Shown here piece by piece: positions 1 to 64,000 of a stretch of DNA of 64,000 nucleotides. The stretch covers positions 31,651 to 95,650 of the forward strand of contig NVUH01000009.1 in NCBI GenBank assembly GCA_002401855.1, read 5' to 3'. This DNA is from Hyphomicrobiales bacterium. Lineage in GTDB: Bacteria > Pseudomonadota > Alphaproteobacteria > Rhizobiales > OSC116. Position 1 is the first letter of the stretch; each line of letters opens with the position of its first letter. The notes under the pieces were generated by a model. The model was not told the origin of the DNA. It ran no database searches and saw only the letters and a program-made list of their open reading frames with translations. The position numbers and the translations under genes were made by a program.

Positions 1-481
1 CCGCCTGTGTCACTAAATCGGCAAATACATTATTTTCGATGCAGTCCCAGACATTAAATATCAATTCACCATTTGGTTTAAGGACACGCTTCACTTCTTT
101 CATGGCGGCGATTTTATCGGGAAAGAACATAAAGCCAAATTGGCAAACCACCGCGTCAAAGGCATTATCTTCAAACGGTAGCGCCATCACATCTGCCTGC
201 TGCCAACTTATATTGGGGTTTTTGGGCTGCTTTTGCTTTGCGTAATCTAGCATTGGCTGGTTGAGATCGGTGATTGTATATTTTACATCAGCGGCTATTT
301 TTGCACCTAAAGCACGCGGTACAACCCCACTACCAGCGGCAATTTCCAATATAGAGTTTGGCGATTCCACCATGATGCGGGTGGCTAAATCATCGGCAAA
401 CTCTTCAAAAATGAGCGGAACTAGGTAAGTGTCGTAGAATTCTGGTATCGAGCCCGTGAAATTTTTATCGTTATTTTCCAT
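1..481 (-). CDS. class I SAM-dependent methyltransferase (3' part cut by window edge)
   Basis: Minus-strand reading from ATG at 481 gives MENNDKNFTGSIPEFYDTYLVPLIFEEFADDLATRIMVESPNSILEIAAGSGVVPRALG..., with methyltransferase motif I (LEIAAGSG). Confidence 0.8.
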   Translation of the reverse strand, partial: MENNDKNFTGSIPEFYDTYLVPLIFEEFADDLATRIMVESPNSILEIAAGSGVVPRALGAKIAADVKYTITDLNQPMLDYAKQKQPKNPNISWQQADVMALPFEDNAFDAVVCQFGFMFFPDKIAAMKEVKRVLKPNGELIFNVWDCIENNVFADLVTQA

Positions 482-548
482 GATGTTAAACTCGTATCTG
501 TAATTTTATTTTAACTTACACGATTAAATTTAAAAACACCACTTGACT

Positions 549-602
549 TTAATTAGGGAAATGCCTAATTAATAATTAGCCATTTGCCTAATTAGGTATA
601 AT
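549..602 (+). promoter_or_regulatory. double inverted-repeat operator (TTAATTAGG-N6-CCTAATTAA, TAATTAG-N8-CTAATTA) next to TATAAT -10 box of the ArsR/SdpI operon
   Basis: Direct reading: arms 549-557/564-572 and 573-579/588-594; TATAAT at 597-602. Confidence 0.65.
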
Positions 603-620
603 GCTAAATAGGAAACGTTT

Positions 621-908
621 ATGCAAGAAGTATTAAAAGCACTCGCCCACCCGATGCGGCGCGACATATTGGCTATGTTGCGCACAGCACCCAGAAATGC
701 AAGCGAGATTGCGGCAAAATTTGATGTCACCAAGCCAACGGTTTCGGGGCATTTAAACATATTAAAAGACGCTGAATTAATTGAACAAGTGCGCAGCGGC
801 ACCACCCTCACCTATCACATTAGATTGAGTGTTTTGGAAGAAGCTTTAGGTGGGTTGATGGGCATGTTTGATATTGGCAATGAAACCAAAAAAATGGGGG
901 ATGAATGA
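621..908 (+). CDS. ArsR-family winged-helix regulator, SdpR-like
   Basis: MQEVLKALAHPMRRDILAMLRTAPRNASEIAAKFDVTKPTVSGHLNILKDAELIE: ArsR HTH; first gene of an SdpI operon. Confidence 0.85.
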   Translation: MQEVLKALAHPMRRDILAMLRTAPRNASEIAAKFDVTKPTVSGHLNILKDAELIEQVRSGTTLTYHIRLSVLEEALGGLMGMFDIGNETKKMGDE

Positions 909-1630
909 TGGGAAATGTAGAATACAAATTGGCTGAAAAAAGAATGAGACTCATTATGATCTGGGTGCTGATCGTGGCTATGGCAACGAATTTTGCAGCT
1001 GCATTATTCATTGGTAATGAATTGAATTGTCGATTGGAAAATTTTGCACCCATTTGCAATGAAAAAATTGCCTTCAAGGTGATTATAATGGCAATACTGC
1101 CATTACTTGCCGCCACAATCATTTTCCTAACCTATATAGGTGCTAGTGAAAAGGAAATGAAAGCAGCATTGAATAATTTACCAAAAATAATAAGGCAGTA
1201 TTATCATCTGGCGGCATTCTTGATGTTTATCCATATATTGATATTGATATATATTTCCCTGCCTACCGACATGGCTCAGCTAAACGCGAACAAATTCATT
1301 ACAATTGGGTTGTCATCCGCCTCACTATTCTTCCTTTATTTGGTTAATATATCCGCAAAAATGAACCGTTCCGTGTTTTCTGGTTGGCCGACACCGTGGA
1401 ATTTAAAAAGTGATTTGGCTTGGGAAAAATCGCAACGATTTATCGGCTTTGCTTTGTCACTGGCATCTATATTGTGTTTTTTCGCCGTATTCATATCCGT
1501 AGATTTATTCAATAGCATTGTCATTGGTGGAATGCTCATCTCATATGGCGGTTGTTGTATCGTTTCTTATTACGTCTACCAACAAGAGCAGTATCAGCTA
1601 GAAAAATCAAATAATTCGGAGGGAAAATAA
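905..1630 (+). CDS. SdpI-like membrane protein, paralog 1
   Basis: Multi-TM; FSGWPTPWNLKSDLAWEKSQRFIGFALSLASI resembles the SdpI C-terminal signature (RTPWTL.SE..W..T.R..G). Confidence 0.7.
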   Translation: MMGNVEYKLAEKRMRLIMIWVLIVAMATNFAAALFIGNELNCRLENFAPICNEKIAFKVIIMAILPLLAATIIFLTYIGASEKEMKAALNNLPKIIRQYYHLAAFLMFIHILILIYISLPTDMAQLNANKFITIGLSSASLFFLYLVNISAKMNRSVFSGWPTPWNLKSDLAWEKSQRFIGFALSLASILCFFAVFISVDLFNSIVIGGMLISYGGCCIVSYYVYQQEQYQLEKSNNSEGK

Positions 1631-2367
1631 TGGAACATATCGAATATTATAAAGGCAAAAGAAAAATTCTGATAATTCATTGTATTGGTTTGATTTTGAT
1701 GGTGGCGATTAGTTTTATCGCTTACCCCTATGTCGAAGCGGCTTTTATTGACGCGGTAGAAGCTGGCAGGTCTGCTGCTGATACTGCGTGGTATGTAAAA
1801 TATTTTGTATTATTTGCCACGCCTGCAATACCGACAGTTATAATTTTAATGTCACTATTCATGCCCGTGAGCGATGCCGAAAAAACCGCTCAAGCGGTTA
1901 ATATACCGCGGTTTGTACCGATTAACTTATTGATGATTGTTATTTTGATTATGGGCCATATAGGCTTGCAATTATTAACGACTTTGCCTAAAGACTTGCT
2001 TCTCCAATATGCTGACATGATCGACTTAACTTTTGATGTATCACTATGTCTACTGATGCTTTGGGTGGCGAATATTACGGCTAAAAACACCAAATCACTA
2101 TGGTCTGGCTTCCCCACGCCATGGAACCAAAAAAGTGAATTATCGTGGGAAAAATCGCAACGTTTTATGGGGTTTGGCTTGGCCATTAGCTCGCTTATAT
2201 CCTTGATTATGGCGTTTATTTGGCCTGTAAGTGTGCCGTATATTTTCGTAGGAGGGATAATAATTGCCTATGCTGGGTGCTTTATCGTTTCCTATTACGT
2301 TTACAAACAAGAACAACATTATTTAAATCTACCACTCCAAGAAGGAGATAAGAATGACCGAAACTGA
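1630..2367 (+). CDS. SdpI-like membrane protein, paralog 2
   Basis: WSGFPTPWNQKSELSWEKSQRFMGFGLAISSLISL; same motif and topology as paralogs 1 and 3. Confidence 0.7.
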   Translation: MEHIEYYKGKRKILIIHCIGLILMVAISFIAYPYVEAAFIDAVEAGRSAADTAWYVKYFVLFATPAIPTVIILMSLFMPVSDAEKTAQAVNIPRFVPINLLMIVILIMGHIGLQLLTTLPKDLLLQYADMIDLTFDVSLCLLMLWVANITAKNTKSLWSGFPTPWNQKSELSWEKSQRFMGFGLAISSLISLIMAFIWPVSVPYIFVGGIIIAYAGCFIVSYYVYKQEQHYLNLPLQEGDKNDRN

Positions 2368-3055
2368 ATTTAAAATTAGCCAAACCCAACCGATGAAAAT
2401 GCATGCGGTGGCGGTGATATTTATGCTGATTGCTAGCTATTTCACCTACCCCTATGCCCTTGCAAAACTAGAATGTGATGCCGCGCTTGGCTTGATGAAT
2501 TGCTTTGGCAAAGACCCAACTATTTTCGTTTATGTATTTGCCTTACCTTGCGTGTATATAGCGGTTGTATTGGCTGGTTTGTTTGCGGCCAAAAAGGAAC
2601 CACATAAAGAAGCGTTGGCGAAAAACCTGAAAAAAACCAATATCCGATATTATATGTTGGCGGTTTTTTATTGTAGCATGTCAACCTTCATGTTTTTTTC
2701 GGTTTATCTGTCCGAGGAATCTATGGACACTCATCAAGATAAATTTCAACTGGCTATATCGGTTGCGACTATATTATTTATATTCTTCATTGCCAATATA
2801 GCGCCTAAAATGAACATGTCATTATTTTCTGGCTGGGCTTGCCGCTGGAATTTGAAGAGTGATTTGGCGTGGCAAAGATCTCAACGGTTTGCTGGTTTCA
2901 CTTTGACCATTGTATGTGTGATTTGTTTGATCATTGCTTTCACTATGGTGAATTTTGCGATACCTGCGCTGATCATTGGTCTTGGACTTAATTATATAGG
3001 CGTGTTGATCGTGTCTTATAGTGTCTACAGAACTGAACTGGTGCTAAAAGATTAG
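2354..3055 (+). CDS. SdpI-like membrane protein, paralog 3
   Basis: FSGWACRWNLKSDLAWQRSQRFAGFTLTIVCVICL; overlaps preceding CDS end. Confidence 0.68.
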   Translation: MTETEFKISQTQPMKMHAVAVIFMLIASYFTYPYALAKLECDAALGLMNCFGKDPTIFVYVFALPCVYIAVVLAGLFAAKKEPHKEALAKNLKKTNIRYYMLAVFYCSMSTFMFFSVYLSEESMDTHQDKFQLAISVATILFIFFIANIAPKMNMSLFSGWACRWNLKSDLAWQRSQRFAGFTLTIVCVICLIIAFTMVNFAIPALIIGLGLNYIGVLIVSYSVYRTELVLKD

Positions 3056-3149
3056 TCTTTAGAATATGATAGCTGAATAAGTAAATCAATTGAATGAAAA
3101 AATGTCGAACCATCGACAGGGTTATTTTGCCCAGAATTGGAGAAGAGAA

Positions 3150-4907
3150 ATGACATATATACCAAAACCACGGTATTTTAGCCGTATGCTTGTTAGCGGA
3201 ATTATGTTTGTCTATAGCGCTGTATTCGCCCATGCTGGCGATGCGGAAGTTAAAGTGATAGGTGAGATATTTAATGGCCAACCTGCACGGGCTGAGCAGT
3301 TTGAGCCGACATTTTTGGCGGTTGCGCCATTGGCTAAAATTCGCGCTATGATGGGTGAAGTTTATGAATTGGTAGGCGTGCCGGTTGAAATTACTGGCGA
3401 TGAGCTAGACTATGTTGTGACCACCGCGACACATAAAATTGCTCTGAAAATTAGGCTTGGTGAGAATGGTGAAATTGCGGGTTTGTTGGTAAACCCACCG
3501 CAAAAATTGAGTGTTGACACCAGTGGCACAAATGAAAGCAGTATAACCAAGGCTGCCATTGAGACTGATAAAATTATTGGTAAATATGCCATTTCTGCGG
3601 CGACATTATCGAAAACGACCATTGAATTTTTGATGAAAGATAGTGAGCTTTATTTTAAGAACCCTAATGGCAACCAAGTGCAATTGGTGCGTAAAAATAA
3701 TAATGAATTTTATATTTTGAATATGGAAGATATTATTTTTAGCTTTAAACCTGATGATGGTGTGGTGAATAAATTAACACTTGATCAAAAAGGTCAATTG
3801 ATTGATTTTACGCGGCTTGATTTGATTTTGGATGAACAAAAAAAGCTTGGTGATTTAAGTGACGTTAGTATGGAATCTGCGGGTTATGCTGTACCAGAGG
3901 CGCTAAATGATGGCTTGAAGGTTGCGGCTCTTAGTGATGTGACGGGTTCTGAAAAACTCATTTATAAATTAATTGAGAATATTGAGGCTGGTGCCTATGG
4001 CGAAATTGACAGTTTGCTAATTGTTAAAGATGGCAAATTGGTGGTTGAGCAATATTATAATTATTATGGCGACGCACAAGCGCATCAAATGCAATCGGTT
4101 AGCAAGAGCATTACGTCTTTATTGGTTGGCAGTGCCATTAAGCAGGGCTTTATTGGCAGTGTTGACGAGCCGATTGGCAAATACCTGCCGCGATATAGGC
4201 ATTTGCTTAAGGATGGCAAACAGGCCATTACAATCAAACATCTGCTGACTATGAGTGCAGGGTTTGATTGGAACGAGCAAAACCCGCCTTATAGCGACCC
4301 GAAGAATATCCGCATGCAAGAAGCGATGAGTGAGGATGGTGTTGAGTTTACTTTATCGCTTGGGTTGATTAACCAACCTGGCGAAGTGTTTACTTATAGT
4401 GGTGGTTATGTGACGGTGATTGGCGCGATCATTAAAAATGCCACGGGCGCAGACAGCGTGTTGGATTATTTGCAAAGAACCAGCACTTTGAAAACCTTGG
4501 GATTTGAAAATTTGCTTTGGCAGGAACAAATGGATGGCCGTATCAACACTGCAGGCGGTGTGATGCTACGGCCACGTGATTTGGCAAAAATTGGCGAATT
4601 GATGCTAAATGATGGGGTTTGGGACGACCACGCCTTATTGCCTAAAAATTGGGTTAGAGACTCGTTTACCAATCACACGCCAACCAAAATGGCGGCGCTT
4701 ACAGATTATGGTTATTTTTGGTGGGGTAAGGAGTATGTAGTTGATGGCATCACTTATAGCCAAGATTCGGCCGAAGGCTGGGGTGGGCAAGAATTGTTAT
4801 TATTTGCCGAGCTTGACCTTGCGGTGATTATGACTGCTAATAATTTTAGCCCTGATGTGCCAACAACGGGTATGATTGAAGATTTTATCATTCCTGCATT
4901 TAAATAG
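3150..4907 (+). CDS. serine hydrolase, beta-lactamase / PBP-like family, with N-terminal signal
   Basis: SXXK-type motif QSVSKSITSLLVGSAI, FTYSGGYVTVIG, GWGGQELLLFAELDLAVIMTAN; SD-like ggagaag before ATG 3150. Confidence 0.85.
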   Translation: MTYIPKPRYFSRMLVSGIMFVYSAVFAHAGDAEVKVIGEIFNGQPARAEQFEPTFLAVAPLAKIRAMMGEVYELVGVPVEITGDELDYVVTTATHKIALKIRLGENGEIAGLLVNPPQKLSVDTSGTNESSITKAAIETDKIIGKYAISAATLSKTTIEFLMKDSELYFKNPNGNQVQLVRKNNNEFYILNMEDIIFSFKPDDGVVNKLTLDQKGQLIDFTRLDLILDEQKKLGDLSDVSMESAGYAVPEALNDGLKVAALSDVTGSEKLIYKLIENIEAGAYGEIDSLLIVKDGKLVVEQYYNYYGDAQAHQMQSVSKSITSLLVGSAIKQGFIGSVDEPIGKYLPRYRHLLKDGKQAITIKHLLTMSAGFDWNEQNPPYSDPKNIRMQEAMSEDGVEFTLSLGLINQPGEVFTYSGGYVTVIGAIIKNATGADSVLDYLQRTSTLKTLGFENLLWQEQMDGRINTAGGVMLRPRDLAKIGELMLNDGVWDDHALLPKNWVRDSFTNHTPTKMAALTDYGYFWWGKEYVVDGITYSQDSAEGWGGQELLLFAELDLAVIMTANNFSPDVPTTGMIEDFIIPAFK

Positions 4908-4916
4908 ATGATTTAT

Positions 4917-4970
4917 TGTAAAGCTTACTTGACAATTTCGATTTCAGCATTATGTTAAGCTTACTTTACA
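4917..4970 (+). promoter_or_regulatory. twin 18 bp operators TGTnAAGCTTACTTnACA overlapping a TTGACA-N16-TATGTT promoter
   Basis: TGTAAAGCTTACTTGACA 4917-4934; TGTTAAGCTTACTTTACA 4953-4970; TTGACA 4929-4934; TATGTT 4951-4956. Confidence 0.65.
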
Positions 4971-4973
4971 TAT

Positions 4974-5768
4974 GTGGGTTTTAAAATGATCAGTGAAACG
5001 AAAACAAAAAACAAAAACATGCCACGCGAAATTTGGGAATTGATAAAAGTTGTGGTGCAGGCTTTGTTGATTGCTTTGGTTGTTCGGAGTTTTATATTTA
5101 CTTTGGTGTTCATTCCCACCGCATCAATGGTGCCGACATTATTGATTGGTGATTATCTCTATATCAGCAAATATGCCTATGGGTATTCTAAACATAGTGT
5201 GCCGTTTTCTGCTTTGCCCGTTGTGGGGCGTATATTTGGTGTTGAGCCTAAATTGGGTGACATTGTGGTGTTTAGGGGCGTTGACCAAACAACCGATTAT
5301 ATAAAGCGTTTGGTTGGCTTGCCTGGTGATGAAATACAAATGGTTGATGGTGTATTACAGATTAATGGCAAAGCGGTTGGTTTGGTCAAGGTGAGTGATT
5401 TTGACGAGACTGACGCATATGGCAATGTAGAAACTGTTGGGCGTTATATCGAAACCCTGCCCAATGATGTGGCACATCAGGTTTTAAATTATGGCAATGT
5501 GCGGGCTGACCATACGGGTGTTTATCATATACCTGAGGGGCATTATTTTATGATGGGTGACAGCCGCGACAATTCTAATGATAGCCGCTTTCAAGACGTT
5601 GTGCGCATGGTGGCATTTGAAGACATTGTGGGGCGTGCGGATTTTATATTATTATCTTTTGCACATAGTAGCGACTCCTGGGGCGGGGTGTTTTGGGAAT
5701 TTTGGAATTGGCCGCAGAATTTGAGAACCGAGCGTATGTTTCAGTCGCTCGCCACATTTAGCAAATAG
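4974..5768 (+). CDS. lepB: signal peptidase I
   Basis: VVRSFIFTLVFIPTASMVPTLLIGDYLYISKYAYGYS, KRLVGLPGDEIQM, YFMMGDSRDNSNDSR; start could be 4986. Confidence 0.93.
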   Translation: MGFKMISETKTKNKNMPREIWELIKVVVQALLIALVVRSFIFTLVFIPTASMVPTLLIGDYLYISKYAYGYSKHSVPFSALPVVGRIFGVEPKLGDIVVFRGVDQTTDYIKRLVGLPGDEIQMVDGVLQINGKAVGLVKVSDFDETDAYGNVETVGRYIETLPNDVAHQVLNYGNVRADHTGVYHIPEGHYFMMGDSRDNSNDSRFQDVVRMVAFEDIVGRADFILLSFAHSSDSWGGVFWEFWNWPQNLRTERMFQSLATFSK

Positions 5769-5781
5769 TGAGGAGATTAAA

Positions 5782-6183
5782 ATGGAAATGAAGTTGGCAA
5801 AAAAACGTTATTATAAATCATTCGCCATATCTATGGGGTTGTATTTGATTGGCATGATAGGCGTGTCGTTAATGCGTAAATATATGAATTTTTCGATCTT
5901 TATTCTCTATGGGCTGACGCTTTTGCCGATTTTGGCTTTGTTATATGGAATTGCGGAACATTGGCGCTATGTGAATAGTCTCGATGAATATTTACGTTCG
6001 CGGCAAATCAAAGCTATGATGGTTGGTTTGGCGTTGATGCTGTCCATTTCGGCTAGTTGGGGCATATTGGAAGAGATTGCCGATGTGGCGCGGATACCCA
6101 GCCTGTGGTTTTTGGTTATATTCTGTGTGGGTTATGGCCTCACTGAAGCATTTTTAAACCATAGGGATAAAAAACATGACTGA
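5782..6183 (+). CDS. small multi-TM membrane protein
   Basis: Four predicted hydrophobic segments; HWRYVNSLDEYLRSRQIKAMMVGLALMLS motif shared with next gene. Confidence 0.75.
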   Translation: MEMKLAKKRYYKSFAISMGLYLIGMIGVSLMRKYMNFSIFILYGLTLLPILALLYGIAEHWRYVNSLDEYLRSRQIKAMMVGLALMLSISASWGILEEIADVARIPSLWFLVIFCVGYGLTEAFLNHRDKKHD

Positions 6184-6631
6184 AAAACAAGCCATTCATC
6201 GTTATTATAAAATGGCCTTACCTGCAATGGGGCTATATATAATCAGTATTGCCATCGCCGTATGGGCTCGGGACGGGATGACAACCTCGGAATCAATATT
6301 TAATTTTTGGTCGCAAGGCAATACGGGATTAGCCAAAGCTGTATATTATGCCTTAGCTGTTATACCCATTATAGCGATTGGGGGCATGGCATGGGCGCAC
6401 TGGCGATTCATTACCGAACTAGATGAATATATGCGCATGATACAGATTAAGGCCTTGTTGATTGGCCTATTGTGCATGCTGGCAATGGCCACTGGATGGG
6501 GCATGATCGAAATGCTTTTAAGGCTGCCTGCATTGCCAATATTTTGGCTTGTGCCTATATTTTGGTTAGGCTTTTCGGTTTCTCTTGGTTTTATAAAAGC
6601 CAAAGAAAAAGGGTTTGGCCATGAAGAATAA
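6176..6631 (+). CDS. small multi-TM membrane protein, paralog of previous
   Basis: HWRFITELDEYMRMIQIKALLIGLLCMLAMATGWGMIE parallels previous protein; overlapping ORFs. Confidence 0.75.
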   Translation: MTEKQAIHRYYKMALPAMGLYIISIAIAVWARDGMTTSESIFNFWSQGNTGLAKAVYYALAVIPIIAIGGMAWAHWRFITELDEYMRMIQIKALLIGLLCMLAMATGWGMIEMLLRLPALPIFWLVPIFWLGFSVSLGFIKAKEKGFGHEE

Positions 6632-6815
6632 GCTTAAAGTTTTGCGGGCTGAACGGGGTTGGTCGCAAGCTGTTCTGGGTGAAAAGCTAGACGTATCGCG
6701 CCAATCGATTAACGCCATTGAGAGTGGGCGTTATGACCCATCCCTGCCCTTGGCGTTTAAAATAGCGCGGCTGTTTGAGCAGGCGATTGAAGATATTTTT
6801 AAGGATAAAGGCTGA
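6621..6815 (+). CDS. compact Xre-family HTH regulator
   Basis: MKNKLKVLRAERGWSQAVLGEKLDVSRQSINAIESGRYDPSLPLAFKIARLFEQAIEDIF. Confidence 0.9.
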   Translation: MKNKLKVLRAERGWSQAVLGEKLDVSRQSINAIESGRYDPSLPLAFKIARLFEQAIEDIFKDKG

Positions 6816-6836
6816 TGTAGACGGTTTAAACGCCAG

Positions 6837-7388
6837 CTATTTCCATTTAATTGAACAGCCTGCCGAGGCGATTTGATCGACGGGGCCGTGGCCTGTTTCG
6901 GCGATCATTTGCATGGCGTTGAGCAGGTCGCGCTTGACATCTAATGTGGCGGCATGAATGCCTGAGGCATCGAGCCTACCGCGATATTGTAATTTATTGT
7001 CGGCATTATAGCCAAAAAAATCGGGGGTGCAGATGGCGCCATAGGCCTTAGCGATGGCTTGGCTTTCGTCATACATATAAGGAAAGCTAAAGTCGTTAAG
7101 CCGCGCTTCAATTTTCATATGTTCGAAATCATCTTCGGGGTGATCGGCAATATCATTGGAGCTAATGGCGGCCACACCAATGCCTAAGCGTTGCAATTTT
7201 TTGGCGTCGCTGGCAATGCGGTCAGCAATGGCTTTTACATAGGGGCAATGGTTGCAGATGAACATGATTAATGTGCCACGCTCGCCTTTAATGTCGGCAA
7301 AGCTGTAACTTTTGCCATCGGTGGCGGGCAGAAGGAAATCTGGCGCTGATTTGCCAAAATCACAAATGGGGGTGTGCATAAGAACCAT
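6837..7388 (-). CDS. thioredoxin-family / redoxin (AhpC/TSA-like) protein
   Basis: APDFLLPATDGKSYSFADIKGERGTLIMFICNHCPYVKAI. Confidence 0.85.
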   Translation of the reverse strand: MVLMHTPICDFGKSAPDFLLPATDGKSYSFADIKGERGTLIMFICNHCPYVKAIADRIASDAKKLQRLGIGVAAISSNDIADHPEDDFEHMKIEARLNDFSFPYMYDESQAIAKAYGAICTPDFFGYNADNKLQYRGRLDASGIHAATLDVKRDLLNAMQMIAETGHGPVDQIASAGCSIKWK

Positions 7389-7501
7389 TGTTTTTCCCTC
7401 CTAATAATGGGCAATTAACCAAACAACTTGCCAATGAAGCTAATGTTACTATAAATTAATAAACAAGATATGTAAACTTTAGACGCGGCGAAAAAACAAG
7501 T

Positions 7502-9676
7502 ATGACAGATGATTTATTTGGTGGGCTATTGCAGACATCAAGCGGCGCGGAGCCGATCAAAAAACCAAATAAAAACAAAGTAAAGGCCACTGAACCGTTG
7601 GTGCAAGCCACGGCTCAAAAGCCTGTGCCTACGGCTAGTTTACCAGATGCAAAGCCCGCGACAAATAACGAATCAGTTGTGGCCGAAGCTGTACCTGAAA
7701 TCGACATGTCGAGCCAACCTGTTGGTAGAACCAAAGGCGAAGAAGCTTATGGTGCGGCTGATATCGAAATTTTAGAAGGGCTTGAGCCTGTACGCCATCG
7801 CCCTGGTATGTATATTGGCGGCACGGACGAAAAAGCTTTGCATCATTTATTTGCCGAAATTATCGACAATAGTATGGATGAAGTGGTGGCAGGCCATGCG
7901 AGCTGGATTGATATTTCGCTCGATGCTGATGGCTATGTGACGGTGACTGACAATGGCCGCGGCATGCCGATTGATCCACATCCTAAATTTGAAAACAAAT
8001 CAGCACTTGAGGTGATTTTTACCGTTTTGCATGCGGGCGGTAAATTTAACTCGGATGTTTATGAAACATCTGGCGGTTTGCATGGTGTGGGTGCATCGGT
8101 GGTGAACGCATTATCTGACGACTTGATTGTGGAAGTGGCGCGGGGGCAGCAGCTTTATCGCCAAACATTTAGCCGTGGCATACCGCAAGGTGGGCTTGAG
8201 CATTTGGGCCCGATTAAAAACCGCCGTGGCACCAAAGTGCGCTTTCATCCCGACGCACAAATTTTTGGCGCAAAGGGTAGATTTCGTGCCAGTCGGGTTT
8301 ATAAAATGGCACGCGCCAAGGCATATTTATATGGCGGCGTGCAAATTAGATGGAGCTGTGCGCCAGAATTAATTGGCGAGAATGACACCACACCGCTTAA
8401 AGAAACATTCCATTTCCCAAATGGGTTGTCGGATTATCTAGAAACGCGAATTAAGGGTAAAACCCGCATCACTGAAGAGATATTCAGAGGTAAAACCACC
8501 AAAGATGGTGGCCATGGCTCGGTCGAATGGGCGATTGCGTGGTATTTGGGTGATGGCTTTGTAAACAGTTATTGTAATACCGTACCGACCATTGATGGTG
8601 GCACGCATGAAGCGGGTATGCGAGGGGCATTGCTTAAAGGTTTGAAAGCCTATGGTGATTTAAAAAATGTGAAAAAAACCTCGCAGATTATTGGTGATGA
8701 TGTTTTGACAGGCGTGGGCATATTGCTTTCTGTATTCATTCGAGAACCTGAATTTCAAGGCCAGACCAAAGAAAAGCTTTCGAGCAGTGAAGCCACGCGT
8801 ATTGTAGAAAGCACTCTGCGTGACCCGTTTGACCATTGGTTGACATCGAACCCCAGACAAGCCGACAGATTACTTGAATGGGCGGTCGACCGTTCTGATG
8901 AACGGTTAAAACGCAAAAAAGACAAAGAGGTGAGCCGCAAAGCCGCGACGCGTAGATTGCGCCTGCCTGGCAAGCTTGCTGATTGTTCTATCAACAGCGC
9001 TAAAGGCACTGAATTATTTATTGTCGAAGGTGACAGCGCGGGCGGCAGTGCCAAACAAGCCCGTAACCGTAAAAACCAAGCCATCTTGCCATTGCGCGGT
9101 AAAATTTTGAATGTTGCCAATGCGACAGCGGCCAAATTGGCGGCGAACCAACAAATTAATGACCTTTTATTGGCATTGGGTGTGGGCACAGGTAGCAAAT
9201 ATTCAAATAGTGATTTACGTTATGAAAAAATCATTATCATGACTGATGCTGATGTTGATGGCGCGCATATTGCCTCTTTGTTGATTACATTCTTCTATCG
9301 TGAAATTCCTGATTTGATTAAAAATAAGCATTTATATTTAGCAGTGCCACCGCTTTACCGCATCACCCAAGGCGCCAAGACTTTATACGCTCGCGATGAT
9401 GACCATAAAGATGAATTGATGAAGACTGAGTTTAATGGCCGCGGTAAGATTGACATTGGGCGCTTTAAAGGCCTTGGTGAAATGATGCCCGCTCAACTAA
9501 AAGAAACCACCATGCTGGCTGAAAAACGCACTTTATTGCAAGTGGGGATTGATGAAGATGAAATTGAATTGACAGCCACAGTGGTTGAACAATTGATGGG
9601 CTCTAAACCTGAAGCACGTTTTCAATTCATCCAACAGAATGCCCAATTCGCCGATGGAGCTGAATTGGACATTTAG
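7502..9676 (+). CDS. parE: DNA topoisomerase IV subunit B
   Basis: GHKL motifs EIIDNSMDEVVAGHA, GGLHGVGASVVNALS; TOPRIM ELFIVEGDSAGGSAKQARNRKNQAILPLRGKILNV; IMTDADVDGAHI. Confidence 0.95.
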   Translation: MTDDLFGGLLQTSSGAEPIKKPNKNKVKATEPLVQATAQKPVPTASLPDAKPATNNESVVAEAVPEIDMSSQPVGRTKGEEAYGAADIEILEGLEPVRHRPGMYIGGTDEKALHHLFAEIIDNSMDEVVAGHASWIDISLDADGYVTVTDNGRGMPIDPHPKFENKSALEVIFTVLHAGGKFNSDVYETSGGLHGVGASVVNALSDDLIVEVARGQQLYRQTFSRGIPQGGLEHLGPIKNRRGTKVRFHPDAQIFGAKGRFRASRVYKMARAKAYLYGGVQIRWSCAPELIGENDTTPLKETFHFPNGLSDYLETRIKGKTRITEEIFRGKTTKDGGHGSVEWAIAWYLGDGFVNSYCNTVPTIDGGTHEAGMRGALLKGLKAYGDLKNVKKTSQIIGDDVLTGVGILLSVFIREPEFQGQTKEKLSSSEATRIVESTLRDPFDHWLTSNPRQADRLLEWAVDRSDERLKRKKDKEVSRKAATRRLRLPGKLADCSINSAKGTELFIVEGDSAGGSAKQARNRKNQAILPLRGKILNVANATAAKLAANQQINDLLLALGVGTGSKYSNSDLRYEKIIIMTDADVDGAHIASLLITFFYREIPDLIKNKHLYLAVPPLYRITQGAKTLYARDDDHKDELMKTEFNGRGKIDIGRFKGLGEMMPAQLKETTMLAEKRTLLQVGIDEDEIELTATVVEQLMGSKPEARFQFIQQNAQFADGAELDI

Positions 9677-9838
9677 AATCCAACTGAAGATGCTTGAGAT
9701 TAACCATAATTTACTCAAATCTGAGTCAAACTCAATTAATCATGTTCAAAAAGCTTTGTTGACGACCCTTCTAATCCCCTTTATATATGCGGTATACACG
9801 TTGCGGAGCGTTAAGATTTAAATATGATTTAGGATCAA

Positions 9839-11302
9839 ATGTACATGTTATTTTCCGACCTCGGATTAAGTAAAAAAGTTACCGACACCATTGAAGAAGT
9901 TGGCTATACAGTGCCAACACCGATTCAAACCGCTGCCATTCCCGAAATTTTGAAAGGCCGCGATGTGTTGGGCATTGCCCAAACAGGTACCGGTAAAACC
10001 GCATCCTTCACATTGCCGTTGCTGACCAAATTAGAAACAGGCCGCGCCCGCGCCCGTATGCCGCGCTCGCTTATATTATGCCCGACACGTGAATTGGCAG
10101 CACAAGTATTTGAAAACTTTGAAAAATATGGCAAACGCCATAAATTATCGGTTGCGTTGCTAATAGGTGGTGTGGCATTTAAAGACCAAGAACGTATTTT
10201 AGACCGTGGTGCAGATGTATTGATTGCGACACCAGGCCGCATGATGGACCATTTCGAACGCGGCAAGCTGATGCTAACGCGGGTTGAATATTTTGTCATT
10301 GACGAAGCTGACCGTATGTTAGATATGGGCTTTATTCCTGATATTGAACGTATATCTAAACTCATACCTTTCACCCGCCAAACTTTACTTTTCTCGGCTA
10401 CTATGCCGAAGGAAATTCAAGTGCTGGCTGATAAATTTTTGCAAAACCCTGCGCGGGTTGAAGTGGCACGTGCCGCAACGACCGCCAATACAATTGAACA
10501 AAAGGTGGTTTACGCACCATCTGGGCACAAAGAAAAACGCCAATGTTTGAGAGATATATTGGGCGGAATAGAAATTAAAAATGCCATTATTTTTGCCAAT
10601 AGAAAAAAAGATGTTGAGATTATTCTTAAATCTTTATTGGTTCATAAATTTGATGTTGGTGCCCTGCATGGTGATATGGCGCAATCAGCACGTATGGAAG
10701 TTTTGGCGAAATTTAAAAATAATAAATTGCAAATTTTGGTGGCCTCTGATGTGGCGGCGCGCGGACTTGACATTCCCAATGTAAGCCATGTAATTAATTT
10801 TGATATACCCATGCAACCAGAAGATTATGTGCATCGCATTGGCCGTACTGGCCGCGCGGGACGCAGTGGTACTGCCATCTCTATGGTGACTTTTGACGAC
10901 ATAAGACAAATAAAAGCCATTGAGAAGCTAACCGAACAACCCATAAAATGGGAAGGTGAAGCGCCAAGCGAAGACGATTATGAAGCGTCATCTAAACTGC
11001 GTGGCCGCCCAGGGCGCGCTAGCCGTAATAATGGACACCGTGGCCCAGAAAAATATAAATTGGGCTCTGGTTCTCATAAACCTTCCGCCCAAAAGAATGA
11101 CCGCACTGTAAAGCCAGAGCGCTCAACTAGCCGTGTGGTTGAAAAACCTGTGGTAGAGACGCAACCCGAAGTCAAAAGCCCTAAAAGTGAAATCTCAGAA
11201 CCAAAGGTAAATGCCAAAAAACACGATAAAGACATTGTGGCATTTGGCTCAAATGACCATATTCCAGATTTTCTTTTGCGATCATCTGTTTTATCCAAAT
11301 AA
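9839..11302 (+). CDS. rhlE: DEAD-box ATP-dependent RNA helicase
   Basis: AQTGTGKTASFTLP, PTRELAAQV, DEADRMLDMGF, SATMPKEI, HRIGRTGRAGRSG. Confidence 0.9.
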   Translation: MYMLFSDLGLSKKVTDTIEEVGYTVPTPIQTAAIPEILKGRDVLGIAQTGTGKTASFTLPLLTKLETGRARARMPRSLILCPTRELAAQVFENFEKYGKRHKLSVALLIGGVAFKDQERILDRGADVLIATPGRMMDHFERGKLMLTRVEYFVIDEADRMLDMGFIPDIERISKLIPFTRQTLLFSATMPKEIQVLADKFLQNPARVEVARAATTANTIEQKVVYAPSGHKEKRQCLRDILGGIEIKNAIIFANRKKDVEIILKSLLVHKFDVGALHGDMAQSARMEVLAKFKNNKLQILVASDVAARGLDIPNVSHVINFDIPMQPEDYVHRIGRTGRAGRSGTAISMVTFDDIRQIKAIEKLTEQPIKWEGEAPSEDDYEASSKLRGRPGRASRNNGHRGPEKYKLGSGSHKPSAQKNDRTVKPERSTSRVVEKPVVETQPEVKSPKSEISEPKVNAKKHDKDIVAFGSNDHIPDFLLRSSVLSK

Positions 11303-11402
11303 ATTACCTGTTAATTGAACCGTGCGAATTACGAACAATTTACTTTTTGATAGGAAAATTGTATTATATATGTATATTGTGATTTAAAATATCCTCAAGG
11401 GT

Positions 11403-12479
11403 ATGTTTAGAGAAGAATATAGGGTCAGTCGTATGGAAAATATCGGGCATTCACATGAAATTGCGAAGACGACTTTAGAATTTCTGAGCAAACATCAGCT
11501 TGTGTCTACACCTATTAACTTTGAGATTATCTACACTTATACCCAAGGCTATAATAAATCGCTCATATTGGCGGTAAATCAAGTCATTAGGTCGGAAGTT
11601 GGTGACAAATCGGGCGCGTTAGAAGACATTCATACAAAATTGATTTCCAGCAACGCATCGGCCAATAAGGTTGATGAAATCACCAATCAGATGGCAGATG
11701 AAGTTGATCAAGTCACAGCGATGATCTCTGCTGCTTTGGGTGAAACCAACTCATATAGTGAAAAACTTGGCGAAGTAACCGACGAACTTTCATCTAACGT
11801 TGATTCTGCTGCTGTTAAATCTATCGTTGAAAGCTTGATGCTGGCGACAGAAGATATGAAAAAGAATAGTAGCTTACTTGAAGGCAAGCTAGCCGAGTCA
11901 AACCGCCAGATCTCTGAACTAAGCGGCAGCTTATCTGAAGTGCGCGCTGAAGCTCGCACTGACCAACTTACCGGTATCGCCAATAGAAAATATTTTGACG
12001 AAACCATAGAATCGGAAATTGCCATTGCCAAAGAGAAGAAATCTGACCTTTGCGTATTGATCGGTGATATTGACCACTTTAAACGCTTTAATGATACATT
12101 TGGCCATCAGACTGGTGATCAAGTGCTTCGTTTGGTGGCATCTACATTAAGTGATGGGGTCAAAGGACGCGATATGGTGGCGCGATACGGCGGCGAAGAA
12201 TTTGCAATTATTTTGACAAAAACCGGCTTAGCCGCCGCGAAAAAAATTGCCAATAAAATCCGTAGAGCGGTTGAAGGCAAAGAATTGGTTAAACGCTCAA
12301 CTGGCGAAAATTTGGGTTCCATCACCATTTGCTTTGGCATGGCGTCTTACCGTAATGGCGAGCCAATTGATGATTTAATTGGGCGTGCAGATAACGCTTT
12401 ATACTTTGCCAAGCATTCGGGTCGCAATCAAGTTAGAACTGAAAAAGAAGTGCCTGAAGCTAGAAAAGCCCTAGCTTAA
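11403..12479 (+). CDS. GGDEF-domain diguanylate cyclase
   Basis: C-terminal GGDEF: DHFKRFNDTFGHQTGDQVLRLVAS...RYGGEEFAIIL. Confidence 0.9.
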   Translation: MFREEYRVSRMENIGHSHEIAKTTLEFLSKHQLVSTPINFEIIYTYTQGYNKSLILAVNQVIRSEVGDKSGALEDIHTKLISSNASANKVDEITNQMADEVDQVTAMISAALGETNSYSEKLGEVTDELSSNVDSAAVKSIVESLMLATEDMKKNSSLLEGKLAESNRQISELSGSLSEVRAEARTDQLTGIANRKYFDETIESEIAIAKEKKSDLCVLIGDIDHFKRFNDTFGHQTGDQVLRLVASTLSDGVKGRDMVARYGGEEFAIILTKTGLAAAKKIANKIRRAVEGKELVKRSTGENLGSITICFGMASYRNGEPIDDLIGRADNALYFAKHSGRNQVRTEKEVPEARKALA

Positions 12480-12490
12480 TCTGCTGACAT

Positions 12491-12847
12491 TCATTTACTT
12501 TTAGATTTTTTTTTTGGTTTTTTGGCGCGCAAAGCGGCGTCATATGCATCATGTGCCCATAAAGCAAATTCATCTATATCTTCTATAACGGTTTCGGGCA
12601 CCGTCCAAAAACTCACATAAATGGTTTTATCAGCTTTTTGATAGGTGAATTGTTGACTATCCGCGCTTTTAAAGCGTTGCAAATTTTGCTCATCGGCTTT
12701 GAGATAAAGCTCATCATCGAATATCAAGCCAAAATTGAGATTGTCCTTAAGCACCGCATGCCCGCCAAATAGGCGCTTGGTTGTGACATCGGCAAAGTCG
12801 GATAGTTGATCGACGATCCAATCGACATATTCTGGGTTTGTTGGCAT
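12491..12847 (-). CDS. TfoX N-terminal domain protein
   Basis: DWIVDQLSDFADVTTKRLFGGHAVLKDNLNFGLIFDDELYLKAD. Confidence 0.75.
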   Translation of the reverse strand: MPTNPEYVDWIVDQLSDFADVTTKRLFGGHAVLKDNLNFGLIFDDELYLKADEQNLQRFKSADSQQFTYQKADKTIYVSFWTVPETVIEDIDEFALWAHDAYDAALRAKKPKKKSKSK

Positions 12848-13230
12848 TAGGCGCGGGCTTTGACTAACGTCAGGTCTGAAACTGGAGTTAGCTCAACTGA
12901 TTCGCCACAGCCGCAAGAGCTGGTTTGATTGGGGTTGGTGAAGGTGAATTTTGATGACATTTTTTCGGTCACAAAATCCATTTCCGTACCCAATAGGAAT
13001 AAAAGCGCTTTTGAATCAATGAGTACCGTGACGCCATTGGTTTTAATCACTTCATCCAACGGTTCGATTGATTCGGCATATTCCATGACATATTCAAAAC
13101 CAGCACAGCCACCTTTTTTGATGCCAACACGCAGGCCAATCACTTCATCGCCCATGTCTTGCATGATTTCTTTGACGCGGTTTGCCGCGCGGTCGGTTAA
13201 TGTCAAACTTGTAAATTTAGTCATAATCAT
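12847..13230 (-). CDS. sufA: Fe-S cluster assembly scaffold/carrier SufA/IscA (HesB family)
   Basis: GGCAGFEYVMEYAE ... SSCGCGESVEL; end of suf cluster. Confidence 0.9.
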   Translation of the reverse strand: MIMTKFTSLTLTDRAANRVKEIMQDMGDEVIGLRVGIKKGGCAGFEYVMEYAESIEPLDEVIKTNGVTVLIDSKALLFLLGTEMDFVTEKMSSKFTFTNPNQTSSCGCGESVELTPVSDLTLVKARA

Positions 13231-13242
13231 TCCATAATAGGC

Positions 13243-13755
13243 TTAAAACATATTAAGAGCAACTTTTGCTTCATCGCTCATTCTTTCTGGGCCCCAAGGT
13301 GGGTCGAACACCAGCTCAACACTGGCATCGGATATGCCTGGTACATTGCGCGCTGCATCCTCGATCCAACCTGGCATTTCGCCTGCTACAGGGCAGCCTG
13401 GCGCGGTCAGTGTCATGACGATGTCGACTTTACGGTCATCATCAATATCCACTTTATAGATAAGGCCTAATTCGTAAATATCAACGGGGATTTCGGGGTC
13501 ATAGACGGTTTTAAATGCGGCAATTAAATCATCGGTGAAGCGCATAAGCTCTTCTTCGCTTAAGGCTGATGATTCGATGTCAGGTTTATTGGCTTCATCG
13601 CCTGCATAGAATTCGCCTTTAATGGCGGCGTCTAGGGCTGGATTTTTTGGTTTTTCTTCTTCGGGCAAGAAATCGAACTCATCTTTTTGATCATGCGGAT
13701 GGTTTTGACCATGCATCACGGCTGCCAGTTGTTCTTCGGTAAATTTTTTCACCAT
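13243..13755 (-). CDS. sufT: SUF-associated DUF59/MIP18 family protein (SufT-like)
   Basis: VYDPEIPVDIYELGLIYKVDIDDDRKVDIVMTLTAPGCPVAGEMP; likely start MVKKFTEEQ at 13755. Confidence 0.88.
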   Translation of the reverse strand: MVKKFTEEQLAAVMHGQNHPHDQKDEFDFLPEEEKPKNPALDAAIKGEFYAGDEANKPDIESSALSEEELMRFTDDLIAAFKTVYDPEIPVDIYELGLIYKVDIDDDRKVDIVMTLTAPGCPVAGEMPGWIEDAARNVPGISDASVELVFDPPWGPERMSDEAKVALNMF

Positions 13756-13786
13756 AATATCACTCACTTTCTTACATAAAGAGGAC

Positions 13787-15022
13787 TCACATAAAGAAGG
13801 TTTGGGCTTTTTTAACTGCCGCAACCAATCTATCAATGTCATTTTCATCATTATATAGGCCAAAAGACGCCCTACATGTGGCGGTTTTGCCAAAAAAATC
13901 TAATACTGGTTGGGCGCAATGGCTGCCTGCCCGCACCGCCACGCCTTCGCGGTCGATGATGGTGCTGATGTCATGTGGATGCACATCGCCGACGCTGAAC
14001 GAAATGATTGCACCTTTATGGTCGGCCTCACCAGTGATGCTGAGGCTGTTGATTTTTTTCAGCTCTTCGGTGGCGATTTTAAGCAGGTTGTTTTCGTGTG
14101 CCATGATGTTTTGGCGGCCGATGCCCATTATATATTCGAGCGCGGTGCCGAGTGCAATGGCTTCGACAATGGCGGGTGTGCCTGCTTCGAAGCGATGCGG
14201 GGCATCTAAATAGGTGATTTTATCTTGGGTGACCATGTCAATCATCTCGCCGCCGCCTAGAAATGGTGGCAGGGCATTGAGTAGGTCTTGCTTGCCATAT
14301 AGGATGCCGATGCCTGAGGGACCGTAGGTTTTATGGCCGGTGAAGACGAAAAAATCGGCATCTAAATCTTGCACATCTATATCCATATGTACGGCAGATT
14401 GTGAACCATCGACCAGCACTTTAACGCCATGCTCGTGCGCAATTTCGATGATTTTTTTCATTGGCGTGATGGTGCCAATGGCGTTGGACATATGGGTGAT
14501 GGCGACCAATTTGGTTTTGCTGGTGAAGAGTTTTTTATACTCATCAAGCAGGAAATTGCCTTGTTGATCGATGGGTGACCATTTTAGCACCGCGCCGTTA
14601 CGTTCGCGTAAGAAATGCCAAGGCACAATGTTGGAATGATGCTCCATAACTGAGATGATGATCTCATCGCCCTCGGAAATTTGCGCAGGCCTGCTGGATG
14701 TAGCTTGGCCTAAAGATGCGGCGACTAGGTTAATCGCTTCGGTGGCGTTTTTGGTGAAAACCACTTCATTTTCGGATTTGGCATTGATGAATTTTTGTAC
14801 AATGCGGCGCGAATCTTCGAACTTTTGGGTCGATGTGTTGGATAGATAATGTAGGCCGCGATGGACATTGGCATATTCAACACCAAAGCCTTTTTGAATG
14901 GCATCTAGCACTATTTGCGGTTTTTGGGCGGAGGCGCCATTGTCTAAATAAGTTAGTGGTTTGCCATAGATTTCGCGGCTAAGAATCGGGAAATCGGCTC
15001 TGATTTTTGCTACGTCATACAT
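13787..15022 (-). CDS. sufS: cysteine desulfurase SufS
   Basis: YLDNGASAQKPQIVLDA, THMSNAIGTI, FTGHKTYGPSGIGILYGK, RAGSHCAQP. Confidence 0.95.
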   Translation of the reverse strand: MYDVAKIRADFPILSREIYGKPLTYLDNGASAQKPQIVLDAIQKGFGVEYANVHRGLHYLSNTSTQKFEDSRRIVQKFINAKSENEVVFTKNATEAINLVAASLGQATSSRPAQISEGDEIIISVMEHHSNIVPWHFLRERNGAVLKWSPIDQQGNFLLDEYKKLFTSKTKLVAITHMSNAIGTITPMKKIIEIAHEHGVKVLVDGSQSAVHMDIDVQDLDADFFVFTGHKTYGPSGIGILYGKQDLLNALPPFLGGGEMIDMVTQDKITYLDAPHRFEAGTPAIVEAIALGTALEYIMGIGRQNIMAHENNLLKIATEELKKINSLSITGEADHKGAIISFSVGDVHPHDISTIIDREGVAVRAGSHCAQPVLDFFGKTATCRASFGLYNDENDIDRLVAAVKKAQTFFM

Positions 15023-15025
15023 ATA

Positions 15026-16309
15026 TCAGGCCTCCAAATGGGCGTTGAGCCACACGGTGATTAGTTTATCGGCAGCGATGTTAAGCGCTTCGGGTAATTC
15101 GTCCGAAATCTCGGCAACAAAGGCGTGAATCAGCAAGCGTTGGGCGATTTTTTTGGGAATGCCGCGGGCGCGCAGATAGAATAGAGTGTCTTCATCCAAT
15201 GCGCCAACTGTTGCGCCATGGGCACATTCGACATCATCGGCATAAATTTCTAGCTCTGGTTTGGTGCTGATGCTGGCATCATCGGACAATAAAATGCTTT
15301 GTGACATTTGTTGTCCATCGGTTTTTTGGGCGTCTATCGCCACGATCACTTTGCCTTGGAAAATGGCATGAGCTTTATCGTCAATCACGTTTTTAAAACG
15401 TTGGAAGCTGATGTTTTCGGGCAATTTATGATGCACTACATAGCTGTTATCGATATGTTGTTCGCCGCCTGCTAATACCGCGCCAGAGATTTTTAAATCC
15501 ATGTTCGAGCCGTTGCAATATAGGTCACCTTCGCGGCGTGTCCATGCGCCGCCAATGGCTAAGGCGGTTGAATTTAATTCGACTTTATCGGCATAATCGC
15601 CTTCGGTGCGGCAGATATTGACGGCTTTATCATTCTCGCCGTTGACCACGAAATGGGTGAGATTGGCGGCAGTGGCGAGCTTAAAATTGAAATGATGCAG
15701 GTTAAAGCTAGGCTCGTCATCTAGGTTGATGTGGCTTTCAATCAATGTGGCTGTCACATTGTCGGCAAGGCTAATATAATGACGGTTGAAATGCGCCACA
15801 TTTGATTGGCCTGAGCTGACGAAGATAAGATGGATTGGCTTGTCGCTGGATTCTTCTATGTCTAGGCATATGCCGTCACGCCACATGGCACGGGTGAGAT
15901 TGTCGATGTGGTTTCCATTATCAGCTCGCTTTAGGTTTTCAGCTGCCCAAGTGGGGGCGCTGTCAGCTAAAGACGCACCTGTATCGGAAAGATCAGCGCG
16001 CAATTTACCGTCGACAAAAACGATGCTTTGATAATCGGCTTCATCAAACGCTGCAATGGTGGGATGAGCTTTGATTTGCGCCAAACTTACCTTGCTGTCA
16101 GCTGCGCCGTAAGCTTGGCTCTTGCCAAATTTGCGTCTTAGGTCTGAATAATGGTAAAATTCCACGCGTTTGGTGGCTATGCCACTGGCCTTTAGCCATG
16201 CATTTGCAGCCTCACGGCCTTCGGCTTTGGGCAAGCTGTTTTTTTGCGCTTCAAAAGCTCCAAAAAAAGCTAGTTCACCTGTCGAATATTTTATAGTTTT
16301 CACTGTCAT
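15026..16309 (-). CDS. sufD: Fe-S cluster assembly protein SufD
   Basis: SufBD family C-terminus (ECAHGATVGALDEDTLFYLRARGIPKKIAQRLLIHAF); position between sufC and sufS. Confidence 0.92.
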   Translation of the reverse strand: MTVKTIKYSTGELAFFGAFEAQKNSLPKAEGREAANAWLKASGIATKRVEFYHYSDLRRKFGKSQAYGAADSKVSLAQIKAHPTIAAFDEADYQSIVFVDGKLRADLSDTGASLADSAPTWAAENLKRADNGNHIDNLTRAMWRDGICLDIEESSDKPIHLIFVSSGQSNVAHFNRHYISLADNVTATLIESHINLDDEPSFNLHHFNFKLATAANLTHFVVNGENDKAVNICRTEGDYADKVELNSTALAIGGAWTRREGDLYCNGSNMDLKISGAVLAGGEQHIDNSYVVHHKLPENISFQRFKNVIDDKAHAIFQGKVIVAIDAQKTDGQQMSQSILLSDDASISTKPELEIYADDVECAHGATVGALDEDTLFYLRARGIPKKIAQRLLIHAFVAEISDELPEALNIAADKLITVWLNAHLEA

Positions 16310-16325
16310 ATTTTTATCTTTAAAT

Positions 16326-17072
16326 TTATGCAGATGCAATTATGTCTTTATAACCATCACGTTCTAGCTCGTGTGCCAATTCGGCACCGCCAGATTTAAC
16401 GATTTTACCGTCTACCAAAATATGTACAAAATCTGGTTTGATATAATCGAGCAGGCGCTGATAATGGGTGATGATGAGCATGGCGCGGTCTGGCGAGCGC
16501 AGGCTATTGACGCCATCGGCAACCACTCGTAGGGCGTCGATGTCTAGGCCTGAATCGGTTTCATCTAAAATACATAGGCTTGGTTCTAGCAGTAGCATTT
16601 GCAAGATTTCATTACGTTTTTTCTCGCCACCTGAAAAGCCAACATTTAACGGACGGCGCAACATTTCTGGCGTGACGTTAAGTTGTTGAGCTTTTTCTTT
16701 GACTAGTTTCATGAAATTTGGTGTGCTTAGTTCGTCTTGACCGCGTTGTTTGCGTTGGGCGTTGATGGACTCTTTTAGGAAGGTCATGGTGGCAACACCT
16801 GGGATTTCTAGCGGGTATTGGAATGACAGAAACAGGCCTTTGGCGGCGCGTTCTTCAATCTCTAACTCAAACAGGTCTTCGCCATGAAATGACACACTAC
16901 CGCCATCGACTTCATAATCGGCTTGGCCAGCCAAAACATTGGCAAGGGTGGATTTACCCGCGCCATTGGGGCCCATAATGGCATGCACTTCACCCGCATT
17001 TATGGTGAGGTTTAAGCCTTTTAAGATGGGCTTTTCTTCGACAGAAGCCTGTAAATTTTTAATTTCTAACAT
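16326..17072 (-). CDS. sufC: Fe-S cluster assembly ATPase SufC
   Basis: Walker A GPNGAGKSTLANVLAG; FSGGEKKRNEILQMLLLEPSLCILDETDSGLDIDAL. Confidence 0.97.
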   Translation of the reverse strand: MLEIKNLQASVEEKPILKGLNLTINAGEVHAIMGPNGAGKSTLANVLAGQADYEVDGGSVSFHGEDLFELEIEERAAKGLFLSFQYPLEIPGVATMTFLKESINAQRKQRGQDELSTPNFMKLVKEKAQQLNVTPEMLRRPLNVGFSGGEKKRNEILQMLLLEPSLCILDETDSGLDIDALRVVADGVNSLRSPDRAMLIITHYQRLLDYIKPDFVHILVDGKIVKSGGAELAHELERDGYKDIIASA

Positions 17073-17093
17073 ATATTTTTATCCTTGCGCGTC

Positions 17094-18566
17094 TTATCCG
17101 ACGCTTCCTTCTAGGCTGATTGCCACTAATTTTTGCGCCTCAACGGCGAATTCCATCGGTAGGTTTTGCAACACTTCTTTGCAGAAACCATTGACGATGA
17201 CCGCCACGGCTTCTTCTTCATTTAGGCCACGTTGGCGGCAATAGAACATCACATCATCGTTGATTTTTGAGGTGGTGGCTTCGTGTTCGAAAGTGCTACT
17301 TGAGTTACGTGCTTCGATATAAGGCACTGTATGGGCTGAGCATTTATCGCCAATGAGCAAGCTATCACACTGGGTGAAATTACGCACATTGGTGGCTTTA
17401 CGTTGGGTTGAAACGATGCCACGATAGCAGTTGGAGCTATGGCCTGCTGAAATGCCTTTTGAGATGATGCGGCTTTTGGTGTTTTTGCCGAGATGAATCA
17501 TCTTGGTGCCAGAATCAATTTGCTGATAACCGTTTGAAATGGCGATTGAATAAAACTCGCCTTGGCTGCCATCGCCGCGCAAGATGCAGCTTGGATATTT
17601 CCACGTAATGGCTGAGCCTGTTTCGACCTGAGTCCAGCTGACTTTTGAATTTTTACCGCGGCAATCGGCACGTTTGGTGACAAAGTTATAAACCCCGCCA
17701 ACGCCTTCGCTATTGCCTGGATACCAGTTTTGCACGGTGGAATATTTTACTTCGGCATCATCCATAACGATGATTTCGACCACGGCGGCATGTAGTTGGT
17801 TTTCGTCACGCATTGGCGCTGTGCAGCCTTCTAGATAGCTGACATGTGAGCCTGCTTCGGCAATGATGAGCGTGCGCTCGAACTGGCCGGTGTTTGGCTC
17901 GTTGATGCGGAAATAGGTGGAAAGTTCCATCGGGCAACGTACGCCTTTGGGAATGTAGACAAAGCTGCCATCGGTAAACACGGCTGAGTTTAAGGCTGCG
18001 TAGAAATTATCGCCGACTGGCACAACAGAGGCTAGATATTTTTTGACCAATTCGGGATGTTCGCGAATGGCTTCGGAGATGGGGCAGAAAATCACGCCCG
18101 ATTCGGCAAGTTTTGCTTTGAATGTGGTGACCACGGACACGCTGTCAAACACCGCATCGACCGCAATGTTAGAGGCGCCTTTGACGCCAGCTAAAATCTC
18201 TTGCTCTTTAAGTGGAATGCCGAGTTTTTTGTAGGTTTCTAGAATGTCTGGGTCGAGATCATCCAAGCTATCAAGTTCAATTTTTTTCTTGGGAGCGGCA
18301 TAATAATATAGGTCTTCGAAATCAATTTTCGGATAATGAACTGATGACCAATCTGGCTCTTCGAGTTTTTTCCAACGGCGGAAGGCTGACAAGCGCCATT
18401 CGAGCATCCATTCTGGCTCATCCTTTTTGGCCGAAATAAAGCGCACAATGTCTTCGTTCAAGCCTTTGGGGGCTTTGTCCACTTCAATATCGGTGGTGAA
18501 CCCATATTTATAATTGTCGAGATCAATCTCGGCAACGGTGTTCACTGTCTCTTTAATGGCAGCCAT
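17094..18566 (-). CDS. sufB: Fe-S cluster assembly protein SufB
   Basis: [49 protein letters not shown]. Confidence 0.97.
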
Positions 18567-18584
18567 TTCTGCTCCTCTTCTAAA

Positions 18585-19760
18585 CTAACTCGCTTGACGT
18601 TGCTCGCGCACCATCATTCTTTGGTATATTTTTGTATATTCTTCGATAAATATATCTAAATCTTGCGGCTTTGTATTCCAGCCAAAACTTAAGCGTAAGG
18701 CACATAATGCCAACTCATCATCGATGCCCATGGCTTTTAACACATGCGATTGCGACACTTTACCCGATGAGCAGGCGCTGCCTGAACTAATCGCAATGCC
18801 CGCAAGGTCTAAACTCATCAACGCACGCTCGGCGGTGAGGCCAGCAATGGCGAAACATGATGTGGTTGATACGCGGTCTACATTTTGTGCAAAAATAACA
18901 GCATCGGGTGAAATTTGGTTTATTTTTAACTCTAGAGAGTCTCTCATCTCATTGTACTTACTATTATATTTAAATTCATTTGCACATTCTTGTGCCGCCG
19001 CGCCAAAGCCTGAAATGGCGGGAATATTCTCTGTCCCTGCCCGCAAGCCCAATTCTTGCCCGCCGCCTTTGACATAGCTATCAACCAGCATGCCCAAGCG
19101 AATGACCAAAACCCCCGCACCTTGTGGCCCGCCGATTTTATGGCTAGATAATGACAGCATATCGACATTCATGCTTTCAAAATTTATTTCGACTTTACCT
19201 AAAGCTTGAATGGCATCGGCATGAATAAAACCACCATATTGATGCACCAATGTTGCAATTTTTTGCATCGGTTGGATGACGCCTGTTTCATTATTGACCA
19301 GCATAACTGACACCAGAACCGGCAATTCTGATTTTTGTTGCCAAGTTTGCAGCAATTGTTCTAGATGTGTGAGATCTAAAATTCCGTTCTCATCGACATT
19401 GATTAACTCGACGGGCCGCGGGCTTAGCTCTTGGGCTTTGATTAACGAGGGATGCTCAGTGGCACTGAGCAATGTGGCAGCGAGTGGTTGTTTTTTGCCC
19501 AACGCGCCTAAATCTGATGCCAAAACCAAATTATTGCTTTCTGTACCGCCAGAGGTGAAGGTGATCTCTTTGCTTTGAGCATTGATCAGCTTGGCGACTT
19601 GCTCACGCGCGGCTTCCATAAGCCCGCGGGCTTTGCGGCCTTCTTGATGGATAGATGAGGCGTTGCCGACATGATCGAGCGCGGCCAGAACCGCGGCCTT
19701 TGCAGCGGGGCGCACAGGCGCAGTGGCATTATAATCGAGGTATATACGCGGTTTACTCAT
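18585..19760 (-). CDS. iscS: cysteine desulfurase, NifS/IscS type
   Basis: IYLDYNATAPVRPAAK, FTSGGTESNN, SLSSHKIGGPQGAGVLV, ISSGSACSSGK; start MSKPRIYLDYN at 19760. Confidence 0.92.
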   Translation of the reverse strand: MSKPRIYLDYNATAPVRPAAKAAVLAALDHVGNASSIHQEGRKARGLMEAAREQVAKLINAQSKEITFTSGGTESNNLVLASDLGALGKKQPLAATLLSATEHPSLIKAQELSPRPVELINVDENGILDLTHLEQLLQTWQQKSELPVLVSVMLVNNETGVIQPMQKIATLVHQYGGFIHADAIQALGKVEINFESMNVDMLSLSSHKIGGPQGAGVLVIRLGMLVDSYVKGGGQELGLRAGTENIPAISGFGAAAQECANEFKYNSKYNEMRDSLELKINQISPDAVIFAQNVDRVSTTSCFAIAGLTAERALMSLDLAGIAISSGSACSSGKVSQSHVLKAMGIDDELALCALRLSFGWNTKPQDLDIFIEEYTKIYQRMMVREQRQAS

Positions 19761-19764
19761 TAGC

Positions 19765-20235
19765 TTAGGCCTTTGCAGCTGAAGTAAAATCAGCGCCATT
19801 TTGCGGCACAAACATATTGGCTATGGGTTTGCCATCACGTAAATCTTCTAGGGTTATATTCTGCAAAAACACATCGATATGATCGGCCAAGGCTTGCCAC
19901 AATGATGCGGTGTGGCAAAGGCTGGATTTAGAGCAATTAATGCCATCGGCACCCGCGCAAGCGGCAATGTTGATTTCTTCATCCGCGGCATCGATGATTT
20001 CTGACACTTTAATGCCCTCGGCTGGCTTGGCTAAAAAATACCCACCTTGCGGGCCTCTTACGCTTTTAACCAATTCGCCACGGCGTAATTTTGAAAATAA
20101 TTGCTCTAAATATGGCAATGAAATATCTTGCCGCACGGCAATTGCCGACAGGCTAGTCGGGTGATTTTCATCATTATGCTTGGCCAAATCGACCATGGCC
20201 ATAACGGCATATTGCCCGCGTGTACTTAATTTCAT
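19765..20235 (-). CDS. iscR: Rrf2-family regulator IscR
   Basis: MKLSTRGQYAVMAMVDLA, SLPYLEQLFSKLRRGELVKSVRGPQGGYFLAK; three Cys near ACAGADGINCSKSSLCH; heads suf operon. Confidence 0.93.
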   Translation of the reverse strand: MKLSTRGQYAVMAMVDLAKHNDENHPTSLSAIAVRQDISLPYLEQLFSKLRRGELVKSVRGPQGGYFLAKPAEGIKVSEIIDAADEEINIAACAGADGINCSKSSLCHTASLWQALADHIDVFLQNITLEDLRDGKPIANMFVPQNGADFTSAAKA

Positions 20236-20372
20236 ATGCTTAAACTTTATCTGAGCCTGACAGATTGCTGTTAAAACAAACGATATTTACATAAATATAG
20301 GTAAATATGCGGCTTTTCCTTGCAATTGATGTGCTGAATTTGGTACACATGCTTTGCAATTAACAGATTTAA

Positions 20373-20429
20373 TCTAGAAGGCTTCTAAACTATATCCTAG
20401 AATTTAGTATACCCTAGTGGAAAGGTCAA
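20373..20429 (-). promoter_or_regulatory. iscR-suf promoter: TTGACC-N17-TAAATT with CTAGGRTATA repeats and an Irr-box-like palindrome TTTAGAA-GCC-TTCTAGA
   Basis: Minus-strand reading: -35 at 20429-20424, -10 at 20406-20401, palindrome 20389-20373. Confidence 0.55.
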
Positions 20430-20522
20430 GTATAAAACTTAACCTTTTATGTGATTTTTGGGAATATTTAGTAGAAACATAATGAAGCGTTCGATTGAAT
20501 CATAATAACAGAGTGAGTGAAT

Positions 20523-21182
20523 ATGCCTGAAGTTGTTTTTAATGGACCAACTGGACGTTTAGAAGGACGTTATCATCATAACCCTTCGGCCAATTCGCCA
20601 GTGGCAATTATTTTGCACCCGCATCCACAATTTGGCGGCACGATGAATAACCAGATTGTTTATCAACTCTTTTATAGTTTTAAAGAGCGCGGTTTTTCAG
20701 TTTTGCGGTTTAACTTTAGAGGTGTGGGGCGCAGCCATGGCACATTTGATGATGGCTTTGGTGAATTGTCCGATGCAGCAGCAGCGCTTGATTGGTTGCA
20801 AACCCAGAACCCCGATTGCTCGGGCAGTTGGATTGCAGGTTTTTCATTCGGCTCATGGATTGGCATGCAATTGCTAATGCGTCGGCCTGAGGTTGAAGGT
20901 TTTGTATCGATCGCCCCACAAGCTAACCTGTACGACTTTAGCTTTTTAGCTCCCTGCCCGTCATCTGGAATAATGATTAATGGCGAGGTTGACCGCGTGG
21001 CACCTGCTGAAAGCGTGGTGAAATTGGTCGAAAAATTGAAAACCCAAAAAGGTATATCGATTGCCCATAAAACCATTGATGGTGCCAACCACTTTTTTGA
21101 TGGCCATGTTGAAGAGCTTATCGACAATGTCGGTGCTTATATTGACCATCGAATGACCAGTCGTGCCAACGAAGATAATTAG
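20523..21182 (+). CDS. alpha/beta hydrolase
   Basis: [42 protein letters not shown]. Confidence 0.88.
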
Positions 21183-21195
21183 ATTAGAGAATAAA

Positions 21196-22458
21196 ATGTC
21201 AGAATTTAAATCCTCATTGTTAAAAACGCTGGATGAACGCGGTTTTATCAAGCAAATATCCAAGCCTGAAGAGCTGGATAAGCTTGCTCTAGAAGGCCCG
21301 ATTACTGGTTATATTGGTTTTGATGGCACAGCCGACAGCTTGCATGTGGGCAGTTTGACCATGATTATGGTGCTACGTATTATGCAAAAAACCGGCCATC
21401 GGCCGATTGCTTTAATGGGTGGCGGCACGTCTATGGTGGGTGATCCGTCATTTAAATCGACCGATCGGCCAATGCTGACCATTGATGACATCAATAGGAA
21501 CTTAGAGGGTATAAAATCCATCTTTGCGCAATATTTGGAATTTGGTGATGGCAGCAAAGATGATGGTCGGGCGATTATGGCTAATAATGCCGATTGGTTG
21601 TGCGAACTGAACTATATGGATTTTTTGCGCGATTATGGGGTGCATTTTTCGGTCAACCGTATGCTTTCGTTTGAAGGCGTGAAGCAGCGCATGGACAGAG
21701 ACCAACATTTAAGCTTTTTAGAGTTTAACTATATGATATTGCAAGGTTATGACTTTTTGGAGCTGCACCGCCGTTATGGTTGTGAGCTGCAAATTGGCGG
21801 CAGCGACCAATGGGGCAATATTTTAAATGGTGTAGAGCTTACTCGCCGTGTTGATGGTAAAGAAGTGTTTGCGTTGACCACGCCTTTATTGACCACGGCT
21901 TCTGGCCAAAAAATGGGTAAATCTGAAGGCAATGCCATTTGGCTGAATGAGGAAAACCTACCGGCTTATGATTATTGGCAATATTGGCGCAATACCGAAG
22001 ATGCCGATGTTGGGCGATTCTTACGGATGTTTACTGAATTACCAATTGAGCAAATTGAAAAATTAGAAAAAGCCGAAGGGGCTGAGCTGAACGACGTGAA
22101 GAAGCTGCTTGCCACCGAAGTTACTAAATTAGCGCGCGGCGCGGAAGCTGCTGAAAAAGCAGCCGAAACTGCCCGTATTACGTTTGAAACGGGTGGGTTA
22201 AGCGTTGATTTACCGACTGTTGAATTGGCCAAAACCGCGCTTGAAGCTGGCTATGGTGTGTTATCGGCTTTGGTGTTAGCCGGGCTCGCAACCTCTAACG
22301 GTGAGGCCAGACGACATATTAAAGGTGGTGCGGCAAAATTAAATGACAAACAAATTACCGATGAACGCTTGACACTCGGGCAAAATGACTTAAATGAACA
22401 GGGTGTTATAAAGCTATCTATTGGTAAGAAAAAACACGTGCTGATTAAACTTATTTAA
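21196..22458 (+). CDS. tyrS: tyrosyl-tRNA synthetase
   Basis: [14 protein letters not shown] (HIGH-like), [11 protein letters not shown] (KMSKS-like), C-terminal S4 domain. Confidence 0.96.
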
Positions 22459-22506
22459 TTGGCAATAACTAGAGTTAAATTAATATTTTTAGACTTTGGG
22501 GAAATT

Positions 22507-22971
22507 ATGAATGAATTGAAAATTGGTGCCCCTGCACCTGAATTTACCTTAGCAACCGATACAATCGGCGATATTAAGCTCGCGGATTATAAAGGGCAGA
22601 AAGTTATTTTGTTCTTTTATCCAAAGGATGACACGCCTGGTTGCACCATTGAATCAAATGAATTTAGCGCTTTGAATGATGAATTTAAAGCCCAGAATTG
22701 TGTGGTGATCGGTGTTTCGCCTGATGGCGTGCAAAGCCATGCTAAATTTAGAAGTAAATATGGACTAGAAGTTATTCTTGCTTCTGACGAAAGTCATGAA
22801 ATTCTTGCTACTTATGGCGTATGGCAAGTAAAAAAGAATTTTGGTAAAGAATATATGGGTGTTGTGCGCACAACTTATCTTATTGATGAAAATGCGGTGA
22901 TAACGCAAATTTGGAATAAGGTAAAAGTTGAAGGCCATGTGCAAGCTGTGTTGGATACTACTCGTACTTAA
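22507..22971 (+). CDS. bcp: thioredoxin-dependent thiol peroxidase (BCP/PrxQ)
   Basis: FFYPKDDTPGCTIESNEF, GVSPDGVQSHAKFRSKYGL. Confidence 0.93.
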   Translation: MNELKIGAPAPEFTLATDTIGDIKLADYKGQKVILFFYPKDDTPGCTIESNEFSALNDEFKAQNCVVIGVSPDGVQSHAKFRSKYGLEVILASDESHEILATYGVWQVKKNFGKEYMGVVRTTYLIDENAVITQIWNKVKVEGHVQAVLDTTRT

Positions 22972-23110
22972 CCTTCTAAATATGTCGTATCTTAACCATA
23001 TCTATTAAGGTTAAGAATGTTTTAATAACACATTACACTAATAATATTGTATAAAGAATACAGGTTCGATGTTCGAACAAGTATCTCATTAAAGAAATGT
23101 TAGGTGTATC

Positions 23111-23479
23111 TTGAATAAATTGAGCAAAATGGAATTTGAATTTCCCAAAACAATTGGCCATGAAGATGCCCAATTGAAAACCTCTGTTATTGGCGAAGAC
23201 ATGCAGATTGATGGTAACATACACTCGAGCGCACGGGTTATTATTCGTGGCACGGTAAAAGGAGACATTAGTGCTAAAAATGTCTTAATTGAAAAAAGTG
23301 CTACACATGTTGGTAATATCTTTGCTGATGGTGTAGAAATTGCTGGCAAAATGACGGGCGACATTGTGGCCCATAATTTAGCCGTTGCATCTACAGCTTC
23401 AATTACTGGTAACATTCAGAAAACCGTAATTTCGATCGCTTTTGGCGCTCAAATTGACGCGGACATTAAAGCTAACTGA
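23111..23479 (+). CDS. bactofilin (polymer-forming cytoskeletal protein) 1
   Basis: SVIGEDMQIDGNIHSSARVIIRGTVKGDISAKNVLIEKSATHVGNIFADGVEIAGKMTGDI; beta-helix repeats; TTG start possible, or ATG 23129. Confidence 0.85.
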   Translation: MNKLSKMEFEFPKTIGHEDAQLKTSVIGEDMQIDGNIHSSARVIIRGTVKGDISAKNVLIEKSATHVGNIFADGVEIAGKMTGDIVAHNLAVASTASITGNIQKTVISIAFGAQIDADIKAN

Positions 23480-23651
23480 TGATTGGTTATAGAGCCATCA
23501 TTTAGTCGCATTCTAATTATATATAATTGTAAAGCTGAGATTTTATATATAATTTTTTGCAATTACATTGACTCTATTTCTGATAAAAATTATATTCAAA
23601 GACACTAGATTTAAACAATTCCATTTTAATTGGAGTTATTTGGAGTGAAGC

Positions 23652-24257
23652 ATGTTTAATAAAAAAAACCCAATTGGCAACAACTCAAGCGCTCAAGCGA
23701 GCAGTAACGGTTCTGCGCCTATGGCGCCACCGCAAATGCGTAAACCAGCAGCAATCGCGCCATTGCCTCCAAAACGTAAAGAAGCGAATATACCACCTGC
23801 TGCTCCGCAAGCAGCAAGTACTGCGCCGCAAGCCATGGCTGCACCAGTGCCCCAAAATGAGAGCGTTACCTTTATTGGCAACGATATTGTAGTGACGGGT
23901 AGCTTGCAATCTAGCGGCGAAATTATCATTGAAGGCACCATTGAAGGCGACGTGCGGGCACAAAAAATTGTTATTAAAAACAATGCTAACGTTACTGGTG
24001 AATTGGCCTCTGAAGAATTGGTTATTCATGGCCGGGTTAATGGTGTGGTGCGTGGTCTTAAAATTCTGTTGGCATCTGATTGTATTTTGAATGGCGACAT
24101 TCTGCATGAAACATTGTCTATTGAATCTGGCGCGCAATTTGAAGGCAGCTGTAAACGCTCTGATGATCCATTGGGTGTAAAAGCCAAGCCAAGTAAAAAA
24201 GTTAAGGCTATCAAACCATTAGCGGCAGTTGAAGAAGTTATGGCTGCTGAAGAATAG
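23652..24257 (+). CDS. bactofilin 2 with Pro/Ala-rich N-terminus
   Basis: TFIGNDIVVTGSLQSSGEIIIEGTIEGDVRAQKIVIKNNANVTGELASEELVIHGRVNGVVRG. Confidence 0.9.
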   Translation: MFNKKNPIGNNSSAQASSNGSAPMAPPQMRKPAAIAPLPPKRKEANIPPAAPQAASTAPQAMAAPVPQNESVTFIGNDIVVTGSLQSSGEIIIEGTIEGDVRAQKIVIKNNANVTGELASEELVIHGRVNGVVRGLKILLASDCILNGDILHETLSIESGAQFEGSCKRSDDPLGVKAKPSKKVKAIKPLAAVEEVMAAEE

Positions 24258-24284
24258 ACTGATTTATAAGCTATATGTAATTAT

Positions 24285-24320
24285 AAGGCCGCTCGGGATA
24301 AACTCCTTAGCGGCCTTTGT
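24285..24320 (+). terminator. intrinsic terminator
   Basis: aaggccgct (24285-24293)...agcggcctt (24309-24317) followed by tgttt. Confidence 0.65.
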
Positions 24321-24347
24321 TTATTCTCGCTCTATTTAAAAAACTAT

Positions 24348-25461
24348 TTAATTTTCTTGGTCTGAAGATATTTTACTGGCCAATGAGGCTTCTAAAAATA
24401 GGTCAATATCGCCATCAAGTACGGCGCTTGGGTTGCTCGATTCAGCCCCCGTACGTGCGTCTTTAACCATCTGATATGGTTGAAGAACATAGGAGCGGAT
24501 TTGATGCCCCCAGCCAATTTCGGTTTTACCCGCTTCGGTTTCGGCAGCTTCGGCTTCACGTATTTTCAGCTCATGTTCATAAAGCCTTGCGCGCAACATT
24601 TTCCACGCGGTGGCACGGTTTTTATGTTGGCTTCGGTCATTTTGGCATTGCACCACAATATTGGTTTCTAAATGGGTAATACGCACAGCTGAGTCGGTTT
24701 TATTTACATGCTGACCACCTGCCCCACTGGCTCGATAGGTATCAATGCGCACATCTTTATCGGAAACATCTATATCAATGTCATCGTCAATTTCAGGATA
24801 AACCCAAACCGAAGTGAAACTGGTATGACGTTTTGCGTTTGAATCAAACGGTGAAATGCGCACCAAACGATGCACACCTGATTCGGTTTTAAGCCAGCCA
24901 TGAGCGTTATGACCCTGAATGTGAATGGTGACGGATTTTATACCCGCCTCATCACCCGCTTGGTATTCTATAGTATCAACTTTATAGCCGCGCTTTTCGG
25001 CCCAGCGCACATACATGCGAAATAACATAGATGCCCAGTCGCAACTTTCGGTACCGCCTGCCCCTGCATGAATTTCTAAATAGGTGCTATTGGCATCGAC
25101 CTCGCCCGAGAGCAAAGTGTTTAATTGGGCTTTTTCAGCTTTGATTTTGGTTTTGGCAAGCCCAACTTCAATTTCGGTGATCATATCCTGATCATCTTCC
25201 ATTTCGGCCAGTTCAATCATTTCAGTTCCATCACTGATGGCGGTCTCAAATTCATTTACCTGTTTAAAGCTATCTTCTAATGTTTGGCGCTCACGCATAA
25301 TTGTTTGTGCGTTTTGCGGGTCATCCCATAGGGTTGGATCCTCGGACATCGCGTTAAGCTCATCCAATCTTCGGGTGGCAACATCCCAGTTAAAGATGCC
25401 TCCTCAGCAGTGCGATTGACTGCTCGATTACGTCTATATTTGCTTGTGTTTCTGCGCGCAT
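24348..25461 (-). CDS. prfB: peptide chain release factor 2, +1 programmed frameshift
   Basis: [27 protein letters not shown] at 25461 reads [26 protein letters not shown], then +1 frame [22 protein letters not shown]. Confidence 0.93.
25389..25404 (-). promoter_or_regulatory. prfB recoding site AGGAGG-CAT-CTT-TAA-C
   Basis: SD-like AGGAGG 25404-25399, slip codon CTT 25395-25393, stop TAA 25392-25390. Confidence 0.88.
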
Positions 25462-25551
25462 TGTGGCTCTTTATCTGTTGCGGTTAAGGGTTTATAGTTA
25501 ATAAATCTGTTGCGGATGAAGGTTTATAGTTAATAAGTTTGTTGAGAATGA

Positions 25552-28101
25552 TTAGAAGATTACACCTTCATCGCTATCAAGCGACAGGTCTAATTCTAAC
25601 AATTGAGTACCCTGTTCCACATTATTGTTAAAGCCAAAATTGGCGTTATTCTCTTCAAGGTTGAAATCATCTATCGATACGATGTTTTCGAAATCCCCAA
25701 AACTGTCGATTGCACCTTCAAAGAATAAAGCCTCTTCAGGTGGTTCGGCGCCATTTTTAAACGCTTCACTGATGATATTTGAATCGCCAGGCAGGGCAGC
25801 AATGCCCGTTTTGCCATTGATGCGGTAAAAGTTCAAACCATTGGGTACACGAAACGGTATGGACGGCGTGTCTTTGAGTGCCATCTGCATGAAATCAAGA
25901 AATACGGGGGCGGCTAATTGGCCACCTGTTTGGGTGCGGCCAAGGTTTTTAGGCTTATCAAAACCCAAATAAACTCCAACCACTAGATCGGGCGTGAAAC
26001 CAACAAACCAAGCGTCTTTATAATCATTGGTGGTGCCGGTTTTGCCAGCCACTGGTTTGCCTAATTTGTTTACAATTGTTGCTGTTCCGCGTTTAACCAC
26101 ACCTTCCATAAAGCTGGTGATTTGGTAAGCCGTGGTGGCTTGAATGACACGCTGGCTATTGTCGATTAATTTAGGCTCATCTTGACCTGTCCATTGTTCG
26201 GCCACGCAAGTGAGGCATTCACGCTCATCATGGCGATAAATTGTACGGCCATATCGATCTTGAATGCGGTCAATTAGTGTGGGGTTTACCCTTTTGCCGC
26301 CATTGGCAAACACGCTATAACCCGCCACCATTTTCAACACTGTGGTTTCGCCTGCGCCGAGAGCCATTGAAATATAAGGTTTTAAATCATTATAAAGGCC
26401 AAAATTATTGGCGTATCTTGCAATGGTGCGCATACCAATCTCATCAGCCAAACGCACCGTCATCACATTACGTGAGCGCTCAATGCCCAAACGCAAGGTC
26501 GAAGGGCCGTAAAATTGTTTACTGTAATTTTGTGGGCGATAAATTTTCTTTTGGCCTGGTATCTGTTTTTCATAAGGTGCATCTAATATAAGAGATGAAG
26601 GGGTGTAGCCACTTTCAAGTGCCACCGCATAAACAATCGGTTTGAAAGATGAGCCAGGTTGACGTTTGGCTTGAGAAGCGCGGTTAAATTGGCTCATTTC
26701 ATAAGAAAAACCGCCAACCAGAGCTTGCACCCGACCTGTGTGCGGGTCCATAGCCACAATGCCACCAGAAATGAGCGGAATTTGCATCAACCGATAATGT
26801 TCGCCACCAGTGGCGGGCTCGACATAAACAACATCACCAACACTTAATACTGCGGCAATGTTTTTAGGCGTGCGGCCTACACCGCCTTTTTTGAGTGCGG
26901 GCTTGGCCCATTTCACTTCGGAATACGGAATCTCACCTGTTTCGCGGATGGCTTCAACTTCGCCATTGCGGTTAACATTGGGACGCAAACCAATGCGTGC
27001 AGTGTTTTTACCGACTTCAAGCACCACAGCCAAACGCCATGGTTTAATGTCACTTGGGCGTTTAACCTTGGTTAAATCTTCTCCCCAATTGTCGAGCGAT
27101 GATAATTGGCTAACCGCACCACGCCAACCACCAAATCTACGATTATAACCAACCATGCCCGTCACCAAAGCATCGCGCGCTTGCGCCTGCATGGATGGGT
27201 TTAAGGTGGTTCGGATGGATAGGCCGCCGCGTAATAATTTTTTCTCACCATAAAGGTCTATCACTTTACGGCGCGCATCCTCGGCAAAATATTCGGCGGC
27301 AAAAATAGTGGCACCAAATGGCCGTGGAGTTACATTTAATGGTTCGCCTTGGGCTTCAATCATTTCATCGCGGGTGATATAGCCATTTTGGAACATACGA
27401 TCAATGACGTAATTGCGGCGGGTGATGGCGCGCTCGGTTTTTCTGAATGGGTGATAATTGGCAGGTGCCTTAGGCAAAGCGGCTAAATAAGCAGTTTGCG
27501 CGATGGATAATTTATCCAAGGTTTTGCCATAATAATTAAGCGAGGCCGCAGCGATGCCATAGGAGCGAAGGCCAAAATTGATTTCGTTTAAATAAAGTTC
27601 AATAATTTTGCCTTTGCTATAGGCTGATTCAATGCGCAAGGTCAGCAAAGCCTCTTTGACCTTACGCATAACGTTACGGTCATTGGTTAGCAAAAAGTTT
27701 TTTGCCACCTGCTGGGTGATGGTAGATGCGCCAATGAAACGGCGGTTAGCGCCTGAAGCAAGAATTTTCACATTGGTGACCATAGCACGAGCAAAAGCCA
27801 AGAAATCGATACCCGAATGGGTGAAGAAGTTTTTATCTTCGGCCGAGATAACGGCTTCAATGGTGCGTTGTGGTATGGATGAATAGGGAATGTATAACCG
27901 GCGTTCCTCGGCATATTCACCCAAAAGTTGGCCATTGGCCGCATGCATACGGCTGGTCACCTTGGGCTCATAAGCTGCCAAAGTTTTATGATCGGGCAAA
28001 TCTTGACTGGCTTCCCAGATGACGTAAGACGTGACGCCAATACCGACAATGAGAAACATAAACATGATTGCAAAAAATGAACTAAATATGCGCCAGAGCA
28101 T
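25552..28101 (-). CDS. mrcA: penicillin-binding protein 1A
   Basis: AVISAEDKNFFTHSGID, GASTITQQVAKN (GT51), RQPGSSFKPIVYAVALE, SRNVMTVRLA, GKTGTTNDYKDAWFVG. Confidence 0.95.
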   Translation of the reverse strand: MLWRIFSSFFAIMFMFLIVGIGVTSYVIWEASQDLPDHKTLAAYEPKVTSRMHAANGQLLGEYAEERRLYIPYSSIPQRTIEAVISAEDKNFFTHSGIDFLAFARAMVTNVKILASGANRRFIGASTITQQVAKNFLLTNDRNVMRKVKEALLTLRIESAYSKGKIIELYLNEINFGLRSYGIAAASLNYYGKTLDKLSIAQTAYLAALPKAPANYHPFRKTERAITRRNYVIDRMFQNGYITRDEMIEAQGEPLNVTPRPFGATIFAAEYFAEDARRKVIDLYGEKKLLRGGLSIRTTLNPSMQAQARDALVTGMVGYNRRFGGWRGAVSQLSSLDNWGEDLTKVKRPSDIKPWRLAVVLEVGKNTARIGLRPNVNRNGEVEAIRETGEIPYSEVKWAKPALKKGGVGRTPKNIAAVLSVGDVVYVEPATGGEHYRLMQIPLISGGIVAMDPHTGRVQALVGGFSYEMSQFNRASQAKRQPGSSFKPIVYAVALESGYTPSSLILDAPYEKQIPGQKKIYRPQNYSKQFYGPSTLRLGIERSRNVMTVRLADEIGMRTIARYANNFGLYNDLKPYISMALGAGETTVLKMVAGYSVFANGGKRVNPTLIDRIQDRYGRTIYRHDERECLTCVAEQWTGQDEPKLIDNSQRVIQATTAYQITSFMEGVVKRGTATIVNKLGKPVAGKTGTTNDYKDAWFVGFTPDLVVGVYLGFDKPKNLGRTQTGGQLAAPVFLDFMQMALKDTPSIPFRVPNGLNFYRINGKTGIAALPGDSNIISEAFKNGAEPPEEALFFEGAIDSFGDFENIVSIDDFNLEENNANFGFNNNVEQGTQLLELDLSLDSDEGVIF

Positions 28102-28249
28102 GATAACCTTATTCCACCAATATTTACTGATTTAAAAGCCAAAGTAGAGCTGGAATTCGAATCGTAAAACAATTATTCAATTAATTGACCTGAAACTAAT
28201 TCTAGATTGTGGCAATGGCTAGACAAAAATGTGTTTTTTTGAGTTTTCA

Positions 28250-29794
28250 TCAGAATAATGCACGATTTTTAAAATATTCCACCACAGAATGTTGAATGCT
28301 AGTGGCCATTTTATTTTGCCACGTGCTAGACTTTAAATTTGCTTCGTCATTTTTATTGGATAAATAGCCCAATTCAATCAGTACTGACGGTACATCTGGG
28401 GCTTTTAGCACCCGAAAGCCCGCAAATTTAACAGGCTTTTTGCGCATTATCACATTACCGCGCATTTGTCTCACAGCAAGATTGGCAAAATTGACCGATT
28501 TTGTTTTGGAATCGCGTTGTGCCAAATCAATTAAAATAGACGCCACAACTTTGGATTCATTTTTAAATTGCACGCCTGCCAAAATATCTGATCTGTTTTC
28601 TTTACGCGCCAAGGCCGCGGCCTCGTTATCGGACGATTTATCTGACAATGTATAGATGGAGGCGCCACGCACTGACGCGCCGCCGGTGGCAACCGAATCG
28701 GCATGCAAAGAAATGAACAGGTCGGCTTTATATTCTCGCGATATTTTAACTCGATCACGCAGTTTAATAAAATAATCACCTTTGCGGGTAAGATATACGG
28801 TAAATCTTCCCGTGTCGTTAAGCTTTTTTTGCAAGCGTTGGGCAAAGGCTAAAACCACATGTTTTTCGCGCGTGCCAGAGCGGCTTATGGCACCGCCGTC
28901 AATGCCACCATGGCCAGCATCCAATACAATGATGGGTTTACGCTGTTGACGCGCAGGCCGACCAAAACCATCTTTGGTGGCTAATTGCCTAGAAGCCAGT
29001 ATTAAATTATTCATATTGCTAGGGCGTTTAAGTGGTTTTGGTACAAGGCTAGTGATGCGAATGTCGCCAGCTATACTATCGTCCGTAACGATCGAACTGT
29101 TTATTTTATCTAACTCAAGATTAAGCGCCGCGAGATCAATTTTAGACTGTGCAATTTGCGAGCCTGTTTGATTGTCAATGGCACTATCACCAGTGGCGAT
29201 CTGCATTAATTCTTCTATGGTGGGAATGTTGGGCTGAAAATTAATTTTGATACTTTGTTTGGATTCGACCAGTTTATCATCATTGGGTGCGGCCTGCCCT
29301 GCTGTTAAATCTTGCTTGCCTTCGCGGTTTAGATTGACTGATATTCTGGGCGATGAGATGGTGGTTTTTTTAATGATGTCGACCACCAATAAGGCGCCTT
29401 TTGCGGCCTTGGCGGGTATAATAAAAGCCGCAGCCACTTCGGTTTTTTGCAAGGTGTCTATGACGATGCGTGATTTTTCGGGCGAAAAACGCCCATAACG
29501 AAATTCTTTAACTAAGCCATATACTTGGGTCCCCATACTAGATGGCAGATTGAAATCAACAGCATCAAAATCGATGATGAGACGATCGGGGTCTGGAATG
29601 CTATAAACTTGAAAAGCCACCTGATCGGTGAGTTCGATAACCATGCGGGTTTTCTCTAGCCCGCCTGATAAACGAATGTCGTAAACCTCATTGGCCAACG
29701 ACACACTGCTTACAGACAAGGAGGTTGAAGTCAGAATGGCCATAAACAGCATAAATGCAAATTTGCTTGCTTTTATTGGGCTATAATTCGTCAT
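28250..29794 (-). CDS. amiC: N-acetylmuramoyl-L-alanine amidase, AmiC-type with AMIN domain
   Basis: IVLDAGHGGIDGGAISRSGTREKHVVLAFA, SLHADS, VLIELGYLSNKNDE. Confidence 0.93.
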   Translation of the reverse strand: MTNYSPIKASKFAFMLFMAILTSTSLSVSSVSLANEVYDIRLSGGLEKTRMVIELTDQVAFQVYSIPDPDRLIIDFDAVDFNLPSSMGTQVYGLVKEFRYGRFSPEKSRIVIDTLQKTEVAAAFIIPAKAAKGALLVVDIIKKTTISSPRISVNLNREGKQDLTAGQAAPNDDKLVESKQSIKINFQPNIPTIEELMQIATGDSAIDNQTGSQIAQSKIDLAALNLELDKINSSIVTDDSIAGDIRITSLVPKPLKRPSNMNNLILASRQLATKDGFGRPARQQRKPIIVLDAGHGGIDGGAISRSGTREKHVVLAFAQRLQKKLNDTGRFTVYLTRKGDYFIKLRDRVKISREYKADLFISLHADSVATGGASVRGASIYTLSDKSSDNEAAALARKENRSDILAGVQFKNESKVVASILIDLAQRDSKTKSVNFANLAVRQMRGNVIMRKKPVKFAGFRVLKAPDVPSVLIELGYLSNKNDEANLKSSTWQNKMATSIQHSVVEYFKNRALF

Positions 29795-30585
29795 TTATGG
29801 GTGATCTTAAATTTAGTTTCTGAATGTCGCGTCATTATAGGAAAAAATCGTTAATGATTCACTTGATATTAAATATACCAGTAATTTTGTTTTTTGCATG
29901 CCTATTTATTTTAAATAATGCTCTCTACTGAGGTTCAAAAATCTTTTTTCGTTGATTAATTCTTAAAAGCCTTATATTAAAGTAATATTAAGTGCCTGTA
30001 AGTAACGATGAATGGCGCTGATAAATAAAATCTGTTATTTAAATAAAATTAGATAAATCAGATAGATACCTAAATTTTTAGATGAATTTTAGCAACAAAC
30101 AACGCTAAATGAATCAAAATAAGTGGTTTGATATTTTTGCATGCGGCAAGGATTACTCAGTCAAATCACTATGTTAACAGCCAGATAACTGGCAGCGAAT
30201 GGAAAAAAATGGCTCAAAACCATTTAATATTGTGCGGGGGTCGTGTTTTAGCTCTATTGGCTACGATGCGTGTTGCTGTGCTTTACGCCATTCAAACTGA
30301 ATCTCATAAATATTCAAAAATATTTAGCGCCATAAAGAGTAGCATCTTTACGGCCATAGCTGAAGGCAGCAGGTTCACCCCAAAACTTTCCCTATCATTG
30401 ATAGGCAAATTATATCAATTAGATGTAAAGCTTATATCTAATCCCCCCTTTTATGCGAAACAAAATTCGCATCAACAATTATACTCAAATGATGAAACGC
30501 AAAAAAAACTTAAAGCAGCCCGACAAGCTGCCGATGAGGCGGTTGCACGCTTTGCAAATTCACATCATTCGAGCGCGAGAGACAT

Positions 30586-33348
30586 ATGGCAAATAATAAA
30601 ATGCTTATTGACGCAACGCACGAAGAAGAAACACGTGTTGTTATCGTCAAAGGAAACAAGATTGAGGAATTTGACTTTGAGGCGGCCAATAGACGGCAGC
30701 TTAAGGGCAATATCTATTTAGCTAAAGTTACCAGAGTTGAACCTTCACTACAGGCGGCATTTGTCGACTTTGGTGGCAATAGACATGGCTTTTTGGCGTT
30801 TAGTGAAATTCACCCCGATTATTACCAAATACCCGCGGCTGACCGTGCGCTTCTGTTAAAAGAAGAGGCCGAAGCTGCTGCTGAAGCCAACCGAGAAGAA
30901 GAGCGTTACGAGAGTAAACTCGCTGCAAGTACTGATGATGTCGAAAATGCCGACGAAGAAGACGGCAACAATAGACGCGGTGGCCGCAACAATAACCGCC
31001 GGCGCGGCAGACGTAACAATACACGCTTTAACCGCCTACCTGCGCGTGGTATTTTCACCTCATTACCTGCTGGTGAAGCTAAGGGCGGAGAAGCTGATCA
31101 GGCTGATCAGGCTGATTCTAACTCAAATGCTTCCAACCAAAATACTGAAACAGAGGCTCGTGAAGAGCGTAACCCGCGCGGCAGAGGCCGTGGACGTGGG
31201 CGCGGTGGACGTGGATATCGAGGCCGTGGGCGCAATAGTAGCCGTATGGGCAACCGCCCATTGCGCGGTGTTTACACATCTTTACCACCATATGTAGCGG
31301 TATTGAATGAAGACACGCCGTTTGAAAAATATGACCAACGCAACAACCAAAAATCTGCTGCCGAATCAGCTGGCCTTACGGACAGTGTGAAATCTGAGCA
31401 GGTTGAAAATTTATCTGGTGTCGTGTCTATCTTTGACCAAAACACTGAAGACAATACAGACAGTGTCGAGGTGTTGGACAACAGCAACGAAGCACAAGTT
31501 GAAGAAGCCCAAGCGCCAGTTAAACGTAAAACGCGGGCGCGCAAACGCTATGAAATTCAGCAAGTTATTAAGCGCCGCCAAATTATCTTGGTGCAAGTTG
31601 TAAAAGAAGAGCGTGGCAATAAAGGCGCTGCTTTGACCACTTATCTATCGCTGGCTGGTCGTTATTGTGTGTTGATGCCCAATACGCCAAAAGGTGGCGG
31701 CATTAGCCGTAAAATAACCAATGCGCCAGACCGCAAACGCCTTAAAGAAGTGGCCGAAAGCCTGATTCTTGACGAAGGCATGGGACTGATTGTGCGTACT
31801 GCAGGTGCCAACCGCACCAAAATGGATATTAAGCGCGATTATGAATATCTGATTAGATTGTGGGAAAATGTGCGTAATTTAACCTTACGCTCGGTTGCTC
31901 CACATTTGGTTTATGAAGAAGGCAATTTGATCAAGCGCTCGATTCGCGATTTGTATGACCGCGATATTGATGCGGTGATTGTATCGGGCGACCAAGCTTA
32001 TAAAGAAGCCAAAGCCTTTATGACAATGCTGATGCCAAGCCATGCGAAAAAGGTGCAGCATTATAAAGAAGCGCAGCCTATTTTCATCCGCCATCACATT
32101 GAGCAGCAGTTAGACACTATATATAGCCCGAATGTGACCTTGAAATCTGGTGGTTATTTGGTCATCAACCAAACTGAAGCTTTGGTTTCGATTGACATTA
32201 ACTCGGGTAAATCGACCAAAGAAAACAGCATTGAAAACACTGCGGTTAATACCAATTTAGAAGCTGCTGAAGAAATTGCACGGCAATTGCGCCTGCGTGA
32301 TTTGGCGGGTTTGGTGGTGATTGACTTTATCGACATGGAAGAGAATAGAAACAATCGCGCCGTTGAAAAACGCATGAAAGATTGTTTAGCTTCTGACCGT
32401 GCGCGGATACAAGTTGGGCGCATCAGCCATTTTGGTTTGCTCGAAATGTCGCGCCAGCGCTTGCGCGCTAGCTTGCTCGAAGGCAGCACCGATATGTGCC
32501 CTCATTGTCATGGCACTGGGCTTATTCGATCTAACAGCTCGATGGCGCTGCATATATTGAATGCGCTGGAGCATCAGTTAATTCAGGGCCGCGGGCCATC
32601 ACTTAACATTCTTGCGCCGCTTAACATCACGATGTTCTTGCTCAATAATAAACGCCAACAATTGTTTGAAATTGAAGGCAGATATAATGCAAGGGTGAAT
32701 ATTGAAGTTGACCCACATTTAGAAGGTGTGAGCTATCGCATTGAAACATCCGCTCTAGAAGTGCCGAAACGCAGCGCAGATGGTGCCATACGCTTAGAGA
32801 GTGAATATGGTAGTGATGAGGTGCTTGAAACCGAAACAACCACCACAAAAACTGAACAAAAAACCAACGACACTGAAACTGTTGAGAGCAATGGTGATGA
32901 CGATGGTAGAAAGCCGCGCCGTAATGGTCGGCGTAATTCACGTGGCAGAAACAATGGACGTGGCCGTAGAAACTCTGGTGATGAAAGCCAAAGAACTACC
33001 GAGACGGTTGCAGAGGTAAAAGTTGATGCCGAGAAAGCTAGCCCCTCCGCCTCCAGCGAGAATTCGGTTGCTGAGAAAGTGGCTGTGACGTCTGAAGTTG
33101 CAAAAGTAGAAACGAGCACCGATCAGAAAGCTGAAAGCAATAAGGCTGTAGACAATAAAACCGTAGATAATAAAGACAGCGAAAAACCTAAGCGCCGAAC
33201 TAGGTCAAAAGCCAAAACTACTGAAGCCAAATCTGGCGGGGTAAAAGCTGCTGCTGCTAAAACGGAAACACTCCGCGAAGCCGCAGATGAAAAACCCGAC
33301 GCAGATGCCAAACAAGGCTGGTGGTCACGCCGTTTTAACCGCAATTAA
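30586..33348 (+). CDS. rne: ribonuclease E/G
   Basis: MLIDATHEEETRVVIVKGNKIEEFDFE, S1 domain, SIDINSGKSTKENSIENTAVNTNLEAAEEIARQLRLRDLAGLVVIDFIDM, CPHCHGTG. Confidence 0.96.
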   Translation: MANNKMLIDATHEEETRVVIVKGNKIEEFDFEAANRRQLKGNIYLAKVTRVEPSLQAAFVDFGGNRHGFLAFSEIHPDYYQIPAADRALLLKEEAEAAAEANREEERYESKLAASTDDVENADEEDGNNRRGGRNNNRRRGRRNNTRFNRLPARGIFTSLPAGEAKGGEADQADQADSNSNASNQNTETEAREERNPRGRGRGRGRGGRGYRGRGRNSSRMGNRPLRGVYTSLPPYVAVLNEDTPFEKYDQRNNQKSAAESAGLTDSVKSEQVENLSGVVSIFDQNTEDNTDSVEVLDNSNEAQVEEAQAPVKRKTRARKRYEIQQVIKRRQIILVQVVKEERGNKGAALTTYLSLAGRYCVLMPNTPKGGGISRKITNAPDRKRLKEVAESLILDEGMGLIVRTAGANRTKMDIKRDYEYLIRLWENVRNLTLRSVAPHLVYEEGNLIKRSIRDLYDRDIDAVIVSGDQAYKEAKAFMTMLMPSHAKKVQHYKEAQPIFIRHHIEQQLDTIYSPNVTLKSGGYLVINQTEALVSIDINSGKSTKENSIENTAVNTNLEAAEEIARQLRLRDLAGLVVIDFIDMEENRNNRAVEKRMKDCLASDRARIQVGRISHFGLLEMSRQRLRASLLEGSTDMCPHCHGTGLIRSNSSMALHILNALEHQLIQGRGPSLNILAPLNITMFLLNNKRQQLFEIEGRYNARVNIEVDPHLEGVSYRIETSALEVPKRSADGAIRLESEYGSDEVLETETTTTKTEQKTNDTETVESNGDDDGRKPRRNGRRNSRGRNNGRGRRNSGDESQRTTETVAEVKVDAEKASPSASSENSVAEKVAVTSEVAKVETSTDQKAESNKAVDNKTVDNKDSEKPKRRTRSKAKTTEAKSGGVKAAAAKTETLREAADEKPDADAKQGWWSRRFNRN

Positions 33349-33357
33349 ATTTAAAGC

Positions 33358-33391
33358 ATGCAGACTGATGTCTTTTGGGCACAGTCTGCAT
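33358..33391 (+). terminator. intrinsic terminator of rne
   Basis: atgcagactg (33358-33367)...cagtctgcat (33382-33391) followed by ttaatt. Confidence 0.55.
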
Positions 33392-33513
33392 TTAATTGAT
33401 ATGCATAATGAATTTATTGCCAAATAAGCTTGCACTAATTTTATCGGCATTTCATATTACTATTGATTAGGTTCTGGACAATTTTTTAAGAACCGTATGA
33501 CTCGGAGGGGTTT

Positions 33514-34287
33514 ATGATCAAATTGATCGTTAAAAAAGCACTTAGATTATCGACCGCTATGTTGGTTGGTGGTATGATGGCGCTGACAAATGCGGGGCCT
33601 GCTGCTGGCGCTGAAGAATTTACTGATGCCCAAAGAAATGAAATTGTGCAAATTTTCCAGGAATTCTTTCTGGAAAACCCCGAGATTATCCGAGAAGCTC
33701 TGATCGCATTAGAACAAAAAAATGAAGAAAAACGTGCTGCAGAAATTAGAGACATCATCGTTAGCCAAAAGAAAATTATTGAAAACCCCAAAGGTCTATT
33801 TGTTGCGGGTAACCCGGATGGCGATGTCACATTAATTGAATTTTTTGATTATAATGACCCCAATTCAAAACAATCTTTGCCTGATATTCTATATCTACTG
33901 GAGAATGATCCAAATTTAAGAGTTGTGCTTTACGAAACACCTATGCATGCGCAATCGTCATTAACTGCAGCGCACGCCACTTTGGCAGCTGGAAAACAAG
34001 AAAAATACCTAACCTTGCATTCGGCCTTACTCAGCTATAATGGCGGCCTGTTGGATGAAAAAATTATCTTAGACATTGCCAAAAAAGCTGGACTTGATAT
34101 TGACCAACTGAAAAAAGACATGGGTAGCATTGAAATTGAGCAAATTATTGAGAATTCATCAAATATTGCCGAAATATTAGGTGTGCAAGGTACGCCAGCC
34201 TTTATCATTGGCGACAACTTATACCGTGGGGCAATGGGGCTTGAAAACATCCGTGCCAAGATAAATGAAATCAGAATTAACCGTTAA
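33514..34287 (+). CDS. DsbA-like thioredoxin-fold protein lacking cysteines
   Basis: Same architecture as 34778-35524 but FFDYNDPNSKQS in place of FFDYNCTYCKQS; no Cys anywhere in the translated ORF. Confidence 0.88.
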   Translation: MIKLIVKKALRLSTAMLVGGMMALTNAGPAAGAEEFTDAQRNEIVQIFQEFFLENPEIIREALIALEQKNEEKRAAEIRDIIVSQKKIIENPKGLFVAGNPDGDVTLIEFFDYNDPNSKQSLPDILYLLENDPNLRVVLYETPMHAQSSLTAAHATLAAGKQEKYLTLHSALLSYNGGLLDEKIILDIAKKAGLDIDQLKKDMGSIEIEQIIENSSNIAEILGVQGTPAFIIGDNLYRGAMGLENIRAKINEIRINR

Positions 34288-34320
34288 TATTAGCCTGTCT
34301 ATAATTAAGTAATAGGGATC

Positions 34321-34755
34321 GTGAATTTGAAAATTTCAATCATTAATGGCCCAAATTTAAACATGCTTGGTGTGAGAGAACCTGAAATTTATGGCACGCT
34401 GAGTTTGGCTGATATTGAAGCGCAATGCCTTGACCAAGCGAAAAAACTTGGCCTTGAAATGAGTTTTTCCCAATCTAACCATGAAGGCGCTATTGTTGAG
34501 TTTATTCATGCTGCACATGAAGCTGGTCATGGCGCCATTATCATCAATGCTGCCGCCTTCACTCACACCAGTGTGGCCATATTGGATGCGTTAAAAGCGG
34601 TAAATTTGCCAGTTTATGAAGTGCATTTGTCTAACGTTCATGCGCGAGAGAGTTTTCGCCATAAATCCTATATCTCGGCGATTGCCACTGGAGTTATATG
34701 CGGTTTAGGTGTTGAAGGCTATTTAGCGGCGATGCGGGCTATTGTTTTAAAATAA
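34321..34755 (+). CDS. aroQ: type II 3-dehydroquinate dehydratase
   Basis: [70 protein letters not shown]. Confidence 0.96.
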
Positions 34756-34777
34756 TATTCTAACGACTGAGTTTTCT

Positions 34778-35524
34778 ATGTTCAAAATTATTTTCATCAG
34801 TTTTATTATACTCGCCACATCAATTGGTACGGCTGTTGCCCACCCTATCGATAAAGCCGAATTGGCCAAAATGTTTGAAGAATATTTACTTGCTAATCCT
34901 GAAGTTGTTGAATTGGCATTGATTAAAAATCAACGAAATAAAGAAGATAGAAAATCCCAAAAAATTAATGATTTCATCCAAGCCAATAAAACGCTTATTG
35001 AAAATCCCGAAGGGCTATTTATTGGCGGAAACCCAGATGGTGACATTACATTGGTGGAATTTTTTGACTATAATTGCACCTATTGCAAACAATCATTTGA
35101 CGGCATAAACCTATTGCTTGAAACGGATAAAAACTTAAAGTTGGTTATGTATGAATTGCCAATATTGGCGCAATCATCGCTAACCGCAGCACGCGCCTCT
35201 TTGGCAGCCAAAGTGCAGGGTAAATATTGGCAATTTCACAGCGTGGTGATTGGCCATCAAGGTACGTTAACTGAAGAAATGATATTTGCTTATGCGGTGC
35301 AAATTGGTTTGGATATTGACCAGTTGAAAATTGATATGGTGAGTGAAACCACCGAAAAAGCGTTAATTGCATCGTCACAATTGGCCGAAAGCTTAGAAGT
35401 GAATGGCACTCCTGCCTTTATCATTGACGGACAATTATTCCCTGGTGCGATTGGCTATGAGAACATCCTAGCGGTGATTGCTGATTCTCGGGCTCAAAGA
35501 AGCGTTCAGACCAGTACGAACTAA
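34778..35524 (+). CDS. DsbA-family thiol:disulfide protein (CTYC)
   Basis: FFDYNCTYCKQSFDGINLLL, cis-Pro loop GTPAFIIDGQ; signal peptide. Confidence 0.92.
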   Translation: MFKIIFISFIILATSIGTAVAHPIDKAELAKMFEEYLLANPEVVELALIKNQRNKEDRKSQKINDFIQANKTLIENPEGLFIGGNPDGDITLVEFFDYNCTYCKQSFDGINLLLETDKNLKLVMYELPILAQSSLTAARASLAAKVQGKYWQFHSVVIGHQGTLTEEMIFAYAVQIGLDIDQLKIDMVSETTEKALIASSQLAESLEVNGTPAFIIDGQLFPGAIGYENILAVIADSRAQRSVQTSTN

Positions 35525-35713
35525 ATCGCGGTTTTCAACCGAATGCTAAAATTATCCTTATTATTTAGGGTTAGATGCGCCTAATTTAATGCCCAAAACC
35601 TTATTTTCGGCAGGTTAGACCTATGCAAAAGCGGCTAAATTTGTTAGTAGTTAATGATAGAAAATATATTTTACGCGCAAAATACGGGCCAAAATTAAGA
35701 TAGGGAATGACTG

Positions 35714-36199
35714 ATGGACAAGAAGCAAAAATTGGATGCAGATTTTATTGAGAGATTGGCGGTTATCCTAAATGACGGCGAATTGAATGAAATTGAAGTG
35801 AATTGCGATGATTTCAAAATTCGTCTGGTGAAAACTCCTGAAAGTCCTTCTTCTATCACTTATAATGGTGCACCCGCGGGTGCCCTTATGGCAGCACCTA
35901 TTGCTGCGGCACCTATTGCTGCTCCTGTGGCTGCTGCAACAGAGAGTGATGATTTGGCTGAACATCCTGGTGCGGTGACATCGCCAATGGTTGGCACTGC
36001 CTATTTGGCGGCAGACCCGAATTCACCTAATTTTATACAAGTCGGCGACAGCGTGCAAAAAGGGCAGACATTGCTGATTGTTGAAGCGATGAAGACCATG
36101 AATAATATTTCAGCGCCAGTAGCTGGCAAAGTGATTGCCATTTTAATTGAGAATGAAAGCCCTGTAGAATTTGGCCAATCACTCATTGTTATTGAATAG
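35714..36199 (+). CDS. accB: acetyl-CoA carboxylase biotin carboxyl carrier protein
   Basis: VTSPMVGTAYLAADP...LLIVEAMKTMNNISAPVAGKV. Confidence 0.96.
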   Translation: MDKKQKLDADFIERLAVILNDGELNEIEVNCDDFKIRLVKTPESPSSITYNGAPAGALMAAPIAAAPIAAPVAAATESDDLAEHPGAVTSPMVGTAYLAADPNSPNFIQVGDSVQKGQTLLIVEAMKTMNNISAPVAGKVIAILIENESPVEFGQSLIVIE

Positions 36200-36215
36200 T
36201 GGACGGGGTAAAAAT

Positions 36216-37571
36216 ATGATTGAGAAATTACTCATTGCCAACCGCGGCGAAATTGCTTTGCGTGTTTTGCGCGCTTGTCGTGAAATGGGCATTAAAACTG
36301 TGGCGGTTCATTCAACCGCTGATGAAGACGCGATGCATGTGCGTTTGGCAGACGAAAGCGTGTGTATTGGCCCTGCGGCAGCGGCACAAAGCTATCTGAA
36401 CATTCCTGCCATATTATCGGCCTGTGAAATTACCGGTGCTGATGCGGTGCATCCTGGTTATGGTTTTTTATCTGAAAATGCTGGATTTGCAGAAATTTTG
36501 GAAGAACATGGCATCACTTTTGTTGGGCCGACGGCTGAGCATATCCGTATTATGGGTGATAAAATTCAAGCCAAAAAGACTGTAAAAGCCTTGGGTATAC
36601 CCTGTGTACCTGGTTCTGAAGGCGCACTAAAAAGCAATGAAGAAGCGCTTAAGGTTGCCAAAAAACTTGGTTATCCAGTGATTGTGAAAGCCGCTGCTGG
36701 CGGCGGTGGTCGTGGCATGAAAGTGGCGCTAACCGAAGAAGAGCTTATTCCTGCCTTGTCAACGGCAAGAGCTGAATCAAAAGCCGCTTTTGGTGATGAC
36801 GCTATGTATATGGAAAAGTTTTTAGGTAAACCACGCCATATTGAAATTCAGGTTATGGGTGATAAATTTGGCAATGCTGTGCATTTGGGCGAACGTGATT
36901 GTTCCTTACAACGCCGCCATCAAAAAGTATGGGAAGAAGCCAGATCACCAGCGTTGAACGATGAACAACGGCTGAAAATTGGTGAAATTGTTGCTAAAGC
37001 TATGGCTAACCTGAATTATTTGGGCGCTGGTACTATTGAATTTTTGTTTGAGGATGGTGAATTTTATTTCATTGAAATGAACACTCGTCTGCAAGTTGAA
37101 CACCCAATTACCGAAGCCATTACTGGCCTTGATTTAGTGCGTGAGCAAATTCGCGTTGCTGGTGGGGCTAAATTGAGCTTTGAGCAATCGGAAATTAAAT
37201 TTAATGGCCATGCCATTGAATGCCGTATTAATGCTGAAGATCCTGAAACATTCACCCCTGCCCCTGGTAAAATTGAAAATTATCATGCGCCCGGTGGGCT
37301 TGGTGTGCGGGTTGATAGCGGGGTTTATTCTGGCTATACCATTCCGCCTTATTATGACAGTTTGATTGGCAAATTAATTGTGCATGGCAATACGCGTAAC
37401 GAATGTTTGATGCGTTTGCGCCGCTCGCTTAAAGAATTTGTGATTGAAGGACCGGGTATTAAAACCACCATTCCATTATTTGAAAAATTGGCAATGAACC
37501 CCGACATTATCAATGGCGATTATGACATTCATTGGCTGGAAGAGTTTTTGAATATGGAAAGATCCTTATAA
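36216..37571 (+). CDS. accC: acetyl-CoA carboxylase biotin carboxylase
   Basis: MIEKLLIANRGEIALRVLRACREMGI, ATP-grasp GGGGRGMKVALTEEEL. Confidence 0.97.
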   Translation: MIEKLLIANRGEIALRVLRACREMGIKTVAVHSTADEDAMHVRLADESVCIGPAAAAQSYLNIPAILSACEITGADAVHPGYGFLSENAGFAEILEEHGITFVGPTAEHIRIMGDKIQAKKTVKALGIPCVPGSEGALKSNEEALKVAKKLGYPVIVKAAAGGGGRGMKVALTEEELIPALSTARAESKAAFGDDAMYMEKFLGKPRHIEIQVMGDKFGNAVHLGERDCSLQRRHQKVWEEARSPALNDEQRLKIGEIVAKAMANLNYLGAGTIEFLFEDGEFYFIEMNTRLQVEHPITEAITGLDLVREQIRVAGGAKLSFEQSEIKFNGHAIECRINAEDPETFTPAPGKIENYHAPGGLGVRVDSGVYSGYTIPPYYDSLIGKLIVHGNTRNECLMRLRRSLKEFVIEGPGIKTTIPLFEKLAMNPDIINGDYDIHWLEEFLNMERSL

Positions 37572-37573
37572 AT

Positions 37574-38233
37574 ATGTTTGAAAATAATGAAAATAGTCAA
37601 CCAACTGAGGCGCTTACGCCTCAGTTTTTGCTTGAGGCTTATGCTTCGGGCTATTTTCCCATGGCGGATGATGCTGCGGCTGATGAGTTATTTTGGCTGT
37701 CGCCCGAAATGCGCGGGGTCATGCCGTTAGAGAAATTACATATTTCAAAATCTTTGGTCAAATGCATTAAAAACCATCCGTTTGAAATTCGTTATGATAG
37801 CGCGTTTATAAACGTGATGAATGCTTGTGCCGAACCGACATCTGATCGTCCACAAACTTGGATTAATGATGAAATTATCAACATTTATTCTGAATTATTT
37901 TTAATGGGCTTGGCCCATAGTGTTGAAATTTGGAATGAAGATAAATTAGTCGGTGGGCTATATGGCGTGCAACTTGGTGCAGCCTTTTTTGGCGAAAGCA
38001 TGTTTTCGCGCGAGACCAATGCCAGCAAAATTGCATTTGTGCACTTGGTTAAACGATTGAAATTTGGCGGTTTTAAGCTGCTCGATACACAATTCACCAC
38101 AAAACATTTAGAAAATTTTGGGGTGATTGAAATTCCAAAAACTGATTATTTGCTTAAATTAGATGAAGCCTTGCACCATGTGGGTAATTTTGAAAAATTT
38201 CCCGCCAATGGCAATTTGTTGGCTGATATTTAA
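37574..38233 (+). CDS. aat: leucyl/phenylalanyl-tRNA-protein transferase
   Basis: LTPQFLLEAYASGYFPMAD...LFWLSPEMRGVMPLEKLHISKSL, GGLYGVQLGAAFFGESMFS. Confidence 0.95.
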   Translation: MFENNENSQPTEALTPQFLLEAYASGYFPMADDAAADELFWLSPEMRGVMPLEKLHISKSLVKCIKNHPFEIRYDSAFINVMNACAEPTSDRPQTWINDEIINIYSELFLMGLAHSVEIWNEDKLVGGLYGVQLGAAFFGESMFSRETNASKIAFVHLVKRLKFGGFKLLDTQFTTKHLENFGVIEIPKTDYLLKLDEALHHVGNFEKFPANGNLLADI

Positions 38234-38245
38234 TAAAGACTAAAA

Positions 38246-38656
38246 CTATTCAGTTGCAGCACGTTTGCAATCAATGAGCCATATGTCGTAAACAGGATGC
38301 TCCACGGCATGCAGACCAGGGCTTGAGGCGAACATCCATCCAGTGAATATACGTTTTCTTTCGGTCTCATCGGTGGAGATTTCGTCTATTTCGATGAAAG
38401 ATGTGGTTTGAGGGCGTTCGGTGGCCGAACGGGAATAACAGACCCGCGGTGTCACTTCAAACACACCAAACTTTTTGGTTTCATTGATAGGGATTTCAAT
38501 GGTTTGAATGATGGCGGTGACTTTTTCTAATGCACTAAAAACCGCAATTTCGTTGTTAATACGCTCGGCAAAAGCTACGCTTGTGGCAGAAATAAAAACC
38601 GCGACGGTAAATAATTTAAAAAATTTCACTAATATTGCTTTCTCAAGAATAGCCAT
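38246..38656 (-). CDS. DUF2155-family periplasmic protein
   Basis: Signal peptide then KFGVFEVTPRVCYSRSATERPQTTSFIEIDE...RIFTGWMFASSPGLHAVEHPVYDIWLIDC. Confidence 0.8.
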   Translation of the reverse strand: MAILEKAILVKFFKLFTVAVFISATSVAFAERINNEIAVFSALEKVTAIIQTIEIPINETKKFGVFEVTPRVCYSRSATERPQTTSFIEIDEISTDETERKRIFTGWMFASSPGLHAVEHPVYDIWLIDCKRAATE

Positions 38657-38706
38657 AACCCATCTTTTATCTGAAATTTTGATGGCAAATATAAGGCTGA
38701 AATGAG

Positions 38707-39132
38707 TTATTTTTCGGGTGACCAAGCGTCATAATCGCCAGACACTTTGGCGCGGCTGCCGCCACCTAAAATAGAGCCTTGTGGTCGATAAGCCCGCGTG
38801 GTGCCTGTCATATTGGCTTGCGGGTTGGTGTCTTCCCATGGTTTGGCTTCATATTCTTCTTCTGATGGTGGTATATCAACCGTGTGATGTAGCCAAGCAT
38901 GCCAACCTGGTGGCACGCGAGTGGCTTCAACATAGCCGTTATATGTTACCCAGCGTTTGGGGCCAGATTTTTGCTTATAATATTGATTGCCGACTTGGTC
39001 TTCACCCACTTTGACGCCATATTTCCATGTGAAGAAGCGTGTGCCAATCGTTTGGCCATTCCACCAAGTGAAGATTTCAGACAAAATACCCATAATAGCT
39101 TTCAATATCAAAATTATATTGTGCGAATCCAT
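38707..39132 (-). CDS. NADH:ubiquinone oxidoreductase NDUFA12-family subunit
   Basis: TRFFTWKYGVKVGEDQVGNQYY...RWVTYNGYVEATRVPPGWHAWLHHTVDIPP. Confidence 0.9.
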   Translation of the reverse strand: MDSHNIILILKAIMGILSEIFTWWNGQTIGTRFFTWKYGVKVGEDQVGNQYYKQKSGPKRWVTYNGYVEATRVPPGWHAWLHHTVDIPPSEEEYEAKPWEDTNPQANMTGTTRAYRPQGSILGGGSRAKVSGDYDAWSPEK

Positions 39133-39244
39133 CGATCCACCTGCTTAATATAAGCCATATCTATTTTTGTGTAAATTGAATAGATTTTTTATAGTCAAAA
39201 ATATCACAATGAACAGATGACATTTGCCCAAGAAAGCATCCCCC

Positions 39245-39889
39245 CTAGAGGAAATGCGCATTGAAATCTTTTGCGAACATATCTTCTTCTTCAACTTCCA
39301 GTTGAATTTTATCTTTTTTATCTTTTAGCTCATTCAAGTTGACATCATTTTTGACCAGACGGCTTAAGAAACCCGGGTCATAAACCAATTTATCTTGGGC
39401 TTTGGGTTTGGTGTATTTTACCGAACCATCAATGATAACCCGCCCAGCTTCGACAATATAAGCGCGGGTGTCGGTCAATATATTTTCTAATCTTTGCTTA
39501 AGAATAATAGGTGACAGAGGTTTCACCACAATAGCAGATGCGCCATATTTGTTAAATTCAAGCACAATGCGGCGCGAGGCGTGGCCTGTTGCCATTAGCA
39601 CAGGAATGAAACAGGATGGAGCCATTTCAACTTGCCTGATCCATCTTAAAAAGGCCAAGCCGTTATTCACTTTGTCATTGCCATTGAGGATAAAGTCACA
39701 AATGATTAAGTCTGGTTGTTCGATTCTCACCAATTCTTTGGCAGCTTCGACATTGTTGGCAATAGAAATAGTTTTAACATTAAAATTGCCTAAAATATGT
39801 TTATATATTTTGACCATTGACATATTGTCTTCTAATATCAATATGTTCAACTCATCCAAAGTTTTAAATAATGCGTTATGCTTTGTCAT
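39245..39889 (-). CDS. response regulator receiver protein
   Basis: ILILEDNMSMVKIYKHIL, PDLIICDFILNG, KPLSPIILKQRLENIL. Confidence 0.85.
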   Translation of the reverse strand: MTKHNALFKTLDELNILILEDNMSMVKIYKHILGNFNVKTISIANNVEAAKELVRIEQPDLIICDFILNGNDKVNNGLAFLRWIRQVEMAPSCFIPVLMATGHASRRIVLEFNKYGASAIVVKPLSPIILKQRLENILTDTRAYIVEAGRVIIDGSVKYTKPKAQDKLVYDPGFLSRLVKNDVNLNELKDKKDKIQLEVEEEDMFAKDFNAHFL

Positions 39890-39999
39890 TAACCACTAAC
39901 CCCAACTCAAAATGACCGTAGAATTTGATATAGGGTAGCCGACAAAATATAATAAATTGTAAAACTTCGAGAACTAAATGAATTTATATAGATATACTT

Positions 40000-41118
40000 A
40001 TGAAAAACACAACAATACTGGATAACAAAGACACAAAGCATCGGTTGGGGCGTATAGAAGGCTTAGATTTTGCTAGGTTTTTAGCTTTTTTGGGCATGGT
40101 TTTGGTCAATTTTAAAATTGTTATGCTGCCCAGTGATGTTGTCACATATGGGGCGGCTGGCTGGTTCTATGACGCATTGGAAGGCCGCGCGGCTGCTTTA
40201 TTTGTTATTTTAGCAGGCATTGGACTTGGTTTAACGGTTAAAATCACCCAACTTAATTATAATGGTGAGACCAGAGATTTTACCATGACCACGCTTAAAC
40301 GAGGAATGTTTCTGTTCGGTGTTGGCATGTTGAACTCAATTATTTTCGAAGCAGATATTTTACATTATTATGGTATTTATTTTCTATTCGCCGCATTTTT
40401 AGCGCCGCTGGGTGATCGGGTTTTAAAAAGCCTGATTATTGGCCTGCTGACGGCGGCCACAATCATGTTGCTCATGTTAAATTTTGATGAGGGCTGGGAT
40501 TGGAAAACTTATGAATATGCACATTTTTTCAGCTTAGAGGGTGGTCTTAGAAACTTATTTTATAATGGCTGGCATCCGGTCATTCCATGGCTTGGCTTCT
40601 TATTGTTTGGCGTATTGCTCAGCCGCTTAAACCTCACATCAAAACAAGTACAGATAAAAATGATTGTGGGAGGTTTGGCGGTGACGCTTATATGCTATTC
40701 ACTATCGAGCGGCGTTATCACCTCACTCTTTAACAGTGGCGATGAGCAGTTGATGCAACTCATCCCCGTATTTTCTATCGGGCCAGTGCCTGCCACCATA
40801 CTTTACATGATCAGCGCATCGGCAAGTGCTTGTGCCGTGATTGCGGCCTCCATAATTTTTTGCAAAAAATTTGCTAAATTTTCAATTGTGAAAGCCCTGG
40901 GCACCGCTGGCAGGCAAACTCTTACGCTTTATATCCTGCACATATATCTGGGTATGGGGCTAATGGAAATGAATGGCATGGCGGGTAAAAGCACGGTGGA
41001 TGTTAGCCTACTCACATCGGTTTTATTTGTTTTTGTGGCGGCGGTGGGCTGTAACATTTGGAGCCAATTTTTTAAAGCTGGTGCGTTGGAAACTGTGATG
41101 CGGAAAATTACAGGTTAG
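40000..41118 (+). CDS. DUF418-family / heparan-alpha-glucosaminide acetyltransferase-like membrane protein
   Basis: RIEGLDFARFLAFLGMVLVNF, multi-TM, TLTLYILHIYLGMGL. Confidence 0.75.
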   Translation: MKNTTILDNKDTKHRLGRIEGLDFARFLAFLGMVLVNFKIVMLPSDVVTYGAAGWFYDALEGRAAALFVILAGIGLGLTVKITQLNYNGETRDFTMTTLKRGMFLFGVGMLNSIIFEADILHYYGIYFLFAAFLAPLGDRVLKSLIIGLLTAATIMLLMLNFDEGWDWKTYEYAHFFSLEGGLRNLFYNGWHPVIPWLGFLLFGVLLSRLNLTSKQVQIKMIVGGLAVTLICYSLSSGVITSLFNSGDEQLMQLIPVFSIGPVPATILYMISASASACAVIAASIIFCKKFAKFSIVKALGTAGRQTLTLYILHIYLGMGLMEMNGMAGKSTVDVSLLTSVLFVFVAAVGCNIWSQFFKAGALETVMRKITG

Positions 41119-41171
41119 CACTTGAAATTAAGCGTTGATATGAGTAATCTCTGCGCAAATATTTATAACGA

Positions 41172-42017
41172 ATGGATAAAATTATGAGCCTCGAAAATAT
41201 CATTAATGACGCGTTTGACAACCGTGCCAATTATAATGTGGCCACTCAAGGTGAAGTGCGCGAAGCGGTGGATGCTGCACTTGAATTGCTTGACAGCGGC
41301 AAAGGCCGCGTAGCCGAAAAAATTGATGGCAAATGGGTGGTCAACCAATGGCTTAAGAAAGCCGTTCTGCTGTCATTCGTATTGAATGATATGAAGGTGA
41401 TGGACGGTGCACCTGATGGCGCGACTTGGTGGGATAAAGTTGATAGTAAATTTTTAGGCTGGGGCGAGAATCGTTTTCGCGAAGCTGGCTTTCGCGCCGT
41501 ACCGGGCTCTATTGTGCGCAAATCAGCGTTCATTGGCAAAGGCGCTATCCTCATGCCATCATTTGTTAATCTAGGCGCTTATGTCGATGAAGGCACGATG
41601 GTTGATGCGTGGGTGACGGTTGGTTCATGCGCGCAAATTGGTAAAAATGTGCATTTATCTGGCGGCGTGGGCATTGGTGGTGTGTTAGAGCCATTGCAAG
41701 CTGGCCCTGTCATCATCGAAGACAATTGCTTTATTGGCGCTCGTAGTGAGATTGTTGAAGGCGTGCGCGTTGGCGAAGGCGCTGTTATTTCAATGGGTGT
41801 ATTTATTGGCATGTCGACCAAAATTGTTGACCGTGAAACGGGTGAAATTCACATCGGCCATGTGCCGCCATATAGTGTGGTTGTGCCGGGTGCGTTGCCG
41901 GGTAAAACCATGGGTAATGGCCAGCCTGGCCCGAGCCTTTATTGCGCGGTGATTGTGAAAAAAGTCGATGCTAAAACACGCGCAAAAACTTCTATTAACG
42001 ACCTTTTGCGCGATTAA
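41172..42017 (+). CDS. dapD: tetrahydrodipicolinate N-succinyltransferase
   Basis: Hexapeptide repeats [66 protein letters not shown]. Confidence 0.97.
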
Positions 42018-42028
42018 ACGAGACATAT

Positions 42029-43195
42029 ATGACTGATAATTTGCCAGATGCACTGTCTTTAACACAAGAACTTGTGCGCGAGGAAACTGTGGCGCCTGTC
42101 GCCACCCCTGCCCTTGATATATTGGAGGCGCATCTTGGCAAGATGGATTTTGCCATTACCAAGCTGCCATTTAGTGAAGATGGTTATGATGATACTGACA
42201 ATCTATATGCCCAAATAGGCAGCGGTACGCCGCATTTATGCTTTGCCGGTCATGTTGATGTGGTGCCAACAGGCCCTACTGAGGAATGGTCACACGCACC
42301 ATTTTCTGGCGACATTGCCGATGGAAAATTATATGGACGTGGCACGGCAGATATGAAAGGCGGCGTCGCATGTTTTGTGAGCGCGGCAATGAAATACGTA
42401 ACGGCCAACCCAGACTTTAAAGGCACACTCAGTTTTTTAATTACAGGTGATGAAGAAGCCGTAGCGATTAATGGCACGCCAAAAATGCTTAATTGGCTCA
42501 AAGAGCAAGACATTAAGCTTGACCATTGTATTGTTGGCGAGCCTTCCAATCCATCTTATATGGGCGAGGAAATTAAGGTCGGCAGGCGCGGTAGCATGTT
42601 GGGCACGCTGACCATGCATGGCACGCAGGGCCATATCGCCTACCCCGAACGCGCTGACAACCCGATGCCGCGCGTGGCTGCGGTGCTAGATAGGTTATGC
42701 AATGATGTTTTGGATGAAGGCACCAATCTTTTTCAGCCAAGTAATTTGGAAGTGACCTCAGTTGATGTGGGCAACCAAGCGCATAATATGTTGCCGCAAT
42801 CGGCCACCATTAAATTTGGCATTCGCTATAATACCTGCCATGATTTTGACAGTTTGGAAGCCTTGCTGAAACAAAAATTTGATGCGGTGCATGCTGAGCT
42901 TGGCGGGCGTTATGAGGTTGAATATTTTAGATCGGGCGAAGCGTTTTACACGGAAGATAAAATGTTAACAGCTTTGGTGGCGGATGCGGTTGAAAAACAT
43001 GTGGGCAAGCGCCCTAAATTATCAACCGCTGGTGGCACATCGGATGCGCGCTTTATCAAAAATTATTGCCCTGTGGTAGAGTTTGGTTTGGTTGGCGCGA
43101 CCATGCATAAGATTGATGAACATGTCGAAGTGAAAGATATAGCCAGTTTGGCGGATATATATCATGAAATCATCAGCAATTATTTTAAGGTTTAG
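42029..43195 (+). CDS. dapE: succinyl-diaminopimelate desuccinylase
   Basis: LCFAGHVDVVPTGPTEEWSHAPFSGDIADGKLYGRGTADMKGG, follows dapD. Confidence 0.96.
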   Translation: MTDNLPDALSLTQELVREETVAPVATPALDILEAHLGKMDFAITKLPFSEDGYDDTDNLYAQIGSGTPHLCFAGHVDVVPTGPTEEWSHAPFSGDIADGKLYGRGTADMKGGVACFVSAAMKYVTANPDFKGTLSFLITGDEEAVAINGTPKMLNWLKEQDIKLDHCIVGEPSNPSYMGEEIKVGRRGSMLGTLTMHGTQGHIAYPERADNPMPRVAAVLDRLCNDVLDEGTNLFQPSNLEVTSVDVGNQAHNMLPQSATIKFGIRYNTCHDFDSLEALLKQKFDAVHAELGGRYEVEYFRSGEAFYTEDKMLTALVADAVEKHVGKRPKLSTAGGTSDARFIKNYCPVVEFGLVGATMHKIDEHVEVKDIASLADIYHEIISNYFKV

Positions 43196-43198
43196 ACG

Positions 43199-43777
43199 AT
43201 GAATTTAATACAAATTGACAGAGCAATTACGGGTGCTTGGGCAATATTATTGCGTAAAAAAAACGCGTTACGCTATTTTTCTGTTAATGCCACAAGTTTC
43301 GCTTGGTCATTTGCGGTGATTATCATGGTGTTGATGTTTCAAACTTATATGGCGCCGTTAGAAACTCAGATTTTTAACTCGGGTGCTAATAAAATTGAGC
43401 TTGGTGAAGTGATGATGGGCTTGCAAAGCCTTATTCTCATCATCAATTGGTTTTTATGGCCGCTGATTACATTTTTCATTTGCAAATTAATGGGCTTAAG
43501 CGCTCATTATATCCGCTATGTGATTGTGGACAATTGGAGCAGCGTGGTGACGCTGACCATCATTGGCGCGCCGTCTATATTGTTTCAATTCGGCCTGTCC
43601 GCCGATCTGGCCAAATCATTTATCTTTTTTAGCTCATTCATCATGCTGATTTATAAATGGCGGGTGATTAAAGTAGCGCTGGCAACCAGCGGCATGTACG
43701 CCTCGATATTATTATTCATCGACATTGCTGTGACCATTCTAGTCTCGACATTAATATCAAAAATTATAGCCAGTTAA
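43199..43777 (+). CDS. hypothetical membrane protein
   Basis: Several TM segments; follows dapE. Confidence 0.7.
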   Translation: MNLIQIDRAITGAWAILLRKKNALRYFSVNATSFAWSFAVIIMVLMFQTYMAPLETQIFNSGANKIELGEVMMGLQSLILIINWFLWPLITFFICKLMGLSAHYIRYVIVDNWSSVVTLTIIGAPSILFQFGLSADLAKSFIFFSSFIMLIYKWRVIKVALATSGMYASILLFIDIAVTILVSTLISKIIAS

Positions 43778-44805
43778 AACTTGAAAATGCTGGTGAAAAT
43801 CTCGGCGGCTTTGGCGCATTCATCGGCCGTTACATCTAAATGGGTGACCGCTCTGATTTCAGTTTCACTCAATGCCACCATCCTGACATTATTGTCTTTT
43901 AACTTGGCGCAAATATCCACTGGTTTTCTATGTGTTTGCGATACATCGATGATGATGATATTGGTGTGTAGATTGTCTAAATTGACCGAAATACCTTCAA
44001 TCTCATTGAGTGCTGTGCCCAGATTTTTAGCATTGATATGATCATCTTTAAGCCTATCGACATGATGCTCTAGCGCATAAAGCCCAGCTGACGCGATGAT
44101 GCCCGCTTGGCGCATGGCGCCGCCTAGCCGCACCTTCCAAACCCAAGCTTGCTCGATAAATTGGTTTGAACCTGTTAGCACCGCGCCAACTGGGCAACCA
44201 AGGCCTTTGGATAGATCAAACCACGCGCTGTCAAAATCTCGCGCATAGTGGGCGGGTGAAATGTCTGTGGCGACTGAAGCGTTCAGCAGGCGCGCGCCAT
44301 CCATGTGCAATTTCATATCTTGTGATTTGGCATATTGGGTGACGGGGGTTAGCTGCTCCATTGTCCAAGCGATGCCACCGCCAAAATTATGAGTGTTCTC
44401 GATCACTAGCATTTTGGGTATGGTTGAGTTTCTGCCCATACGGCGCTTGGCGACACATTGCTCAACATCAGCGGCACTAAAAATACCCAATGGCTGATCA
44501 ATGGTTTGTCGGTTGACTTGGCCTAATGCCAAACCGCCCGCCTCCATCATCATAATGTGTGAATTGTCTGCTGCGATCACTTCATCGCCCATAGAACAAT
44601 GGGTTAGAGTCGAGATTAAATTGCACATAATGCCTGAAGGCAAAAACATTGCGGCGTCTTTGCCCAATAATGTTGCCGATTTTTCGCATAACATATTGAC
44701 GCTAGGGTCGAGCAGTTGTTGCTCATCGCCAACCTCGGCAGCGGCCATAAATTTACGCATTTCTGGCGTTGGTTTGGTTTGCGTATCGCTATATAAATTT
44801 ATCAA
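43774..44805 (-). CDS. ltaE: low-specificity L-threonine aldolase
   Basis: YSDTQTKPTPEMRKFMAAAEVGDEQ, HMDGARLLNASVA, FDLSKGLGCPVGAVL. Confidence 0.88.
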   Translation of the reverse strand: MINLYSDTQTKPTPEMRKFMAAAEVGDEQQLLDPSVNMLCEKSATLLGKDAAMFLPSGIMCNLISTLTHCSMGDEVIAADNSHIMMMEAGGLALGQVNRQTIDQPLGIFSAADVEQCVAKRRMGRNSTIPKMLVIENTHNFGGGIAWTMEQLTPVTQYAKSQDMKLHMDGARLLNASVATDISPAHYARDFDSAWFDLSKGLGCPVGAVLTGSNQFIEQAWVWKVRLGGAMRQAGIIASAGLYALEHHVDRLKDDHINAKNLGTALNEIEGISVNLDNLHTNIIIIDVSQTHRKPVDICAKLKDNNVRMVALSETEIRAVTHLDVTADECAKAAEIFTSIFKF

Positions 44806-44944
44806 CTTTTATCCCCTTTTGCGTGTATATTTGAACTTATTTTTGACTTAGTTTGCAAATATGTTTTTTTATATTGTAATGTCACAAACAGATTCAATAT
44901 GATCAATCTACTTTATAACCAACCATAAAACAATCAGGTATCAC

Positions 44945-46123
44945 GTGAAAAAACTGCTTAGCGGCTTGATAAGCCTTATAATATTTATTGCCATTGGTGC
45001 CACAGGCGCTGGCTTTTTCGTCAATAGTAAATCGTTAGAAATGGCCGATCAAGCCATTGATGGGCTTAAGGCTGAAGGTTACGAACTAAGCGGTTATGAA
45101 AGCTTAGAAATTGATTATTTTGACCAAAGCGCCAGCCTGAAAAATTTGATCATTGAAGGCAGCGGGCAAGATTTTAAGCTTAAAATCGGCGAGCTTAAGC
45201 TTGAAGGCATTGACCCAATTAGTGATTTTTCGATCTATATTGAAAACTCGATACTTAGTGATATTGAGGTAACGTTTGAGGGGCTGGATTATCAAATTAA
45301 AAACATCACGGCCAATGGCTTAAAAACCACATATCAACCTCATTTTGAGCGGATGTTAGCTGCACAGAATGATGCCGAAAAAATTAAAATTTTGCATGAA
45401 GAGTTGAGTTATAATGGCTTGTCTTTTACCGAATTTATGATGCGTGACAAAGTGGGCAATGTCAGCCGTGTGGCAGATGGCAGCTATGATAAACAAGCAT
45501 TGTTTAACAATTTGCCTAGTCAATGGCGGGCGCATTTAACGGGTTTGGAAATTAACCAAGCCCACCTACCCGCTGAAACGGCACAATTGTTAAAAGACTA
45601 TAAATTGGAAGATTTGAACGGGATTTTGGATGTTAGCTTTGACTATCATAGTGAAAACCGCACGGCTTTGTTTGCGATTAACAACTTAAATTTTGGCGGT
45701 TTGGCTAATTTACAATCGGAGATTTTGCTTTCAATGACTGACCAGCATTTTGCTGAACTTTATGACTTTGATCAATTTGAACATGTTTTAGATGCATTGC
45801 CAATTGAGCATGCTGAACTGACTTATGAAGATTTTGGCCTGTATAATTATTTTGTGGCGCAACAAGCGCCTAAGATGGAGTTGACTGAAACTGTGCTAAA
45901 ATCCCAAATATTCTTTGGGTTGGCGTTGATTTCGGCGCAGGTGACTGATTTAGATCGGCGCTCAGAGTTGGCAAATCCACTATCGGATTTTTTGCAAAAC
46001 CCAGCTGGGTTGAGAATTGAGTTTTCGCCCGCCAAACCCGTGCGGTTTCAGCAGTATTTGAATGTTTATGATGCCAATGTGCTGGTGCGGGATTTAAATC
46101 CTAGCATCACTTACATTAAATAA
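44945..46123 (+). CDS. hypothetical secreted/membrane-anchored protein (GTG start)
   Basis: N-terminal hydrophobic anchor, 392 aa continuous ORF, no recognised family. Confidence 0.7.
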   Translation: MKKLLSGLISLIIFIAIGATGAGFFVNSKSLEMADQAIDGLKAEGYELSGYESLEIDYFDQSASLKNLIIEGSGQDFKLKIGELKLEGIDPISDFSIYIENSILSDIEVTFEGLDYQIKNITANGLKTTYQPHFERMLAAQNDAEKIKILHEELSYNGLSFTEFMMRDKVGNVSRVADGSYDKQALFNNLPSQWRAHLTGLEINQAHLPAETAQLLKDYKLEDLNGILDVSFDYHSENRTALFAINNLNFGGLANLQSEILLSMTDQHFAELYDFDQFEHVLDALPIEHAELTYEDFGLYNYFVAQQAPKMELTETVLKSQIFFGLALISAQVTDLDRRSELANPLSDFLQNPAGLRIEFSPAKPVRFQQYLNVYDANVLVRDLNPSITYIK

Positions 46124-46144
46124 ACTAGTTTATTTAATGTAAGT
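46109..46144. repeat. perfect 36 bp palindrome ACTTACATTAAATAAACTAGTTTATTTAATGTAAGT
   Basis: 18 bp arms centred on CTAG; overlaps stop codon of 44945-46123. Confidence 0.95.
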
Positions 46145-46150
46145 ATTTTC

Positions 46151-46335
46151 ACGCCCACCTTTCGGTGGGCTAGTGGCCCCTGCGGGCGCAACACATCCGT
46201 GTTGCTTGCTAAGCCACTCAGCCGCTGGTCAGCGGTAAAATCACCACCCAACCTAACCGCATTACGCTTAGTGAGCTAGAGTTTACCGAAGCTCTGAGTA
46301 TCGGTGATATACTGAAATTCTGCGTGCTTGGCATT
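46151..46335 (+). repeat. dispersed structured intergenic element, copy 1
   Basis: cgcccacctttcggtgggctagtggcccctgcgggcgc...cttgctaagccactcagccgctggtc shared with 63822-64000. Confidence 0.9.
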
Positions 46336-46346
46336 AGCATTAAAAA

Positions 46347-46376
46347 AAAGCCCCATTGCGGATGCAATGGGGCTTT
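46347..46376 (-). terminator. intrinsic terminator of aspS
   Basis: aaagccccattgc-ggat-gcaatggggcttt; minus-strand U-run. Confidence 0.85.
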
Positions 46377-46398
46377 GATTTAAATTCTGAGTTCGCTG

Positions 46399-48216
46399 TT
46401 AGTCTTTTTTCTCTTCTTTTTTCACTTCGGGCATAACGCTGCGGATGTGTAGTTCGCGGAGTTGTTTGGCTGATACTACGGCTGGAGCGCCCATTAGTAG
46501 GTCTTCTGCCTGTTGGTTCATAGCAAACATTGTGACTTCGCGTAGGTTTTCTTCGCCGCAAAGTAGCATGACGATGCGGTCAATGCCGGGGGCTATGCCA
46601 CCATGTGGAGGGGCACCGTATTCAAAGGCGCGGATCATGCCGCCAAAGTTGGTGTCGACAAAGTCTTTATTATAGCCGACCAAATCGAAGGCTTTATACA
46701 TCACTTCCGGTTTGTGGTTACGTACAGCGCCTGATGACAATTCGAAGCCGTTACAGACAATGTCATATTGATAGCCTAGAATGTCTAGTGGGTCTTTGTC
46801 ATTCAACGCTTCAATTCCGCCTTGAGGCATGGTGAACGGGTTATGGCAGAAGTCTAATTTATTTTCTGTTTCATCAAATTCATACATTGGAAAATCGACG
46901 ATCCAGCATAGTTCGAACTTGCTATGATCGATCAGCTCTAGTTGCTCGCCAATGCGTGCGCGGGCTGCGCCTGCCAATGTGCTGGCGGTGTTGGTTTTGC
47001 CTGCGGCGAAGAATAATGCATCGCCACCTTTAAGTTTGGCTTTGGCCACCATTTGAGCTTGAATTTCGGCGGGGATGAATTTGGCGATTGGGCCACGGCC
47101 AACAATTTCACCATCAATCTCATCAAAAATAATATAGCCAAGGCCAGCTGCACCCATGTCTTTGCGTGCCCAGTCATTCATTTTATCGAAGAATGAACGT
47201 GATTTACTGGCTGCACCCGGGGCTGGAATGGCGCGTACGCTGCCGCCAGATTCTACAATGCCTTTAAAGGCTTTAAATGACACGCTGTCATCGCCAAATT
47301 GCTCAGTCACATCCACAATCTCAATCGGGATGCGAAGGTCAGGTTTATCTGTGCCATATTTAAGCATAGATTCGGCATATGGAATGCGTGGGAAGGTTTT
47401 GGTGACGGATTTGCCATCGGCGAATTCTTCAAAAATACCGCGCAATACAGGTTCAACGGTTTGAAAGATGTCTTCTTGGGTGACAAAGCTCATTTCGATA
47501 TCAAGCTGATAGAATTCTAACGCGCGATCGGCACGCAAATCTTCATCGCGAAAACAAGGGGCGATTTGGAAATAGCGGTCAAAACCTGCGACCATAGCTA
47601 GCTGTTTAAACTGTTGTGGAGCTTGTGGCAACGCATAAAACTTACCAGGGTGTTGGCGTGATGGCACTAAGAAGTCACGCGCGCCTTCGGGGCTAGATGC
47701 GGTTAGGATTGGCGTTTGATATTCAGTAAAGCCTTGCTCAACCATGCGGTTGCGCAATGAAGTGATGATTTGCGAGCGTTTGACAATATTGCCATGAATG
47801 CGCTCGCGGCGTAAATCTAAGAAGCGATATTTAAGTCTTGTGTCTTCGGGATATTCAATATCGCCAAATACGGGCAATGCAAGCTCTTTAGCTTCTGATT
47901 GAATTTCTAGACCCGTGATGCCGATTTCAATTTCGCCTGTATCCATTTTGGGGTTGATGGCAGCACCTTCGCGCTCAATCACTTTACCTGTTACGGTGAT
48001 CACCCATTCAGAACGGATGGTTTCGGCCAAGGGGAAGAACTCAGAATCTGGGTTTACCACCACTTGAGTTATGCCATAGTGATCGCGCAGATCGATGAAT
48101 AACAGACCGCCATGATCTCTGATGCGGTTAGCCCAACCTGACAATTTAATGGTTTCGCCTGAGTGCGATTTGCGTAATTCGCCGCATGTATGAGTGCGAT
48201 ATTTGTGCATATTCAT
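46399..48216 (-). CDS. aspS: aspartyl-tRNA synthetase
   Basis: [29 protein letters not shown], class II motifs, [15 protein letters not shown]. Confidence 0.97.
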
Positions 48217-48449
48217 ATCCGATTCAATTTAATTTATGTGACTTATATATACAATGCGCCAGATTGTTAAGGGCTTGACGTAAAATAATTACGCCTTTGG
48301 CGCATTAAACAACAATTTTTTGTTGCTTTGCGATGATTGGGTAACTATTTGGCTTATTTATCACCAGAGACCAGATTCTATTAGCCATTTTGCTGTTAAA
48401 TATCTAAACTGTAAATAGTGGGACATTACCCCAAACTATTGAGACATTT

Positions 48450-49598
48450 ATGAATATTATTACTAATACCCAAGCCCTTGCTGAATTTTGCCAGCAGATT
48501 TCGGGCGAAACTTATATTACTGTTGATACTGAATTTTTACGAGAAAAGACTTACTGGTCTAAATTATGCTTGGTGCAAGTGGCATCTGATAATCATGAAG
48601 CGATTATCGACCCACTGGCTGATGGCATAGAACTCGACCCGCTGCTTGACATTCTTTATGATGAAAATATCTTAAAGGTGTTTCATGCTGCACGGCAAGA
48701 TTTAGAGATTTTTTATAACATTACAGGCAAAGTACCGACCCCCATTTTTGACACGCAAGTGGCAGGCATGGTGGCAGGCTTTGGCGAAAGCGTTGGTTAT
48801 GAACGTTTGGTGCGTGATGTGTTGAACATTCAGATTGACAAAACATCACGTTTTACCGATTGGAGCAAACGGCCACTGAGCAACAAACAGCTGGTTTATG
48901 CCTTGGCCGATGTGACCCATTTACGCGACATTTATAAGCATTTGAAACAATTGCTGGAAGATAATGGCCGCGCCCATTGGCTGACCGAAGAAATGCACAT
49001 ATTGGAGAGCGAAAAAACTTATGAGTTAAAGCCCGAGGATGTGTGGCGGCGCATTAGAATGCGTAACATTAAAAAGCAAAACCTTGGTATTATTATGAAA
49101 TTGGCGGAATGGCGCGAAAACGAAGCGCGCGAAAGAAATGTGCCACGCAACCGTGTGATAAAAGATGATGCGATTATTGAAATTGCCATGCAACGGCCCA
49201 GAAACCTACAGGCGTTAGATGGTTTAAGGTCTATCCCCAAAGGCTATTCTCGCTCTGAAAAAGCGCGCAAAATGTTTGAGCAATATGAAATTGGCCTAAA
49301 AATCCCTGAAGAGGATTTGCCCGAATTGGGCAATGGCCAATCGCGACAAAAAGCTGATAGCGGTATATTAGAAATGATGAAAGTTGTGCTACGTTTGGTT
49401 TGTGAAAAAGAAAATGTTGCAGCTAAACTAATTGCCAACAGTGCTGATTTGGAGAAAATTGCGTTGAGTGATAGTGCCGATGTAGCCGCGCTCAGCGGCT
49501 GGCGTCATGAAATATTTGGCAAAACTGCGTTGGATATTAAAAATGGCCACTCTGCCTTGTCAATCAAAGATGGTGTTGTGCAGATATTTAAAATTTAG
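48450..49598 (+). CDS. rnd: ribonuclease D
   Basis: ITVDTEFLREKTYWSKLCLVQVA, HAARQDLEIF, YALADVTHLRDIY; HRDC region. Confidence 0.95.
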   Translation: MNIITNTQALAEFCQQISGETYITVDTEFLREKTYWSKLCLVQVASDNHEAIIDPLADGIELDPLLDILYDENILKVFHAARQDLEIFYNITGKVPTPIFDTQVAGMVAGFGESVGYERLVRDVLNIQIDKTSRFTDWSKRPLSNKQLVYALADVTHLRDIYKHLKQLLEDNGRAHWLTEEMHILESEKTYELKPEDVWRRIRMRNIKKQNLGIIMKLAEWRENEARERNVPRNRVIKDDAIIEIAMQRPRNLQALDGLRSIPKGYSRSEKARKMFEQYEIGLKIPEEDLPELGNGQSRQKADSGILEMMKVVLRLVCEKENVAAKLIANSADLEKIALSDSADVAALSGWRHEIFGKTALDIKNGHSALSIKDGVVQIFKI

Positions 49599-49607
49599 GG
49601 CTGAAAC

Positions 49608-50285
49608 ATGAGTGATGAAGCGCGCAAAACATCGTCTTTAGTTGGTGATGAACGGTATGAAGAACGCCAATGCGCGGTTTGTAAAATGCCAATGAAACCC
49701 ATGCACCGCAACCAAGCCAATAGCCGATTGCCATGGCACGAGGCTGGTATTGATTTTAATTGTGCCAATTGCCAAACAAAAATCTATGTCGCTAATTCAA
49801 ACAGCGTCAGCCTGATTGTTGGTACGGCCATTGTGATCATCTGCATTATTGGTTATTTTTTGACCGACGGGTTGCTTGATTTTATACTCAATAGCCCGAC
49901 AGGTTCGCTTGTTTCAGTGTTGCTTAGCTTTTTGGCGATGGGCATTATTTATGTGGCATGGCGCTTTGCATGGCGCAAAATTAAACGCGGCGCCGAGTTG
50001 ATTGAGGTGCGGATTAAAAACCCGATGGTGAATAGGAAACCCGGCATTAACATGCTGAATTTAAGCATGACAGTGGGGCTGCTGCCGTGGTTGATCGCTA
50101 TATTTTTTGGTTATATTAATAACCAATTTAGGCTGCTCGAAGGGCAACTGATATGGTTGATGCTGCCGATTGTCATTTTGCCAATATTACTTGGTAAAAA
50201 ACTTGGTTCAACCAAAATGAATGTATTTTTAGCCGCGATGTTCTGGCTATTTATTGGTTGGGTTATTATTTGGATTGTGTCTTAG
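49608..50285 (+). CDS. hypothetical membrane protein with N-terminal zinc-ribbon-like CxxC pairs
   Basis: CAVCKMPM...FNCANCQTK then TM segments. Confidence 0.7.
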   Translation: MSDEARKTSSLVGDERYEERQCAVCKMPMKPMHRNQANSRLPWHEAGIDFNCANCQTKIYVANSNSVSLIVGTAIVIICIIGYFLTDGLLDFILNSPTGSLVSVLLSFLAMGIIYVAWRFAWRKIKRGAELIEVRIKNPMVNRKPGINMLNLSMTVGLLPWLIAIFFGYINNQFRLLEGQLIWLMLPIVILPILLGKKLGSTKMNVFLAAMFWLFIGWVIIWIVS

Positions 50286-50305
50286 AACTATAATCATTAG
50301 ACCCA

Positions 50306-51832
50306 TTAGCTTTTAACGGTTATTTTGGCTTGCAAGCCCATTTCAAAAGCCAATTTATCTAGCCTACCGTTAAGGCGCTTACCGCGCAAATCGGCTAGAT
50401 CCTTGGGTAATCTTAAAATTAATTCACCCTCATCTATATATAACTTCACCCGTGGCAATAGACCTTGGCGCACGCCCGAAATGGCATAGGCCACGCGGAT
50501 AAGCAGGCCTAAAACTCTGGCACGCACCAGATTCTGTGGTTTAATGAGCGGGCGTAAATATTGGCTTTCATTGCCATCTTTACCCCCCTCATGGCGGTAA
50601 TAAACTGTGTAAGCGATGAATGCCCTGCCTGCATGTGAAATGGCCACTAAAGCTGCGTTAGAGATTACCCCTAGGCTCTGCACGCCACGCACATCTGGGT
50701 GGGCGCGCCAGCCAATGTCATCTAAATAACATACGGCTTGTCTTAAGCGGTTTTCTTCAGAGCTCTCTGAAAGTTCCGGGCCAAATATTTGTGCAGTAAA
50801 TTCAATCAATTCCTCAGCATGTTCGGTCGAGCGGCTGACATTTTTTGAGTATAATTTACTGGCAGAAATAAGCGGGTCTTTTTTCTTTTCGGCTTTATCC
50901 AACTTATCATATAATATGCCTTCGCGCACACCACAGGCGGAAACCACAATTTTTTGTGGCTCTACGCGTGTGAGCACAGCGGCTAAAACCAACGCGCCAA
51001 ACGGCAAAATTTGCAGACGTGATTTTGAAATATTATATTCGTGCTTGCTGATGATGTCGAAATTCATTTGGCTGACAAAATTGGCAAAGCCTTTGGCCAT
51101 TGAAGGCTCCATGCGGTAGCCTTGCAAAATATTTAATGGATAACCTGTTTGGTGCATGTGCAATTTAGCCAATGCCCGCCATGTACCACCAACCAAATAA
51201 AAACTACGGCCTTTGACTTCTGACCAAAAATCAACCTTGTCTAATTCGCGCTCAATAATGGTTTTGGCAACCTCTAAATTACCGTTTGAGACTTCCATCA
51301 GGCGCAAGGCACCTAAGGGCAATGTGATGCCATTTTCATCGACTTTGTTATTGGTCACCGAAACCAGTTCTAAGCTACCACCGCCCAAATCGCCGACCAA
51401 GCCATTGGCCTTGCGATGGCCAGAAAACACGCCCAAAGCGGCAAAATAGGCTTCTTCACGGCCCGTCAAGACTTTGATTTCATGGTCGAGTATTTGCTCG
51501 GCCTGAGTGATGAATTGTGGGCCATTTGCAGCTTCACGCGCTGCAGCTGTGGCAATCACATATAATTTTTTAACCGCCATATTGTCGATTAAAATTTTAA
51601 ATCTTTTTAACAAATCAAGCGCTTGCTTTACATTATCCTCGTTCATACGGCCTGTTTCGGCCAAGCCGTGGCCTAAGCGACAGGTGTTTTTTTCATTATA
51701 AATGGGCGCGGGAGAGCGATATTCACCCTCATAAACCACTAATCTGACTGTGTTTGACCCGATATCAATAACCGCTATTGGCGGTTTTGTGTCGATAAAA
51801 CTCGCATGTTTTTTATCTTTTTGCGAATTCAT
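50306..51832 (-). CDS. ppx: exopolyphosphatase / pppGpp phosphohydrolase
   Basis: IAVIDIGSNTVRLVVYEG, GLVGDLGGGSLELVSV. Confidence 0.94.
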   Translation of the reverse strand: MNSQKDKKHASFIDTKPPIAVIDIGSNTVRLVVYEGEYRSPAPIYNEKNTCRLGHGLAETGRMNEDNVKQALDLLKRFKILIDNMAVKKLYVIATAAAREAANGPQFITQAEQILDHEIKVLTGREEAYFAALGVFSGHRKANGLVGDLGGGSLELVSVTNNKVDENGITLPLGALRLMEVSNGNLEVAKTIIERELDKVDFWSEVKGRSFYLVGGTWRALAKLHMHQTGYPLNILQGYRMEPSMAKGFANFVSQMNFDIISKHEYNISKSRLQILPFGALVLAAVLTRVEPQKIVVSACGVREGILYDKLDKAEKKKDPLISASKLYSKNVSRSTEHAEELIEFTAQIFGPELSESSEENRLRQAVCYLDDIGWRAHPDVRGVQSLGVISNAALVAISHAGRAFIAYTVYYRHEGGKDGNESQYLRPLIKPQNLVRARVLGLLIRVAYAISGVRQGLLPRVKLYIDEGELILRLPKDLADLRGKRLNGRLDKLAFEMGLQAKITVKS

Positions 51833-51843
51833 ATATGGGTTCC

Positions 51844-54012
51844 CTAGTTATATTTTCGCTTTTTCTTGGCATGTTTATATGGTTTGTTGACCAATTTCCC
51901 ACGTCCAGAAAGTGAGGGGTTTGTCATAAAATATTCATGAACACTAAACTCTTCTTCACCCGCTTTTACAACTATTTTTGTTGCAGAACCATCGGTATTT
52001 ATGCGCCATGATTGCATATTATCTTTCAGGTTCGCAACCATAATTTGATCTAAAATTTGCCGATGCACAGTTGGGTTTTCTATTGGAACACAAATTTCAA
52101 CGCGGCGATAAAGATTGCGTGGCATTAAATCGGCCGAGGCCATATATAATTGGGCATCTTTATTGGGCAATTCTGCACCATTGCCAAAAGCATAAATGCG
52201 GCTATGTTCGAGGTAACGCCCCACAATGGATTTAACTCGAATGTTCTCACTCAAACCTTTTATGCCGGGGCGCAGGCAGCATATACCGCGCACAATGAGG
52301 TCAATTTGCACACCTGCTTGGCTGGCTTTATATAGCTCGTCAATGATGGCGCCATCAACCAAAGAGTTCATTTTAAACCAAATATTACCGGGTTTACCTT
52401 GTTTTACATTGGCGATTTCTTGATGAATATGTTCGACCAATTTATCAAAAATACCGTAGGGTGAAACGGCTATTTTACGCAATTTCTCGGGCTTGGCATA
52501 GCCCGTTATATAATTGAAAATATCAATCACATCTTTGGCAAGCAGCTTGTCGCAAGTGAAAAGCGACAGATCGGTATAAACCCGTGCGGTGATCGGGTTA
52601 TAATTGCCCGTTGCAATGTGCATATAATGCTTTAAGCCTTTTTTCTCTTTGCGCATTACTAAGCATAATTTAGCATGGGTTTTTAAGTTCATTAAGCCGT
52701 AAACCACTTGCACGCCCGCCCGCTCCAAATCTCGCGCCCATTGGATGTTGGCTTCTTCGTCAAATCGGGCTTTTAGCTCAATCAACGCCATAACATTTTT
52801 ACCATTTTCCGCGGCGCGAATGAGGCCTTTGACAATTTTCGAGTTTTTATCGGTGCGGTATAAAGTTTGTTTGATGGCAATCACATCTGGGTCATCAATA
52901 GCGGTGTTGAGAAAATCTAGCACCACATCATAAGTTTCATAGGGATGATGCACAATCATGTCTTTTTTGGAGATGGCTTCAAAAAAGTCACCCCTAAATT
53001 CACGAATGCGCTCAGGCACCCGCGGGGTATAATTTTTAAATAATAATTCTGGGCATTGCTTGACAATTACTTCGGACAATTGAGCCATGCCAAAAAAACC
53101 ATTATAACTATGGATTTGATCGGCACTGACCGCAAATTCTTTGATGATTAAATTGCGTACGCTTTCGGGCATTTTATCTTCAAGCTCAAGGCGTATGACC
53201 GAACCACGGCGGCGGCGTTTGAGCGCCGATTCAAAGAAACGCACTAAATCTTCTGACTCTTCTTCGACCTCGATGTCACTATCACGAATGATGCGAAACA
53301 GGCCTTGGCCTGAAAATTCGATATTGGGGAAAATAACATCTAGAAATAACGTCAATATGGTTTCAATGGCAATGAATCTAACTTTGGACTTACCATCATC
53401 GGGCAATTGTAAAAAACGTTTGATTTTATGTGGGATGGGGATGAGCGCATGGGCAATTTCATTTTCATCAACCCTATTAAACTCCAATGCCAAACTAAAA
53501 CCAAGGTTACGAATGAACGGAAAAGGATGCACAGGGTCAATGGCCAATGGAGTGAGAATCGGAAAAATCTCATTGATAAAATGATCTTTCAGCCAAACCA
53601 TATCGGTTTTAGACAAGTCATCAGCGCCCATAATGAGCAATTTTTCTTGACGCAATTCGGCTTGAATGCGGGTGTAAATATCATGTTGCTGGCTGACTAA
53701 ATCTTGCGTCAATTCTAAAACTTGATCCAATTGCTGACGCGGGGTTTTGCCATCTTGGCTTAACTCATTAATTTCGGTGCGCAATTGACCGTAAATGCCA
53801 GCCACCCGCACCATAAAAAATTCATCTAAATTAGAGGCCGAAATGGACAGAAAGCGCAACCGCTCTAACAGTGGATGGCTTAAATTTTCGGCTTCTTCTA
53901 ACACCCGTAAGTTAAAGCGCAACCACGACAATTCGCGGTTGTAAAAACGTTCGGGCTTATCGTTGATGGTTCCTAAATCGGTAATTTTAATGGGTTCTTT
54001 CATAATATTCAT
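51844..54012 (-). CDS. ppk: polyphosphate kinase 1
   Basis: FYNRELSWLRFNLRVLEEAE, IALKARFDEEANI-type motif, HYMHIATGNYNPITARVYTDLSLFT. Confidence 0.96.
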   Translation of the reverse strand: MNIMKEPIKITDLGTINDKPERFYNRELSWLRFNLRVLEEAENLSHPLLERLRFLSISASNLDEFFMVRVAGIYGQLRTEINELSQDGKTPRQQLDQVLELTQDLVSQQHDIYTRIQAELRQEKLLIMGADDLSKTDMVWLKDHFINEIFPILTPLAIDPVHPFPFIRNLGFSLALEFNRVDENEIAHALIPIPHKIKRFLQLPDDGKSKVRFIAIETILTLFLDVIFPNIEFSGQGLFRIIRDSDIEVEEESEDLVRFFESALKRRRRGSVIRLELEDKMPESVRNLIIKEFAVSADQIHSYNGFFGMAQLSEVIVKQCPELLFKNYTPRVPERIREFRGDFFEAISKKDMIVHHPYETYDVVLDFLNTAIDDPDVIAIKQTLYRTDKNSKIVKGLIRAAENGKNVMALIELKARFDEEANIQWARDLERAGVQVVYGLMNLKTHAKLCLVMRKEKKGLKHYMHIATGNYNPITARVYTDLSLFTCDKLLAKDVIDIFNYITGYAKPEKLRKIAVSPYGIFDKLVEHIHQEIANVKQGKPGNIWFKMNSLVDGAIIDELYKASQAGVQIDLIVRGICCLRPGIKGLSENIRVKSIVGRYLEHSRIYAFGNGAELPNKDAQLYMASADLMPRNLYRRVEICVPIENPTVHRQILDQIMVANLKDNMQSWRINTDGSATKIVVKAGEEEFSVHEYFMTNPSLSGRGKLVNKPYKHAKKKRKYN

Positions 54013-54107
54013 TTAATTCGCACTCCGAACAGACAAAAATAATGGCTATCGGACAGACTAATTTAGTTTTTTAACAGTTATGTGACAATGGTGTGGGTTT
54101 ATGACAT

Positions 54108-54809
54108 TTATATTAAGTCATTTTCATACATTTTGGCAACCATAGTTCGGGTTATTGGTTTATTTTCTTGTAAGGCATGTTCATCTATCTTGCCAACCAG
54201 CTTAACAATTGCCGCAATAGATCTGTCAATGCGTGGCAAAATATAGGCAATAACATTTTCAGGCACGTTGAGCTGCTTTTCGGCAAAACTCTTGATTAAA
54301 ATGGTTTCCAACAACATGTCATCTGGGGCGGTGATCTCGATATGTTTGGCTGCTTTGAGGCGTGACAATAGATCGGGCAAAGCGATATCCCACAATAAAA
54401 GCGGTCTGCTGGAGGTGAATAATAAGCGCTGGTTGGCTTGAATGGCCATATTAATAATGTGAAAAACGGTCTTTTCACATAGCGGTTTCTGATCAATGTC
54501 ATCTATGATGATGGCGCTATGGTTGATGATTTTGGCCAGTTCTGAAATGTCGACATCATCAACCTTCAAATATTCATCGGGCAGAAATTGGGCATTGAAA
54601 TGGTGTTGCCAAACATGTGCCAAGTGGGTTTTCCCCGATTGGGTCGTGCCAAATAATATGGTCAAAGGTGAAGTTTGTGGGAGGTTTCCCTCATCAATTA
54701 ATTGTTGTACAAACTTCTCATTGGCAGGCAAAACAATATATTCATCCACATCAAATGATTGGTCATTTGACAGGTCTAAAGTGAGTTGTTGTGTCTTTTG
54801 TTCGGTCAT
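54108..54809 (-). CDS. DnaA-related / Hda-like regulatory ATPase
   Basis: LTILFGTTQSGKTHLAHVWQ, IDDIDQ, RLLFTSSRPLLLW; next to ppk and an AI-2E family gene. Confidence 0.8.
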   Translation of the reverse strand: MTEQKTQQLTLDLSNDQSFDVDEYIVLPANEKFVQQLIDEGNLPQTSPLTILFGTTQSGKTHLAHVWQHHFNAQFLPDEYLKVDDVDISELAKIINHSAIIIDDIDQKPLCEKTVFHIINMAIQANQRLLFTSSRPLLLWDIALPDLLSRLKAAKHIEITAPDDMLLETILIKSFAEKQLNVPENVIAYILPRIDRSIAAIVKLVGKIDEHALQENKPITRTMVAKMYENDLI

Positions 54810-54817
54810 TTTATGTT

Positions 54818-55978
54818 TTACGCGCCGTCCAGTTTTTCTAACTCTGCTAACTCAGCTTGTTGATCTTTGTCATCAACGATTTCAAAATTCATTTCTTGCT
54901 GACCTGTGCCTAAGTATAGCGGGCTTTTTAAATATTGGCCAATCACAAAACGTGATAAGACGCCGATCATCGCGGCAATGGGCACTGCCAATAATAAACC
55001 AACAAACCCAAATAGTACACCAAAGGCAAACAGCGCAAACATTAACCAAACGGGGTGTAGACCAATGTGTTTACCAACTAATTTGGGCGTGAGTATGTTG
55101 CCTTCTAAAAATTGACCTGCTGCAAAAATGGCTGCTATCACCCCAATGTGGAAAAAATCTGGCCAAAATTGCACCAATGCCAAGCCAACTGACAATATAA
55201 GCCCAATGATGGCCCCGACAAACGGGATGAAGCTGATGATGCCAGCAATGATGCCGATAACCAGGCCAAAATTCAGCCCGGCAAGCGACAGGCATACGGC
55301 ATAAAAAACTCCCAATATAAGACAGACCGAGCCTTGACCGCGAATGAAGCCTGACAATACACTGCTCATATCGCGCGCCAAAGCAAACACTGTGGCTTTG
55401 TGGTTTAGCGGTATCCAATCACCGATGCGCGCCAACATTCTATCCCAGTCATTCAACAAATAAAATGCCACAACCGGAGTGACGATGATCAATGATAAGA
55501 AAGAAAACACCGCCATGCCGCCCGACCAAATTGTGCCGATCAGCGCTGTGCCAATTGAAGCCAATTTACCCGCAATATTGCTAACCTGTTTAGACAGCTC
55601 GCCCGAGGCACTGCTATTGGGGAAATATTGTTTATAAATATCGCCAAACCATTGCTGGCCTTTGGTTTCGACCAATGTTTGTAATTTTTCTATATAGGTA
55701 GGAATTTCTTGCAGCAATTGAGAGAGCTGGCTGAATAATAAAGGCACAATGAGCAATAATGCCAGAATGAAGAATAGCGAAAACAAAGACATGATGATGG
55801 TGGTCGCCCACATGCGATTGCAACCCCAAACCTCCAATTTATCGGCCAATGGGTCCAAAAAATAAGCAATCGCCATGCCCGCAACAAAGGGCAACATAAT
55901 GGATGAAAAAATATTCAGGAATATCAGAAATATCAGAAAGGCCACAGACCAAAATATTGAATGTTGTTTTAAAGTCAT
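54818..55978 (-). CDS. AI-2E family transporter (PerM-like)
   Basis: FVAGMAIAYFLDPLADKLE, GLNFGLVIGIIAGIISFIPFVGAIIG, FLEGNILTPKLVGKHIGLHPVWLMFALF. Confidence 0.88.
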   Translation of the reverse strand: MTLKQHSIFWSVAFLIFLIFLNIFSSIMLPFVAGMAIAYFLDPLADKLEVWGCNRMWATTIIMSLFSLFFILALLLIVPLLFSQLSQLLQEIPTYIEKLQTLVETKGQQWFGDIYKQYFPNSSASGELSKQVSNIAGKLASIGTALIGTIWSGGMAVFSFLSLIIVTPVVAFYLLNDWDRMLARIGDWIPLNHKATVFALARDMSSVLSGFIRGQGSVCLILGVFYAVCLSLAGLNFGLVIGIIAGIISFIPFVGAIIGLILSVGLALVQFWPDFFHIGVIAAIFAAGQFLEGNILTPKLVGKHIGLHPVWLMFALFAFGVLFGFVGLLLAVPIAAMIGVLSRFVIGQYLKSPLYLGTGQQEMNFEIVDDKDQQAELAELEKLDGA

Positions 55979-55991
55979 AATCTACCTTGAA

Positions 55992-56561
55992 TCAGTCAAC
56001 TGGTTGTTTGAGAATAGTTGTAACCCATAAATATAAATACGCAAGGGCAGAAGCTATGTTGATGGCGGCGGTGGCAATATAAGCAATGCTTCGCACCACA
56101 TCTAAATTCAACATAAATGCGAGGTCGGCCAAGACCAATATCACCAAACAAATTTGCAACAATGTATTTAACTTGCTGACCATAAGCGGTTTTATATGAA
56201 TATTCTTGCCCATCCAGCGTGCCATAGCTACGCCAATAATGATCAGCAAATCACGAGAAATAACCAATAAAATCAACCATATCGGTATATGGCCTAATAA
56301 GCCCAACATTATATAGGTGCTGGCCATTAATAGTTTATCAGCAACTGGGTCTAGATATGCACCAAAGCTGGTTTGGGTTTTTTGCAACCGTGCTAACCAG
56401 CCATCAAAAAAATCGGAAAAACCTGCAAGCGAGAAAAGGACAAAACCCATCAGAAAATCGCCAACAAATAGCGCCCATATAATCACCGGCACCAAAGCGA
56501 TGCGCGCAATGGTGATGACATTGGGTAAATTTAATATGGGTTGATATTTTTTCGCCATCAT
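55992..56561 (-). CDS. CDP-alcohol phosphatidyltransferase (PgsA-like)
   Basis: NLPNVITIARI; DFFDGWLARLQKTQTSFGAYLDPVADK, the CDP-OH-P transferase motif. Confidence 0.88.
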   Translation of the reverse strand: MMAKKYQPILNLPNVITIARIALVPVIIWALFVGDFLMGFVLFSLAGFSDFFDGWLARLQKTQTSFGAYLDPVADKLLMASTYIMLGLLGHIPIWLILLVISRDLLIIIGVAMARWMGKNIHIKPLMVSKLNTLLQICLVILVLADLAFMLNLDVVRSIAYIATAAINIASALAYLYLWVTTILKQPVD

Positions 56562-56601
56562 ATACCTCTGTTTGAGGCTGGCTATCGGCAACGACCTTGG
56601 C

Positions 56602-57645
56602 CTAACCCCGAATTTCGAAATAGCCACCAAGATCAATTAAAGTTAAGCCCTGGCGAGCTAAACCCGCGCTTAAATCTTGGACACTGCCTTTGTGCTGAAT
56701 GTTAATAAAAGCACCATCCGAGGTCATGGCATCGGTATCAAACTTGTCAATGGCTCCGATTTGCCCCAAACGGGCGCGTAGTGCAATCCATTGATCTAAG
56801 CTGCCAAATACAACCAAGGCTTTAATTTCTGCCAAGCGCGGCTTACTGCTTATATTGCTATCGCGCCACTGACTTTCAAGGGCGCGTAAAAAATCAGCCG
56901 CAGCTGTTTGATATACAGCCTCTGGGCCATTGGCCAGTGAGTAACTTTGGCTGTAATTAATCAAACCCGACACATTTAACGTTGCGATTTGCTCGGTCAG
57001 GGTTAGGTGGGCAAACACAGTTTCGGCACTTTCACCAGCGGCAGATGCCAATTGGAAGATGGCATTCTGGTTTCTATCGATGATTTCTTGTTCCGTCGCC
57101 AACAGGCCAGCTTCGGCAACTGTGGCTATTTTTAGTGGTATGAGGCTGTTTCTGATGTCATAACTTGCCAAAGCATCCGACCAGCCATTTACCGCCGACC
57201 ATATGACACTGTGGCCGTTGGCATCGGTTAAGATGGGAACCAACAGGCTGACAGAGGATTGCACATCGCTATAGCTTGCGCCAAGGCCATTGAGATATTG
57301 CTGTACTGCGGTGCGCCTAAATTTAATGGTGATCTCGGCGATATATTGCGTGCCGCTGCTTTGCTCATTTTTCACGCTAAAACCTTTGACCAATAATGAG
57401 CGGGTTTCGCTATCAAGCTGGTTTAAGGCGAGGGTTTTTTGGTCTGGGCTTAATATTCTTTCAAACAATATCACCACGGCCTTACTTTCGGCAATGGCAA
57501 GTGCTTCGGCTTTGGCAGCGGAGCCGTCTTTGCCTGTGGCATCGACTTTAATATTGGCAACGTCATAAACATCATCAGCAAAACTTGCGCTCGGCAAAGC
57601 GGTCAGACAGATAAGGACCATTAAGGTGCGGATAATTTTATTCAT
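56602..57645 (-). CDS. DUF2066-like periplasmic protein
   Basis: Signal peptide then VYDVANIKVDATGKDGSAAKAEALAIAESKAVVILFERIL; location next to purM. Confidence 0.75.
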   Translation of the reverse strand: MNKIIRTLMVLICLTALPSASFADDVYDVANIKVDATGKDGSAAKAEALAIAESKAVVILFERILSPDQKTLALNQLDSETRSLLVKGFSVKNEQSSGTQYIAEITIKFRRTAVQQYLNGLGASYSDVQSSVSLLVPILTDANGHSVIWSAVNGWSDALASYDIRNSLIPLKIATVAEAGLLATEQEIIDRNQNAIFQLASAAGESAETVFAHLTLTEQIATLNVSGLINYSQSYSLANGPEAVYQTAAADFLRALESQWRDSNISSKPRLAEIKALVVFGSLDQWIALRARLGQIGAIDKFDTDAMTSDGAFINIQHKGSVQDLSAGLARQGLTLIDLGGYFEIRG

Positions 57646-57803
57646 TCAGGACTCACTAGATTTAACAGATATTCAAATTGACAATAACATCAGGCAATTA
57701 ATTGCTTACAAATTATATGAACCAACGTTAGATATCTATATATAATAGGGCTAACAAATAAGATAAAGCCTAAATGTGACTATTATATGCCACTTTTATT
57801 TTG

Positions 57804-57887
57804 TAGCCTTATCCAAAATCATCCATTATTTGTTATAAATGCCGAAAAATGCGATTTTTTGCTTTAAAATCCGCATTGATAAGGCTA
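57804..57887 (+). promoter_or_regulatory. structured purM leader: outer stem TAGCCTTATC/GATAAGGCTA enclosing an AATGCGATTTT/AAAATcCGCATT hairpin
   Basis: Direct reading: outer arms 57804-57813 and 57878-57887, inner hairpin 57848-57877. Confidence 0.5.
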
Positions 57888-57927
57888 AAAGGACATAAAT
57901 CTCATCTAACGTTAAATTGGATTTCAT

Positions 57928-58998
57928 ATGAGCTCAGATGACCGCAAAAACAGCCTTTCCTATAAAGATGCAGGCGTTGATATTGATGCTGGTAACAGAT
58001 TGGTTGATGCCATTAAGCCGTTGGCAAAATCTACCCGCCGTTTGGGTGCAAATGTAGATTTGGGTGGTTTTGGTGGCTTGTTTGACCTGAAAGCCATCGG
58101 CATGAAAGACCCTGTTTTGGTGGCAGCCAATGATGGTGTTGGCACCAAATTAAAAATCGCCTTTGATGCTGATATTCACAATACAGTCGGTATTGATTTG
58201 GTGGCCATGTGTGCCAATGATTTGGTGGTGCAAGGCGCTGAACCTTTATTCTTTTTAGATTATTTTGCCACTGGTAAATTAGAACTTGGCGTGGCCGAGC
58301 AAGTGATTGCGGGCATTGCCGAGGGATGTATTCAGGCTGGCGCGGCCTTAATTGGCGGCGAAACCGCCGAAATGCCTGGCATGTATAGTGAAGGCGAATA
58401 TGACCTTGCAGGTTTTTGTGTTGGTGCGGTTGAGCGTGATCAAATATTGCCAACCAAAGACATTACCGCTGGTGATGTTATTTTGGGTTTAAAATCCAAT
58501 GGTGTGCATTCTAACGGGTTTTCCTTGGTGCGCAAAATTGCAGAAATTTCTAACCAAAAAATGAATGAGGCCTGCGCTTTTGATGCGGATAAAACATTGG
58601 GTGAAGCCTTGCTTGCGCCGACTAAAATGTATGTGAAATCGTGCCTTGCTGCGATAAAACAAACAGGCGGCATTAAAGCTTTGGCACATATTACAGGCGG
58701 TGGTATTACCGAAAATCTCCCGCGTGTGCTGAGTGATGACATTAGCGCCGAGATTAATTTAGATAATTTGAAACCGCAAAAAGTATTTAGTTGGCTGTCT
58801 AACCATGGCGGCATCGTTGCCGATGAAATGTTGCGCACATTCAATTGTGGTGTTGGCATGATATTGGTGGTGAAACCCGCGCAAGCTGACGAGGTTGCCA
58901 AGGTGCTTAACGACAATGGCGAGCAGGCCTTTGTGTTGGGCAAAATTATTGATAAAGCCGCTGACCGCGTGGTTTATACAGGCAAATTTGAGCTGTAA
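57928..58998 (+). CDS. purM: phosphoribosylformylglycinamidine cyclo-ligase
   Basis: [50 protein letters not shown]. Confidence 0.97.
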
Positions 58999-59000
58999 AT

Positions 59001-59651
59001 ATGAAAAAACTTCGCATTGGCATTTTAATCTCAGGTGGTGGCAGCAATATGCATGCCATCGTCAAAGCCTGTCAGGCTGATGATTTCCCTGTTGAAGTGG
59101 CGGTGGTGATATCGAACCGCCCTGATGCCAAAGGTGTGCAAATTGCCGAAGATGAAGGCATTGCAAGCGTAGTGGTTGACCATAAATTATATGCTGACCG
59201 CCCTGCATTTGAAGTTGCACTTAATGTTGAGCTAGCAAAACATAATGTTGAAATGGTGTGTAATGCTGGGTTTATGCGCATTTTGACCGAAGAATTTATC
59301 AATAAATGGTTGGGTAAGCAAATTAACATTCACCCCGCCCTGTTGCCATCATATAAAGGCCTGCATTGCCATGAACGAGCGCTGGCTGATGGGGTGAAAA
59401 TTACTGGTTGTACCGTGCATTATGTGTGTTTAGAGGTTGATGCGGGGGCGATTATCGCGCAGGCCGCTGTGCCGGTGTTGGATGATGACGATGCTGTGAG
59501 CTTGGCGGCAAGAGTGCTGAAAGCTGAGCATCAATTATATCCGCATGCGTTGCGTATGGTGGCTAATGGGCATGCTGTGAAGGTTGGTGACATTGTGCGG
59601 ATTAAAAGTAATGTTGAGGCTGAGCCGAGTCTTTTTGTGCCTAAAGTTTGA
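59001..59651 (+). CDS. purN: phosphoribosylglycinamide formyltransferase
   Basis: IGILISGGGSNMHAIVKACQ, MRILTEEFINKWLGKQINIHPALLPSYKG. Confidence 0.96.
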   Translation: MKKLRIGILISGGGSNMHAIVKACQADDFPVEVAVVISNRPDAKGVQIAEDEGIASVVVDHKLYADRPAFEVALNVELAKHNVEMVCNAGFMRILTEEFINKWLGKQINIHPALLPSYKGLHCHERALADGVKITGCTVHYVCLEVDAGAIIAQAAVPVLDDDDAVSLAARVLKAEHQLYPHALRMVANGHAVKVGDIVRIKSNVEAEPSLFVPKV

Positions 59652-59655
59652 TATC

Positions 59656-59875
59656 TAATATCGCTCGCGGCTATTTTTTGCTGCGCAAAAGCCTACGCGG
59701 GTGCGCCACAGTAGTGGCGGGCTCCAATCCGCCTGCTCACCAAGGAATTGGCTCGTATGTGAGTTCTATATCGCTCGCGGCTATTTTTTGCGGCGCAAAA
59801 GCCTACGCGGGTGCGCCACATAAGTGGCGGGCTCCAATCCGCCTGCTTACCAATGAATTGGCTCGTGTATGAGTA
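59656..59875 (+). repeat. tandem duplication of a 110 bp hairpin-rich intergenic unit
   Basis: tatcgctcgcggctattttttgc.gcgcaaaagcctacgcgggtgcgccac...ggcgggctccaatccgcctgct appears twice with 110 bp offset. Confidence 0.93.
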
Positions 59876-59918
59876 TATATTTGAATATGAAATTGGTTAT
59901 GAGCTGTCCGAGAAACAA

Positions 59919-59946
59919 AAAAGGCGCCTCAAATGAGGCGCCTTTT
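59919..59946. terminator. bidirectional intrinsic terminator between purN and ndk
   Basis: aaaaggcgcctc-aaat-gaggcgcctttt. Confidence 0.85.
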
Positions 59947-59965
59947 CATCATAATTTCTTATGGC

Positions 59966-60388
59966 TTAGCCAACTAGTTCTGCATCTTCAAAGAAGAATT
60001 TGATTTCGCGGGCAGCTGATTCAGGTGAGTCTGAACCATGTACAGAATTTTCGCCAATGCTTAGTGCGAATTCTTTACGAATTGTGCCAGCATCTGCATC
60101 TGATGGGTTTGTTGCGCCCATAACTTCGCGGTTTTTAGCGATTGCGTTTTCGCCTTCAAGAACTTGCACAACAACAGGTTCTGACATCATGAATTCTACC
60201 AATTCACCAAAGAATGGGCGTTCGCTATGTTCGCCATAAAAGCCTTCAGCTTGAGCTTTGGTCATTTTAATGCGTTTTGAAGCCACAATACGAAGGCCAG
60301 CATCTTCGAATTTAGTGATAATTTTGCCAGTAAGGTTACGTTTTGTTGCATCAGGTTTGATGATAGAGAATGTGCGTTGTACAGCCAT
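59966..60388 (-). CDS. ndk: nucleoside-diphosphate kinase
   Basis: [51 protein letters not shown]. Confidence 0.97.
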
Positions 60389-60527
60389 GATTATATATCC
60401 TTTGTTAAATATGGCATAGCCTATAGCAGTGTTTCAGGTGGCTTTCAACAGTTGATAACCTAAATGTGTTGATTGATGTCAAAAACCGTTAGGTAGCCTC
60501 TGCTAAGCTTGGTCGAAAGGAATTTAT

Positions 60528-61292
60528 ATGACCTCACCATATTTAAATCTCGACAAAAACAACATTACCCACGAGCATATTTGCTGCGCCATTGGCAAAG
60601 GCAAACATCAAAAAGGCGAGCAGATTAAACGCGATTGGCTGGCGCAGGAATTTGAGCATGGTTTAATTTTTCGCAAACTAAATGAACGCGGAAAGGTTTT
60701 CATTGAAATTATGCCGTGCGAATACGCCTTAAAACCAATTGTTGCACCCAATTTTATGGTTATTCATTGCTTGTGGGTTTCTGGCAAATTTAAAGGTCAT
60801 GCTCACGGGAAAACCTTGTTAAATTTTGCAATTGATGAAGCCAAAAAGCAAAATAAGGATGGCATTTGTGTATTGGCGGGCAAAGCTAATTATATGACTG
60901 ATGGTAAATTTTATGAGTATTTTGGATTTGAAAAAGTAGACCAAACTGACAATGAAATATTTGAGCTTATGTCGCTTGCTTTTCGTGATGATGCCAAACC
61001 ACCGCAAATTGCCGAACCTGCCAAAAAAGCAATACTCGTTGGTGGTCGTGGCATTACGGTTTTTACAACTCCGCAATGCCCATTTGTGCCAACGTGCCTT
61101 AATGACTTAAAAATTGTGGCTGCTGAGATGAATTTGGATGTCCATGTGGTGAATGTTAAAAACCACGGGGAGATTTGTGACACACCCTCTCCCTTTGGCA
61201 CATATGGCGTGTTTTTAGATGAAAAATTTGTTACCCATGAAATGCGAAATGAAAAGGGCTATAGAAAGATATTTAGCCAATTTACAACTTAA
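60528..61292 (+). CDS. GNAT N-acetyltransferase with C-terminal YoaP-like domain
   Basis: GNAT core HGKTLLNFAIDEAKKQNKDGICVLAGK...FYEYFGFEKVD; YoaP-like C-terminus ITVFTTPQCPFVPTCLNDLK. Confidence 0.78.
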   Translation: MTSPYLNLDKNNITHEHICCAIGKGKHQKGEQIKRDWLAQEFEHGLIFRKLNERGKVFIEIMPCEYALKPIVAPNFMVIHCLWVSGKFKGHAHGKTLLNFAIDEAKKQNKDGICVLAGKANYMTDGKFYEYFGFEKVDQTDNEIFELMSLAFRDDAKPPQIAEPAKKAILVGGRGITVFTTPQCPFVPTCLNDLKIVAAEMNLDVHVVNVKNHGEICDTPSPFGTYGVFLDEKFVTHEMRNEKGYRKIFSQFTT

Positions 61293-61981
61293 GCCAATTC
61301 AGGGATTTGATTCTCAATTGCCCATTTTTTGATAAGGCTTTTGCGATACGGCCTATATTTCTCGGGCAGAACTTCCAATTGCTGCATGCGTTCGGTGCGG
61401 AATGAGCGGAAAGCCTCGCGCTTTTCGCACCAAGCGACCATGTTGCGATTGTCATAAAAATGCGCCATTAATATCGGCCAAACGATGCGCGTGGTCACAT
61501 CACCTTTTACATCAGCATAAGTGATTCTGATTTTAAATTGATGGCGCAAGGCATGTCTAATGTCTGCTACGCTAACTGTTTCATCTTTAATTTTTACGAA
61601 TTGTGGGGCATAAAGATCGGTGTTTAAGAATAAAGCCGATAGATCATCAGGTATGCTGGTTGATATTTTGCCGATTAGGTTTTTGGCGGCTTTGGCTAAA
61701 TCCTTGTCCGCCCGCTCCTGCACCATGCGCATGCCGAGCATTAAGGCTTCTAACTCATCTTCAGTGAACATCATTGGCGGCATGTGGTAGCCATCACCCA
61801 TAACATAACCAATGCCTGCCTCGCCATCTATTGGCACGCCCGATGCGGTTAAGGTGACCATATCACGGTAAATGGTGCGTGGTGTGACCTCTAACTCTTC
61901 GGCCATATAGGCAGCGGTGACAGGCCTGCGTTCGCGACGCATCAGCTCTATAATTTGTATCAGTCGGTCGGCACGTTTCAT
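61289..61981 (-). CDS. YafY-type HTH regulator with WYL domain
   Basis: MKRADRLIQIIELMRRERRPVTAAYMAEELEVTPRTIYRDMVTL; C-terminal WYL-like region. Confidence 0.9.
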   Translation of the reverse strand: MKRADRLIQIIELMRRERRPVTAAYMAEELEVTPRTIYRDMVTLTASGVPIDGEAGIGYVMGDGYHMPPMMFTEDELEALMLGMRMVQERADKDLAKAAKNLIGKISTSIPDDLSALFLNTDLYAPQFVKIKDETVSVADIRHALRHQFKIRITYADVKGDVTTRIVWPILMAHFYDNRNMVAWCEKREAFRSFRTERMQQLEVLPEKYRPYRKSLIKKWAIENQIPELA

Positions 61982-62023
61982 CTAGGCCACTCCATTCCTG
62001 TTTATCAACATAGCATATCACTA

Positions 62024-62040
62024 CTGACACAAATTGTCAG
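62024..62040. promoter_or_regulatory. inverted repeat CTGACA-N5-TGTCAG in divergent promoter region
   Basis: ctgacacaaattgtcag between the WYL regulator and GST genes. Confidence 0.6.
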
Positions 62041-62090
62041 CATGGTTGTTTTAAGCATTGGGCTGAACTCAAAAACATATGGAGATTAAA

Positions 62091-62798
62091 ATGGAATTGA
62101 TAATTTTTCCACCCTCACTCAACTGCCGAAGCGCCAGCCAATTTAGTATGAAAATCGAATTATTATTACGCATGGCCAAAATTGACTATAAAGCTGTGCT
62201 TGGCAGCAACCCATCAAAAGGCCCAAACGGCAAATTACCCTATCTGATTGATGATGGGAAAGAAATTGCCGATAGCCATTATATTTATCAGCATATAAAG
62301 CAAAAGTTCAATGTCGATTTGGATGCACATTTAACCGATGAGCAATTGGCAACGGGCTTGGCCTTCGCTCGATTGTGCGAAGATCATTTATATTGGTGCA
62401 ATGTTTATGCCCGCTGGGTTGACCCTGCGTTTAATCATCATGTCGAGGTGTTTTTTAAATCAATACCTTGGGGCATTCGGCAAATTGTCATTAAGAAATC
62501 ACGTAAATCTTCAAAAAATGCGGTCTACTATCAAGGCATTGGGCGGCATGACAAAGCAAAAATCTATCAACTGGGCTGTGATGATGTTAAAGTCATAGTG
62601 ACACAATTGGGTGATAACGAATATTTTTTAGGTGATAAAGTGTCATCCGTCGATGCGGTTATTTATGGTAGTTTGGCTACCATTATTTACCCTGACATAA
62701 ATACACCAATGCGGATATTTGCAAAAGAATTTGAAAATATGAAAGCCTATTTGAGGCGTATTGAGGCTGAGTTTGATTATGCACCGCCGTTAAAATAG
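62091..62798 (+). CDS. glutathione S-transferase family protein
   Basis: SMKIELLLRMAKIDYKAVLGSNPSKGPNGKLPYLIDDGKEIADSHYIYQHI. Confidence 0.85.
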   Translation: MELIIFPPSLNCRSASQFSMKIELLLRMAKIDYKAVLGSNPSKGPNGKLPYLIDDGKEIADSHYIYQHIKQKFNVDLDAHLTDEQLATGLAFARLCEDHLYWCNVYARWVDPAFNHHVEVFFKSIPWGIRQIVIKKSRKSSKNAVYYQGIGRHDKAKIYQLGCDDVKVIVTQLGDNEYFLGDKVSSVDAVIYGSLATIIYPDINTPMRIFAKEFENMKAYLRRIEAEFDYAPPLK

Positions 62799-63269
62799 GC
62801 GTTCATCCCACCAAATCGGTTGTTCGAGGCCTTGTTCTATCTGCGCAAAATCTGTGTGGTTGGGGTTGATGAGAATGTTGTGTTCCATGCGTGCCACCAC
62901 AGAAGGCACTAGCAATAGGCAGCTTCTTATTTCGCTAAACCATGTGGTGCCGAATTGGTTGGCTTCTGGGCTATCTAGGCCATGCCAGTTGGGCACGCTG
63001 TCTTTGGTGACCACCTCATAGCTGATGCCTTGGGGGATTGTTATTTCTAGGAAATGCTGGTTATCGGGCATGATGCTGCTGAAATGCACGAGCTTTTCGA
63101 GCATGGCGGTGGAGTAATGCTCGGCGCAATATATGGGGTTTTGACCCATGGAGTGCCAGCGGCCTTTAACCTTGCGGGCGCCCTCGCCTGAAAATATTGG
63201 GTATTGGCCATTTGGATCGCCGATCCTATAGGCCGTCAACGGCTTTGGCAATGGCTTGGTTGATACCAC
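62790..63269 (-). CDS. RES-domain toxin
   Basis: TAYRIGDPNGQYPIFSGEGARKVKGRWHSMGQNPIYCAEHYSTAMLEKLVH: Arg/Tyr/Ser/Glu RES pattern. Confidence 0.9.
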   Translation of the reverse strand: MVSTKPLPKPLTAYRIGDPNGQYPIFSGEGARKVKGRWHSMGQNPIYCAEHYSTAMLEKLVHFSSIMPDNQHFLEITIPQGISYEVVTKDSVPNWHGLDSPEANQFGTTWFSEIRSCLLLVPSVVARMEHNILINPNHTDFAQIEQGLEQPIWWDERLF

Positions 63270-63745
63270 TAGAGGGCAACTCCCGCTCTTATTTGTTCGA
63301 GCAATGAGGCCGCTATGTCTGCGCCTGCGGTGGATTGTTTGGCCATGTCGAACGGCGATTTTCCGCCTAAGCCTTGGTGTGGCTTGGAGAGAAATTGTGA
63401 GGCTTTGTCGTAATCTTGGTTGTAGATTAGCAATGCTAGGCTGTAGACTTTGGCGACATCGTATATTTTTTCGCTAACCTGTGGTGAGACGCGTTTTTTG
63501 GCGCGGGCGAAGGTGGCTCTGGCCACTAGATTGTCGACGCTGGTTTTTTGGGTGGGGAATAGATATTTGGCGAGGCTTTTGACATTGGCGATTTTAATGC
63601 CCTCACCGACTTCGTTTAAGATGTCGAAGCTTGAAATGTGGGGGGAATCTACGCCTAAGAGTTCGCCCATTAGTTGATCCTGATTTAACGCTTGCATTGG
63701 TGTTTTCCCGAAAACTTGCTCATGTGATGTAAAATAATGTATCAC
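63269..63745 (-). CDS. Xre/MbcA/ParS-type antitoxin (GTG start, or ATG 63699)
   Basis: LVARATFARAKKRVSPQVSEKIYDVAKVYSLALLIYNQDYDKASQFLSKPHQGLGGKSPFDMAKQSTAGADIAASLLEQI. Confidence 0.88.
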   Translation of the reverse strand: MIHYFTSHEQVFGKTPMQALNQDQLMGELLGVDSPHISSFDILNEVGEGIKIANVKSLAKYLFPTQKTSVDNLVARATFARAKKRVSPQVSEKIYDVAKVYSLALLIYNQDYDKASQFLSKPHQGLGGKSPFDMAKQSTAGADIAASLLEQIRAGVAL

Positions 63746-63748
63746 GTG
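63721..63748. promoter_or_regulatory. inverted repeat CATGTGAT-N12-ATCACGTG over the antitoxin start region
   Basis: Direct reading; 7 of 8 arm positions complementary. Confidence 0.5.
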
Positions 63749-63821
63749 GCGGCGGTAGTGTCAATGTTGATGGAGATTTAGAAAGTTAGCTGTACTGCCT
63801 ATACTCGGGTACTTCATTTTT

Positions 63822-64000
63822 ACGCCCACCTTCGGTGGGCTAGTGGCCCCTGCGGGCGCACGCCTCCGCGTGCTTGCTAAGCCACTCAGCCGCTGGTCGC
63901 AGGCAAATTCACCACCCAATCTAACCTCATTACGCTTAGATAGCGAGAATTTGCCGAACCTCTGCATTTCAGTGCGCCCAACAAATTCTGAATTTGCTGC
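63822..64000 (+). repeat. dispersed structured intergenic element, copy 2 (may continue past window)
   Basis: Aligns with 46151-46335 over most of its length. Confidence 0.88.

Follow-up and report, generated by a model that had tools for sequence, protein, structure and literature searches.

A high-copy, apparently undescribed repeat occupies intergenic sites downstream of genes in a small group of marine bacteria belonging to one genus, and we interpret it as probably a lineage-specific, non-autonomous foldback element operating at the DNA level, of the MITE/BIME-like mosaic kind. The repeat was shown to consist of one inverted, hairpin-rich arm chassis enclosing an exchangeable core, and sister species keep the same intergenic sites filled, often with a different, inverted or unrelated core. 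An earlier note on a 64,000-nucleotide stretch of DNA (hereafter the window, i.e. positions 31651-95650 of contig C43, a 95,650 bp contig at whose end the window stops) had described two copies and read them as either a mobile repeat (REP/MITE-like) or a structured RNA; the MITE-like part of this reading is favoured here, whereas a REP of the RAYT type and a structured-RNA core are not.

Copies, taxonomic range and anatomy of the repeat

The close likeness of the two window copies was confirmed, with 87% identity between 46151-46295 and 63822-63965 (E 1.6e-42), and within the window the 20-mer probes tested matched only at these two copies, for an expectation of 0 by chance in shuffled sequence. 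Copy 2, previously delimited at 63822-64000, is real but incomplete, the contig and the window both ending there. The proviso that just two copies might exist was overturned by a search of the whole assembly of origin (3,083,653 bases in 50 contigs; a 3.08 Mb alphaproteobacterial MAG of the OCS116 cluster), which returned 51 matches; at least 70 sites were obtained once arm and 3'-module queries were added and nearby matches merged, a search-based count over the scored candidates and hence a lower bound. Site density in this genome (G000) was uneven between contigs C2, C4 and C12 and contig C43, with about 10 sites in 70 kb of C2 and 2 in the 96 kb of C43.

Among the 61 genomes searched, the repeat was detected in its own genome and in three of the five congeners (four of the six genomes of the genus), and in none of the 55 genomes representing the order's other genera. 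A pattern scan of public genomes located it in the MAGs NORP194, NORP83 (named 'OCS116 cluster bacterium') and DT_99, to which our genomes G005, G002 and G001, taken as a set, probably correspond, as suggested by matching sequence. Single 18-mer matches also occurred in unrelated organisms, with similarity that did not extend past the 18-mer; a viral contig and three unrelated genomes of this kind had dissimilar surroundings and were set aside as looking like chance. Phage and plasmid collections searched with a full unit gave no match, and the literature searched for the repeat yielded no description of it.

The features of the two window copies, and of a second core found at other loci, are the following:

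46110-46143, no strand assigned: perfect 34-bp palindrome, terminator-like, followed by TATTTTC; directly 5' of copy 1 and outside the repeat
46151-46210, + strand: left arm of copy 1, with three hairpins; this arm recurs inverted at the right end of full units
46153-46170: hairpin GCCCACC-TTTC-GGTGGGC of the copy 1 left arm
46176-46187: hairpin GCCC-CTGC-GGGC of the copy 1 left arm, between the other two and absent from the earlier note
46188-46205: hairpin GCAACAC-ATCC-GTGTTGC of the copy 1 left arm
46211-46332, + strand: core I of copy 1 (AAGCCACTCAGCCGCTGGT...), 3'-truncated (nhmmer alignment end at 46332)
46344-46375, no strand assigned: terminator-like stem after aspS (AAAAAAAAGCCCCATTGC..GCAATGGGGCTTT), abutted by the right end of copy 1
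63764-63823, + strand: outer arm of copy 2, CTCGGGTACTTCATTTTT type
63824-63878, + strand: left arm of copy 2, with GCCCACC-TTC-GGTGGGC, GCCC-CTGC-GGGC and GCACGC-CTCC-GCGTGC (the last at 63858-63873)
63879-64000, + strand: core I of copy 2, cut by the contig end
L166:1850-2060, L172:1830-2280, L106:5269-5480 and L090:1740-1870: core II (...CATTTCAGTGAGTGCG...CCGCTGCCG...AACGCGCGG...), with no Rfam match

Copy 1 has neither the 3' module nor the right arm found in full units, and a stem resembling the one that it abuts is also present at element-free aspS sites. The 34-bp palindrome reaches into the final codons of the preceding gene (ORF 44945-46123 plus stop); it is formed by the end of this gene and an inverted copy of it, and the sister species finish the gene with other codons. 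The window further contains two direct repeats of 107 nt (59658-59874; 110 nt apart, 93% identical) and a tandem pair of a 32-nt unit (25473-25536; 91% identical).

Full units measure about 300-450 bp and comprise an outer inverted repeat, hairpin-rich arms and a central core, and they are found single or in tandem. The outer inverted repeat (CTCTGGAAGTTTGCA...TGCAAACTTCCAGAG, also given as CTCTGGAAG...CTTCCAGAG) delimits a unit of 290-440 bp in most cases, and another arm type carries GGCACTGCGTGCG. The left arm and the inverted right arm are built from one pool of small hairpin modules (GCACTGCGTGCG..., GCCCACC-loop-GGTGGGC, GCCC-CTGC-GGGC, GAGAGC..GCGAACG and others), with core I and a 3' module (GTCCGAAGCC...GTTAGGCG) sitting between the arms. 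Core II is unrelated to core I, yet it has the same arms and lies at the same kind of sites. As a class, left and right arms are complementary (mean duplex energy of about -71 kcal/mol), and cognate arm pairs are no more complementary than arms taken from different copies (p 0.40); the arms therefore act as interchangeable inverted modules, and a long closing stem joining the left with the right arm was ruled out. A decayed protein gene was likewise rejected as the nature of the core: one frame has few stops, yet it is interrupted by a stop in 19 of 76 copies, and the best frame showed no third-position excess of variation. The repeat shares with MITEs its terminal inverted repeats (outer repeat and inverted arms), non-coding content, short length and high copy number, and with intergenic mosaics (BIME/RIME-like, in a descriptive sense) its palindromic modules that vary in combination and orientation.

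Pairing in the arms and in the core

The local hairpins described earlier are present where reported (46153-46170, 46188-46205 and 63858-63873), and the compensatory change proposed for the 46188-46205 hairpin extends well beyond two copies. Across many copies, no fewer than nine distinct stems with perfect pairing (GCACGC/GCGTGC, GCTTGC/GCAAGC, GCGATAC/GTATCGC, GCAACAC/GTGTTGC, GCGATGC/GCATCGC, GCGAAC/GTTCGC, GCAAAC/GTTTGC, GCGGTGC/GCACCGC and GTGGGATG/CATCCCAC) all surround a near-constant NTCC-like loop, and these stem changes are true compensation. Pairing is not obligatory, since an unpaired allele is the commonest at this position in the main arm type (96 of 134). Replacement of the whole stem in this way may reflect selection on the hairpin, or template-switch correction and module exchange.

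The second apparently covarying helix, a long-range stem CGGTAAA/TTTACCG, did not survive a larger alignment. It is literally there in copy 1, but only 2 of 137 copies are fully paired in the copy 1 form and 3 of 137 in the copy 2 form. Its cells were paired in 75.7% of cases against 75.4% with shuffled partners, which is no excess, and the small excess seen for the copy 2 form in the 137-copy set (71.2 versus 68.7% in shuffles) matches what linked sequence blocks would be expected to produce. This long-range pairing is a coincidence. The core gave a similar picture: the consensus fold of 59 aligned copies reached -1.1 kcal/mol, with four pairs of which none was compensated, the top mutual-information pairs among 137 copies were mostly neighbours in linked blocks and not Watson-Crick, and single-sequence core folds were just mildly better than those of shuffles.

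Gene context and occupancy of the same sites in sister species

Using a simple open-reading-frame caller, 51 element clusters were assigned to convergent, 44 to tandem and 3 to divergent contexts, with a few more distant, in counts that pool species and so include orthologous sites more than once; for comparison, the baseline of neighbour pairs in the window was 10 convergent and 10 divergent. Within tandem contexts, the core runs in the same direction as the genes in 20 cases and opposite in 24, a random orientation with respect to the genes. A terminator-like inverted repeat immediately precedes several copies, as the palindrome at 46110-46143 does for copy 1.

Downstream of aspS, the site of copy 1, two congeners (L124, L126) have just a short spacer that contains a terminator-like stem and no element, at a divergence too great to fix exact ends, and elements are present in the window's species, NORP194 and NORP83, with a content that differs in each. 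The NORP83 assembly holds two element arrangements at this site (L042, L052), which fits the coexistence of several strains in that MAG. A paper on NORP83 (PMC9426424) reports that homologous recombination among its strains is low and that the number of transposase copies shifts. Between the window's species and NORP194, the two closest species, all of the ~10 sites examined from either side were occupied, none of them being a clean empty site, in a sample biased to occupied core I sites because the NORP194 loci were picked by exact 18-mer. No target-site duplication was established, as close relatives offer no clean empty site.

Identity within these shared sites drops from flanks to cores, with medians of 92.6% and 82%, respectively, over 23 syntenic core comparisons, two of which (identities 0.41 and 0.44) are probably out of register owing to indels. 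In only 5 of the 23 did the ortholog turn out to be the nearest copy in NORP194; in another 5 its rank among 62 was 22nd or lower, and cores were inverted in 2. At the site of copy 2, NORP194 carries core II beside the same flanking gene.

Rival readings and relation to known repeat families

A dispersed family of structured non-coding RNAs, transcribed, functional as RNA and with its fold under selection, would accommodate the many compensated stems of the local hairpins as well as the fold of the copy 2 left arm (-31.1 kcal/mol, z -2.8). We consider it very unlikely, as the conserved core has neither a consensus fold nor Watson-Crick covariation, orientation is random with respect to genes, the commonest arm allele is unpaired, and the comparison with Rfam (15) suggested earlier gave no match in the window and none of relevance in ten full-unit loci at relaxed E-values. 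An IscB/TnpB guide RNA and a group II intron, likewise considered as identities, also had no Rfam support. The covarying short hairpins are explained equally well by DNA-level processes and do not imply that the core yields a folded RNA. Host-domesticated bidirectional terminators or boundary elements, selected at fixed sites between genes, would agree with the strong bias to 3' ends and convergent pairs, with positions conserved in sister species, with hairpin pairing kept despite sequence change and with the several copies placed directly after a terminator-like stem. This reading is nevertheless unlikely: selection against promoter insertions would give the same 3'-end bias, two congeners have no element at the aspS site, and a U-run is mostly missing after the arm hairpins.

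Mobilisation as a REP/BIME by a RAYT (Y1 transposase) is highly improbable, despite the short palindromes, intergenic location, high copy number and mosaic layout that recall such elements. The units are 300-450 bp long with terminal inverted repeats, against 20-40 bp, and the REP-associated transposase that the earlier note proposed to look for (PF01797) had no match in any element-bearing genome (G000, G001, G002 and G005), its three matches lying in G004, where no element copy was detected. The partner search covered four transposase families in incomplete assemblies, among which DDE_3 (IS630 type) was absent, while DDE_Tnp_1 and IS1595-type genes were rejected as partners, being few and without arm sequence. 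Neither arm nor core sequence was matched at the transposase loci found, and no gene-bearing (autonomous) unit was recognised among the fetched loci.

The earlier proposal of a non-autonomous mobile repeat, by contrast with these rivals, fits a family that is dispersed, high-copy and non-coding, has inverted terminal arms and is absent at aspS in two congeners. We place it as a new lineage-specific family among the intergenic mosaic/MITE-like repeats already known from bacteria. BIMEs and Rhizobium intergenic mosaic elements (RIME) are mosaics of short palindromes in variable order and orientation, located in intergenic regions after genes. The present repeat is also a palindrome mosaic after genes, a likeness drawn for RIME by description, but it differs in its long core, its outer inverted repeat and the lack of a RAYT. 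It resembles bacterial MITEs and small mobile repeats (Correia/NEMIS, RUP, ERIC, YPAL/RU-2, CIR; PMC2229807) in being non-coding, intergenic, dispersed, genus-restricted and equipped with inverted repeats, whereas it is longer (300-450 bp) and carries nested hairpin modules that can be exchanged as well as two or more unrelated cores; neither a target duplication nor a partner insertion sequence was found for it in the loci and transposase families covered. YPAL was reported to insert in or beside dyad symmetries (PMC2229807), and several copies of the present repeat similarly adjoin terminator-like stems. CGTC-tagged palindromic repeats are short palindromes with no dedicated transposase, some of which lie grouped in intergenic mosaics (PMC3733652); by description, they differ from our repeat in size and anatomy.

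As a MITE-like mosaic, the family would have spread by transposition, with a transposase since lost or unrecognised. Most simply, its insertions would be old, would by now have become fixed at their sites and would change mainly by exchange between copies. Recombination and gene conversion through the shared arms of dispersed copies may swap and flip the cores, conversion being suggested by the mosaic pattern of identity. Hairpin pairing could be kept through help in ending or insulating transcription between neighbouring genes, or by quasipalindrome (template-switch) correction restoring one arm from the other. It is also conceivable, but quite unlikely, that the sites are fixed post-gene 'slots' for exchangeable cassettes, in which the arms would provide common recombination ends, the hairpins would be recognised, and a dedicated activity rather than chance homology would swap and invert cores among more than 70 addresses.

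Taken as a whole, the initial observation is partly confirmed and its interpretation partly supported; one of its two apparent covarying helices was gone at 137 copies, illustrating that 'covariation' between two copies can mislead. The repeat may also explain assembly breaks, copy 2 lying at a contig end. For the uncultured bacteria of the OCS116 cluster, our results document an apparently undescribed high-copy repeat family, whose fixed sites with turning-over contents offer a natural case for studying sequence exchange among dispersed repeats.
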